Shown piece after piece: positions 1 through 47,894 of a stretch of 47,894 nucleotides of DNA. The DNA comes from Pseudoxanthomonas sangjuensis. GTDB lineage: Bacteria > Pseudomonadota > Gammaproteobacteria > Xanthomonadales > Xanthomonadaceae. The stretch is from contig NZ_PDWR01000027.1 of assembly GCF_010211755.1 (NCBI RefSeq), positions 1 to 47,894 on the forward strand, written 5' to 3'. Each line of letters begins with the position of its first letter. Within the stretch, counting starts at the first letter, position 1. Position numbers and translations under genes: made by a program. A model generated the notes under the pieces. That model ran no database searches and was not told where the DNA came from. It saw only the letters and a list, made by a program, of their open reading frames with translations.

Positions 1-98
1 CCCTCAGCGCGCAGCGGCCGCACCGGCGTATGGAGGGGCGCAGTGGCGGGGATCCGGGGCATGGGGGCTCCTGCGGGGAAACGGGCGAGCCGGAAAGG

Positions 99-125
99 CC
101 AATGGCCCCGTTATGGGGCCATTGG
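99..125 (-). terminator. Hairpin downstream of clpX
   Basis: A perfect 11-bp inverted repeat (99-109 with 115-125, 5-nt loop) lies 64 bp beyond the clpX stop codon. On the minus strand it is followed only by a short CCTTTCC, so the U-tract is weak. It probably ends or protects the tig-clpP-clpX transcript. Nothing else is seen in 1-188. Confidence 0.5.
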
Positions 126-188
126 CGGGAGGATGCAAGCGTTTGTCCGCACAACCTTGAACCGGGGCGGCTCGCGGGTCCCGGCGGT

Positions 189-1472
<1,284 letters not shown>

Positions 1473-1605
1473 TGCTTTGTTTGCCACTGGTTCGCCGGGT
1501 AGCCGGCGGGGGTTTCGGGTCCGAGAATAGCACAGGCTCCGGGGGACGCCAGCGCCGCCCCGGGGGGTGTGCAACCTGTTGATTCCGCTGGAATGATCGG
1601 CAGGC

Positions 1606-2232
1606 TCAGGACGCCTGGATCGACTCTTCCGGGCGCCGCTCCAGCACCTGGTCGACCAGGCCGTAGGCCTGCGCCTCGGCGGCGCTCTTGAAGTTGTCGC
1701 GCTCGGTGTCGCGCTCGATGGTTTCCAGCGCCTGGCCGGTGTGCCTGGCCAGAATCTCGTTGAGGGTCTGGCGCATCTTCAGGATCTCGCGGGCGTGGAT
1801 GTCGATGTCCGTCGCCTGGCCCTGGAAGCCGCCCAGCGGCTGGTGGATCATCACCCGCGAATTCGGCAGGGCGTAACGCTTGCCCTTCGCGCCCGCGGCC
1901 AGCAGCACCGCGCCCATGCTCGCCGCCTGGCCGACGCAGATGGTGCTGACGTCCGGCTTGATGTACTGCATGGTGTCGTAGATCGCCATGCCCGCGGTGA
2001 CGATGCCGCCCGGCGAGTTGATGTAGAAGCTGATGTCCTTCTCCGGGTTCTCCGCTTCCAGGAACAGCATCTGCGCGACGATCACGTTGGCGACGTGGTC
2101 GTCGACGCCGCCGACCAGGAAGATCACCCGCTCCTTCAGCAGGCGCGAGTAGATGTCGTAGGCGCGCTCGCCGCGGCTGGTCTGCTCGACCACCATCGGG
2201 ACCAGGTTCAGGGCTTTGGTTTCGATGCTCAT
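1606..2232 (-). CDS. clpP: ATP-dependent Clp protease proteolytic subunit ClpP
   Basis: A 208-aa serine protease that forms the double-heptamer barrel degrading substrates delivered by ClpX. The catalytic triad is visible as S105 (GQAASMG), H130 (MIHQPLGG) and D179 (RDTERDN), with the same spacing as the E. coli precursor (S111, H136, D185). A short N-terminal stretch before residue 14 fits the propeptide that ClpP removes from itself. It sits between tig and clpX on the same strand, 61 bp after tig, in the standard proteobacterial protein quality-control cluster. Confidence 0.98.
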
Positions 2233-2293
2233 TTGCGTTCCTGTTGTCGAGTTCGTGCCGCCGCGCCGACCTGGTCGCCGGTACGCGATCCGC

Positions 2294-3589
2294 TTACTGG
2301 CGGATCGCGTCCTGGAAGGATAGCGCCTGCTCGGTGTGCTGGGCGCGCTCGGCGATCCAGTCGATCACCTGCTCTTCCATCACCCGGGACTGCAGCCCGG
2401 ACATCAACTGGGGATCGTTGCGGTACAACTCAATGACCTGCTCCGGCTCCTCGTAGGTCGAGGCGATCAGGCGCAGGGTTTCGTTCAGGCGCTTCGGATC
2501 CAGACGCAGCTGGTTGCGGCGCGCGACCTCGCCGACCAGCAGGCCGACGAGAACCCGCTTGCGGGCCGCGTCCATGAAACCCTGGTGCGCGTCCGCCGGC
2601 ACCTGCCCGACCGGCTGGCCGGCGCGGCGCGCCTGCTCGACCTGGTTGGCCAGCAGGGCGCGGGCCTCGTTCTCGACCAGGCGCGGCGGCATTTCCACGT
2701 GCGCCCAGGTGGCGATGATCTGCTCGCCGACCTCGCGACGCAGGCGGTTGGCCAGCGCGCCCTTCAGTTCGCGCTCGAGGTTGCTGCGGATGTCGGCGCG
2801 GAACTGCTCGGGGTCGCCGCTCTTCACGCCGAAGCTCTTGATGAAGGCCTTGTCGACCGGCGGCAGCACCGATTCGGCCACGTCGGTGACCTTGACGTAG
2901 ACCTTGACCTGGCGGCCGGCCAGTTGCGGCACGCGCCAGTTGGCCGGGAAGTCGACGTCGATCTCCTTCTCCTCGCCCGCGGCCAGGCCGACCAGCGCAT
3001 TCTCGATCTGCGGGAACATCACGCCGGAACCGATGATCGTCGCGCCCTTCTCCACGCCTTCGGCGGGCAGGCGCTCATCGCCGGCCTGCGACCAGGTCTC
3101 CAGCGCGACGCGGTCGCCTTCCTTCGCGGCGCGCTCGACGCTCTTGTACTCGCGGCGCTGCAGGCGCAGGTTCTCGATCATCTGGTCGATGTCGGCCTCG
3201 GTGACTTCCGAGGTATGGCGGATCACGTTGAGCTTGGCGACGTCGATGTCGCCGAAGTCCGGCACCACCTCGAAGGTGGCGACCCACTCCAGTTCGCTGC
3301 CGGCGACCGGCTCCAGGCGCGGGTTGCCGGCCAGGCGCAGCTCGTTCTCGCGCACGGCGGTGTCGAAGGTCTCGCGCAGCAGGCCGTCGAGGGCCTCGGC
3401 GCGCACCTGCTTGCCGAAGCGCTGCTCGATGACCTTGGGCGGGACCTTGCCGGGGCGGAAGCCCTTGATCCGCGCGGTGCGGGCGATTTCCTGCAGGCGG
3501 CCACCGATGTGGGTGTCCAGCCGCTCGGCCGGCAGGGTGAAACTCATGCGGCGCTCGAGGCTGCCGAGCGATTCCAGCGAAACTTGCAT
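2294..3589 (-). CDS. tig: Trigger factor, ribosome-associated chaperone
   Basis: A 431-aa chaperone that binds the ribosome exit tunnel and shelters nascent chains. The ribosome-binding signature GFRPGK is at residues 43-48, the position it has in E. coli trigger factor. A central FKBP-type peptidyl-prolyl isomerase domain follows (about 150-245), then the helical C-terminal arms. The start [14 protein letters not shown] is chosen because it places the signature correctly; the reading frame remains open upstream but encodes arginine/proline-rich non-homologous sequence. It is the first gene of the tig-clpP-clpX cluster and is divergent from the isocitrate dehydrogenase gene. Confidence 0.96.
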
Positions 3590-3780
3590 AAAACCTGACT
3601 CCTGCCGCCGCGGCGCGGCCGCGGCCTGTGTTGAATGGTGTTCGGCAGCCCCGGCCGGACCCCCGGTCCGGCTTCGGCTGAACTTGATATTTTGGCCGAT
3701 TATGGCCCGGCCTGCCAGTAGAAGGCTGCGCCGCGGCGAAGCGGCCGGCCTCCGCTTCCCCCGCCGCAGGAGCGCTTTGC

Positions 3781-3815
3781 CGCCCGCCCCGCAAGGCGGG
3801 CGCGACCAAAGTCGC
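3781..3815. repeat. Palindromic intergenic repeat (REP-like)
   Basis: Two adjacent inverted repeats lie in the 326-bp tig/icd divergent gap. One is an 8-bp stem, 3781-3788 with 3795-3802. The other is a 5-bp stem GCGAC-caaa-GTCGC, 3802-3806 with 3811-3815. The second core resembles short palindromes scattered through xanthomonad genomes (established pattern; membership here is inferred). Apart from this element and the icd promoter, no gene is seen in 3590-3915. Confidence 0.55.
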
Positions 3816-3845
3816 TTGGGCCGGCAACGGCCGTTCGGGCATAAT
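3816..3845 (+). promoter_or_regulatory. Candidate sigma-70 promoter of the isocitrate dehydrogenase gene
   Basis: The -35 box is TTGGGC (3816-3821), the spacer is 18 nt and the -10 box is CATAAT (3840-3845), 70 bp before the start codon. The -35 begins directly after the palindrome ending at 3815. This is the best-looking promoter in the gap, found by eye only. Confidence 0.5.
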
Positions 3846-3915
3846 TGCGCCTGAAACTTGTTCCCGCGCCCGGCCTGCCGGCCTCTGCGCACCTCCCCCT
3901 GTTCGGAATCAGACA

Positions 3916-4923
3916 ATGACCCAGACGATTACGGTCATCCGTGGCGACGGCATCGGCCCGGAGATCATGGACGCCACCCTGTACGTGCTCGAAGCGTTGA
4001 AACCGGGCCTGAGCTACGAAGAGGCCGACGCCGGCCTGGTCGCGCTGGAGAAGCACGGCGAGCTGCTGCCGCAGGCCACCCTGGATTCGATCCGCAAGAA
4101 CAAGGTCGCGCTGAAGAGCCCGTTGACCACCCCGGTCGGCGAAGGCTTCAGCTCGATCAACGTGGCCCTGCGCCGCGCCTTCGACCTGTACGCCAACGTG
4201 CGCCCGGCCAAGTCGTTCCCGAACACCAAGTCGCGCTTCCCGATGGGCGTGGACCTGATCACCGTGCGCGAGAACACCGAGGGCGCCTACATCGGCGAAG
4301 GCCAGTCGATCACCGAGGACGGCGAAACCGCGACGCTGATGCAGAAGATCACCCGCAAGGGCTCCGAGCGCATCGTCCGCTACGCCTTCGACCTGGCCCG
4401 CGCGACCGGGCGCAAGAAGGTCACCCTGGTGCACAAGGCCAACATCCTGAAGACCACCTCAGGCCTGTTCCTGAAGGTCGGGCGCGAGGTGGCCGCGCAG
4501 TACCCGGACATCGAGTGCAACGAGATGATCGTCGACAACACCTGCATGCAGCTGGTGATGCGGCCGGAGCAGTTCGACATCATCTGCACCACCAACCTGT
4601 TCGGCGACATCATCTCCGACCTGTGCGCCGGCCTGGTCGGCGGCCTCGGCCTGGCGCCGGGCGCCAACATCGGCAAGGACGCGGCGATCTTCGAGGCCGT
4701 GCACGGCTCGGCCCCGGACATCGCCGGCAAGGGCATCGCCAACCCGTGCGCGCTGCTGCTGGGCGCGGCGCAGATGCTCGACCACATCGGCCAGCCGCAG
4801 AACGCCGAGCGCCTGCGCAAGGCCATCGTCGCCACGCTGGAAGCCAAGGATTCGCTGACCCCGGACCTCGGCGGCAGCGGCACCACGATGACGTTCGCCA
4901 AGGCCATCGCCAGCCGCCTGTAA
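3916..4923 (+). CDS. icd: NAD-type isocitrate dehydrogenase
   Basis: A 335-aa beta-decarboxylating dehydrogenase that converts isocitrate to 2-oxoglutarate in the TCA cycle. It has the family's N-terminal GDGIGPEI and the metal/substrate region ([10 protein letters not shown], with its aspartates). In the HGSAP-DI motif, D268 and I269 sit where E. coli NADP enzyme has Lys-Tyr. That substitution is the known mark of NAD specificity. The length matches the short homoisocitrate-dehydrogenase-like class found in Xanthomonas, not the 416-aa E. coli class. Homoisocitrate or isopropylmalate dehydrogenase are alternatives, but there is no leucine or lysine pathway context. It is monocistronic, with its own promoter and terminator. 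Confidence 0.88.
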
Positions 4924-4952
4924 AAGCAGCGGCGGAATCGCGATCCACCGGA

Positions 4953-4979
4953 AACGGGACGCCGCAGCGTCCCGTTTTT
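4953..4979 (+). terminator. Rho-independent terminator after icd
   Basis: A 10-bp perfect stem (4953-4962 with 4967-4976), CGCA loop and a T run ending at 4979, 30 bp after the icd stop codon. Confidence 0.92.
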
Positions 4980-5066
4980 GTTCGTGCCTGTCCCATCGGC
5001 GGGCTTGGACGGCCGAGCCGGAATCCGCAGAATTCCCGGCGCCCTCCCCCGGCAGGAACCCGTTCG

Positions 5067-6383
5067 ATGTCCGTCCGTCCCAGCGCACTGGCGCTGACCC
5101 CACTGCCGCTGTTCCTGGCGCTGTTCTTCGGCGCCGGCGTGTATTTCACCCTGCACGGCGAAGCGATGGGCTTCTACCAGTTGCGCGCGCCGGTGGCGAT
5201 CCTGCCGGCGCTGGCGTGGGCGGCGTGGCTGGCGAAGCGGCGCGGCCTGCCGGCCGGCGACATCCTGCTGCGCGGCATGGGCGACGCGAACATCGTGCTG
5301 ATGTGCCTGATCTTCCTGCTCGCCGGCGCCTTCGCCACCGTGTCGAAGGCGATCGGCGCGGTCGATGCGGTGGTGCAGCTGGGCGTGGGCGCGCTGCCGT
5401 CGGCGCTGCTCCTGCCCGGGCTGTTCGTGCTAGCTTCGCTGATCTCGCTGGCGATCGGCACGTCGATGGGCACCATCGCCGCGGTGGTGCCCATCGCGCT
5501 GGGCGTGGCCGAGGCGGCGGGGCTGGACACCGCATTGGTGGTCGGCACGGTGATCGGCGGGGCGATGTTCGGCGACAACCTGTCGGTGATCTCCGACACC
5601 ACGATCGCCGCCACCCGCACCCAGGGCGCGGAGATGCGCGACAAGTTCCGCGAGAACTTCAGGATCGCGCTGCCGGCGGCGCTGGCCACCGCGCTGTTGC
5701 TCGGCCTCGCCGGCGATTCGGCGCCGGTCGCCACCGAAACCGACGCTTCGCCATGGCTGCTGCTGCCTTACGTGCTGGTACTGGCGTTGGCGCTGCTCGG
5801 ACTGGACGTGCTGGTGGTGCTGGGCCTCGGCCTGGCGCTGGCCGGACTGTTCGGATTCGTGTTCGCCGCCGACTATGGCCCGGTCGAATTCGCGGCCGAT
5901 GCCTGGACCGGTTTCGAGGGCATGACCGAAATCCTGCTGCTATCGCTGCTGATCGGCGGCCTCGGCGCACTGATGAAGGAAGCCGGCGGCCTGGCCTGGC
6001 TGGCGCAGGCGATCGACCGCGTCGCGCGCGGGCACAAGGGCCGCCGCACCGGCGAATTCAGCATCGCCGCGCTGTCGGCCACCGCCGACGTGTTCACTGC
6101 CAACAACACCGTCGCGATCCTGGTGGGCGGCGGCGTCGCCCGCGACATCGCCGCGCAGCACGGCATCTCCCCGCGCCGCGCCGCCAGCGTGCTGGACATC
6201 TTTGCCTGCATCCCGCAAGGCCTGCTGCCGTACGGGGCGCAGATCCTGCTGGCGGCGTCGCTGTCCTCGGTGTCGCCGCTGGCGCTGAGCGGCAAGGTGT
6301 ACTACTGCTGGATCCTGGCGGCGGTCACGATCGCCTTCATGCTGTGGCCGGGACGCCGGGAAAAAGCCGCCACCGGCACATGA
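5067..6383 (+). CDS. NhaC-family Na+/H+ antiporter-like membrane transporter
   Basis: A 438-aa polytopic inner-membrane protein with roughly 11-12 hydrophobic segments. The diagnostic stretch GDNLSVISDTT begins at residue 169 and is followed by a charged RDKFRENF loop, as in NhaC and related antiporters. A second conserved region, ADVFTANNTVAILV, lies in the C-terminal half. It probably exchanges sodium for protons, or an organic ion pair; the substrate cannot be told from sequence. The ATG at 5067 is preceded by AGGAA at a good distance. The same frame remains open upstream through icd, which is chance readthrough in GC-rich DNA. It stands alone, convergent with the next gene. Confidence 0.85.
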   Translation: MSVRPSALALTPLPLFLALFFGAGVYFTLHGEAMGFYQLRAPVAILPALAWAAWLAKRRGLPAGDILLRGMGDANIVLMCLIFLLAGAFATVSKAIGAVDAVVQLGVGALPSALLLPGLFVLASLISLAIGTSMGTIAAVVPIALGVAEAAGLDTALVVGTVIGGAMFGDNLSVISDTTIAATRTQGAEMRDKFRENFRIALPAALATALLLGLAGDSAPVATETDASPWLLLPYVLVLALALLGLDVLVVLGLGLALAGLFGFVFAADYGPVEFAADAWTGFEGMTEILLLSLLIGGLGALMKEAGGLAWLAQAIDRVARGHKGRRTGEFSIAALSATADVFTANNTVAILVGGGVARDIAAQHGISPRRAASVLDIFACIPQGLLPYGAQILLAASLSSVSPLALSGKVYYCWILAAVTIAFMLWPGRREKAATGT

Positions 6384-6385
6384 AG

Positions 6386-6406
6386 AAGGGCGCATTCGCG
6401 CCCCTT
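6386..6406. terminator. Hairpin between convergent genes
   Basis: AAGGGCGC (6386-6393) pairs with GCGCCCCTT (6398-6406, one bulged C) around an ATTC loop. It sits in the 52-bp gap between two converging genes, so it may serve both strands. There is no strong T run on either side. Confidence 0.5.
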
Positions 6407-6435
6407 GCCCCACCCTCCGGGAACGGCGGAAACCG

Positions 6436-7197
6436 TCAGTTGCGCGACTGCAGCTTCGACAGCAGGCGCAGGAACTCGACATACAGCCACACCAGCGCGA
6501 CCAGCAGGCCGAACGCGCCGTACCACTCCATGTACTTCGGCGCGCCCTCTTCGACGCCCGATTCGATGAAGTCGAAGTCCAGCACCAGGTTCAGCGCCGC
6601 GATCACCACCACGAACAGGCTGAAACCGATGCCGATCAGGCCCGAGTCGTGGATGAACGGGATATTGACCCCGAACAGGCGCAGCGCCATCGACGCCAGG
6701 TACACCAGGAAGATGCCGCCGGTGGCCGCGGCCACGCCCAACTTGAAGTTCTCGGTGGCCTTGATCAGGCCGCTGCGGTAGGCGAACAGCAGCGTGAACA
6801 GGGTGCCGAAGGTCAGCAGAACGGCCTGGAACACGATGCCCTGGTACAGGTGGTTGTACAGCGCCGAGATCGCACCGAGGAAGAAGCCTTCGACCAGCGC
6901 GTACAGCGGCGCGGTGACCGGCGCCCACTGCTTCTTGAACGCGGTGACCATGGCCAGGACCAGCCCGCCGATGGCACCGCCCCAGACGTACACGGCGAAA
7001 CCGGGCGCGATTTCGCCATCGGCGCCAAACGCGCGCGACCAGGCGAAAGCCGCCGTCAGCACGGTCAGCAGCAGCAGGAAGCCGGTCTTGTTGACCGTGC
7101 CGTTGAGGGTCATCGCCCCGGCATCGCGGGCGACGACGGCGCCGCTGCCGAGGTCGAGGAAGGTCGATTCCTTGAGTACCGGGTTGCCGCTGCGCAT
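6436..7197 (-). CDS. Bax inhibitor-1/YccA-family membrane protein
   Basis: A 253-aa protein of the Bax-inhibitor-1 superfamily, in the bacterial YccA-like branch whose proteins begin with a RSGNPVL-type leader. About seven transmembrane helices follow from residue 30 onward, ending in a hydrophobic helix and a short charged tail. Relatives conduct calcium or interact with FtsH; the role here is unknown. The start at 7197 is supported by AGGGGAT five nucleotides upstream. An in-frame extension to 7341 would add a non-homologous leader and run into the tRNA promoter region, so it is not used. Confidence 0.86.
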   Translation of the reverse strand: MRSGNPVLKESTFLDLGSGAVVARDAGAMTLNGTVNKTGFLLLLTVLTAAFAWSRAFGADGEIAPGFAVYVWGGAIGGLVLAMVTAFKKQWAPVTAPLYALVEGFFLGAISALYNHLYQGIVFQAVLLTFGTLFTLLFAYRSGLIKATENFKLGVAAATGGIFLVYLASMALRLFGVNIPFIHDSGLIGIGFSLFVVVIAALNLVLDFDFIESGVEEGAPKYMEWYGAFGLLVALVWLYVEFLRLLSKLQSRN

Positions 7198-7265
7198 GGA
7201 TATCCCCTGTGAGTCGATGGTTGCCTGCGCCGCAGGATACACCGGCCGGTTCCGGCGGCCTCGTG

Positions 7266-7294
7266 TTGACAGTCGCGGCGACGCTCCGGACAAT
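7266..7294 (+). promoter_or_regulatory. Strong sigma-70 promoter of the tRNA cluster
   Basis: A consensus -35 TTGACA (7266-7271), a 17-nt spacer and a -10 GACAAT (7289-7294). A GC-rich discriminator (GCACCTCCCGCG) follows, the type seen at stringently controlled stable-RNA promoters. It lies 57 bp before tRNA-Pro. Confidence 0.75.
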
Positions 7295-7351
7295 GCACCT
7301 CCCGCGCACCGCAAGGCGCCCGGGGCGTCCGCAACGACCACTCGAACCCGC

Positions 7352-7428
7352 CGGGGTATAGCGCAGTCTGGTAGCGCATCTGCTTTGGGAGCAGAGGGTC
7401 GGGGGTTCGAATCCCTCTACCCCGACCA
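7352..7428 (+). tRNA. tRNA-Pro (TGG)
   Basis: A 77-nt cloverleaf. The acceptor stem is CGGGGTA/TACCCCG, the anticodon loop is TTTGGGA with anticodon TGG, and the T arm is GGGGTTCGAATCCC. The CCA end is encoded. First gene of a Pro-Arg-His-Lys cluster. Confidence 0.97.
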
Positions 7429-7468
7429 GCTCGGTTCAAGTCCGGTGCCGCTATCATGGGCAGCATCC

Positions 7469-7545
7469 GCGCCCGTAGCTCAACCGGATAGAGCACCGGC
7501 CTTCTAAGCCGGCGGTTGCTGGTTCGAGTCCAGCCGGGCGCGCCA
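7469..7545 (+). tRNA. tRNA-Arg (TCT)
   Basis: A 77-nt cloverleaf. The acceptor stem is GCGCCCG/CGGGCGC, the anticodon stem CCGGC/GCCGG encloses CTTCTAA (anticodon TCT), and CCA is encoded. It reads AGA, a rare codon in GC-rich genomes. Confidence 0.97.
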
Positions 7546-7575
7546 TCGGTCGATGGCGGACAAGGTTTTCCAGTG

Positions 7576-7652
7576 GTGGCTGTAGCTCAGTTGGTTAGAG
7601 TACTGGATTGTGATTCCAGTTGTCGGGGGTTCGAGTCCCCTCAGCCACCCCA
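7576..7652 (+). tRNA. tRNA-His (GTG)
   Basis: The acceptor stem is GTGGCTG/CAGCCAC with C at position 73. A G is encoded at 7575 just before it, matching the extra G-1 required on tRNA-His, so the mature RNA starts at 7575. The anticodon loop TTGTGAT gives anticodon GTG. CCA is encoded. Confidence 0.97.
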
Positions 7653-7679
7653 CTCCACAGGCGTTCCGTCACGACGGGA

Positions 7680-7708
7680 TTGCCGGGCCGCATGGTAGCC
7701 GTTACACT
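7680..7708 (+). promoter_or_regulatory. Candidate internal promoter for tRNA-Lys
   Basis: A -35 TTGCCG (7680-7685), a 17-nt spacer and a -10 TACACT (7703-7708), ending 18 bp before tRNA-Lys. It would let tRNA-Lys be transcribed independently of the main cluster promoter. Confidence 0.45.
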
Positions 7709-7726
7709 ATGCGACCGAATTAAATC

Positions 7727-7802
7727 GGGCCGTTAGCTCAGTTGGTAGAGCAGTTGACTCTTAATCAATAGGTCCAAGGTTCGAATCCTTGACGGCCCAC
7801 CA
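7727..7802 (+). tRNA. tRNA-Lys (CTT), integration target
   Basis: A 76-nt cloverleaf. The acceptor stem is GGGCCGT/ACGGCCC, the anticodon loop is CTCTTAA with anticodon CTT, and CCA is encoded. Its 3' part from 7758 on, plus one base, is repeated exactly at 9332-9377. This is the signature of site-specific integration at a tRNA 3' end. The gene stays intact because the junction repeat restores the full sequence. Confidence 0.97.
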
Positions 7803-7803
7803 A
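7758..7803 (+). repeat. Left attachment site (attL), 46-bp direct repeat
   Basis: It starts at the anticodon loop of tRNA-Lys and runs through CCA plus one A. It is identical over 46 bp to 9332-9377; the flanking bases differ on both sides (A vs C before, T vs A after). Confidence 0.93.
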
Positions 7804-7810
7804 TAAAGAC

Positions 7811-7845
7811 AAGGACTTAGGTGCAAACCTGGGTCCTTTTTCTTT
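7811..7845 (+). terminator. Terminator directly after tRNA-Lys, brought in by the island
   Basis: AAGGACTTAGG (7811-7821) pairs with CCTGGGTCCTT (7828-7838), with two G-T wobbles, a 6-nt loop and a T-rich tail to 7845. It lies inside the island, so it replaces the original terminator that now stands at 9383-9412. Confidence 0.85.
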
Positions 7846-7881
7846 GGAAATTGGAAAAATTCCTGGAAAAACTCTGGAAAA
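7844..7881. repeat. Tandem GGAAA/GGAAAAA motifs in the left arm of the island
   Basis: Four copies of GGAAA to GGAAAAA occur within about 40 bp. The 14-mer TTGGAAAAATTCCT (7851-7864) recurs exactly at 9227-9240 near the other end. Its core GGAA-AAA-TTCC is palindromic. Repeats of this sort near both ends of an island are typical of integrase arm-type or excisionase binding sites; that role is inferred. Confidence 0.55.
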
Positions 7882-7991
7882 ATGAAGCCCTTCAAAGCCA
7901 TGTGGAATGGTCTCAGGGGAGTTGATGGAGTTAGGGTGATCAATTGCTCTAGACGGCGCTTTGGCGGGGGTAAGGGGCATGACCAAATTGC

Positions 7992-8030
7992 CTAGGGCGT
8001 CTCATTAACGCCTAGACAACGTTGTACAAT
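7992..8030 (+). promoter_or_regulatory. Palindrome cluster and -10 box upstream of the island genes
   Basis: The inverted repeat CTAGGGCGT/ACGCCTAG (7992-8000 with 8008-8015, one bulge) is followed by the perfect palindrome ACAACGTTGT (8016-8025). That overlaps TTGTACAA (8022-8029), which contains a -10-like TACAAT (8025-8030). No good -35 is visible at the right distance; the first palindrome occupies that region. This looks like an operator overlapping a regulated promoter. Confidence 0.45.
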
Positions 8031-8172
8031 CCTTAACGCCGGCTGCCGAAAGGCTAAACAAAGCCGATAGCCGGTCAGGGGATCGGGGGCTTTTTTAACA
8101 ATCTCCTAACAGATTTGTTGTAATTCTGGTCGTGGCGAAAAAACGCCACTGTCGGCCTGCCACGTGCAGGCC
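8031..8172 (+). ncRNA. Structured leader or small RNA with possible attenuator
   Basis: This interval precedes the island genes and can form a chain of hairpins. They are: CCGGCT/AGCCGG (8039-8044 with 8069-8074) enclosing GGCT/AGCC (8052-8055 with 8062-8065); a terminator stem (8060-8068 with 8082-8093); 8097-8104 with 8111-8119; a GTGGCG/CGCCAC stem (8132-8137 with 8144-8149); and GGCCTGC/GCAGGCC (8154-8160 with 8166-8172). The inner GGCT/AGCC pairing shares bases with the terminator stem, so the two compete. Whether this is a leader or a free small RNA of about 65 nt ending at 8096 cannot be decided. It matches no riboswitch I recognise. Confidence 0.4.
8060..8096 (+). terminator. Terminator-like hairpin in the leader of the island genes
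   Basis: AAAGCCGAT (8060-8068) pairs with ATCGG(GG)GCTTT (8082-8093, two bulged G) followed by an unbroken T6 run (8091-8096). It lies about 100 bp upstream of the 65-aa gene. It would end a short transcript or act as an attenuator. Confidence 0.6.
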
Positions 8173-8196
8173 AATCGTGTATGCATTGAGGTACTA

Positions 8197-8394
8197 ATGG
8201 AGACGCAAATGAACGCTCAACAGATTGCCAAAGATAAGCTTTTTGGCGAAGCGGGGCTGCGCGCGTCCAATTTCAAGCTGTTCCCGGGTCGTTCTAGGGA
8301 CGCGACGGCTGAGCAGGTCGCTCAACAAATTGTCGGATCAATTGAACGGATCGAAAAAGGTGAGCTTCAAGTCGTCGAAGACTTCGAGGACTGA
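8197..8394 (+). CDS. Small island protein, 65 aa, unknown function
   Basis: I do not recognise a named family. The protein begins METQMNAQQIAKDKLFG and ends in an acidic tail (VVEDFED). The middle GASNFKLFPG-like stretch (RASNFKLFPGRSRD) and a helix-friendly segment (AEQVAQQIVGSIERIEKG) look folded rather than random. The ATG at 8197 has GAGG five nucleotides upstream; the ATG at 8209 has GGAG six nucleotides upstream and would give 61 aa, so the exact start is open. Only 6 bp separate it from the next gene, so the two are almost certainly cotranscribed. Small size, acidic end and pairing would suit an antitoxin or adaptor, but no DNA-binding motif is clear. Confidence 0.75.
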   Translation: METQMNAQQIAKDKLFGEAGLRASNFKLFPGRSRDATAEQVAQQIVGSIERIEKGELQVVEDFED

Positions 8395-8400
8395 TATTGC

Positions 8401-8985
8401 ATGCCTTATGGGGATCTGTATCAGTACGCGCAAAGTCTTGCTCCGGTTGTCAACCGGAATTTGATCCGAGACAAGATAATCCAGCTGACCGGTATTGCCG
8501 GCTTTCGATGTTTTGTCGATCCTGGTCTGGATCCAAACATTACGAGCGGGTACTACGTGTCGCCGTCAAATGAGGATAGCCAGTTCGCTCGCCAAGCGAA
8601 CGGCAGGCACGTCATCGCCTATGCCCAAGGCCTGAATCGGTGCTGGCAGAGATTCGTCACCGTCAAAGAAATGATGCATGTGTTCGATGAAGTGCTGGAG
8701 TGCACCAATTCGGAAGCTGACTTGGATCTGCTGCTTTCCAATTTCTACGGCGGTGCTGACACAAGTGGGGAAATCTGCCCGCAGATGAAATCCGAAGTTA
8801 AGTGCTTCTGGATGGCCGTCGGCGTGCTTTGTCCAGAGAGGACTCGAGTCGAGCTTCAGCAAAAGAGGGATGCTGGGGAGCTAACTGACTACCAGATCGC
8901 GGATTACCTGAAAGTTCCTGAGGTTTATGTTCCGAACTTCTTCAATCCGAGATACAAGCATTTGCTGGCAAGCCTTACTGACTGA
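8401..8985 (+). CDS. Degenerate ImmA/IrrE-like metallopeptidase homologue, 194 aa
   Basis: The pattern RFVTVKEMMHVFDE (residues 84-97), followed about 35 residues later by KSEVKCFWMAVGVLCPE (130-146), has the layout of the ImmA/IrrE (DUF955) zinc peptidases. In those, an HExxH helix is followed by an ExxA-type helix ending in L-x-P. The region after it (ELTDYQIADYLKVPEVYV) looks like the usual C-terminal segment. The first zinc-binding His is replaced: the motif reads K89-E90-M91-M92-H93, with E132 as the likely third ligand. The protein may bind metal poorly or work as a non-catalytic regulator. ImmA-type proteins cleave or regulate phage repressors, and many sit in toxin-antitoxin or phage loci. 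Family assignment is by eye. It is second in a two-gene island operon, with a terminator 18 bp after the stop. Confidence 0.7.
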   Translation: MPYGDLYQYAQSLAPVVNRNLIRDKIIQLTGIAGFRCFVDPGLDPNITSGYYVSPSNEDSQFARQANGRHVIAYAQGLNRCWQRFVTVKEMMHVFDEVLECTNSEADLDLLLSNFYGGADTSGEICPQMKSEVKCFWMAVGVLCPERTRVELQQKRDAGELTDYQIADYLKVPEVYVPNFFNPRYKHLLASLTD

Positions 8986-9002
8986 ACTTGGCGGCCTCCT
9001 AT

Positions 9003-9026
9003 AAACCTCGCTTCGGCGGGGTTTTT
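9003..9026. terminator. Terminator after the island operon
   Basis: AAACCTCGC (9003-9011) pairs with GCGGGGTTT (9016-9024, one wobble) around TTCG, followed by T5. On the minus strand the stem is followed by TTTATAG, so it could also end transcription of the small convergent frame at 9050-9196. Confidence 0.9.
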
Positions 9027-9049
9027 GTTTGCGTCTGGAAATCCTTGAG

Positions 9050-9196
9050 CTACACATTGACGTCCGTTGATGGGGCTATTCCGTTTTTGCCCGGGAGCGG
9101 ATGGTGCTCCTGCTCTCCAGTACCGGTGAAGATCACAACGGAGGGGTCATCCTTGGTTGCGTTCAGCTCCTTTGCCGCTGCTAGTTGGGTGTTCAT
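9050..9196 (-). CDS. Possible 48-aa small protein of the island
   Basis: A 48-codon frame starting MNTQLAAAKELNATKDDPSV and ending PSTDVNV, with ordinary-looking soluble composition. It runs towards the 194-aa gene and stops 23 bp before the shared terminator. A weak promoter is possible upstream: TTGCGA (9240-9245), an 18-nt gap, then CATAGC (9216-9221) on the minus strand. The ribosome site is poor (GGGG almost touching the ATG). It could equally be a chance frame or the stub of a lost gene. Confidence 0.3.
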   Translation of the reverse strand: MNTQLAAAKELNATKDDPSVVIFTGTGEQEHHPLPGKNGIAPSTDVNV

Positions 9197-9226
9197 GCCC
9201 CAGCAGCACCATCACGCTATGGGAAC

Positions 9227-9240
9227 TTGGAAAAATTCCT
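9227..9240. repeat. Right copy of the 14-bp subterminal repeat
   Basis: TTGGAAAAATTCCT, identical to 7851-7864 in the left arm. It lies 91 bp inside the right attachment site. If the weak minus-strand promoter before the 48-aa frame is real, this repeat fills its spacer. Confidence 0.55.
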
Positions 9241-9331
9241 CGCAAGTGCTTGAATGTGCGCCGCCTGATGTTGATGGTTTTGGAAATTTGGCGCGGCCTA
9301 ACCTGTTGATCTAAGGCATCACTTGCGTTGC

Positions 9332-9377
9332 CTCTTAATCAATAGGTCCAAGGTTCGAATCCTTGACGGCCCACCAA
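9332..9377 (+). repeat. Right attachment site (attR), 46-bp direct repeat
   Basis: An exact second copy of the tRNA-Lys 3' end (anticodon loop through CCA plus A). It lacks the 5' half, so it is not a functional tRNA. The original cluster terminator follows six bases later. Confidence 0.93.
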
Positions 9378-9382
9378 ACACA

Positions 9383-9412
9383 AAAGCGCCCGGGTAACCC
9401 CGGGCGCTTTTT
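9383..9412 (+). terminator. Displaced terminator of the tRNA cluster
   Basis: A 12-bp perfect stem (9383-9394 with 9399-9410), a TAAC loop and TTTTT. It follows the attR repeat, so it was presumably the native terminator of tRNA-Lys before the island inserted. Confidence 0.92.
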
Positions 9413-9428
9413 CGTTGCCTGCTGCCGC

Positions 9429-9434
9429 TAGAAT
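9429..9434 (+). promoter_or_regulatory. -10 box of tRNA-Leu
   Basis: TAGAAT ends 9 bp before the tRNA and lies just after the strong terminator, so tRNA-Leu must have its own promoter. No convincing -35 is seen (CTTTTT at 9407-9412 overlaps the terminator). Confidence 0.4.
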
Positions 9435-9443
9435 GGCCGCGAC

Positions 9444-9530
<87 letters not shown>

Positions 9531-9550
9531 TCCCGGCCGCGCGCCTCCGG

Positions 9551-9949
9551 TCAGCCGTGGTCGTGCGCCGCCGGCGCCATCCCCTCGCCCGCTTCGAGCC
9601 GATCCAGGAAATCCACCGCGCGGCGCAGGTGCGGGATCACGATCGATCCGCCGACCACCAGGCCCACCGAGAACGCCTCGAAGAACTCGTCGCGACCCAC
9701 CCCGGCTTCCTTGCACTGGGCGACGTGGTAGCTGATGCAGTCGTCGCAGCGCAGCACCAGCGAGGCAACCAGCCCCAGCAGTTCCTTGGTCTTCACGTCC
9801 AGCGCGCCGGCCTGGTAGGTCTGCGTGTCGAGCGCGAAGAAACGCCGCACCACCTGGTTCGGTTCGGCCAGGATGCGTTCGTTCAAGCGCCGGCGGAACG
9901 CGGCAAATTCCTCGACGCGGTTTGCCTCCCCGATGCGGTCGCTGCTCAC
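9551..9949 (-). CDS. AhpD-like (carboxymuconolactone decarboxylase family) protein
   Basis: A 132-aa protein with the AhpD/CMD core. C68-D-D-C71 is followed by H75, the E-x(n)-CxxC-xxxH pattern used as a peroxidatic or thiol-redox site. It starts with GTG at 9949, overlapping the glutaredoxin stop as GTGA, which implies translational coupling. That partnership suggests a thiol-dependent antioxidant role, perhaps reduced by glutaredoxin; this is inferred. The C-terminus (HDHG) is not diagnostic. The gene is convergent with tRNA-Leu. Confidence 0.85.
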   Translation of the reverse strand: MSSDRIGEANRVEEFAAFRRRLNERILAEPNQVVRRFFALDTQTYQAGALDVKTKELLGLVASLVLRCDDCISYHVAQCKEAGVGRDEFFEAFSVGLVVGGSIVIPHLRRAVDFLDRLEAGEGMAPAAHDHG

Positions 9950-10224
9950 GCGGCGCCGCCTTCGAGCAGCGGCTCGAGCTTGCCTTCGCGGTGCAGCGCC
10001 ATCATGTCGTCGTAGCCGCCGACGTGGGTGTCGCCGATGAAGATCTGCGGCACGCTGGTGCGCCGGGTCAGGGCGACCATCTTCTCGCGCTCGGCCGGGT
10101 CGGCATCGATCCGGACCTCGGTCCACGAGCGGCCCTTGCTCTTGAGGAAATTCTTGGCCGCCACGCAGTAGGGGCAGACTGCGGTCGAGTAGATGGTGAT
10201 CTTCGGGACGGCGGTGTCGTTCAT
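9946..10224 (-). CDS. grxC: Glutaredoxin 3
   Basis: A 92-aa glutathione-dependent disulfide reductase with a thioredoxin fold. The dithiol active site C17-P-Y-C20 is of the classical Grx type. TSVPQIFIG carries the conserved cis-proline, and GGYDDM is the usual glutathione-contact region. Length and motifs match E. coli GrxC (83 aa). The start MNDTAVPK is chosen because the open frame upstream is non-homologous. Its stop overlaps the start of the AhpD-like gene, and it is divergent from the BepA-like protease. Confidence 0.95.
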   Translation of the reverse strand: MNDTAVPKITIYSTAVCPYCVAAKNFLKSKGRSWTEVRIDADPAEREKMVALTRRTSVPQIFIGDTHVGGYDDMMALHREGKLEPLLEGGAA

Positions 10225-10396
10225 GGGAATTCTCGCGGAGTCGTGCGGTCTGAGGACAATATGGTGGCACGATGGCCGATGCCCAATCCGGCAACCGGTG
10301 GAACAGTGCGGGCCGGACGCCCGTCCCTTAACCGCCTGTTCACTCGCCCGGCATGGGCAGGCGTCATCCTGCCCGCCTGACTCGACGGAGATCGCC

Positions 10397-12058
10397 TTGC
10401 GCCACCGCCTGCCCATCTTCCTGTTCGCCGCCGCCCTGACTTTCGCGGCCGGCACGCCGCCGGCCCCGGCGCAGGAGGCAAAGCTGCCGGACATCGGCTC
10501 CTCGGCCGGCGAAGTACTGACCCCGGCCAAGCAGGCCGAGTACGGCAGCATGGTGATGCGCGAGCTGCGCAACTACGGCTACCTGCTCGACGACCCGCTG
10601 ATCGACCAGTGGCTGGACACCGTCGGCCGGCGCCTGGGCGCGAACAGCGACGATCCGCGCCAGCCGTTCACCTTCTTCATGCTGAAGGAACGGCAGATCA
10701 ACGCCTTCGCCACCCTCGGCGGCTACATTGCGGTCAATTCCGGGCTGGTGCTGACCGCCGAGAGCGAGGACGAGGTTGCCGCGGTGCTTTCGCACGAGAT
10801 CGCCCACGTGACCCAGCAACACGTATTGCGCGCGGTGGAGCGCGCGCAACGCGACCAGGTGCCGATCCTGCTGGGCATGCTCGCCGCGATCGCGCTGGCG
10901 CAGAGCGCCGGCGGCAACTCCAGCGACGACGCGGCGATGGCCGCGATGGCCAGCGGCATGGGCCTGATGCAGCAGCGCCAGATCGACTACACCCGTTCCA
11001 ACGAGGCCGAGGCCGACCGCGTCGGCATCCACACCCTGTCGCGCGCCGGCTACGACGTCGATGCGATGGCCGGCTTCTTCGGGCGCCTGCAACTGGCGAT
11101 GCGCGGCAACCGCGGCGACGAGCGCAGCCGGGTGCCCGACTACCTGCAGACCCACCCGGTCACCACCACCCGCATCAGCGAGGCGCACGATCGCGCCGAA
11201 CAGCTCAAGCGCAGCGGCACGGTCGTCACTTCCACCACCGCCACGCCCGGCAACGTCCGCACCGAGAAATTCGTGCGCCAGCCCGACTACGCCGGTTCCG
11301 CGCCGGGCACGCTGAACCCGCTGCTGCCGTCCTCGCTGCGCCTGCCCCCCAGCGCGCCGGTCGGCGGCGACACCGGCCAGTTCGACTGGGCGCGCGAACG
11401 CCTGCGCGTGCTCAGCGCCGACACGCCGGCGGTGGCGGTGCGCGAATACGAAAGCATCCGCCGCAACACCCCGGGCGGCCTCAGCGACGCCCAGCAATAC
11501 GGCCTGGCGCTGGCGCGGATGCTCGGCAGCGAGCCCGCGCGCGCCGCCAGCGACCTTGCCGGCCTGCTGAAGCAGGACCCGGACAACCTGTGGATCGCCC
11601 TGGCCCTGGCCCAGGCCGAATCCCGCAGCGGCCACGGCGCCGATGCCGAACGCCGCTTCGCCGACCTGCTGCGCCGCCACCCCCACCACCGCGCGATCGC
11701 CCTGACCTACGCGCAGGCGTTGAACGAACAGGGCGGCCGCGAAGCCGGCCTGCGTGCCCAGGCGATATTGCGGCCGCTGCTGGCCGCTTCCGCCGACGAT
11801 CCGGTGTTCCAGCGCAGCTTCGCCCGCGCCTACGAGCTGGCCGGCGACCAGATCCGTGCCGGCGAGGCCTACGCCGAGGCCGCCTTCCTGAGCGGGCGCG
11901 CCGAGCAGGCCCTGGTCCAGTTGCAGAACCTGAAGAAGCGCGACGACCTGGACTACTACGCCCGCGCCCGGATCGACGCGCGCATCGCCGCGATCACCCC
12001 GCAGGTGCTGGAACTGCATCGCCAGGGCATCAAGGACCCGGACCTGGGGCGGCGCTGA
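10397..12058 (+). CDS. bepA: BepA-like M48 metalloprotease with TPR domain
   Basis: A 553-aa periplasmic protease/chaperone of the outer-membrane assembly quality-control system. A signal peptide (residues 1-26, ending PAPAQE) leads into an M48 domain with H133-E-I-A-H137. The Glu ligand lies in NEAEAD (E203, with D207). The C-terminal half (about 350-553) is alanine-rich helical repeat typical of the BepA TPR superhelix that docks on BamA/LptD. The start is a TTG at 10397 with GGAG six nucleotides upstream. No ATG gives a proper signal peptide; this is inferred. E. coli BepA is 487 aa. Confidence 0.88.
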   Translation: MRHRLPIFLFAAALTFAAGTPPAPAQEAKLPDIGSSAGEVLTPAKQAEYGSMVMRELRNYGYLLDDPLIDQWLDTVGRRLGANSDDPRQPFTFFMLKERQINAFATLGGYIAVNSGLVLTAESEDEVAAVLSHEIAHVTQQHVLRAVERAQRDQVPILLGMLAAIALAQSAGGNSSDDAAMAAMASGMGLMQQRQIDYTRSNEAEADRVGIHTLSRAGYDVDAMAGFFGRLQLAMRGNRGDERSRVPDYLQTHPVTTTRISEAHDRAEQLKRSGTVVTSTTATPGNVRTEKFVRQPDYAGSAPGTLNPLLPSSLRLPPSAPVGGDTGQFDWARERLRVLSADTPAVAVREYESIRRNTPGGLSDAQQYGLALARMLGSEPARAASDLAGLLKQDPDNLWIALALAQAESRSGHGADAERRFADLLRRHPHHRAIALTYAQALNEQGGREAGLRAQAILRPLLAASADDPVFQRSFARAYELAGDQIRAGEAYAEAAFLSGRAEQALVQLQNLKKRDDLDYYARARIDARIAAITPQVLELHRQGIKDPDLGRR

Positions 12059-12094
12059 GCAGGTCCGCGGCGGTGCGGCCGGCGGTTTCCGCGG

Positions 12095-12123
12095 CTGTCA
12101 TGTTTCCGTCATGAAAATGTCGT
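12095..12123 (+). promoter_or_regulatory. Pho box upstream of phoB
   Basis: Three 7-bp repeats at 11-bp spacing: CTGTCAT (12095-12101), CCGTCAT (12106-12112) and ATGTCGT (12117-12123), separated by AT-rich GTTT and GAAA. This matches the known PhoB recognition rule. A -10-like TACTGT (12125-12130) follows at once, as in PhoB-activated promoters that lack a -35. Confidence 0.85.
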
Positions 12124-12160
12124 CTACTGTCGCCGCCCCCTTGGAGACAGCGGACTTCCG

Positions 12161-12850
12161 GTGCAGAAGCACGTCCTGATCGTCGACGACGAACCCGCCA
12201 TCCGCGACATGGTCGCCTTCGCCCTGCGCAAGGGCGAATTCGAGCCGGTCCACGCCGGCGACGCGCGCGAGGCGCAGGGCAAGATCGCCGACCGCGTGCC
12301 CGACCTGATCCTGCTCGACTGGATGCTGCCCGGCACCAGCGGCCTGGAACTGGCGCGGCGCTGGCGCAAGGACGCCCTCACCCGCGACGTGCCGATCATC
12401 ATGCTGACCGCGCGCGGCGAGGAGAACGACCGCGTCGGCGGCCTCGAGGCCGGCGTCGACGACTACGTGGTGAAGCCCTTTTCGGCGCGCGAACTGCTGG
12501 CGCGCATCCGCGCGGTGATGCGCCGCGCGCGCGGGGACGACGAGGACGGCAGCGTCGGCATCGGCCCGTTGCGCATCGACGGCGCCGCGCACCGCGTGTT
12601 CGCCAACGACGCGGCGGTGCCGATCGGCCCCACCGAATACCGCCTGCTGCACTTCTTCATGACCCATCCGGAGCGGGTGTATTCGCGCGCCCAGCTGCTC
12701 GACCACGTCTGGGGCGGCAATGTGTACGTCGAGGAACGCACCGTCGACGTGCACATCCGCCGCCTGCGCAGGACCCTGGAACCGCATGGCGTGGAGCACA
12801 TGGTGCAGACGGTGCGCGGGTCGGGCTACCGGTTCTCGGCCTCGGTCTGA
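12161..12850 (+). CDS. phoB: Phosphate regulon response regulator PhoB
   Basis: A 229-aa OmpR/PhoB-family regulator. The receiver domain has acidic D9-D10, phosphorylation site D53 (LLDWMLPG) and the conserved Lys in VVKPFSAREL. The C-terminal winged helix ends with VRGSGYRFS and contains the recognition helix region TVDVHIRRLRR. It activates Pho genes when PhoR phosphorylates it. The start is GTG at 12161; no ideal ribosome site is seen. It lies 38 bp after the Pho box, so it is very likely autoregulated, and it heads the phoB-phoR-ppk-ppx operon. Confidence 0.96.
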   Translation: MQKHVLIVDDEPAIRDMVAFALRKGEFEPVHAGDAREAQGKIADRVPDLILLDWMLPGTSGLELARRWRKDALTRDVPIIMLTARGEENDRVGGLEAGVDDYVVKPFSARELLARIRAVMRRARGDDEDGSVGIGPLRIDGAAHRVFANDAAVPIGPTEYRLLHFFMTHPERVYSRAQLLDHVWGGNVYVEERTVDVHIRRLRRTLEPHGVEHMVQTVRGSGYRFSASV

Positions 12851-12953
12851 AACGCGAAGTCGGCGGTTGGCGGTTCGTGGCCGGCAGCGAGGCCCCGAGC
12901 CAGCGACCGCCGACCCGCCTCTCCCCTCGCCGCCTTCTGCGACAATCCCGGAC

Positions 12954-14297
12954 ATGCCCCGCTACTTGCGCCCCGCCTGGTTCAAGACGCTCGGCCAGCT
13001 GGTCGCGGCGCTGGCCGCGGCCGCGCTGCTCGGCTGGCTGGCCGGCCATCCATGGCCCGTGCTCGCCCTGGCCGCGCTCGGCGTCGTCGCCTGGCACTAC
13101 TGGCGGCTGCGCAAGGTGCTGCTGCGCCTGACCGCGCGCCAGCGGCTGGCGCCGGCGCAGGGCAGCGGCGTGTGGAACGAGCTCGACCGCCTGCTGTACC
13201 GCGGCCAGGCGGAGATGCGCAGCCGCAAGCGCCGCCTGCTCGGCATCCTGCGCGCCTACCGCGCCGCCGCCGCGGCGCTGCCCGATGCGGTGGTCGTGGT
13301 CGATCGCAACAGCCAGCGCGTGCTCTGGTTCAACGAGGCCGCGACCGCGCTGCTGGGGCTGCAGTACCCCGCGGACATCGACAAGCCGGTCGGCGAACGC
13401 CTGCAACCGCTGTCGCTGGCGCACTGGCTGGCCGCCGGGCGCAACGCCGAGCCGCTGCTCGACGCGCCGTCGCCGATCGACCCGAACCTGCGCCTGAACC
13501 TGCGCCTGATCCCGTATTCGGACGAATACTGGCTGCTGGTCGCACGCGACGTCAGCAAGCTGCTGCGCCTGGAACAGGTGCGCCGCGATTTCGTCGCCAA
13601 CGTCTCGCACGAACTGCGCACGCCGCTGACCGTGGTCCACGGCTATCTCGACATGATCGATCCCGACGACCACCCCGAGTGGACGCCGATGCTGGCCGAG
13701 ATGCAGAAGCAGTCGCAACGGATGACCCGGCTGGTCGAGGACCTGCTTACCCTGTCGCGGCTCGAGGCGCAGGACAGCCTGCCCGACGAAAGCGTGGCGA
13801 TGGCGCCGATGCTCTCGACGCTGAAGCGCGAGGCCGAGGCGCTCAGCCAGGGCCGCCACCGGATCGAGGCGCAGGACGAGGCCGGCGTCGACCTGTGGGG
13901 GTCGAACAAGGAACTGCACAGCGCCTTCTCCAACCTGGTCAGCAACGCGGTGCGCTACACGCCGGCCGGCGGCAGCATCGCGATCCGCTTCGCCCGCGAG
14001 GGCGACGGCGCCATGCTGAGCGTGCGCGACACCGGCTACGGCATCCCCGAACAGCACATCCCGCGCATCACCGAACGCTTCTACCGCGTCTCGGCCAGCC
14101 GTTCGCGCGAGAGCGGCGGCACCGGCCTGGGCCTGTCGATCGTCAAGCACGTGCTGAACCTGCACCAGGCCCGGCTGGAGATCGAAAGCCGGGTCGGCCA
14201 TGGCAGCACCTTCTCCGTCCACTTCAACGCCGACCGCGTGCATGCGCGCGACACGGCCCCCACCGTCGCGCCGGCGGCGCATAGCCAGACCGCATGA
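12954..14297 (+). CDS. phoR: Phosphate regulon sensor histidine kinase PhoR
   Basis: A 447-aa membrane kinase. Two hydrophobic helices (about 13-30 and 34-50) with almost no periplasmic loop are typical of PhoR, which senses phosphate through the Pst/PhoU system. A PAS domain (about 100-200) precedes the H box with H219 (NVSHELRTPL). Then come the N box (NLVSNAVRYT), G1 (DTGYGI), F box (ERFYRV) and G2 (GGTGLGLSIVKH). It follows phoB by 103 bp and overlaps ppk by four bases (ATGA). Confidence 0.96.
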   Translation: MPRYLRPAWFKTLGQLVAALAAAALLGWLAGHPWPVLALAALGVVAWHYWRLRKVLLRLTARQRLAPAQGSGVWNELDRLLYRGQAEMRSRKRRLLGILRAYRAAAAALPDAVVVVDRNSQRVLWFNEAATALLGLQYPADIDKPVGERLQPLSLAHWLAAGRNAEPLLDAPSPIDPNLRLNLRLIPYSDEYWLLVARDVSKLLRLEQVRRDFVANVSHELRTPLTVVHGYLDMIDPDDHPEWTPMLAEMQKQSQRMTRLVEDLLTLSRLEAQDSLPDESVAMAPMLSTLKREAEALSQGRHRIEAQDEAGVDLWGSNKELHSAFSNLVSNAVRYTPAGGSIAIRFAREGDGAMLSVRDTGYGIPEQHIPRITERFYRVSASRSRESGGTGLGLSIVKHVLNLHQARLEIESRVGHGSTFSVHFNADRVHARDTAPTVAPAAHSQTA

Positions 14298-16390
14298 GCT
14301 CGCCCCATCCCGCCCTGCCGAAGATCGAAACGCCGAGCAGCGGCGACCCGCTGCGCGACCCCGCGCTGTACCTCAACCGCGAGCTGTCGCAGCTCGACTT
14401 CAACTTCCGCGTGCTGGCGCAGGCGCAGGACCCGCAGGTGCCGCTGCTGGAGCGATTGAGATTTCTGTGCATCAGCTGCACCAACCTCGACGAGTTCTTC
14501 GAGATCCGCGCCGCGACCGTGCGCCATGCGCAGGCCTTCGGCCTGCCGCCCGGCCCCGACGGGCTGCCGCCGGCGACGATCCTGGCGCGCATCCACGACC
14601 GCGCCGCGCAACTGGTCGAGGCGCAATACAGGTTCTGGAACGAGACGCTGCGCCCGGCATTGGCCGAGGCCGGCGTGCGCGTGCTCGGGCGCGCGCAGTG
14701 GAACGCACGGCACAAGCGCTGGCTGCGCGCGTATTTCCGCAAGGAAATCATGCCGGTGCTGTCGCCGCTGGGACTGGATCCGTCGCACCCGTTCCCGAAG
14801 ATCCTCAACAAGTCGCTGAACATCGTCGTGGTGCTGAAGGGCAAGGACGCGTTCGGCCGCAGCGGCCACCACGCGATCGTGCGCGCGCCGCGCTCGCTGC
14901 CTCGCATCATCCACCTGCCGCGGCGCGTGTCCGGCGGCGAGCACGACTTCGTGCTGCTGTCGTCGGTGCTGTCGCACTTCGTCGACGAACTGTTCCCCGG
15001 CATGGAGGTCAGGGGCGCCTACCAGTTCCGCGTGACCCGCGACTCCGAGGTGGTGGTCGACGAGGAGGAAGTGGAGAACCTGGCGCTGGCGCTGCGCGAC
15101 GAACTGGCCGCGCGCGGCTACCGCCCGGCGGTACGGCTGGAGATCGGCAGGGACGCGCCGAAGCCGATCGTGCGCATGCTGCTGCAGAACTTCGAATTGA
15201 GCGAGAACGCGGTCTACGCGATCGACGGCCCGGTCAACCTGAACCGCGTGATCCAGGTCTACGACCTGGTGGAGCGGCCGGAACTGAAGTACCCCGCGTT
15301 CACCCCGCGCGCGCTGCGCGGCGGCGACGCGATGTTCGAGCGGGTCGGCGGCGGCGACGTGCTGCTGCACCACCCGTTCGATTCGTTCGCGCCGGTGCTG
15401 GAACTGCTGCGCCAGGCCGCGGTCGACCCCGACGTGCTGGCGATCAAGCAAACGCTGTACCGCACCGCCAAGGATTCGGTGATCGTCGATTCGCTGGTCC
15501 AGGCCGCGCGCAACGGCAAGGACGTGACCGCGGTGGTCGAACTGCGCGCGCGCTTCGACGAGGAAGCCAACCTCGCCTTCGCCGACCGCCTACAGGAAGC
15601 CGGCGTACAGGTCGTGTACGGCGTGGTCGGCTACAAGACCCACGGCAAGATGCTGCTGATCGTGCGCCGCGAGGGCCGCAAGCTGCGCCGCTACGTGCAC
15701 CTGGGCACCGGCAACTACCACAGCGGCACCGCGCGCACCTATACCGACTTCGGCCTGGTCACCGCCGACCCCGACATCGGCGACGACGTGCACATGCTGT
15801 TCCAGCAATTGTCCGGCATGGCCCCTTCCGCCGGTTTCAAGCGCATCCTGCAGTCGCCGTTCACCCTGCACGCGGCGCTGCTGAGGAAGATCGAACGCGA
15901 GGCGAAGCTGGCGGAGGCCGGCAAGCGCGGCCGCATCATCGCCAAGGTCAACGCGCTGAACGAGCCGCAGGTGATCCGCGCGCTGTACGCGGCCTCGCAG
16001 GCCGGCGTGCGGATCGACCTGATCGTGCGCGGCGCCTGCACGCTGCGCCCCGGCGTGCCCGGCGTTTCCGAGAACATCCGCGTGCGCTCGATCGTCGGCC
16101 GCTTCCTCGAACACAGCCGCGTGTACTGGTTCGGCAACGACGGCAAGCCGGAGATCTTCTGCGCCAGCGCCGACTGGCTGGAACGCAACCTGCTGCACCG
16201 CGTGGAGGTCGCCTTCCCGATCCTCGACCCGGACCTGGCCCGGCGCGTGTTCGACGAAGCGCTGCAGAACTACCTGGACGACAACTGCAACGCATGGACG
16301 CTCGATGCCGACGGCAGCTACCGCCAGCTGTCGCCCGGCCCCGGCGAGGAACCGCACTCGGCGCAGGCGGCATTGCTGGCGAAGGTATAG
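14294..16390 (+). CDS. ppk: Polyphosphate kinase 1
   Basis: A 698-aa enzyme that polymerises the gamma-phosphate of ATP into polyphosphate. N-terminal YLNRELSQLDFN is a family hallmark. The catalytic histidines are at H450 (YKTHGK, phosphorylated in E. coli Ppk as H435) and H607 (FLEHSRVYWF, E. coli H592). The conserved HLGTGNYH and SADWLERN segments are present. The length agrees with xanthomonad Ppk1. Its start overlaps the phoR stop, so synthesis is coupled to the phosphate sensor. Confidence 0.97.
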   Translation: MSSPHPALPKIETPSSGDPLRDPALYLNRELSQLDFNFRVLAQAQDPQVPLLERLRFLCISCTNLDEFFEIRAATVRHAQAFGLPPGPDGLPPATILARIHDRAAQLVEAQYRFWNETLRPALAEAGVRVLGRAQWNARHKRWLRAYFRKEIMPVLSPLGLDPSHPFPKILNKSLNIVVVLKGKDAFGRSGHHAIVRAPRSLPRIIHLPRRVSGGEHDFVLLSSVLSHFVDELFPGMEVRGAYQFRVTRDSEVVVDEEEVENLALALRDELAARGYRPAVRLEIGRDAPKPIVRMLLQNFELSENAVYAIDGPVNLNRVIQVYDLVERPELKYPAFTPRALRGGDAMFERVGGGDVLLHHPFDSFAPVLELLRQAAVDPDVLAIKQTLYRTAKDSVIVDSLVQAARNGKDVTAVVELRARFDEEANLAFADRLQEAGVQVVYGVVGYKTHGKMLLIVRREGRKLRRYVHLGTGNYHSGTARTYTDFGLVTADPDIGDDVHMLFQQLSGMAPSAGFKRILQSPFTLHAALLRKIEREAKLAEAGKRGRIIAKVNALNEPQVIRALYAASQAGVRIDLIVRGACTLRPGVPGVSENIRVRSIVGRFLEHSRVYWFGNDGKPEIFCASADWLERNLLHRVEVAFPILDPDLARRVFDEALQNYLDDNCNAWTLDADGSYRQLSPGPGEEPHSAQAALLAKV

Positions 16391-16482
16391 CGGCCGGCCG
16401 CGACCGCGCCATTGTTCCGGATCAAAGCGCCGCGGGCAGGGCCCGCCCCCTACAACCGAACGAACCGGGATAAGATCAGCGC

Positions 16483-18009
16483 ATGCCCGTGCCCCCCCAG
16501 TCCGCACCCGCACTCAAGGATGGCGACCTGCTCGCCGCCATCGACATCGGCTCCAACAGTTTCCACATGATCGTGGCGCGCTACACGCTGGGGCAGTTGC
16601 GCGTGGTCGACCGCCTGCGAGAAACCGTGCGCATGGCCGACGGCCTCGACGGCAAGGGCGGGCTGAACGACGCGGCGCGCGAACGCGCGTTGCAATGCCT
16701 GGCCCGCTTCGGCCAGCGCATCCGCGACATCCCGGCGACGCGGGTGCGCGCGCTGGCCACCAATACCGTGCGCCAGCTTTCCGCGCCGCAGGAATTCCTC
16801 GCGCCGGCCGAAGCGGCGCTGGGCAAGCCGATCGAAGTGGTGTCCGGCCGCGAGGAAGCGCGCCTGATCTACCTGGGCGTGGCCAACGCGCAGCCGCCGA
16901 AACCGGGCCAGCTACGCCTGGTCATCGACATCGGCGGCGGCTCCACCGAGTTCATCATCGGCCGCGGCTTCGAGCCGATCGAGCGCGAGAGCCTGCAGGC
17001 CGGCTGCATCGCCAGCACGCGCCGCTTCTTCCCCAACGGCAAGCTGTCGCGCAAGCGCTGGAAGGACGGGCTGACCGAGATCAGCGCCGAGTTCCAGCAG
17101 TTCTCGCAGCGGTACCGCGCGCTGGGCTGGCAGGAGGCGCTGGGCTCGTCCGGCACGCACAAGGCCATCGGCGAGATCTGCGCGGCGATGAAGCTGACCA
17201 AGGGCGCGATCACCGCCGAGGCGCTGCCGCAGCTGCGCGACCGCCTGCTGCAGGCCGAGCGCATCCAGGACATCGACCTGCCGGGGCTGGAGAAGGAGCG
17301 CCGGCCGATCATCGCCGGCGGCGTGCTGGTGCTGGAGGCGGCGTTCAACGCACTGGGCCTGCAGCGGCTGATCGTCAGCAAGGCGGCGATGCGCGAAGGC
17401 ATCCTGTACGACATGCTCGGCCGCCGCAGCGACAAGGATCCGCGCGACGCCTCGGTCGCCGCGCTGACCGAACGCTACGGCATCGACGAAATCCAGGCGG
17501 CGCGGGTCGAAGCGACGGCGATGCGCCTGTTCGAGCAGGTCGAGGACGCGTGGAAGCTGGACGACGACGCGGCGCGCATGCTCTGCTGGGCCGCGCGCCT
17601 GCACGAGATCGGCCTGGCCATCGCGCACAGCCAGTACCACGTGCACGGCGCCTACCTGCTGGAAAATTCCGACATCTCCGGCTTCTCGCGGCAGGAGCAG
17701 CAGATGCTGGCCGCGATCGTGCGCACGCACCGCCGCAACGTGCCCAAGACCGCGTTCGATGCCCTGCCCGACCGTCTGCTGCTGCGCGCCAAGCGCACCG
17801 CAGCGCTGCTGCGGCTGGCGGTGCTGCTGCACCGTTCGCACGACCCGGACCCGATCCCGAAGCTGGAACTCGAGGCACGGGGCGATTCGCTGCGCCTGGT
17901 GATCTCGAAGAAGTGGATCGACGCGCGACCACTGCTGCGCGCCGACCTGCTGGGCGAACCGGAAGACATGGACGGGCTGGGGATCGCATTCAAGCCGTTC
18001 GCGGATTGA
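16483..18009 (+). CDS. ppx: Exopolyphosphatase (Ppx/GppA family)
   Basis: A 508-aa enzyme that removes terminal phosphates from polyphosphate, and possibly acts on pppGpp. It has the actin-like ATPase motifs D21-I-G-S-N and IDIGGGSTEF (about 147). A C-terminal HD-like helical domain contains LHEIGLAIAHSQYHVHG, as in E. coli Ppx. Ppx and GppA cannot be separated firmly by sequence; adjacency to ppk favours exopolyphosphatase. It lies 92 bp after ppk, with no terminator between. Confidence 0.93.
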   Translation: MPVPPQSAPALKDGDLLAAIDIGSNSFHMIVARYTLGQLRVVDRLRETVRMADGLDGKGGLNDAARERALQCLARFGQRIRDIPATRVRALATNTVRQLSAPQEFLAPAEAALGKPIEVVSGREEARLIYLGVANAQPPKPGQLRLVIDIGGGSTEFIIGRGFEPIERESLQAGCIASTRRFFPNGKLSRKRWKDGLTEISAEFQQFSQRYRALGWQEALGSSGTHKAIGEICAAMKLTKGAITAEALPQLRDRLLQAERIQDIDLPGLEKERRPIIAGGVLVLEAAFNALGLQRLIVSKAAMREGILYDMLGRRSDKDPRDASVAALTERYGIDEIQAARVEATAMRLFEQVEDAWKLDDDAARMLCWAARLHEIGLAIAHSQYHVHGAYLLENSDISGFSRQEQQMLAAIVRTHRRNVPKTAFDALPDRLLLRAKRTAALLRLAVLLHRSHDPDPIPKLELEARGDSLRLVISKKWIDARPLLRADLLGEPEDMDGLGIAFKPFAD

Positions 18010-18103
18010 CACGCCCCGGGACCGATGGCCGACGAACGCCATCACGTCGAGCGGATCCGGCAGAATTTATACTTGGTAGCTCGATTCTCGTGATCGCAGC
18101 GCA

Positions 18104-18769
18104 ATGACCCGCATTCTTTATTCCGGCACCAAGAACGCCTCCAGCTGGGCGTTCAGGGCCTGGCTCGCGCTTCGCGAGGCCGGGATCGAGTTCGAGGAGC
18201 GCGTAGTCGACATCCGCAAGCCGCAACGCTTCGAGAACCTGAACCGCATCGTGGAATTCTCGCCACCCGCCGCCGTTCCCGTGCTGGTGGACGGCGAGAC
18301 CGTGATCTTCGACTCGCTGGCCATCATGGAATACGCCAACGAGCTCGCCGGCAACAAATTCCTCCCGCGCGAGCCCAGGCTCAGGGCACGTGCGCGTTCG
18401 TTCCTGGCATGGCAACACGCCGGGCTGTCGGGCCTGTGTCCGCGCCTGTCGTTCGAGAGCGCGTTCTATCCGGACAAGCGCGCCATGACCTTCGACGAAC
18501 AGGCGCAGTCCGCCCGGGCCTACGACGCTTTCGAAAAGCAACTGTCGCATAGCGGCGGCCCGTATCTTTTCGGTGATCTGAGCCTGGCGGACATGGCCCT
18601 GGTCCCCACCGCCCTGCGGCTCGCTTCGCACACGCCAGGGGACAGGCTGTCCCAATGGCCGCAAGTCGCGGCCTGGAACGACAGGTTGATGGCACGCGAA
18701 TCCGTCCGGGAATGGCTGTCCGAGGCGAACGGGCTACCTGTCGTGCGCCTTCCGGATTACATGCCGTAG
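18104..18769 (+). CDS. Glutathione S-transferase family protein
   Basis: A 221-aa protein with the GST fold. The N-terminal thioredoxin-like domain (1-80) carries a likely catalytic serine in TKNASSWAFR and the cis-Pro glutathione contact AAVPVL, then DSLAIMEYA. The helical C-terminal domain contains the N-capping motif LSLADMALVP. It resembles the zeta/YfcF-type bacterial GSTs that conjugate or isomerise small electrophiles; the substrate is unknown. A -10-like TATACT lies at 18068-18073. It stands alone, with a palindromic repeat after its stop. Confidence 0.88.
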   Translation: MTRILYSGTKNASSWAFRAWLALREAGIEFEERVVDIRKPQRFENLNRIVEFSPPAAVPVLVDGETVIFDSLAIMEYANELAGNKFLPREPRLRARARSFLAWQHAGLSGLCPRLSFESAFYPDKRAMTFDEQAQSARAYDAFEKQLSHSGGPYLFGDLSLADMALVPTALRLASHTPGDRLSQWPQVAAWNDRLMARESVREWLSEANGLPVVRLPDYMP

Positions 18770-18776
18770 TCGCGAT

Positions 18777-18803
18777 GATGGGTATCGCTTCGCTCCACCC
18801 ATC
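18777..18803. repeat. Palindromic intergenic repeat after the GST gene
   Basis: GATGGGT (18777-18783) and ACCCATC (18797-18803) form a 7-bp stem around ATCGCTTCGCTCC. I recognise this as a widespread dispersed gammaproteobacterial repeat type. It may act as a weak terminator or RNA stabiliser. Confidence 0.55.
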
Positions 18804-18842
18804 CTACAATCGCATCTGATTGCGCATGGAAGAAACCGACGG

Positions 18843-19451
18843 ATGAGTACCACCTTCATCGCCCCCGACGGCAAACCGCGCTGCAGCTGGTGCGCGGCCA
18901 CGCCGGAATACCTGCACTACCACGACACCGAATGGGGCTTCCCGGTCGCCGACGACCGCCGCCTGTTCGAGAAGATCAGCCTGGAAGGTTTCCAGTCCGG
19001 CCTGAGCTGGCGCACCATCCTGGCCAAGCGCGAGAACTTCCGCGCCGCGTTCCACGGCTTCGACTTCGACAAGGTCGCCCGCTTCACCGAACGCGACGTC
19101 GAACGCCTGCTGAAGGATGCCGGCATCGTCCGCCACCGCGGCAAGATCGAAGCGGTGATCAACAACGCCCGGCGCGCCCGCGAACTGGTCGAACGCGAAG
19201 GCTCGCTCGCGGCCTTCGCCTGGCGCTACGAAGCCGACCCGAAACGGCAAGCCGACCCGCAGGCCGCATCGACATCGCCGGAGTCGGTCGCGATGTCGAA
19301 GGCGCTGAAGAAGCTCGGCTGGAAATTCGTCGGCCCCACCACCGTCTACGCCTTCATGCAGGCGATGGGACTGGTCAACGACCACGCCCGGGAATGCATC
19401 GTCCACGCCAGGGTCGAGCAGGCGCGCAGCAGGTTCAAGCGGCCCGCATAA
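18843..19451 (+). CDS. tag: DNA-3-methyladenine glycosylase I
   Basis: A 202-aa base-excision repair enzyme that removes 3-methyladenine from alkylated DNA. The zinc-snap ligands are visible as C14 (PRCSW), H27 (YHDTEWG), H181 and C185 (NDHAREC), matching E. coli Tag C4, H17, H175, C179. WGFPVADDRRLFE and FQSGLSWRTIL are strong family signatures. The N-terminus is about 10 residues longer than in E. coli. It stands alone between the GST gene and the convergent M20 peptidase gene. Confidence 0.95.
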   Translation: MSTTFIAPDGKPRCSWCAATPEYLHYHDTEWGFPVADDRRLFEKISLEGFQSGLSWRTILAKRENFRAAFHGFDFDKVARFTERDVERLLKDAGIVRHRGKIEAVINNARRARELVEREGSLAAFAWRYEADPKRQADPQAASTSPESVAMSKALKKLGWKFVGPTTVYAFMQAMGLVNDHARECIVHARVEQARSRFKRPA

Positions 19452-19553
19452 GGCACGGCCCGCCGCTTCCCGAGCGGATCGCGGGAAAGCCACGGCAGCG
19501 CCCACTCCGGAAACGTTCGTGCGCAGGAAGTTCGAACGCCCGCAGGCGCAGGC

Positions 19554-20852
19554 TTACGGTGCAGCAGTGAGCCGGCTCATCAGGATCGCCGCGCGCTTGG
19601 CCTGTCGGCGCAGGCTGTCGAGGTCGACGGTCTCGCGGGGCGTGTGGTCGCCGGAGCTGGCCGGGCCCAACCCGACCAGCCCGTCCACGTCGGCGGCGAC
19701 GAAGGAAATGTCGCCGGCGCCGCGCTTCAACGGGTCCAGTGCCGGCATCGGCGCCAGGCCCAGATCGGCGTTGACCGCGTTCAATTTCGCCAGCAGCGCG
19801 CGGTTGCCCGCGGTCGGCGCCATCGGCGGATAGCCTTCCTCGAAAACCAGTTCGGCATCGGTGCCCGGCAGGTGCGCGGCCACGATCTGCTGCATCTTCG
19901 CCGCGACACGCTGCGTCTGCTCGGGGCTCAGCGTGCGGAAATCGCCCTTGGCGACGGCGATGGACGGGATGATGTTGCTCTTGCCGGTGGCCGCGACGTG
20001 CGCGCCGTCCGCACCCACTTCCGCGCTCTGCCCGCCGCCGAGCAGGCCGACGTTGAAGGTCAGGTTGGGCTCGGGCAATTCGCTGCGGAACGCGGCGATG
20101 ATCCGCGCCATTTCGAAGATCGCGCCATCGCCGGCCGCCTTGGAGAAGATCCCCGAACTGTGCCCGGAACGGCCGCGCGTGGTCAGCGTCCAGTCGCCGA
20201 CCGAGCGCCGCGCGATGGAACCCATGTCCTGGCCGTTTTCGGTCGACAGGCCTTCGAAATCCAGCGCCACGTCGGCACGCTTGCCCGCCGCGATCAGGTC
20301 GGCGCGGGAAATCGACTGCGGGCTGCCCGCGTCCTCCTCGTCGCCGGTCAGCACTACCTCGATGTCGGCGTCGGCCAGGGTGCCGGCCGCCTGCATCGCC
20401 CGCAGCGCCGCCAGCACCACCACCACGCCGCCCTTGTTGTCGGCCGCGCCGGGACCGTGCCCGCGGTCGCCGTCGCGGACGAACTTCTGGAACGGCGAAT
20501 CCGCTTCGAACACCGTGTCCAGGTGGCCGATCAGCAGCAGGCGCTTGCCGCCGGGCCTGCCGGCATGGGTCGCGATCAGGTGGCCGGCGCGTCCGGCCCG
20601 TTCCATGGGCTTCCATTCCACGCGGAAGCCGAGGCGCTCGAATTCCGGCGCCACCATGTCGGCCACGGCGCGCACGCCGGCCAGGTTCATCGTGCCGCTG
20701 TTCTGGTCGACCAGCCGCTGCAGCAGCGCGATCGAGCGCTCGTATTCGGCGTCTACGGTCGCGATCATCGTCCGTTCCTGCGGCGACAGTGCCGCGCGGG
20801 CCGCGGGCACCGTCGCGACCAGCACCAGGAAAGCCAGGGCAGCGCTACGCAT
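19554..20852 (-). CDS. Secreted M20-family metallopeptidase (carboxypeptidase G2-like)
   Basis: A 432-aa exported zinc peptidase. A signal peptide spans residues 1-21 (VPAARA). Metal-binding regions of the M20 family are visible: GHLDTVF, GAADNKGG (bridging Asp), TGDEEDAGS (catalytic Glu pair) and the C-terminal SSGDHTPRE histidine. The start at 20852 has GAGG six nucleotides upstream, so an upstream in-frame ATG at 20885 is rejected. The best match by eye is glutamate carboxypeptidase/CPG2. It is divergent from the glycosyltransferase gene. Confidence 0.9.
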   Translation of the reverse strand: MRSAALAFLVLVATVPAARAALSPQERTMIATVDAEYERSIALLQRLVDQNSGTMNLAGVRAVADMVAPEFERLGFRVEWKPMERAGRAGHLIATHAGRPGGKRLLLIGHLDTVFEADSPFQKFVRDGDRGHGPGAADNKGGVVVVLAALRAMQAAGTLADADIEVVLTGDEEDAGSPQSISRADLIAAGKRADVALDFEGLSTENGQDMGSIARRSVGDWTLTTRGRSGHSSGIFSKAAGDGAIFEMARIIAAFRSELPEPNLTFNVGLLGGGQSAEVGADGAHVAATGKSNIIPSIAVAKGDFRTLSPEQTQRVAAKMQQIVAAHLPGTDAELVFEEGYPPMAPTAGNRALLAKLNAVNADLGLAPMPALDPLKRGAGDISFVAADVDGLVGLGPASSGDHTPRETVDLDSLRRQAKRAAILMSRLTAAP

Positions 20853-20992
20853 TTCGTACCTCGATGCAGGAACCGTTGACCGCACCGATGTTAAAGCAAG
20901 GCGACGCGGCCTGCGTCATCTTTCGGCAACCGGACCGCAACAACCGCTACACGAACGACCTGCAGCATGTGGGCCATGCCGAATAAGGGCAG

Positions 20993-22147
20993 ATGGAGTC
21001 GCATCCGATGCGCTATGCCATCGTCACCGAAACCTACCCGCCGGAGATCAACGGCGTCGCACTGACCGTGCAGGGTCTCGAACAAGGCCTGCGCGCGCGT
21101 GGCCACGAGGTTTCCGTGGTGCGCCTGCGCCAGGACACCGACAGCACCGATGACAACGAACTGCTGGTCCGCGGCGTCGGTCTGCCGCGCTACCCCGGCC
21201 TGAAGTTCGGCCTGCCCGCGCCGCGCGCGCTGGCCAGACTGTGGAGCGAAAACACGCCGGACGCGATCTACGTGGCCACGGAAGGTCCGCTTGGGTGGTC
21301 GGCACTGCGCGCCGCGCGGCGGCTCGGCGTCCCGGCCGCGACCGGCTTCCATACCCGCTTCGACCAGTACATGCGCGATTACGGCTTTCCGTTCCTGCAG
21401 AGCACCGCGCTGCGCTGGATGCGCCGTTTCCACAACGGCGCGCAGGCCACGCTGGTGCCGACCCGCGAGCTGGCCGAGTTCCTGCAAGGCAACGACTTCC
21501 GCCACGTGGTACGGCTGGCGCGGGCGGTGGACACCACTCACTTTAGCCCGGACAAGCGCGACCGCAGGCTGCGCGAGGAATGGGAAGTCGGCGAAGACGG
21601 CTTCGCCGCGATCTACGTGGGCCGCATCGCGCCGGAAAAGAACCTGGAACTGGCGGTGAAGACCTACCGCGAGATCCAGCGCGTGCGGCCGAAGGCGCGT
21701 TTCGTCTTCGTCGGCGATGGCCCGGCGCGCGCGCAACTGGCCGCGGACAACCCCGACTTCATCTTCTGCGGCATCAGGCGCGGCGAAGAACTGGCCCGGC
21801 ATTTCGCCAGCGGCGACCTGTTCGTGTTTCCCAGCCACAGCGAGACCTTCGGCAACGTGACCCTGGAAGCGATGGCCAGCGGCGTGCCGACCGTGGCCTT
21901 CGACTACGGCGCCGCGCGCGAGCACCTGATCGACGGCGAGCACGGCGCGGCGGTGGACAGCGACGAAGCCTTCATCGAATCGGCGGTGCGCCTGGCGCGC
22001 GAGGATGCGCTGCGCACGTCGATGGGGCGCGCCGCGCACGTGGCCGTGCAACTGCTGCGCCCGGAACAGGTTTCCGCGGATTTCGACGAATTGCTGGCTG
22101 GCCTGGCCAATGCGAGGAGGCACCATGCGAATGCCGCAACCGCGTAA
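20993..22147 (+). CDS. GT4-family glycosyltransferase
   Basis: A 384-aa GT-B enzyme that transfers a sugar from a nucleotide sugar to a lipid or glycan acceptor. The N-terminal domain starts with TETYPPEINGVA, the acceptor-side signature of MgtA/PimB-like mannosyltransferases. The C-terminal domain carries GRIAPEKNLE and the EX7E motif E284/E292 (HSETFGNVTLEAM). A second start at 21008 (MRYAIV) would give 379 aa and is equally likely. The end overlaps the PAP2 gene by 23 bp, suggesting a shared lipid-linked glycan pathway. Confidence 0.88.
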   Translation: MESHPMRYAIVTETYPPEINGVALTVQGLEQGLRARGHEVSVVRLRQDTDSTDDNELLVRGVGLPRYPGLKFGLPAPRALARLWSENTPDAIYVATEGPLGWSALRAARRLGVPAATGFHTRFDQYMRDYGFPFLQSTALRWMRRFHNGAQATLVPTRELAEFLQGNDFRHVVRLARAVDTTHFSPDKRDRRLREEWEVGEDGFAAIYVGRIAPEKNLELAVKTYREIQRVRPKARFVFVGDGPARAQLAADNPDFIFCGIRRGEELARHFASGDLFVFPSHSETFGNVTLEAMASGVPTVAFDYGAAREHLIDGEHGAAVDSDEAFIESAVRLAREDALRTSMGRAAHVAVQLLRPEQVSADFDELLAGLANARRHHANAATA

Positions 22148-22676
22148 CCACTTCATCCATGCCCGCGACGCCGGCTGGTGCCTGCGCGCCAACCGTTGGG
22201 GCGCGTGGCGCGGCGTGCGCGGCTTCTTCGCCGCGATCAGCCGGCTCGGCGACGGCGTGTTCTGGTACGTGCTGATGGGCGCGCTGGTCGTGCTCGATGG
22301 CATGGCCGGGCTGGCCGCGTCGGCGCACATGGCCGCGACCGGCGTGGTCCCGCTGACGATGTACAAGCTGCTGAAGCGCTGGACGAAACGGCCGCGGCCG
22401 TTCGCCGCCGATGGCCGCATCCAGGCATGGATCGCGCCGCTGGACGAATTCAGCTTCCCGTCCGGGCACACGCTGCATGCGGTGTCGTTCACCCTGGTCG
22501 CGCTGGCCTACTACCCGGTGCTGGCTGCGCTGCTGCTGCCGTTCACCGCCTGCGTGGCGGCATCGCGCGTGGTGCTGGGCCTGCACTACCCCAGCGACGT
22601 GCTGGCCGCGACCGCGATCGGCACGGCCTTGGCCGGCGCGTCGCTGTGGCTGGTATCGGGCGCGTGGCTGTTCTGA
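22125..22676 (+). CDS. PAP2-family membrane phosphatase
   Basis: A 183-aa integral membrane phosphatase with about five hydrophobic segments. The three PAP2 motifs are present: K-RWTKRP-RP, PSGHT, and SRVVLGLHYPSD, whose histidines and arginine do catalysis. A perfect AGGAGG five nucleotides upstream fixes the start at 22125. It overlaps the glycosyltransferase gene, so the two are translated together. Likely substrates are lipid phosphates such as undecaprenyl pyrophosphate or phosphatidyl phosphates; this is not resolved. Confidence 0.9.
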   Translation: MRMPQPRNHFIHARDAGWCLRANRWGAWRGVRGFFAAISRLGDGVFWYVLMGALVVLDGMAGLAASAHMAATGVVPLTMYKLLKRWTKRPRPFAADGRIQAWIAPLDEFSFPSGHTLHAVSFTLVALAYYPVLAALLLPFTACVAASRVVLGLHYPSDVLAATAIGTALAGASLWLVSGAWLF

Positions 22677-22700
22677 TTCGGGACGAACGGCTCATCGGGA

Positions 22701-22726
22701 AAATAAGGGCCGGCACTGCCGGCCCT
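22701..22726 (-). terminator. Terminator between convergent PAP2 and M28 genes
   Basis: A 9-bp perfect stem (22706-22714 with 22718-22726), 3-nt loop. On the minus strand it is followed by TTATTTT, so it mainly ends the M28 peptidase transcript; the plus-strand side lacks T residues. Confidence 0.75.
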
Positions 22727-22756
22727 CGCCGCATCTGCGCACGGCGAATACCGCGG

Positions 22757-24346
22757 TCAGTTTTGCTGCAGCGGCTTGCGCGGCAGCTTCTGGTCGCGCA
22801 TCGCCGCGTTGTAGGCGAACGCGGCCACTATCGCCGCGGCCTGCTTCAGGTCGTCGGCCGACGCGTGGTCGTAGGTATCCAGGTCGGTGTGGTGGGCGTT
22901 GGCGAAGTAGTCCAGGCCGTCCTGTACGAACTGGAAGCCCGGCAGGCCGACGCGGTCGAACGAGATGTGGTCGGTGCTGCCGGTGTTGCGGCTGGTGACG
23001 ATGGTCGCGCCGACGTCGTTGAACGGCTTCAGCCATTCCGCGAAGATCGGCATCGCCGCCTGGTTTTCCTGCGCGTAAACGCCGCGGATCTTGCCCGAGC
23101 CGTTGTCCAGATTGAAGTACGCGGCCAGTTTCTCGTAGCCGGGCTTGCGCTGCAGCGCGCCGGTCGGCTCGCGGAAGAACGCCGGCAGCTTCTTCTGCTC
23201 GGGGTCGGTCGGTTCCGGGTACGCGGCGAAGTGCTGGGCGACGTAGGCCGCCGAGCCGATCAGGCCCTGTTCCTCGCCGCTCCACAGCGCGATGCGGATG
23301 GTGCGCTTCGGCTTCGCGCCGACCGCCTTGAGGATGCGCATCGCCTCCATCATCACCGCCACGCCGGCGCCGTTATCGGCCGCGCCGGTGCCGGCGTGCC
23401 ACGAGTCCATGTGCGCGCCGATCATCACCACCTCGTCGCCCTTGCCGCTGCCGGGGATCTCGGCGATGGTGTTGTAGCCGGGATCGTTGCCGTCGCTGGT
23501 AAAGCCTGCGTCGACGTTGACGCGCAGGCGCACGGTCTCGTTGCGGTCCAGCGCGCGCAGCAGCGGATTGTAGTGCTCGGCGGCGACGACCAGTTCCGGG
23601 ATGCCCGCCGATTCGCCGGCGCGGCGCGAACCGCCGCCCTGCACGGTGAGGATGCCGTTGTCGCGGCTGCTGATGCTCAGCGCGGCCAATGCGCCCTCCT
23701 CGACCAGGAAGCCGTTGATCTCCTTGGCCAGCTCGATGCGCTTGGCGTATTCGTCAAGCCGCTTCTTGCGTTCGGCGGGGTCCCGGGCCTTCGGCACGGC
23801 GAAGTCGAGCAGTTCCTCCAGGCCCTTTTCGTCGTAGCGCTTGCTGTCGGCCTCGGTGCCGGGCTTGTATTCGCGCGCTTCGCTGAGCAGCACGATCCTG
23901 CCCTTCAGCTTGCCCTTGTACTTGTCCAGGTCGGCCTTGCTCTTCACGCTGACCGCGACGGCCTCGCCCTCGACCGTACCGCGGGTGCCCGGCGTCCACG
24001 CCTTCGGCAGCGCGTGCAGCGGCAGCGCGCGCGGCGCCAGTTGCTCGACGCTGGCCGAACGGAACGCCCAGCCGCGGCCGAAGTCGTCGAAGGACTCGTC
24101 GTGGATGTTGGACAGGCCCCATTCCTTGAACTTGGAGCGGGTCCATTCGTTGGCCTGCGCCATCGCCGGCGAATTGGTCAGACGCGGACCGATGTCCTCG
24201 GTCAGGTGGCCCAGGGTCTGCATCACCTGCGACCGGTAGAATGCCTCCTGGCGGATGCGGCCGACCATGTCCAGATCGACCGGTTCCCCTGCCTGGGCCA
24301 CGCCGGCCAGGCCCAGGCACAACACCAGCAAACTCCGCTTGACCAC
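22757..24346 (-). CDS. Secreted M28-family zinc aminopeptidase/carboxypeptidase
   Basis: A 529-aa exported peptidase. The signal peptide is residues 1-19 (LAGVAQA). A protease-associated (PA-like) insert lies around residues 120-270. The M28 catalytic domain has H312 (GAHMDSW), bridging D324 (AADNGAG), E358/E359 (SGEEQG) and the late NAHHTDLDTYDH histidines. It resembles plasma glutamate carboxypeptidase-like proteins common in Xanthomonadaceae. The start is GTG at 24346 with a purine-rich GGGGGAGAGAGGA upstream. It is probably involved in scavenging peptides from the surroundings. Confidence 0.92.
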   Translation of the reverse strand: MVKRSLLVLCLGLAGVAQAGEPVDLDMVGRIRQEAFYRSQVMQTLGHLTEDIGPRLTNSPAMAQANEWTRSKFKEWGLSNIHDESFDDFGRGWAFRSASVEQLAPRALPLHALPKAWTPGTRGTVEGEAVAVSVKSKADLDKYKGKLKGRIVLLSEAREYKPGTEADSKRYDEKGLEELLDFAVPKARDPAERKKRLDEYAKRIELAKEINGFLVEEGALAALSISSRDNGILTVQGGGSRRAGESAGIPELVVAAEHYNPLLRALDRNETVRLRVNVDAGFTSDGNDPGYNTIAEIPGSGKGDEVVMIGAHMDSWHAGTGAADNGAGVAVMMEAMRILKAVGAKPKRTIRIALWSGEEQGLIGSAAYVAQHFAAYPEPTDPEQKKLPAFFREPTGALQRKPGYEKLAAYFNLDNGSGKIRGVYAQENQAAMPIFAEWLKPFNDVGATIVTSRNTGSTDHISFDRVGLPGFQFVQDGLDYFANAHHTDLDTYDHASADDLKQAAAIVAAFAYNAAMRDQKLPRKPLQQN

Positions 24347-24549
24347 GTCCTCTCTCCCCCGGGCATTCCCGATGACACGAAAGCGCCGAGTCTAGACAGG
24401 GTCGAGGGGCCGCGTCTGTCCGCCATTGGTCATGGTCGGCCTTGCAGCGGCGGCACAAGCCGCGACTGCCTCCGTCGGCGCTTCGCGGACAATTCCGCGG
24501 GTTCGCGGACGGTTCCCGCCTGCCATTCGGCCGTTGAAAGCCGCCGCTG

Positions 24550-25434
24550 CTACAGCGTCTCGACCCGTGCCCGCGCGATGCCCGGCGCCAGCTGGCCGGC
24601 CCAGTCGCGGTCGTTGGCGACCTGCGCCCCGGCGCGGCTGGCCGCGAGGGCGTCGAAATCGAGGTCGGCGACGGCCCATGCCTGGTCGCCGCGGGTCTGC
24701 GCGACGATGCCGTCGGCGGGAAAGCCCCGGTCCATCGGCGCGTAGATCGCCGCCTCGCCGGTATTGACGCCCAGCGCCGGGCTCCACGCCGCCTCGCCCG
24801 CGGTCCCCGCCTGCGCGACGAAGACCCGGTTCTCCAGCGCGCGCGCCAGGCAGCCGACGCGCACCCGGGTCGCGCCCGCCTCGGTATCGGTGCAGCTGGG
24901 GACGACGAGCAGGTGCGCGCCCGCCTCGCACTGCGCGCGCACCGGCAACGGGAACTCGCAGTCGTAGCAGACCGCGATGCCGGCGCGGATGCCATCGGCG
25001 GCGAACGCCTTCAGTTCGTCGCCGCCTTCGATGACGCCGGCGGCCTTCTCGAAACCGGTCAACTGCAGTTTGTCCTGCCAGCCGTGCGCACCGTCCGGCG
25101 TGAACCAGTCGCAGCGGTTGCGGTAGCGGCCGTCCCGGTTTGCCGCCAGCAGGAAGCTGCCGGCGACGATGTGCATGCGCTTCTGCATCGCCAGGCGCGA
25201 AAACAGCGCCAGCCAGTGGCAGCGATAGGGCTGGATCGCCGCCAGCGAAGCCTGCAGGTCGCCGCGCACGTCCGCCGTGCAGGTCGCGCCCAGTTCCAGC
25301 GACAGGTATTCGGGCAGCACCGCGATGCGCGCGCCGGCCGCGGCGGCCGCGCCGATCGCGGCTTCCACCCCGGCGGCGAACTCGTCGAAGTCGCGAGGCT
25401 CGCCGATCCGGTACTTGGCCACCGCCACCTTCAT
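24550..25434 (-). CDS. Carbon-nitrogen hydrolase (nitrilase superfamily)
   Basis: A 294-aa amidase-like enzyme. The Glu-Lys-Cys triad is visible at E42 (VLPEYLSLE), K122 (DKLQLTGFE) and C156 (AVCYDCEFP). Members split amides or nitriles such as omega-amides or N-carbamoyl compounds; the substrate here is unknown. Its start codon overlaps the stop of the upstream acetyltransferase gene as ATGA, a recurring fusion or pairing of these two families. A 203-bp gap between this gene and the M28 gene holds only a small CGCGGA/TCCGCG hairpin at 24484-24499. Confidence 0.9.
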   Translation of the reverse strand: MKVAVAKYRIGEPRDFDEFAAGVEAAIGAAAAAGARIAVLPEYLSLELGATCTADVRGDLQASLAAIQPYRCHWLALFSRLAMQKRMHIVAGSFLLAANRDGRYRNRCDWFTPDGAHGWQDKLQLTGFEKAAGVIEGGDELKAFAADGIRAGIAVCYDCEFPLPVRAQCEAGAHLLVVPSCTDTEAGATRVRVGCLARALENRVFVAQAGTAGEAAWSPALGVNTGEAAIYAPMDRGFPADGIVAQTRGDQAWAVADLDFDALAASRAGAQVANDRDWAGQLAPGIARARVETL

Positions 25435-26033
25435 CGCCTTCCGCTCCAGTCGCGCAGCCAGAAAGTCAGCTCGTGGTCGATCTCGCCACGGCCGATCTCG
25501 TTCCATTCCAGCCGCATCGTCATGCCGGGGCGGCGCGCGTAGCCGCGCTTGATCCAGAACGCCTTGTTGCTGCGGTAACCGGCCGGCCTGCGGGGGTCGT
25601 CATCGCCGCGATCGACTGCACAGAACGCGGTGATGCCCAGGCCCAGCTCGCGCGCCCGCGCCTCGCGCGCGTCGAAGAAGACATGGCCGATGCCGCCGCC
25701 GCGATATCCCGGCAGCAACACCGATTCGCCGAAATAGAACACGTCGCCGATGGCGATGTCCTGCCCGATGAAAGGCGACTTGAATGCATCGGTCTCGTCG
25801 GCCAGCGGCAGGCCGGTCGAGGCGCCGACGACCTCGTCGCCATCGATCGCGAGCACGAACACGCTGCCCGGCGATTTCGCGTAGGTGGCCAGGTATTCCT
25901 TCTCGTAGTCCGGCGCGCCCTCGTACAGGTACGGCCAGTCGCGGAACACGGCGATGCGCAGCCGCGCCACGGCGTCGAGCCAGGGCTCGACTTCGTTGCC
26001 GTGGAAGATCTCGATGCGATGGGCGGGGGCCAT
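25431..26033 (-). CDS. GNAT-family N-acetyltransferase
   Basis: A 200-aa acetyltransferase. The acetyl-CoA pyrophosphate-binding motif is LLPGYRGGGIGHVFF (about residues 107-121, R/QxxGxG/A type), with a beta-bulge region VFYFGESV before it. The C-terminal SNKAFWIKRGY is the usual GNAT ending. It is translationally coupled to the nitrilase-superfamily gene. In some bacteria the two domains occur as one polypeptide, so they probably act on the same compound. Confidence 0.87.
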   Translation of the reverse strand: MAPAHRIEIFHGNEVEPWLDAVARLRIAVFRDWPYLYEGAPDYEKEYLATYAKSPGSVFVLAIDGDEVVGASTGLPLADETDAFKSPFIGQDIAIGDVFYFGESVLLPGYRGGGIGHVFFDAREARARELGLGITAFCAVDRGDDDPRRPAGYRSNKAFWIKRGYARRPGMTMRLEWNEIGRGEIDHELTFWLRDWSGRR

Positions 26034-26085
26034 GCGCGAACTTTAACGTACGCCGCCGGCCACGACGACCGCGACGGCGCGGCGT

Positions 26086-26472
26086 TCAGTCGCGCCAGAG
26101 GTAAACCACCATGCGTTCGGCGGGCACGACCACGATCAACCCGCGTCCATCGTGGCGCGAGGTGAAATACACGCCGCCGGCCTCCACCGGCACGCGGCGC
26201 CACGGGCGGTAGCGGGCGGGCGCGGCGAAGCGCCCCAGCGGTTCGCGCGCGACCAGCGCCTTGCGCAGGAAGGCGTCGGGGTCGGCCTGCAATTCGCGGG
26301 CGCTGGCTTCGCACAGGCGGAACGCGACCGTACCGCTGGACGGACGCCGCAGCGGGAACAGCAGCGCCGCCAGCCCCGCTTCGCTGGCGTCCTCGAGCGC
26401 GACGCCGGAGGTCGCAAGGACCTCCGGCAGCACGCGGCGCGCGCGCCTGTGCACGGCTTCGGCGTTCAGCAC
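26086..26472 (-). CDS. Hypothetical protein downstream of creD
   Basis: A 128-aa frame beginning with GTG at 26472, eight bases after the creD stop, so it is probably the last gene of the cre operon. I do not recognise the family. It is Arg/Ala-rich with alternating hydrophobic strands near the end (GGVYFTSRHDGRGLIVVVPAERMVVYL) and no membrane helix. No clear ribosome site precedes the GTG. The same frame stays open far upstream as an antisense-like shadow of creD, so the start is the weakest part of the call. Confidence 0.5.
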   Translation of the reverse strand: MLNAEAVHRRARRVLPEVLATSGVALEDASEAGLAALLFPLRRPSSGTVAFRLCEASARELQADPDAFLRKALVAREPLGRFAAPARYRPWRRVPVEAGGVYFTSRHDGRGLIVVVPAERMVVYLWRD

Positions 26473-26480
26473 GGCCGGCC

Positions 26481-27785
26481 TCAGCGCAGCGAAGTACCGA
26501 GTTCGTACCAGTCGACCTTGCGGGTGATCCACATGATCGTGGCGAGGATGCCGAACAGCAGCAGCGAGCCCATCAGCAGCGCGTTGTCCTCCGACAGCAG
26601 CAAGGTGTAGAGCACGCCGTACAGCGCGGTCAGCATGGTCGCGAAGCCGGAGGCGCGCAGCCAGCTCTTCAGCACCCCGGACAAGTAGACGAACTGCAGG
26701 CCGATGCACGCCGCCGCCGACGCCAGGTAGGCCTGCCAGAACGCGACGTGCTCGGACAGGCTGAGCAGCAGCAGGAAGAAGATCGCCAGCGCCAGCCCGA
26801 CCAGCAGGTACTGCAGCGGGTGGATCGGCAGGCGCTTGATCAGCTCGAACAGGCCGAAGCCGACGAAGGTCAGCACCACGAACAGGATGCCGTACTTGCT
26901 GGCGCGGTCGGCCAGCGTGTAGACGTCGACCGGGTCGATCAGGCCGATCTTGACGCTGTCGGCATCGAAGTCCCCGGCCTGCATGCGCGACTGGATGTTG
27001 CTGCTCAGCGAGGAAATGTCCCAGGTCGCATTGAAGCCGCCGGGGCCGGTTTCGCTGCGCGGCGAATAGCCATCGAACTTCGGATGCGGCCATGGCGACC
27101 CGAGGACGATGTGGTTGCCGTTGCCGACCGGGGCCACCGACAGCGACTGCGTCCCCTTCAGCACGAAATCCATTTCCACCCGGTGCCCGCCGACCTTGCC
27201 GTCGCTCGCGGCCGGCAGCATCGCGTGCAGGCCATCGAGTCCCTTGAGCTCGCTCGTCCCCGCCTGCAGCGGCAACGCCGCGCCGTCGAGGCGCAGCACC
27301 GGCGTACCGACCAGCCCGCGCACATCGGAGATCCCGAACGCCAGGTACGGGATCCCGTACTCCCGGCTGACGCCGTTCGCGGCCAGCGGAAGCTTGTCGT
27401 CGAACTCCGCCTTCAGTTTCGCCTTCCATTCGTAGACCGGGACCTCGTACAGGCCGGACTTCAGCCGCCTCGGCTCCAGCCGCCCAACGATGTCGAGCGA
27501 AACCGGCACCTGCAGGCTGTACCCGCTGCTGCGCTCGACGCGGTTGCGGGTGACGCCGTCGTCGCCGACATAGGTCACGGTCTGCGTGTCGGTCCACGGC
27601 ACGACCCGCAGCGGGCCGACGAAACGCTGTGAGCCGGCATTGTTCTGCACGACCCGCTGCACCGCCTGCGCGCGATAGGACTCGCGTTCTCCGATCAGCC
27701 CGCGGATCAGGGCCAGGGGTATCAGCAGCAACAGCACCAGGCCGCCGACGGTCAGGAAACGCAACAACAATCGGAACGATTTCAT
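26481..27785 (-). CDS. creD: Inner-membrane protein CreD
   Basis: A 434-aa membrane protein of the CreD family. An N-terminal helix (about 7-28) is followed by a large periplasmic domain (30-300), then a cluster of five or six helices in the C-terminal third. In E. coli and Pseudomonas, CreD is the main CreBC target and affects envelope integrity, beta-lactam response and colicin tolerance. It lies 91 bp after creC with a cre-tag-like sequence between them. Confidence 0.93.
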   Translation of the reverse strand: MKSFRLLLRFLTVGGLVLLLLIPLALIRGLIGERESYRAQAVQRVVQNNAGSQRFVGPLRVVPWTDTQTVTYVGDDGVTRNRVERSSGYSLQVPVSLDIVGRLEPRRLKSGLYEVPVYEWKAKLKAEFDDKLPLAANGVSREYGIPYLAFGISDVRGLVGTPVLRLDGAALPLQAGTSELKGLDGLHAMLPAASDGKVGGHRVEMDFVLKGTQSLSVAPVGNGNHIVLGSPWPHPKFDGYSPRSETGPGGFNATWDISSLSSNIQSRMQAGDFDADSVKIGLIDPVDVYTLADRASKYGILFVVLTFVGFGLFELIKRLPIHPLQYLLVGLALAIFFLLLLSLSEHVAFWQAYLASAAACIGLQFVYLSGVLKSWLRASGFATMLTALYGVLYTLLLSEDNALLMGSLLLFGILATIMWITRKVDWYELGTSLR

Positions 27786-27852
27786 GCGGGCTCGCCGGTT
27801 GTGGAGACATGGCAAGCCTGCGCCCCCGGCGTGGGCCGGGTTTGTGGCGAAT

Positions 27853-27868
27853 TTGAAGCGGAGGTGAA
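27853..27868 (-). promoter_or_regulatory. cre tag (CreB binding site) before creD
   Basis: On the minus strand the site reads TTCAC-CTCCGC-TTCAA. The published cre tag is TTCAC-N6-TTCAC, so nine of ten defined bases match. It lies 67 bp before the creD start, inside the creC-creD gap. Confidence 0.7.
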
Positions 27869-27876
27869 GTCGGCGG

Positions 27877-29310
27877 TCAGGCCGGCGGCAGGCGCAGCAC
27901 GGCCTCCGTGCCGCCATCGTCGCGGTTGCGCAGGCTGGCGCTGCCGCCGTGCAGGCGCGCGACCTCGCGCACGAACGGCAGCCCCAGGCCGGAGCTGCGC
28001 AGACCGGTGTCCGGCCGTGCCAGCGAGTAGAAGCGCTCGAAGATGCGTTCCCGCGCGAAATCCGGCACGCCCGGGCCGCGGTCGCGTACCGCGATGGCGA
28101 CGTCGCCGCCGTCGCGGGCGGCCGCGAGTTCGACCGTTCCGCCCGGCGGCGAGAACGCGATGGCGTTGTCGAGCAGGTTCGACAGCGCCTGCCGCAGCAG
28201 GAACGGGTCGCCTTCGACCGCGAGCGGCGGTTCCGGCATCCGCAGCGACAGGCGCAGCCCGCGCGTTTCGATCTGCGCGGCCTCGGCCTCGGCGACCTGC
28301 GCCAGCAGCGCGGCGACGTCGATCCGTTCGCGCTTCTGCAGCCAGCCGTGCTGCTCGACCTCGGCCAATGCCAGCAGCTTGTCGATGGTCTCGGTCAGGC
28401 GCTGCTCCTGCGTGCTGATGTTCTGCAGGAAGCGCAGCCTGTCGGCTTCCGGCATCGGCTCCTGCAGCAGTTCGGCCGCACCGCGGATCGCCGCCAGCGG
28501 GCTCTTCATCTCGTGGGTCAGCGACTGCACGTACTGCTCGACGTAGGCCTTGCCTTCCAGCTTCACCCGCATCGCCTCGAGCGCGCGGCCGAGCTGACCG
28601 ATCTGGTCGCGGCCCTGCGGCGGCGGCGGCGCGGGCGCGCCGACGCTGACCGCGTGCGCGTAGTCGGTCAGCCGGTTGATCCGCAGCATCAGCCACACCG
28701 TCACCAGCAGGCCGATCAGCGCCGACAGGCCGATCAGCCACGCCCCGCGCAGCATGATGTTGCGCTGGCTGGCGGCGATGAACGGCTCGAACGCGGCGTT
28801 CGGCTGGGCCACGCTGAGCACGCCGATCAGCCTGCCCGCGTCGTCGCGGATCGGCGCGGCCACGTGCATGACGGTGCGGATGTCGTCGCCGGGCGACTCC
28901 GGGCTGGAGCGCGCGCCGTATTCGCCGCGCAGCGTGCGCAGCACGTCGTTCCAGCGCGAATTGTCGCGACCGACGTCGCGCCCCTCCGAATCGAAGACCA
29001 CGGTGCCGTGCGTATCGGTGACGGTGACGCGGAAATCGATGCCGCGCTTCCTGAACTGCCAGATCTGCGCGTCCGGGTCGCGCCGCTGCGCCTTCGCCAC
29101 GCGCGCGGCGAAGCGGCCGTCGGCGATGTGCCCACTTTCCATGTCGTCCGCAGCCAGTTCCGCCAGCAGGTTGGCGGTGTCGACCAGGGTGGACTCGATC
29201 GACTGGCGCACGCCCGGCTTCACTTCGTTGACGAACACGCGCATCACGAAGAACGCGGCAAGCCCGACGATCAGGAAGAAGCCGAGGACCAGGCGCAGGC
29301 CGAGGCGCAC
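27877..29310 (-). CDS. creC: Sensor histidine kinase CreC
   Basis: A 477-aa kinase. Transmembrane helices at about 6-24 and 188-208 enclose a periplasmic sensor domain, followed by a HAMP-like linker. The H box has H266 (SLTHEMKSPL), with the unusual EMKSP wording typical of CreC. The N box (NLLDNAIAFS), G1 (DRGPGV), F (ERFYSLAR) and G2 (SSGLGLPFVREV) motifs are complete. The start is GTG at 29310, one base after the creB stop codon. Confidence 0.94.
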   Translation of the reverse strand: MRLGLRLVLGFFLIVGLAAFFVMRVFVNEVKPGVRQSIESTLVDTANLLAELAADDMESGHIADGRFAARVAKAQRRDPDAQIWQFRKRGIDFRVTVTDTHGTVVFDSEGRDVGRDNSRWNDVLRTLRGEYGARSSPESPGDDIRTVMHVAAPIRDDAGRLIGVLSVAQPNAAFEPFIAASQRNIMLRGAWLIGLSALIGLLVTVWLMLRINRLTDYAHAVSVGAPAPPPPQGRDQIGQLGRALEAMRVKLEGKAYVEQYVQSLTHEMKSPLAAIRGAAELLQEPMPEADRLRFLQNISTQEQRLTETIDKLLALAEVEQHGWLQKRERIDVAALLAQVAEAEAAQIETRGLRLSLRMPEPPLAVEGDPFLLRQALSNLLDNAIAFSPPGGTVELAAARDGGDVAIAVRDRGPGVPDFARERIFERFYSLARPDTGLRSSGLGLPFVREVARLHGGSASLRNRDDGGTEAVLRLPPA

Positions 29311-29311
29311 G

Positions 29312-30016
29312 TCAGGCCTCGAGCGAGTAGCCCAGTCCGCGATGGGTGCGGATCGGGTCGGGATCGGCGCCGACCGCGCGCAGCTTGGCGCGCAGCGTCT
29401 TCACGTGGGTGTCGACGGTGCGGTCGGCGCTGTCGGCGTCGCTGTCCCAGCCGCGGTCCATCAGCTGCGCGCGGCTGAGGATGGCGCCGGGCCGCTGCAG
29501 CAGCGCCTCGAGCAGCGCGTACTCGTAGCGGGTCAGGTCGAGCGCCTGGCCGCGCCAGTGGATGCGGTGGCCTTCGCGGTCGATGGCGAAATCGCCCCGC
29601 TGCAGCAGGCCGTGCGCGGCGATGCCGGCCTGCCCCGCCGGCTGGCTGCGGCGCAGCCGCGCGCGCACCCGCGCGACCAGTTCGCGCGGCGAGAACGGCT
29701 TGGCGATGTAGTCGTCGGCGCCCAGTTCCAGGCCGAGCACGCGGTCGACCTCGTCGTTGCGCGCGGTCAGGAAGATCACCGGCACCCCGCTGACCCACGC
29801 CTCGCTGGAGCCGCGCAGTTCACGGCACACGTCGAAGCCGCTGGCGTCGGGCAGGCCCACGTCCAGCACCACCACGTCGATGCCGCCGGCGCGCACCCGC
29901 GGCGCCACTTCCCGGCCGAGCAGGCAGTGCTGCGCGTCCATGCCCTCGCTGCGCAGCGCGTACAGCACCGCGTCGGCGATGGCGGGTTCGTCTTCGGCGA
30001 CCAGGATGGTGGGCAT
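29312..30016 (-). CDS. creB: Response regulator CreB
   Basis: A 234-aa OmpR-type regulator with acidic E8-D9-E10, phosphorylation site D52 (VVVLDVGLPD) and the conserved Lys in YIAKPFSPREL. Its winged-helix domain ends THRGLGYSL. MPTILVAEDE is the usual CreB start, but an ATG four codons upstream (30028) has AGGGG eight nucleotides before it and may be used. First gene of creB-creC-creD, divergent from rlmJ with only 48 bp between them. Confidence 0.93.
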   Translation of the reverse strand: MPTILVAEDEPAIADAVLYALRSEGMDAQHCLLGREVAPRVRAGGIDVVVLDVGLPDASGFDVCRELRGSSEAWVSGVPVIFLTARNDEVDRVLGLELGADDYIAKPFSPRELVARVRARLRRSQPAGQAGIAAHGLLQRGDFAIDREGHRIHWRGQALDLTRYEYALLEALLQRPGAILSRAQLMDRGWDSDADSADRTVDTHVKTLRAKLRAVGADPDPIRTHRGLGYSLEA

Positions 30017-30064
30017 GGTGCGAAGCATAGTCGGAGCCCCTGCCCCGCCGCTATGCTGCGCGGC

Positions 30065-30922
30065 ATGAATTACCGCCACGCCTTCCATGCCGGCAACCAC
30101 GCCGACGCGCTCAAGCACACGGTGCTGCTGGCCCTGCTCGACGCACTGAAGCGCAAGGACGGCCCGTTCTTCGTGCTCGACACCCATGCCGGGCGCGGCC
30201 GCTACGCGCTGTCGGCCGAGGCAAGCCGCAAGACCGCCGAGGCCGAGACCGGCATCGGCAGGCTGCGCGGCCAGGCCGGCCTGCCGGAGGCGTTGCGGCG
30301 CTACCTCGACGCCGTCGCAGCCTTCAATCCGGAAGGCGGCACCGAGGTCTATCCGGGGTCGCCGCTGCTGGTCGCGAACGAACTGCGCGAAAACGACCGG
30401 CTCGCCGCCTGCGAACTGCAGCCGGAGGAAGCGGCGGCGCTGAAATCGCTGTTCGCGCACGACCCGCGCGTGGCCGTGCATGCGCGAGATGGTTACGCCG
30501 CGGTGAAGGCGTTGTTGCCGCCAAGGCTCGGCGCGACGAAGTTCGCCCGCGGCCTGGTGCTGATCGACCCGCCGTACGAGGCGCAGGACGCCGAATACCC
30601 GCTGGTCGCCGCCGCGTTGCGCGAGGGCCTGCAGCGCTGGCCGAACGCGACCTACGCGGTGTGGTACCCGGTCAAGCAGCGCCGCAGCCTGCAGCCGTTC
30701 CTGCGCAAGGTCGCCGTGCTGGACGCCAAATCCGTCCTGCTCGCGGAATTGCTGGTGCGCCCGGACGACTCGCCGCTGCGCCTCAACGGCAGCGGCATGC
30801 TGCTGCTCAACCCGCCGTGGCAGTTCGACCGGGCCATCGCGCCGGCGCTGCCGGTGTTGCAGCGACTGCTCGGCGAAGCCGGGGCTTCGACGCGGCTGGA
30901 ATGGCTGCGCGAAAGCGGCTGA
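30065..30922 (+). CDS. rlmJ: 23S rRNA (adenine2030-N6)-methyltransferase
   Basis: A 285-aa SAM-dependent enzyme that methylates A2030 of 23S rRNA. NYRHAFHAGNHADALKH is the RlmJ signature. The catalytic DPPY motif begins at D168 (VLIDPPYEAQ), and LNPPWQFD ends the domain. The length agrees with E. coli RlmJ (280 aa). The frame remains open far upstream through creC/creB antisense, which is not coding. It ends 6 bp before the convergent cation-efflux gene. Confidence 0.95.
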   Translation: MNYRHAFHAGNHADALKHTVLLALLDALKRKDGPFFVLDTHAGRGRYALSAEASRKTAEAETGIGRLRGQAGLPEALRRYLDAVAAFNPEGGTEVYPGSPLLVANELRENDRLAACELQPEEAAALKSLFAHDPRVAVHARDGYAAVKALLPPRLGATKFARGLVLIDPPYEAQDAEYPLVAAALREGLQRWPNATYAVWYPVKQRRSLQPFLRKVAVLDAKSVLLAELLVRPDDSPLRLNGSGMLLLNPPWQFDRAIAPALPVLQRLLGEAGASTRLEWLRESG

Positions 30923-30928
30923 GACGCG

Positions 30929-31840
30929 TCAGCCGCGCGGCGTATCCGGTTCGAAGAAGGTCCAGCGCACCGCCGGGAACGCCGCCTTCAGTTCGTCCTC
31001 GACCCGCTCGATGTCGGCCAGCAATGCGCCGGCGTCGGCCTTCTCGCACATCACCGCCTGCACCGACAGCACCACCTCGTTGCCGTGCTGCATCGGGATG
31101 ACGCGGATCAGGTGGTCGATTTCCCGGCGTGCGAGCAACCACGCTACCAGCTTCTTCTCCAGCTCGGGCTCGACGCTCTGGCCGATCAGCATCGACTTGA
31201 CCTCGACCGCCACCAGCACCGCGACCACGATCAGCAGCGCGCCGATGGCGATGGTGCCCAGCGCGTCCCACAGCGGATTGCCGGTGACCACCGACAGCAC
31301 CACCGCGAAGAACGCCAGCACCAGGCCGACCAGCGCCGCCAGGTCCTCGCCGAAGATCACCACCAGCTCGGCCTCGCGGCTCTGCCGGAACCACTGCCAG
31401 ATGCCGCGCCCGCCGCGCACCTTGGCCACTTCCTGCAGGCAGGCGCGCATCGACACGCTTTCGGCGACGATGGCGAAGGCCAGCACGCCCAGCGCCCACC
31501 ACCACTGCTGCAGCGGCTCGGGGTGCTGCAGCTTGTGGACGCCTTCGTACAGCGAATACACGCCGCCGACGCTGAACAGCATCAGCGCGACCAGGAACGA
31601 CCAGAAGTAGATGGCGCGGCCATAGCCCAGCGGGTGGTCGGGCGTCGGTGGGCGCCTGGCCTGGCGCAGGCCCAGCAGCAGCAGCAACTGGTTGCCGCAA
31701 TCGGCGAAGGAGTGCACGGTTTCGGCCAGCATCGCGCCGGAACCGGTCACGAAGGCCGCCACGCCCTTGGCCACGGCGATGGCCAGGTTCGCGCCCAGCG
31801 CGAAAAGGATCGCGCGCGTAGAATCCCCACCACCCGACAT
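30929..31840 (-). CDS. Cation diffusion facilitator (CDF) metal efflux protein
   Basis: A 303-aa inner-membrane exporter with about six helices and a C-terminal metal-sensing domain (about 220-303). TM2 carries the metal site H43-SFA-D47. The second site is near GEDLAAL (Asp) in TM5. A HPLGYGRAIYFW segment between TM2 and TM3 is typical of the SLC30A9-like subgroup. It exports Zn, Co, Fe or Mn against protons; the specific metal is not predictable. It is divergent from the next GNAT gene. Confidence 0.9.
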   Translation of the reverse strand: MSGGGDSTRAILFALGANLAIAVAKGVAAFVTGSGAMLAETVHSFADCGNQLLLLLGLRQARRPPTPDHPLGYGRAIYFWSFLVALMLFSVGGVYSLYEGVHKLQHPEPLQQWWWALGVLAFAIVAESVSMRACLQEVAKVRGGRGIWQWFRQSREAELVVIFGEDLAALVGLVLAFFAVVLSVVTGNPLWDALGTIAIGALLIVVAVLVAVEVKSMLIGQSVEPELEKKLVAWLLARREIDHLIRVIPMQHGNEVVLSVQAVMCEKADAGALLADIERVEDELKAAFPAVRWTFFEPDTPRG

Positions 31841-31895
31841 CGGCCTTCCTTCGTCGTATCGTCGCCCGCAAAGTCTAAGGGATATCCCTGCCGCC

Positions 31896-32441
31896 ATGAC
31901 CAAGCCGAAAAGACTTCCCCCCTGGCACGAGCGTTTCCAGCAGGAAGATGGCCGCGAATGGCTGATCCGGCCGGTGCGCCCGGAAGACGTCGGGCCGTTG
32001 CGCGGCGCCTATGCCCTGCTCGGCCCCGACGAGGTGCGCCGGCGTTTCCTGCACCTGGACGACGGCGAACTGACCGAGCAGGCCGCGCAGCGCCTGTGCC
32101 AGCCCGATCCGCGCAGCGAATTCGTGCTGGTCGCGGCCGAAGACCAGGTTCCCGGCGAGGCGCTGGTCGGCGCGCTGGCGCGCGCGGCCGTGATCCCGCG
32201 CAGCCGCGATGCCGAATACGCGATCCTGATCAGCCGCTTCATCGCCGGCCAGGGCGTCGGCCGCAAGTTGCTGCAGCGCGTGGTGAAGTGGGCGCGCACC
32301 AAGAAGCTCGACTACCTGTACGGCGACGTGTCCGAAAGCAACACGGCGATGCTGCAGCTGGCGCTGTCGTTCGGCTTCCGCCACGACCACGCCGGCAGTT
32401 CGCCGGGGCTGCTGCGGGTGGTGCTGGATCTGAACGAATGA
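31896..32441 (+). CDS. GNAT-family N-acetyltransferase
   Basis: A 181-aa acetyltransferase resembling the GNAT domain of Pat/YfiQ-type protein lysine acetyltransferases. IRPVRPEDVGPLR at the start and LGPDEVRRRFLH are family traits, and the acetyl-CoA motif is RFIAGQGVGRKLL (about 113-125). A role as a protein acetyltransferase is possible but not proven. It has a weak ribosome site (GGGA at about 12 nt). Between it and the methyltransferase lie 106 bp without a gene. Confidence 0.82.
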   Translation: MTKPKRLPPWHERFQQEDGREWLIRPVRPEDVGPLRGAYALLGPDEVRRRFLHLDDGELTEQAAQRLCQPDPRSEFVLVAAEDQVPGEALVGALARAAVIPRSRDAEYAILISRFIAGQGVGRKLLQRVVKWARTKKLDYLYGDVSESNTAMLQLALSFGFRHDHAGSSPGLLRVVLDLNE

Positions 32442-32547
32442 GCATGGCGCCTTCCGACGGACGGTGTCCGCCGGGAGGCATCGGCCGCGTTGGCCGGGAT
32501 GCAGGGGCTCCGGACAGGGACGTCGCGTACCGTCCAGCGAGATTCCC

Positions 32548-33597
32548 ATGGCCATCCAGCAAGACAGACTCAACGAGTTCCTCGGCCGCGCGCTCGACGA
32601 CATGGGCGGTGCGATCAGCGCGACCCTGATCCAGATCGGCGACGAGCTCGGCCTGTACAAGGCGCTGGCGCGCGCGCCGATGACCTCGGCCGAACTGGCG
32701 CAGGCCACCGGCACCCATGAACGCTACGTGCGCGAATGGCTGGGCAACCAGGCCGCCGGCGGCTACGTCGAATACGACCCCGCGGCCGACCGCTACTTCC
32801 TCAGCGAGGAACAGGCGCTGTGCCTGGCGGACCCCGGCGGCCCGGTCGACATCCCCGGCGCCTACAGCGTGATAGAGGCGGTCTTCCACGCCAGGCAGCG
32901 CACGTTGCAGAACTTCCGCAGCGGCGCCGGCATGGAGTGGGGCGAACACCATCCCTGCCTGTTCCATGGCACCGAGCGCTTCTTCCGCGCCGGCTACAAC
33001 GCGCACCTGCTCACCGAATGGCTGCCGGCGCTGGACGGCGTGGTCGCCAGGCTCGAAGCCGGCGCGAAGCTGGCCGACGTCGGCTGCGGCCATGGCGCCA
33101 GCACGGTGCTGATGGCGAAGGCGTTCCCGCGATCCGAGTTCGTCGGCTACGACTACCACGCGCCGTCGATCGACGCAGCGCGCCGCAATGCCGCGGAAGC
33201 GGGCGTGCGCAATGCGCGCTTCGAGGTGGCCGACGCCACCGGCTACCCGGAACGCGGCTTCGACGCGATCGCATTCTTCGACTGCCTGCACGACATGGGC
33301 GATCCGCTCGGCGCCGCGCGCCATGCCCGCGCGGCGCTGTCCGCCGACGGCACCTGCATGCTGGTCGAGCCCTTCGCCGGCGACAGCGTCGAGAGCAACC
33401 TCAACCCGGTCGGGCAGATGTACTACGGCGCCTCCGCGCAGATCTGCGTGCCGGTGTCGCTGGCGCGCAAGGGCCCGGCGCTCGGCGCGCAGGCCGGCGA
33501 AGCCAGGCTGACCGCGATCCTGCACGAAGCCGGTTTCGCGAACGTCCGCCGCGCCACCGAAACCCCGTTCAACATCATCCTCGAAGCCAAACCCTAG
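32548..33597 (+). CDS. SAM-dependent methyltransferase with N-terminal winged helix
   Basis: A 349-aa class I methyltransferase. The N-terminal winged-helix dimerisation domain (1-85) is followed by the SAM-binding motif DVGCGHG (177-183) and acidic YDYH. The order resembles the Rv2258c/O-methyltransferase-like group acting on small or aromatic substrates. The target is unknown. It is followed after 19 bp by a DUF4242 gene, a pairing that suggests cotranscription. Confidence 0.86.
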   Translation: MAIQQDRLNEFLGRALDDMGGAISATLIQIGDELGLYKALARAPMTSAELAQATGTHERYVREWLGNQAAGGYVEYDPAADRYFLSEEQALCLADPGGPVDIPGAYSVIEAVFHARQRTLQNFRSGAGMEWGEHHPCLFHGTERFFRAGYNAHLLTEWLPALDGVVARLEAGAKLADVGCGHGASTVLMAKAFPRSEFVGYDYHAPSIDAARRNAAEAGVRNARFEVADATGYPERGFDAIAFFDCLHDMGDPLGAARHARAALSADGTCMLVEPFAGDSVESNLNPVGQMYYGASAQICVPVSLARKGPALGAQAGEARLTAILHEAGFANVRRATETPFNIILEAKP

Positions 33598-33616
33598 CCC
33601 GCAAACGGAGACTCCG

Positions 33617-33889
33617 ATGCCCAGGTACGTGATCGAACGCAACATCCCCGGCGCCGGCAAGCTGTCGCCGGCCGAACTGCGCGCCGTTTCGCAGAAGTCC
33701 TGCGGCGTGCTGAGCAACCTCGGCCCGCAGATCCAGTGGCAGCAGAGCTACGTCACCGGCGACAAGATCTACTGCGTGTACATCGCGCCGAACGAGGAAC
33801 TGGTGCGCGAACACGCCCGCCAGGGCGGCTTCCCGGCCGACAGCGTTTCGCAGGTCGTCGCCGTGATTGACCCGACCACGGCCGAATAG
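33617..33889 (+). CDS. DUF4242 family protein
   Basis: A 90-aa protein with the DUF4242 pattern. It starts with YVIERNIPGAG and contains QWQQSYVTGDKIYCVYIAPNEELVREHA and GGFPADSVSQV. One studied member (Streptomyces SCO4226) binds nickel; whether this one does is unknown. The start is preceded by GGAGACTCCG. Placement right after the methyltransferase suggests a shared transcript. Confidence 0.88.
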   Translation: MPRYVIERNIPGAGKLSPAELRAVSQKSCGVLSNLGPQIQWQQSYVTGDKIYCVYIAPNEELVREHARQGGFPADSVSQVVAVIDPTTAE

Positions 33890-34007
33890 GCCCGGCGGCC
33901 GCTCGTCGGGCCGCGCCGGCCGGCCTGTCCGGTCCGCGCGGCCATGGACGTTGGATCGGGCAGGGAAGGCGGATGCGGCGCCAGCGTCGCGTCGGCCGCC
34001 CCGCCCC

Positions 34008-34088
34008 GCAAAGGGCCGGGGCGAGGGGGTGGCGCCACAGGGGGGAACCCGCCTTGCGCCGTGTCGCCTCCTCGCCCCGGCCCTTTGC
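34008..34088. repeat. 19-bp inverted repeat upstream of mfd
   Basis: The arms 34008-34026 and 34070-34088 are perfect inverted copies (19 bp, starting GCAAAGGGCC) around a 43-nt GC-rich spacer that itself contains GTGGCGCCAC. A further palindrome-rich GC stretch extends on both sides. No gene is seen in 33890-34187. It could be a REP-type element, a terminator for the DUF4242 gene, or a regulator of mfd. Confidence 0.7.
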
Positions 34089-34187
34089 TTTTCCGCCGCA
34101 AATGGGGCGGCGCGGGCATTTGATCTAAACTGCGCATCCCTCGCGCTGGGCACGGACCGTGTCCGGCGCTGCTGTTGTTTTGTGCGC

Positions 34188-37100
34188 ATGAACGATTCGA
34201 AGAATAGCCCCGACTTCCCGCCCCTTCCCCGCGCCGGCCAGCAGCGTGCGTACTGGCGCGCGCCGGCTTCGCCGACCGCACTGGCGTGGCAGCTGATCCG
34301 TGCCGCCCGGGCGCATGCCGGGCCGTTGCTGGCCATCGCCCGCGACAACCAGCACGCGCACCAGCTCGAATCCGACCTGCACACCCTGCTGGGCGAAGGC
34401 GGCGACCTGCCGGTCCTGCCCTTCCCGGACTGGGAAACCCTGCCCTACGACCGCTTCAGCCCGCACCCGGACATCGTCTCGCAGCGCCTCGCGACCCTGC
34501 ACCGCCTGCCGGCGCTCGAACGCGGCATCGTGATCGTGCCGGTGCAGACGCTGATGCAGCGCCTGCCCCCGCGCCAGCACGTGCTCGGCGGCAGCTTCGA
34601 CTACAAGGTCGGACAGAAGCTCGACTTCGACGCCGAGAAGCGCCGCCTCGAGGCGGCCAGCTACCGCAACGTGCCGCAGGTGCTGGACCCCGGCGATTTC
34701 GCCGTGCGCGGCGGCCTGCTCGACGTGTACCCGATGGGCAGCGACACGCCGCTGCGCATCGAGCTGTTCGACGACGCCATCGATTCGATCCGCGCGTTCG
34801 ACCCGGAAAGCCAGCGCTCGCTGGACAAGGTCGAGCGGGTGAAGCTGCTGCCCGGCCGCGAAGTGCCGCTGAACGAAACCGCGGTCCAGCGCGCGCTGGA
34901 AGCGCTGCGCGAACGCTTCGACGTCGACACCCGGCGCAGCGCGCTGTACCAGGACCTGAAGTCGGGCCTGGCCCCGGCCGGCGTCGAATACTACCTGCCG
35001 CTGTTCTTCGAGCGGACCGCGACGCTGTTCGACTACCTCGGCGACGGCACGCTGCCGCTGCTGGCCGACGGCACCAACGACGCGGTCGAGGCGTTCTGGG
35101 CGCAGACCGCGAACCGCTACGAACAGCGCCGCCACGACCTCGAGCGCCCGCTGCTGCCGCCGGACGAGTTGTACCTGTCGCCCGACGCGCTGCGCGAGCG
35201 GTTGAACCGCGGCGACCGCATCGAAGTCTGCGGCAGGGAGCATCCGCGCTTCGCCGACGCGCACGCGCTGGGCGACCAGCCGGCACCGACGCTGCCGCTG
35301 GCGGCGAAGGACCATGCGCCGGGCGCGGCGCTGCAGTCGTTCCTCGCGGGTTACCCGGGCCGCGTGCTGGTCGCCGCCGATTCGCCGGGCCGGCGCGAAG
35401 CGCTGCTCGAGGTGATGCAGCCGGCCGGACTGGCGCCGAGGACGCTGGACGGATTCCCCGCCTTCGCCGCATCGGAGGAACGCTTCGCCATCGCCACCGC
35501 GCCGCTCGAGGACGGCTTCGCCCTCGACGATCCGCGGATCGCGGTGCTGACCGAACGCCAGCTGTTCCCCGAACGCGCGACCCAGCCGCATCGCCGGCGC
35601 CGCGCCGGGCGCGAGCCGGAAGCGATCATCCGCGACCTCGGCGAGCTGCGCGAAGGCGCGCCGATCGTCCACGAGGACCACGGCGTCGGCCGTTACCGCG
35701 GCCTGGTCGCGATGAACGTCGGCGGCATGCCCGGCGAATTCCTCGAGATCGAATACGCCAAGGGCGACCGCCTGTACGTGCCGGTCGCGCAGTTGCACCT
35801 GATCAGCCGCTACTCCGGCGCGTCGGAGGAAACCGCGCCGCTGCATTCGCTCGGCGGCGAGGCGTGGGCGAAGGCCAAGCGCAAGGCGCAGGAGAAGGTC
35901 CGCGACGTGGCCGCCGAACTGCTGGAGATCCAGGCGCGGCGCCAGGCCCGCGCCGGCCTCGCCCTGCACGTGGACCGCGCGATGTACGAGCCGTTCGCCG
36001 CGACCTTCCCGTTCGAGGAAACGCCGGACCAGCACGCCGCCATCGAGGCGGTGTTGCGCGACCTGCAATCGAGCCAGCCGATGGACCGCGTGGTCTGCGG
36101 CGACGTCGGCTTCGGCAAGACCGAGGTCGCGGTGCGCGCCGCGTTCGCCGCCGCCAGCGCCGGCAAGCAGGTCGCGGTGCTGGTGCCGACCACGCTGCTG
36201 GCCGAACAGCATTACCGCAACTTCCGCGACCGTTTCGCCGACTGGCCGCTGCGGGTCGAGGTGCTGTCGCGCTTCAAGACCAAGAAGGAAATCGAGGCGG
36301 AACTGCAGAAGGTCGCCGAAGGCAGGCTCGACGTGATCGTCGGCACCCACCGCCTGCTGCAGCCGGACGTGAAGTTCAACGACCTGGGCCTGGTCATCGT
36401 CGACGAGGAGCAGCGCTTCGGCGTGCGCCAGAAGGAAGCGCTGAAGGCGCTGCGCGCCGAGGTGCCCCTGCTGCCCCTGACCGCCACGCCGATCCCGCGC
36501 ACACTGAACATGGCGATGGCCGGGCTGCGCGACCTGTCGATCATTGCCACGCCGCCGGCGAACCGGCTGGCGGTGCAGACCTTCGTCACTCCATGGGATG
36601 GCGCGCTGCTGAAGGAATCGTTCCAGCGCGAACTGGCGCGCGGCGGCCAGGTCTACTTCCTGCACAACGACGTCGAGAGCATCGGCCGCATGCAGCGCGA
36701 ACTGCAGGAACTGGTGCCCGAGGCGCGCATCGGCATCGCCCACGGGCAGATGCCGGAACGCGAGCTGGAACAGGTGATGCTGGGCTTCCAGAAGCAGCGC
36801 TTCAACGTGTTGTTGTGCACCACCATCGTCGAGAGCGGCATCGACATCCCGAACGCCAACACCATCATCATCAACCGCGCCGACAAGTTCGGCCTGGCGC
36901 AGTTGCACCAGCTGCGCGGCCGCGTCGGCCGTTCGCACCACCGCGCCTACGCCTACCTGCTGACCCCGGACACGCGCCTGACCCCGGATGCCGAGCGCCG
37001 GCTCGAGGCGATCGCCTCGATGGACGAACTCGGCGCCGGCTTCACCCTGGCCACGCACGACCTGGAGATCCGCGGCGCCGGCGAACTGCTCGGCGAGGAC

Positions 37101-37655
37101 CAGAGCGGGCAGATGGCCGAGGTCGGCTTCAGCCTGTACACCGAGCTGCTGGAGCGCGCGGTGCGCTCGATCCGCCAGGGCAAGCTGCCGGACGTCGATG
37201 CCGGCCAGGAAAGCCGCGGCGCCGAGGTCGAACTGCACGTGCCGGCGCTGATCCCGGACGATTACCTGCCCGACGTGCACGCCCGCCTGACCCTGTACAA
37301 GCGCATCAGCGGCGCGCGCGACAAGGACGAGCTGCGCGACCTGCAGGTCGAGATGATCGACCGCTTCGGCCTGCTGCCGGATGCGGCCAGGCACCTGTTC
37401 GCGGTCGCCGAACTGAAGCTGGCCGCGACCGCGCTGGGCGTGCGCAAACTGGACCTCGGCGAAGCGAGCGGCCGCATCGTCTTCGAGAGCAAGCCGAACA
37501 TCGACCCGATGACGGTGATCCGGATGATCCAGAAGCAGCCGAAGATCTACGCGATGGACGGTCCGGACAAGCTGAAGATCAAGCTGCCGATGCCGGAGGC
37601 CGCAGACCGTTTCAACGCGGCGAAGGGCCTGCTGGCGGCGCTGTCGCCCGACTGA
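34188..37655 (+). CDS. mfd: Transcription-repair coupling factor Mfd
   Basis: A 1,155-aa ATP-driven translocase that removes stalled RNA polymerase at DNA lesions and recruits UvrA (E. coli 1,148 aa). The N-terminal UvrB-homology region starts near residue 45. The RNA polymerase-interacting Tudor-like domain follows with [10 protein letters not shown] (about 495). The RecG-like motor has Walker A with K644 ([10 protein letters not shown]), DEEQ box D739-Q742, TATPIPRTL and RGRVGRS. The C-terminal UvrA-interaction domain ends the protein. The start at 34188 gives the family length; the open frame upstream is noncoding. Confidence 0.97.
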
Positions 37656-37704
37656 GCCCGAGCCCTTGGCGCCGCGGAGGCGCCGGGTGTGGCAAGCTGC
37701 GGCC

Positions 37705-38394
37705 ATGTCCACCGCGATGCCCGCCTTCGCCGGCTGGGATGGCAGCACTGCCCAGGCGCGCGAGCTGCAACGGCAACTCGCGCGCGAGGTCGTGCTGGAA
37801 GACGGCATGCCGGCAGCGCCGGCCCTGCTGGCCGGCTTCGACGTCGGCTTCGAGGATGCCGGCGCCACCACCCGCGCCGCCGCGGTGCTGCTCGACGCGG
37901 CCACGCTGCAGCCGCTCGAGACCCGGGTGGCGCGCGTGCCGACCGCGATGCCCTACGTGCCCGGCCTGCTCAGTTTCCGCGAACTGCCCGCGCTGCTGCA
38001 GGCGCTCGCGCAACTTTCGCGCCGGCCCGGGCTGGCCTTCATCGACGGCCATGGCATCGCCCACCCGCGCCGGCTCGGCATCGCCGCGCACTTCGGCGTG
38101 GCCACCGGCCTGCCCAGCATCGGCGTGGCGAAGAAGCCGCTGGTCGGCCGCTTCGACGAACCCGGTCCGCTACGCGGCGACCACGTGCCGCTGTGGCACG
38201 GCGACGAACAGATCGGCTGGGTCCTGCGCAGCAAACCGCGCTGCAAGCCGCTGATCGTCTCGCCGGGCCATCGCGTGTCGATGCCGTCGGCGCTGCACTG
38301 GACATTGCGCACGCTGGCCGGCTACCGCCTGCCCGAACCGACCCGGCTGGCCGACCGGCTGGCTTCGCGGCGCGGCGCGGTGGCGACCGGCTGA
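37705..38394 (+). CDS. nfi: Endonuclease V (deoxyinosine 3'-endonuclease)
   Basis: A 229-aa nuclease that cuts the second bond 3' of deoxyinosine. The metal site is complete: D46 (AGFDVGFED), E93 (LSFRELP), D114 ([12 protein letters not shown]), matching E. coli Nfi D35, E89, D110. The VTxQH-like stretch near the end is less clear. It lies 49 bp after mfd on the same strand. The two repair genes may be cotranscribed, since no terminator separates them. Confidence 0.93.
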
Positions 38395-38457
38395 TCGACA
38401 GACGGCCACCGCTGTCGGCATGATGGCAGGCCTCCTCCGCACGCCGCGCCTTCACCG

Positions 38458-39282
38458 ATGAAACCGACGCTTCTCCTGCTTCTTTCCCTGGCGCTGGCCG
38501 GCTGCGCGGGCATCCGCGCTTCCGACGGCGTCAGCTTCGTCGTCGTGCGCCATGCGGAGAAGACCAGCGACACGGAACGCGATCCGGACCTGTCCGTTGC
38601 CGGCAGGATGCGCGCGCAGCAACTCGCCGGCCTGCTTGCGGGGCGGGACCTCGTCGCCGTCTATGCCACCGAATACAAGCGCACACAGCAGACCGCCCGG
38701 CCCGGCGCCGACGCGCACCGCCTGCCGGTGACCGTCTACGCAGCAAAGTCGCCGGCCGTGGAATTCGCCGCGCGTTTGAAGGCCGCGCATCGGCGCGGGA
38801 CGGTACTGGTCGTCGGCCACAGCAATACCGTGCCCGGCATCGTTTCCGCGCTGTGCGACTGCGACGCCGCGCCGATGCCGGAAAGCGAATACGACCGCGT
38901 CAGCACGGTGCGCATCGGCGCCGACGGGAAACCGGCGCTGGAAACCGGCCGTTACGGCGACGCCACGCCGGCGTCCGCGACGATCGCCTACGGAGCGCCC
39001 TTCACCCTCGCGGCCGGCCAGTCGGTTACCCTGCCCGACCGCAGCGCGTTGCGTTACGTCGGGACGATCAACGATTCGCGCTGCCCGCCGGACGTGCAAT
39101 GCATCTGGGCCGGCGACGCCGAGGCGCGCTTCGAATGGCGCGCGCAGGGCTCGAACGACGCGGAAACCTTCTCGCTGCATACCCACCAGGGCGAACGCAG
39201 CCATATGCTCGCCGGCCGCACCCTCGCGCTCGAGTCGCTGGCGAACGGCGACGCGCCGGCCGTGACATTGAAGGTCGAGTGA
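38458..39282 (+). CDS. Lipoprotein histidine phosphatase fused to a CPxxVQCxWAG domain
   Basis: A 274-aa predicted lipoprotein. The signal peptide ends in lipobox LAGC with C16 as the lipidated residue. A SixA/phosphoglycerate-mutase-like domain (25-165) has R31-H-A-E-K and the second histidine H121 (VVGHSNT). The C-terminal part (about 175-274) is a beta-rich domain with C209-PPDVQ-C215-IWAG, a motif otherwise seen in small periplasmic or lipoprotein domains of unknown role. The substrate is unknown. The fusion is seen directly in the open frame; the domain boundaries are inferred. Confidence 0.82.
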   Translation: MKPTLLLLLSLALAGCAGIRASDGVSFVVVRHAEKTSDTERDPDLSVAGRMRAQQLAGLLAGRDLVAVYATEYKRTQQTARPGADAHRLPVTVYAAKSPAVEFAARLKAAHRRGTVLVVGHSNTVPGIVSALCDCDAAPMPESEYDRVSTVRIGADGKPALETGRYGDATPASATIAYGAPFTLAAGQSVTLPDRSALRYVGTINDSRCPPDVQCIWAGDAEARFEWRAQGSNDAETFSLHTHQGERSHMLAGRTLALESLANGDAPAVTLKVE

Positions 39283-39284
39283 TT

Positions 39285-39309
39285 CCTTCTCCCGCTTGTG
39301 GGGAGAGGG
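39285..39309. repeat. Partial intergenic palindrome (CTTCTCCC type)
   Basis: CCTTCTCCC and GGGAGAGGG around GCTTGTG. It matches the left arm of the longer repeat at 41127-41257 and appears to be a shorter relative of it. Confidence 0.5.
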
Positions 39310-39406
39310 AGTTGCGGAAGCCGGAACAATCCATTCCCGCGGCCGGCATGCAGGTACGCCCGGCCCGTGCGATGCTGGCTCGGTTCCCCGAAGCGAGGAA
39401 AGCCGC

Positions 39407-40270
39407 ATGACCACGATCATTCCCCCGCGCACGCACGATCTCGGCGGCGGCTTCATGGTCCGCCGCGCGGTGCCGAGCATCCAGGCGCGCAGCGTCGGCC
39501 CGTTCGTGTTCGTCGACCACATGGGCCCGGCGGTCTTCGAGCCCGGCCGCGGCATGGACGTGCGCCCGCACCCGCACATCGGCCTGGCCACGGTGACCTA
39601 CCTGTGGTCCGGTTCGATCCGGCACAAGGACACGCTCGGCTCCGAGCAGGTGATCACGCCGGGCGCGGTCAACTGGATGACCGCCGGCCGCGGCATCGCC
39701 CACTCCGAACGCACGCCGGTCGACGTGCGTACGCGCCGGCACGAAGCGCACGGGATGCAGACCTGGGTCGCGCTGCCGAAGAGCCACGAGGAAGTCGCGC
39801 CCGAATTCCACCACCACCCCGCCGACGCCATCCCGCACTGGACCCGCGGCGGCGTGTCCGGCCGCGTCATCGCCGGCCGCGGCTTCGGCCTCGAATCGCC
39901 GGTGCGCGTGTTCGCCGACACCTTCAACGTCGCCCTCGACCTCGACGCCGATGCCGAACTCGACATCGACGACCGCGCGGTCGAGCGCGCGCTGTACGTG
40001 CTCGAAGGCGATGCGCAACTCGACGGCGCCGACATCCCGGCGCAACACCTGGTCGTGCTCGACCCCGGCAGCAGGCCGAAGCTGCGCGCGAAGACGCCGC
40101 TCAAGGCGATGCTGCTCGGCGGCGAGCCGCTCGACGCGCCGCGGCACATGTGGTGGAACTTCGTTTCCAGTTCGAAGGAACGCATCGAGCAGGCCAAGCT
40201 GGACTGGAAGGAAGGCCGCTTCGGGCAGATCCCCGGCGAGACCGAGTTCATTCCGCTGCCGGATCGCTGA
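39407..40270 (+). CDS. Pirin family protein
   Basis: A 287-aa bicupin. The metal ligands in the N-terminal cupin are H55, H57 (RPHPHIG), H99 and E101 (GIAHSERTP), the classical pirin set that binds iron. Many bacterial pirins are quercetinase-like dioxygenases or stress regulators; the function here is not fixed. The start at 39407 has GAGGAA six nucleotides upstream. It differs from the pirin at 41269-42129 and is not a recent duplicate of it (the loops are unlike). Confidence 0.92.
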
Positions 40271-40377
40271 CCCGCGCGCCGCGGGAAGCCGCTAACGAAT
40301 CCGCAACATCTTCCCCGGGGGCTTCGGCTATGTTCGCCGCGCCGCACTGGCGCGGCACATGGATGGGGGAAGTCACA

Positions 40378-41100
40378 ATGAGTCTTGCGAAGAAACTCGC
40401 GGCCGAGTTCCTCGGCACGTTCTGGCTGGTGCTGGGCGGCTGCGGCAGCGCGGTACTCGCGGCGAACTTCGGCGGCGACGGCAATCCGCTGGGCATCGGC
40501 CTGCTCGGCGTGGCGCTGGCCTTCGGCCTGACGGTGCTGACCGGCGCCTACGCCTTCGGCCACATCTCGGGCGCCCACTTCAACCCGGCGGTCAGCTTCG
40601 GCCTGTGGGCCGGCGGCCGCTTCCCGACCAAGGACCTGCTGCCGTACATCGTCGCGCAGGTGCTGGGCGCGATCGCGGCGGGTTTCATCCTGTTCCAGGT
40701 CGCCAGCGGCAAGGCCGGCTTCGCCATCGATCCGGCCTCGGCCGGCGCCTTCGCGACCAACGGCTACGATGCCCTGTCCCCGGGCGGCTATTCGGCCGCG
40801 GCGGCGTTCCTGTGCGAAGTGGTGCTGACCGCGTTCTTCCTGATCGTGATCATGGGCTCGACCCACGGCCGCGCCCCGGCCGGCTTCGCCCCGATCGCGA
40901 TCGGCCTGGCGCTGACCCTGATCCACCTGATCAGCATCCCGGTGACGAACACTTCGGTGAACCCGGCGCGCTCGACCGGCGTCGCGCTGTTCGTGCAGGG
41001 CGGCGCGTTGTCGCAGTTGTGGCTGTTCTGGGTCGCGCCGATCCTCGGCGGCCTGGTCGGCGGCATCATTTACAAGTGGCTGGGTAGCGACAAGAACTAA
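40378..41100 (+). CDS. aqpZ: Aquaporin Z
   Basis: A 240-aa water channel with six transmembrane helices and two half-helices. The NPA boxes are at N69-P-A (GAHFNPAVS) and N195 (VNPARSTG). The selectivity filter has His in LIHLIS, a small residue in VTNTSV, and the Arg of NPAR, the AqpZ rather than the glycerol-facilitator pattern. The start is preceded by GGGGGAAG eight nucleotides away. It is followed by the repeat block at 41127-41257. Confidence 0.95.
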
Positions 41101-41126
41101 CGGCGGGCCCTGCCGCGGTATTCACC

Positions 41127-41257
41127 CCTTCTCCCGCTTGCGGGAGAAGGTGCCCGAAGGGCGGATGAGGGCGCGAGCGCAGCGAGCCTGCTTTCAAAAA
41201 GCCGAACCCTCACCCTCGCGCTTCGCGCGTTTCCCTCTCCCGCACTGCGGGAGAGGG
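41127..41257. repeat. Composite palindromic intergenic repeat
   Basis: The first hairpin is CCTTCTCCCG/CGGGAGAAGG (41127-41136 with 41141-41150). The second is CCCTCTCCCGC/GCGGGAGAGGG (41233-41243 with 41247-41257). The DNA between them runs TGCCCGAAGGGCGGATGAGG and onward to ACCCTCACCCTCGC. Paired boxes of this form are common in xanthomonad intergenic regions. It separates the convergent aqpZ and pirin genes and may terminate both. Confidence 0.75.
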
Positions 41258-41268
41258 ATTCAGCCACT

Positions 41269-42129
41269 TCAGAACCGGCCTTCCTGGAAATCGACGAAGG
41301 CCTGCATCAGTTCCTGCTTGGTGTTCATCACGAACGGGCCGTAGCGCATCACCGGCTCGCCGATCGGACGGCCGGCGACGAGGATGACCCGCGCGGGCTG
41401 CGCGCCCGCGCGCAACGACAGCGACGGGCCGCCGCCGAGCACCGCGAGTTCCCGCGTTTCCAGCGTGCGGCCGTCGTCGCCCTCGCCCACCGTCGCCGTA
41501 CCTTCGTAGGCGTAGAGGAAGGCGTTGTGGCCTTCCGGCAGCGCGTACTCCCACGCCGCGCCGGCGTCGAGCGCGATGTCGAGGTAGACCGGATCGGTCG
41601 CCGGCTGTGCGATCGGGCCGGCGACATCGCCGACCGCACCGGCGATGACCTTCACCGATACGCCCGGCTTCGGCTGCGCGACCGGGATCTTCTCCGGGGC
41701 GAATTCCTGGTACTTCGGCGCGGTCATCTTGTCCTTCGCCGGCAGGTTGACCCACAGCTGGAAGCCGCGCATGCGCCCGGAATCCTGTTCCGGCATCTCC
41801 GAATGGACCAGGCCGCGGCCGGCGGTCATCCACTGCACCGCGCCGGAGGTCAGCAGGCCTTCGTTGCCGTGGTTGTCCTTGTGGCGCATGCGGCCGTCGA
41901 GCATGTAGGTGACGGTCTCGAAGCCGCGGTGCGGGTGGGCCGGGAAGCCGGCGATGTAGTCCTCGGCCTTGTCGGTGCCGAACTCGTCGAGCAGCAGGAA
42001 CGGATCGAGGTCGGGCAGCTCCGGGCCGCCGATCACGCGGGTCAGCTTGACTCCCGCGCCATCGGACGTGGGCATGCCGCGCACCTTGCGGACGATGCGG
42101 GCGGGTTGCGTCTGGGCGATGGCGTTCAT
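41269..42129 (-). CDS. Pirin family protein
   Basis: A 286-aa bicupin. The metal ligands are H65, H67 (PAHPHRGF), H109 and E111 (GLVHSEMP). The ending MRYGPFVMNTKQELMQAFVDFQEGRF is a strong signature of the YhhW/YhaK-type pirin branch, related to quercetin 2,3-dioxygenase. A strong AGGAGG five nucleotides upstream fixes the start. It follows the aldehyde dehydrogenase by 90 bp on the same strand and could share its transcript. Confidence 0.93.
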   Translation of the reverse strand: MNAIAQTQPARIVRKVRGMPTSDGAGVKLTRVIGGPELPDLDPFLLLDEFGTDKAEDYIAGFPAHPHRGFETVTYMLDGRMRHKDNHGNEGLLTSGAVQWMTAGRGLVHSEMPEQDSGRMRGFQLWVNLPAKDKMTAPKYQEFAPEKIPVAQPKPGVSVKVIAGAVGDVAGPIAQPATDPVYLDIALDAGAAWEYALPEGHNAFLYAYEGTATVGEGDDGRTLETRELAVLGGGPSLSLRAGAQPARVILVAGRPIGEPVMRYGPFVMNTKQELMQAFVDFQEGRF

Positions 42130-42219
42130 GGGACCTCCTGGATGTCCGCACAATATGCCGGCGGACGGGCGCGCCGGAACGGCCGGCCGCGCAACCATCC
42201 GTTCCACCGGCGCAGCGCA

Positions 42220-43581
42220 TCAGGCCACGTAGACGCTCTTGATGTTGGTGAACTCGCGGATGCCGTGCTCGGCCAGTTCGCGGCCGAAGCCGGAACGCTT
42301 GCAGCCGCCGAACGGCAGGCGCACGTCGCTGCGCACGATCGCGTTGACGAAGGCCGCGCCGCACTGCAGTTGCCGTGCGACGCGGTCGCCGCGCGCGCGG
42401 TCGCGCGTCCACACGCTGCCGCCGAGGCCGAACGTGGTGTCGTTGGCCAGCCGCACCGCGTCGGCCTCGTCCTTCGCGCGCAGGATGCCGGCGACCGGGC
42501 CGAACAGTTCCTCCGAATACGCCGGCATGCCCGGCGCGACGCCGTCGAGGATCGCCGCCGGGTAGCCGGCATACGACGCGTCGGGCTCGCAGCCGAGCAG
42601 CGGCTTGGCGCCGGCGGCGATGCTGGCCTGCACCTGTCGCTGCAGTTCGTCGCGCAGGTCGCGGCGCGCCATCGGCGCCAGCGGGGTCGCCTCGGCGTTC
42701 GGGTCGCCGACGCGCAGCTTCGACGCGGCCTCGACGAAACGGCGCACGAATTCGCCGGCGACCGCCTCGACCACGACGAAGCGCTTGGCGGCGATGCAGG
42801 TCTGCCCGGCGTTGTCGAAGCGGCTCTTCACCGCGGCGGCGACGGTGGCGTCGAGGTCGGCGTCGTCGAGCACGACGAAGGCGTCGCTGCCGCCCAGCTC
42901 CATCACGCACTTCTTCAGCACGCTGCCGGCGGTGGCGGCGACCGACCCGCCGGCGCGCTCACTGCCGGTCAGCGTGACCGCGGCGATGCGCGGGTCGCGG
43001 ATCACTTCCGCCGCCTGCCCGTTGTCGATGTGCAGCACGTCGAACACGCCACGCGGCAAGCCGGCCGCATCGAGCGCCGCCTTGATCGCGTCGGCGCAGC
43101 GCGGTACGTTGACCGCGTGCTTGAGCACGGCGACGTTCCCCGCCATCAACGCCGGTGCAAGGAAGCGGAACACCTGCCAGATCGGGAAGTTCCACGGCAT
43201 CACCGCGAACACGCAGCCGATCGGCTCGTAGGCCACGTAGCTGCTCGCGGCCTCGGTGGCGATGGGCTGCTCGCGCAGGTAGGCGGCCGCATGCCCGGCG
43301 TAGTAGTCGCAGGCGCCGGCGCATTTCTCGATCTCGGCCAGCGCCTCGCGGCGCAGCTTGCCCATCTCCGCGGTCATCAGCCGCTGGATGTCGTCGCGGC
43401 GCGCGCGCAGCTGTTCGCCGGCCCGCTTCAGCAGTTCGCCGCGCCGCTCCAGCGGCAGCGCGGCCCACGCGGGGAATGCTTCCCGCGCGGCCTGCAGCGT
43501 CGCGTCGACTTCGGCGGCGGATCGCCATTCGTAGCGGTATTCGACCTGGCCGGTCCAGGGATTGACGGATTCGATGCTCAT
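42220..43581 (-). CDS. NAD(P)-dependent aldehyde dehydrogenase, succinate-semialdehyde type
   Basis: A 453-aa enzyme that oxidises an aldehyde to an acid. Catalytic C262 (NAGQTCIAAKR), general base E228 (VMELGGSD), oxyanion N131 (MPWNFPIW) and the Rossmann TGSERAGG are all present. The short length and wording match the Sad/YneI subgroup (succinate semialdehyde dehydrogenase). Since it precedes the pot operon on the same strand only by chance of order, a link to polyamine/GABA breakdown is plausible but unproven. It lies 45 bp past the potI stop. Confidence 0.9.
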   Translation of the reverse strand: MSIESVNPWTGQVEYRYEWRSAAEVDATLQAAREAFPAWAALPLERRGELLKRAGEQLRARRDDIQRLMTAEMGKLRREALAEIEKCAGACDYYAGHAAAYLREQPIATEAASSYVAYEPIGCVFAVMPWNFPIWQVFRFLAPALMAGNVAVLKHAVNVPRCADAIKAALDAAGLPRGVFDVLHIDNGQAAEVIRDPRIAAVTLTGSERAGGSVAATAGSVLKKCVMELGGSDAFVVLDDADLDATVAAAVKSRFDNAGQTCIAAKRFVVVEAVAGEFVRRFVEAASKLRVGDPNAEATPLAPMARRDLRDELQRQVQASIAAGAKPLLGCEPDASYAGYPAAILDGVAPGMPAYSEELFGPVAGILRAKDEADAVRLANDTTFGLGGSVWTRDRARGDRVARQLQCGAAFVNAIVRSDVRLPFGGCKRSGFGRELAEHGIREFTNIKSVYVA

Positions 43582-43626
43582 GGTCCGATAGTGTGCGACG
43601 GCGCGCGTTAGCGCATCGTTGTCGCG

Positions 43627-44496
43627 TCAGCCGTTGCCCTGCACCGCCAGTTGCATGTCGCGCTGGCGGCGCTTCTCCTCGCGCTGCATCCACCACCACC
43701 CGGCGACGGCGCCCAGCGAAACCAGCAGCACCAGGATCGTGGCCACCGCGTTGACCTCCGGGTTCAAGCCGCGCCGCACCGACGAGAACACCTTGATCGG
43801 CAGCGTGGTCGAGCCGGGGCCGGAGACGAAGCTGGCCACCACCACGTCGTCCAGCGACAGGGTGAAGGCGAGCAGCCAGCCCGACAGCAGCGCCGGCGCG
43901 ATGATCGGCAGGGTGATCTGGAAGAACACCTTGATCCGGTTCGCGCCCAGGTCCATCGCCGCCTCCTCCAGCGACTTGTCCAGTTCGGCCATGCGCGAGG
44001 AGATCACCACGGTGACGAACGCGAGGGTGAAGGTGACGTGGGCGATCCAGATCGAGTACACGCCCTTCGCCTCGAAGTGGCCCATGCCCAGCGAATTGAC
44101 CAGGCCGCCGGTGGAGACGAACAGCAGCAGCATCGACAGGCCCAGGATCACGTCAGGCATCACCAGCGGCGCGGTGATCAGCGCGGCGAACGCGGTCTTG
44201 GTCGGGAAGCTGCGCATCCGCGTCATCACCAGCGAGGCCAGCGTGCCCAGCACCACCGCCGCGCACGCGGTCCAGAACGCCACCTTCAGGCTCAGCCACG
44301 CCGCCTGCAGCATCGCGCGGTCGTTGAACAGCGCGACGTACCACTTGAACGAGAAGCGCGACCATACCGTGGCCAGCCGGTTCTCGTTGAACGAATAGAC
44401 CATCAGGATCAGGATCGGCAGGTACAGGAAGGCGAAGCCGAGCACCAGCACCGTCCAGCCGAACCAGCGGGTACGTCCGTGGGCGGCGCCGCTCAT
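43627..44496 (-). CDS. potI: Polyamine ABC transporter permease PotI
   Basis: A 289-aa inner-membrane permease with six helices. The EAA loop that touches the ATPase is EEAAMDLGANRIKVFFQITLP. The N-terminus LPILILMVYSFNENRL is typical of PotI/PotC. It is the last of four pot genes, overlapping potH as ATGA. With PotF, PotG and PotH it would import putrescine or a related polyamine. Confidence 0.94.
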   Translation of the reverse strand: MSGAAHGRTRWFGWTVLVLGFAFLYLPILILMVYSFNENRLATVWSRFSFKWYVALFNDRAMLQAAWLSLKVAFWTACAAVVLGTLASLVMTRMRSFPTKTAFAALITAPLVMPDVILGLSMLLLFVSTGGLVNSLGMGHFEAKGVYSIWIAHVTFTLAFVTVVISSRMAELDKSLEEAAMDLGANRIKVFFQITLPIIAPALLSGWLLAFTLSLDDVVVASFVSGPGSTTLPIKVFSSVRRGLNPEVNAVATILVLLVSLGAVAGWWWMQREEKRRQRDMQLAVQGNG

Positions 44497-45407
44497 GCCA
44501 GCCTGTCCTCCAGCTCGCGTTGCCGCACCCGGTTGAAGACGATGATCGGCACCAGCAGCAACAGCAGCATCGCGATCGCCACCGCCGACGCGCGCGGCCA
44601 GTCGGTGGACGCGCTGAAGTCGTTGACCAGTTGCCGGCCGATCATCAGCGTATCGGGGCCGCCAAGCATTTCCGGGATCACGTATTCGCCCACCGCCGGG
44701 ATCATCACCAGCATGCAGCCGGCGACGATGCCGGCCTTCGACAGCGGCAGGGTCACCTTCAGGAACGCCTGCCACGGCTTCGCGCCGAGATCGTAGGCGG
44801 CTTCGAGCAGGCGCTGGTCGTGCTTGACCAGGTTGGTGTACAGCGGCAGCACCATGAACGGCAGGTAGCAGTAGACGATGCCGATGTAGGCGGCGAGCGG
44901 CGTGTACAGGATCTTCAGCGGCTCGTCGATGATGCCTGCCTTCATCAGCAGGTTGTTGAGCAGGCCGTTGTTCTTGAGGATGCCGACCCAGGCGTAGACG
45001 CGGATCAGGAACGAGGTCCACGACGGCAGCACCACCAGCATCATCGCGACGTTGCGCGCGGCCGGCGACATGCGCGAGATCGCGTAGGCCATCGGGTAGC
45101 CGATCAGCAGGCACAGCAGCGTGGAAACCGCGGCGATCCACACCGAACTGGCGTAGGCCTGCACGTACAGCGACTCGGTGACCAGGGTGATGTAGTGGTC
45201 CCAGTTGAGCCGCCAGGTCAGCGCGCCGTTGACGTACTCGACGATCGGCGTGTACGGCGGCGAACGGACCAGGTCGCGCATCGAGAACGAGATGCGCAGC
45301 ACGATCAGGAACGGGATGGCGAAGAACACCAGCATCCACAGGTACGGCACCGCGATCACCGCCCAGCGCGGCCCCGGCAGCCATTTGCGCAGCGCGCCCG
45401 GCTTCAT
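44493..45407 (-). CDS. potH: Polyamine ABC transporter permease PotH
   Basis: A 304-aa permease with six helices and a large first periplasmic segment. The EAA loop is LEAAYDLGAKPWQAFLKVTLP. PSWTSFLIRVYAW and GEYVIPEMLGG are PotH/PotB signatures. Start and stop both overlap the neighbouring genes as ATGA, showing tight coupling with potG and potI. E. coli PotH is 317 aa. Confidence 0.94.
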   Translation of the reverse strand: MKPGALRKWLPGPRWAVIAVPYLWMLVFFAIPFLIVLRISFSMRDLVRSPPYTPIVEYVNGALTWRLNWDHYITLVTESLYVQAYASSVWIAAVSTLLCLLIGYPMAYAISRMSPAARNVAMMLVVLPSWTSFLIRVYAWVGILKNNGLLNNLLMKAGIIDEPLKILYTPLAAYIGIVYCYLPFMVLPLYTNLVKHDQRLLEAAYDLGAKPWQAFLKVTLPLSKAGIVAGCMLVMIPAVGEYVIPEMLGGPDTLMIGRQLVNDFSASTDWPRASAVAIAMLLLLLVPIIVFNRVRQRELEDRLA

Positions 45408-46561
45408 GAGGTCAGCACCACGCCGTCGTTGTCGTCCCACGACACCCACACCGGGTCGCCCCAGGTCAGGCCCTCGCTGGCCCAGCGCTGCTGGTTGGCG
45501 AAGTTCGACAGCACCTTGACCCCGCTGGGCAGGCGCACGTGGAAGATCGAATGGCTGCCGTAGTAGGCGATGTCCTCGATGGTGCCGCGCGCCTTGTTGT
45601 GCCGCTGCTCCGGTTCCTCCTTGGTGATCCACACCTTCTCGGGGCGCACGCCGAAGGCCACGTCCTGGCCCTCGAAGCCGGAAATGCCGTGGCCGACGTG
45701 GATCAGCGACTCGAACGCGGGCGTGCGGATGGTGACGAAGTCGACTTCGTCGTCCTCGATCCTGCCTTCGAACAGGTTGACCGAGCCGATGAACTCGGCG
45801 GCGAAACGGCTGGTCGGCGCTTCGTAGATCTCGTCCGGCGTGCCGACCTGGCGGATGCGGCCGTGCTCCATCAGCGCGATGCGCGTGGCCATGGTCATCG
45901 CCTCTTCCTGGTCGTGGGTGACCATCACGCAGGTCACCCCGGACTTCTCGATGATGTTGACCAGTTCCAGCTGCATCTGCGTGCGCAGCTTCTTGTCCAG
46001 CGCGCCCATCGGCTCGTCGAGCAGCAACAGCTTCGGCCCGCGCGCCAGCGAGCGCGCCAGCGCGACGCGCTGCTGCTGGCCACCGGAAAGCTGGTGCGGC
46101 TTGCGCCTGGCCAGCTTGCCCAGCTGCACCAGCGCCAGCATCTCGGCGACGCGCGCCGCGATCGCGTCCCTGGCCATCCCGGCCTGCTTCAGGCCGAAGC
46201 CGACGTTCTGCTCCACGCTCATGTGCGGGAACAGCGCGTAGGACTGGAACATCATGTTGATCGGCCGCTCGTACGGCGGCAGGTCGTTGAGCAGTTGCCC
46301 GTCGAGCCAGATCTTGCCCGCGGTCGGCTTCTCGAAGCCTGCCAGGCAGCGCAGCAGGGTCGACTTGCCGCTGCCCGAGCCGCCCAGCAGGGCGAAGATC
46401 TCGCCCTTGCGGATGCTCAGGCTGGTGTTGTCCACCGCGACGAAGCCGTCGAACTCCTTGCGCACGTCGACGATGCGCACGTATTCGTCGGCGCCCGACG
46501 TTTCCGCCTGCGGCGCGGCCGCCTGCACCGCGCCGGATCCCGTTGCATCCATTGCCGCCAT
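45404..46561 (-). CDS. potG: Polyamine ABC transporter ATP-binding protein PotG
   Basis: A 385-aa ATPase. Walker A (GGSGSGKST) is at residues 60-68. The Q loop (MFQSYALFPHM), signature LSGGQQQR, Walker B LLLDEPMGALD and H loop VTHDQEEAM are complete. A C-terminal TOBE domain (about 290-385) contains FGVRPEKVWI. The start at 46561 has GGGGGA shortly upstream; MDATG at 46552 is the alternative. The N-terminal extension of about 25 residues is low-complexity. E. coli PotG is 377 aa. Confidence 0.94.
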   Translation of the reverse strand: MAAMDATGSGAVQAAAPQAETSGADEYVRIVDVRKEFDGFVAVDNTSLSIRKGEIFALLGGSGSGKSTLLRCLAGFEKPTAGKIWLDGQLLNDLPPYERPINMMFQSYALFPHMSVEQNVGFGLKQAGMARDAIAARVAEMLALVQLGKLARRKPHQLSGGQQQRVALARSLARGPKLLLLDEPMGALDKKLRTQMQLELVNIIEKSGVTCVMVTHDQEEAMTMATRIALMEHGRIRQVGTPDEIYEAPTSRFAAEFIGSVNLFEGRIEDDEVDFVTIRTPAFESLIHVGHGISGFEGQDVAFGVRPEKVWITKEEPEQRHNKARGTIEDIAYYGSHSIFHVRLPSGVKVLSNFANQQRWASEGLTWGDPVWVSWDDNDGVVLTS

Positions 46562-46588
46562 GCGTCCCCCGTTGCCGTTCCGGCGCCG

Positions 46589-46626
46589 GCCCGTGCGGGC
46601 GCGGCGCCCCGTCGATCGATGGGGCG
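46589..46626 (-). promoter_or_regulatory. Intercistronic stem-loops between potF and potG
   Basis: Two hairpins lie in the 103-bp gap: GCCCG-TG-CGGGC (46589-46600) and CGCCCC/GGGGCG (46605-46610 with 46621-46626). Stem-loops after a binding-protein gene commonly stabilise the upstream message, so that the binding protein is made in excess; that role is inferred here. Confidence 0.4.
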
Positions 46627-46664
46627 GCCCTTCCCGCACGCCCCGCTGGTGCAGCGCCGGCCGC

Positions 46665-47699
46665 TCAGTGTCCGGTCTTCAGGTCGGTCCAGATCCGGGT
46701 GTACAGGTCGTTGATCTGCGGCGGGCGGATCTTCACGGTGTACAGCTTGGCTTCGACTTCCGCCGGCGGATAGATGGTCGGGTCGCCGGTGATCTCCTTG
46801 TCCATCAGCGCCTTCGCCTTCGGCACCGCGTTCGGGTAGGCGATGTAGTTGGAGTTGTTGGCCATCACCTGCGGATCCAGCAGGTAGTTGATGTACGCGT
46901 AGGCCGCATCGACGTGGCGCGCGTCCTTCGGGATCGCCAGCATGTCGAACCACAGCGGCGCGCCCTCCTTCGGGATCGCGTAGGCGATCTCGACGCCGTT
47001 GCCGGCCTCGGCCGCGCGGTCGCGGGCCTGGATCACGTCGCCGGACCAGCCGACCACCAGGCAGGTGTCGCCGTTGGCCAGCCCGTCGATGTACTGCGAG
47101 GAATGGAAGTTGGTGACGTACGGGCGGATCGACTTCAGCAGCGGCACCGCCTTCTCGACCACCGCCGGGTCCTCGCTGTTGGGATCCTCGCCCAGATAGT
47201 TCAGCGCCAGCGGGATCAGTTCGTCCGGCGTGTCGAGGAAGGTCACGCCGCAATCCTTCATCTTGGCGATGTTTTCCGGCTTGAACACGATGTCCAGGCT
47301 GCCGGCGATGTCGGTGTTGCCGAACGCGGCCTTGACCTTGTCGACGTTGTAGCCGATGCCGGTGGTGCCCCACATGTACGGCACCGCGTACTGGTTGCCC
47401 GGGTCCTGCGCCTCCAGCTTCTTCATCACCGCCGGGTCGAGGTTGGCCCAGTTCGGGATCTTGGTCTTGTCCAGCGGCAGGAACACGCCGGCCTGGATCT
47501 GCCGGCCGAGGAAGTTGATCGTCGGCACCACCACGTCGTAGCCGCTGGAACCGGCCAGCAGCTTGGTTTCCAGCACCTCGTTGCTGTCGAACACGTCGTA
47601 GGTCACCTTGATGCCGGTGGCCTTCTCGAAGTTCGGGTTGGTGTCCTCGGCGATGTAGTCCGACCAGTTGTAGACGTTGACGACCTTGTCGCCGCCGGC
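46665..47699 (-). CDS. potF: Polyamine ABC transporter substrate-binding protein PotF (5' end missing)
   Basis: A periplasmic binding protein of the PotD/PotF family. The frame is open from the stop at 46665 up to about 47699, giving 344 residues from AGGDKVVNVYNWSDYIAEDT onward. NVYNWSDYI, SNEVLETKLLAGSSGYDVVVPT and YMWGTTGIGYN are family marks. The start codon and signal peptide (about 25-30 residues) are absent, because the sequence becomes artefactual beyond about 47712. A GTG at 47606 is internal and not the start. Binding-site residues (Trp, Asp, Ser near NWSDY and in STIGW-like segments) fit putrescine/spermidine. First gene of potFGHI. Confidence 0.93.
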   Translation of the reverse strand, partial: AGGDKVVNVYNWSDYIAEDTNPNFEKATGIKVTYDVFDSNEVLETKLLAGSSGYDVVVPTINFLGRQIQAGVFLPLDKTKIPNWANLDPAVMKKLEAQDPGNQYAVPYMWGTTGIGYNVDKVKAAFGNTDIAGSLDIVFKPENIAKMKDCGVTFLDTPDELIPLALNYLGEDPNSEDPAVVEKAVPLLKSIRPYVTNFHSSQYIDGLANGDTCLVVGWSGDVIQARDRAAEAGNGVEIAYAIPKEGAPLWFDMLAIPKDARHVDAAYAYINYLLDPQVMANNSNYIAYPNAVPKAKALMDKEITGDPTIYPPAEVEAKLYTVKIRPPQINDLYTRIWTDLKTGH

Positions 47700-47712
47700 G
47701 GGGGCGGGGGCG

Positions 47713-47894
47713 CCCCCCCCTCCCCCCCCCCTCTTTCCCCCCCCGGCGGCGCAGGGTCCAGCGGCCCCAGCCCCCAGCCCAGTTCTCCGGTCCCTTTTCC
47801 CCCTCCCATTCCCCCCCCCGGCGGTCTCGCTTTCGCTCTCCCCCCCCCCCCCGGCCCGCCGCCCCCTTCTTCCACTCCCCCTTCTTTCCTCCTC
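47713..47894. other. Low-complexity C/T-rich end, probable sequencing or assembly artefact
   Basis: Runs of C up to 14 bases (for example around 47840-47853), broken by short T-rich patches, replace the normal codon pattern. On the minus strand this is poly-G, the usual artefact of dark cycles in two-colour sequencing at read or contig ends. The potF frame is lost here. No feature should be called in this stretch. Confidence 0.8.

Follow-up and report, generated by a model that had tools for sequence, protein, structure and literature searches.

An integrase-less island with two conserved genes at tRNA-Lys(CTT) of Pseudoxanthomonas sangjuensis

In the 47,894 nucleotides of Pseudoxanthomonas sangjuensis contig NZ_PDWR01000027.1 that we analysed (hereafter the window), the genes for tRNA-Pro, tRNA-Arg, tRNA-His and tRNA-Lys(CTT) are consecutive, and tRNA-Leu(TAG) (9444-9528) comes 1.64 kb later. 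What occupies this interval, how did it arrive there, and why has it been kept?

Layout and history of the tRNA-Lys(CTT) site

The tRNA-Lys(CTT) gene is intact (7727..7802, forward strand; identified by ARAGORN, and by the Rfam tRNA model at 76.8 bits), and its 3' half, the putative proximal attachment site, recurs on the same strand as a displaced half-tRNA (9332..9377), the putative distal attachment site. The direct repeat 7753-7803/9327-9377 is identical at 50 of 51 positions, and it contains a perfect core of 46 bp (7758-7803/9332-9377, spacing 1574), as the initial annotation had proposed; the 46/46 identity rules out a chance origin. The 1.57 kb between the repeats has a GC content of 51.2%, versus 69.2% in the rest of the window, where the lowest value is 64.3% (1,528-base stretches taken in steps of 50), confirming an insert of roughly 50% GC in a chromosome of roughly 70% GC. 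A hairpin scan returned four terminator-like sites, versus 2.3 ± 1.7 in shuffled sequences, so their number by itself proves nothing. One of them (7811..7838, forward strand) stands directly behind tRNA-Lys and is missing from the five empty sites aligned below, and another (9382..9411, no strand assigned), which the same empty-site alignment marks as the native terminator of the tRNA cluster, now lies past the distal repeat. The earlier suggestions that the island supplies its own terminator after the tRNA and has displaced the native one thus both hold. A third hairpin (9003..9024, forward strand) lies 3' of the gene pair described below, and similar words occur elsewhere in 89 of the 394 other genomes of the family.

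A query comprising tRNA-His and tRNA-Lys was matched in all 38 genomes of the genus. Among the 37 other than our own, the Lys-Leu interval measures 72-147 bp in 21, 207-674 bp in seven and more than 1 kb in six, these counts leaving aside three genomes in which tRNA-Leu is inverted (G009), is found nowhere within 9 kb (G005) or is cut off by a contig end (G034). When the island's flanks are joined, they are collinear with the sites that are naturally empty in five relatives, down to the native hairpin; empty sites with the terminator following the tRNA, which were suggested as a check, therefore do occur, with 21 of the 37 genomes looking empty and the five aligned ones being collinear. The long intervals that we examined differ among themselves, indicating that the tRNA-Lys site is a hot spot, again in keeping with the initial annotation. 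In G014 the site is occupied by 42.2 kb of prophage-like DNA between the two copies of a perfect 48-bp repeat, and TCCGTAAAA stands close to each end; the term prophage-like comes partly from our reading of its ORFs, because the Pfam Phage_int_M match of its integrase-like ORF is sub-threshold (E 0.015). The occupant in G026 (1.6 kb, 54.6% GC) has no distal repeat and looks decayed. Further partial copies of the tRNA tail, accompanied by GGTTCGAATCCTTGACGGCC, are present in G014 (L064-L066) and at L036. When two candidates per genome were scored, the island DNA had only short matches in the 394 other family genomes, namely in 89 of them and all at the hairpin 8991-9042, and its 194-aa protein was absent from all 60 other relatives searched. 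That the distal half-tRNA is perfect though it no longer serves a tRNA suggests that the insertion is recent or that the site has been maintained.

The island had been described as encoding no recombinase, and we found none by three routes. Neither gene of the pair described below reaches the cut-off of any library model; the island's seven other ORFs match no Pfam family; and tblastn with the recombinase ORFs of G014, L022, L016, L015 and the own-genome loci L060, L061 and L063 (the integrases of the own loci L057-L059 being left out of this test) gave no convincing fragment, the best E-value in the island being 0.26. Regarding cargo, where two or three genes had been suggested, solely the pair encoding proteins of 61 and 194 aa has relatives, so that two stand and the third does not.

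Near both ends there are short repeats that look like integrase arm sites, judging from their sequence and placement. On the left (7844..7882, forward strand), TTGGAAA occurs at 7844 and 7851 and TGGAAA at 7845, 7852, 7864 and 7875, with a period of about 11 bp, and Tandem Repeats Finder reports an 11-bp period at 7852-7882. On the right (9227..9286, forward strand), TTGGAAA occurs at 9227 and 9280, so that all four copies share one orientation; the 46,194 bases of the window outside the island lack it, and the shorter TGGAAA has one additional copy in mid-island. A 14-base word of the right end, TTGGAAAAATTCCT, is found again at 7851-7864, and these two copies, one per island end, are the only ones genome-wide; with one mismatch there is one further place in the genome, near an ORF start. 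With up to two mismatches, the word has a match in 38 of 395 family genomes. By words and positions, none of the matches listed in the 394 other genomes resembles a cognate element, and no two of them lie within 100 kb of each other on one contig. In viral contigs the arm word matched six stretches, all in AT-rich contigs without a tRNA, which we took as chance, and the patterns of the tRNA junction and the left hairpin were absent there. We consider the island real and well bounded; its cargo and its twin in Hyphobacterium are of more interest than the island alone.

The gene pair and its vehicles

The small gene (8209..8394, forward strand, 61 aa) was assigned its start by conservation, the longest start given by the ORF tool being 8164, and is followed on the same strand by the gene for the 194-aa protein (8401..8985), which has the overall fold of the ImmA/IrrE/CapP zincins by prediction and carries KEMMH at residues 89-93. 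No family library names either protein. Among 5.8 billion sequences, a search by words retrieved 84 proteins. Of 84 homologs, 79 have KExxH and none HExxH, the other five being fragments that end within or ahead of the motif; a lysine takes the place of the first zinc-binding histidine of zincins. The window protein does not match Peptidase_M78 (PF06114), and searches with 25 relatives gave one M78 match (E 0.07) and two Peptidase_M76 matches (best 0.013) in Pfam, and weak matches of five to the PHROG 87 metallo-protease (best 0.0053). The M78 alignment took 14 of 22 matches, from which L156 and L157, lacking an HExxH column, were later removed (A5 to A6, 12 rows). Neither gene of the pair has a helix-turn-helix (HTH) domain over the Pfam cut-off. 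A PDB sequence search with A4 produced two meaningless matches, and PADLOC on 25 members one weak and unrelated match. The family is under purifying selection. In one alphaproteobacterial record (L008, the same as L122), the large gene is broken by stops in its 5' part, its small partner being intact; this copy entered our analysis from base 10085 onward. The small protein (8209-8391) was found in two contigs, the longer being 507,787 bases, so another assembly may carry it.

The two genes travel together. Of 32 loci, 31 have the small gene immediately 5' of its large partner and in the same orientation (E 1.1e-7 or better), L125 being marginal (0.0066), and 13 of the 14 loci outside the set used to build the small-gene model pass; L129 equals L130 over the pair, and L121 is the same place as L015. 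At L023 and L010, hairpins 5' of the small gene were considered as leaders and discarded as inconsistent across loci. On phage contigs the pair is next to a CI-type repressor in L022, about 0.9 kb from a repressor in L023, flanked by a CI-like repressor and RecT in L129/L130 and by portal and prohead protease genes in L126, and located beside a terminase gene in L127 and beyond a tail gene in L132; L128 and L131 are in viral contigs. At L016 it is on an integrase-bearing element at tRNA-Gln and at L022 on one beside tRNA-Gly; the same cargo was not found at another tRNA-Lys. At L010 the pair sits at a prophage end at tRNA-Thr, and the 20.6 kb of that locus contain no distal attachment copy. 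Searches by tblastn in annotated phages and plasmids with the 194-aa protein of the window and its L004 homolog, and in annotated phages with the small protein, found no match.

One type of IS1-like transposase lies directly downstream of the pair at L009, L013, L020, L021, L120 and L124. Its Pfam IS1 domain passes the cut-off at L009 and L021 and narrowly misses it at L020, the other three being recognised by eye. Upstream of the pair there is an IS1595 transposase at L017, by Pfam, and at L018, by eye. Pair and transposase are bracketed together at L020 and L021 by terminal inverted repeats GGTAGTGTCTCAGTTTGAA and 8-bp target duplications, which places the pair inside transposons of 2.7 kb (L020:9096-11820) and 2.5 kb (L021:8892-11348); at L009, L013, L017 and L018 no such ends were found. 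Two IS1-linked loci (L009:9548-9766 and L120:938-1288) have an extra small ORF, basic at one end, ahead of the pair. No vehicle was recognised at L004-L008, L011, L012, L014, L019, L123 and L125. The pair is rare, with carriers in 4 of 369 genomes around its own class, of which three are distant, and in 6 of 385 around that of Hyphobacterium. Yet it occurs on tRNA islands and phages, within IS1-like transposons and next to IS1595 elements, as known modules of the toxin-antitoxin and phage-defence kinds do. A literature search, weak for subscription journals, turned up no description that we recognised of the pair or of integrase-less two-gene tRNA islands. We conclude that the pair is an undescribed mobile module, and a role of this cargo in defence or competition, as earlier surmised, is plausible given its phage-borne and transposon-borne relatives and its ImmA/Rosmer-like predicted fold.

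By analogy, the pair most plausibly works like RosmerTA, which comprises the toxin RmrT and the ImmA-domain antitoxin RmrA (PMC10440598), or like the older COG2856-Xre prediction (PMC2701414). It resembles RosmerTA in being a phage-linked two-gene operon with a predicted ImmA-type fold beside a partner; it differs in having KExxH for HExxH, a partner of unassigned fold and no PADLOC hit (the release may lack a Rosmer model). Because HExxH is absent and no HTH passes the cut-off, we did not file it as a member of RosmerTA or COG2856-Xre. Unlike CapP of CBASS CapH/CapP (PDB 7t5t) and PprI/IrrE, the 194-aa protein has the first histidine of the metal motif replaced, and the island has neither a CapH-like repressor nor any CBASS gene.

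A parallel mini-island in Hyphobacterium indicum

The mini-island form was seen in the window and at one of 18 genome-scan loci, several of the other loci being short contigs. This one locus (L015), in the alphaproteobacterium Hyphobacterium indicum, has the 3' half of tRNA-Thr(TGT) repeated over 46 bp at a distance of 1,501 bp, and its integrase-less interior consists of the pair and unmatched short ORFs and nothing else. GTGACCCC, an arm-like repeat of its own, stands at 9310, 9327 and 9393 and again at 10579, 10603 and 10627, all in one orientation, with an extra copy outside at 16123, and TGTGACCCCCNG has two copies genome-wide, both at the mini-island. The first right arm starts 5 bases past the stop codon. 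A serine recombinase gene (10724-12268) starts outside the mini-island, and the 3' end of its ORF overlaps the distal repeat. From the tRNA to the small gene, in the same orientation, there are about 320 bp in L010, 400 in the window and 500 in L015.

Origin, mobility and role of the island

The reading that we favour, and think rather probable, is that the island is a CIME-like non-autonomous tRNA element, probably a cut-down prophage, kept for an addiction or phage-defence pair. A CIME (cis-mobilizable element), according to PMC5704250, is a decayed ICE or IME that has lost its integration and transfer genes and kept attL and attR. Like a CIME, the island is situated in a tRNA 3' end, has no integration or transfer genes and, by sequence, has kept both attachment sites. 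Unlike one, it is just two genes in 1.5 kb, and its cargo has relatives on phages and transposons; no ICE or IME parent was found among the 394 other family genomes with the island DNA or the arm word. It shares with the prophage-like insert of G014 at the same tRNA-Lys the tRNA-half repeat, arm-like repeats at both ends and an element-supplied terminator-like hairpin, and differs from it in its arm words and in lacking an integrase and phage genes. The island has what look like the two ends of a prophage integrated at a tRNA, but no prophage between them. Phage satellites such as PICI and P4-like elements encode their own integrase and helper-exploiting genes, neither of which the island has.

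Insertion of the element would have been the work of a tyrosine integrase encoded elsewhere, which recognised tRNA core and arms, and the insert would have restored tRNA-Lys. The element would most likely be the remnant of a tRNA-integrated prophage that bore the pair at its tRNA end, as L010 does, and lost the body that lay between cargo and distal arms. By itself the element could not move, yet it would keep both ends needed by a matching incoming integrase, and it would persist because selection retains its two genes, which would serve addiction or phage defence; the protein with the ImmA/IrrE fold may hold or regulate its 61-aa partner, as the ImmA-domain antitoxin of RosmerTA does its toxin. 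If mobile, the island would be about the least DNA able to hitch-hike into a tRNA gene, namely two ends and cargo, and it offers a small, clean test bed for an integrase acting in trans.

The alternatives weighed here overlap with the favoured reading, and their probabilities are not meant to sum to one. The first, a serious possibility toward which we do not lean, is that the island is a dead remnant whose ends survive solely through recent insertion and deletion and whose DNA will not move again. No helper with the island's arm words (TTGGAAAAATTCC arms) is resident in its own genome, and the decayed-looking occupant in G026 fits such a fate; against this, neither the arms nor the cores at either end are damaged, the genes are intact too, their family being purged of harmful changes, and the same reduction is seen twice. 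A second, which we find unlikely, is that the pair is a regulator of lysogeny or mobility, an ImmA-like anti-repressor with a small adaptor, and not a toxin-antitoxin or defence system. The repressors next to or near the pair in L022, L023 and L129/L130 would suit it, and ImmA and PprI cleave repressors (PMC10904395 and PMC2701414); however, at other loci the pair is flanked by head genes, neighbours a terminase or tail gene, or lies within or next to an insertion sequence, and all 79 homologs spanning the motif have KExxH instead of HExxH.

It is doubtful that the window island and the Hyphobacterium one belong to a true lineage of mini-satellites, integrase-free by evolution and regularly moved in trans by helper prophages sharing core and arms. 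Order and orientation agree between the two cases while classes, tRNAs and arms differ, the close spacing of stop codon and right arm in L015 leaves no wasted DNA, and both distal repeats are still perfect across 46 bp. On the other hand, the Hyphobacterium indicum genome likewise has no helper with its island's arm word, no second island copy was found among the 395 family genomes at two scored candidates per genome, and the DNA ends of the two islands differ, so that a common lineage is not established. We are similarly hesitant about a broader proposal: a class of ultra-small tRNA elements, made solely of one operon for addiction or defence and two complete ends that bind integrase, and moved wholly by the integrases of others, together with a new toxin-antitoxin or anti-phage system on a zincin fold, in which an invariant KExxHxxD replaces HExxH, perhaps with different chemistry.

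An assembly artefact, conceivable in a draft genome of 76 contigs with an insert bracketed by repeats, is very improbable judging by the consistency of the layout, that is, the sharp GC step, the intact tRNA and the native terminator exactly past the distal repeat, and also given the conserved genes and the parallel case in Hyphobacterium indicum. Equally improbable is that the pair itself is a recombinase moving the mini-islands: it is their sole common content besides the tRNA ends, but we rejected this function since the predicted fold is zincin-like and other carriers have their own integrase or transposase. Elsewhere in the own genome, tRNA-Thr(TGT) is closely followed by an ORF for a tyrosine integrase of 431 aa (L060, on C75), and another tRNA element is therefore probably resident there.
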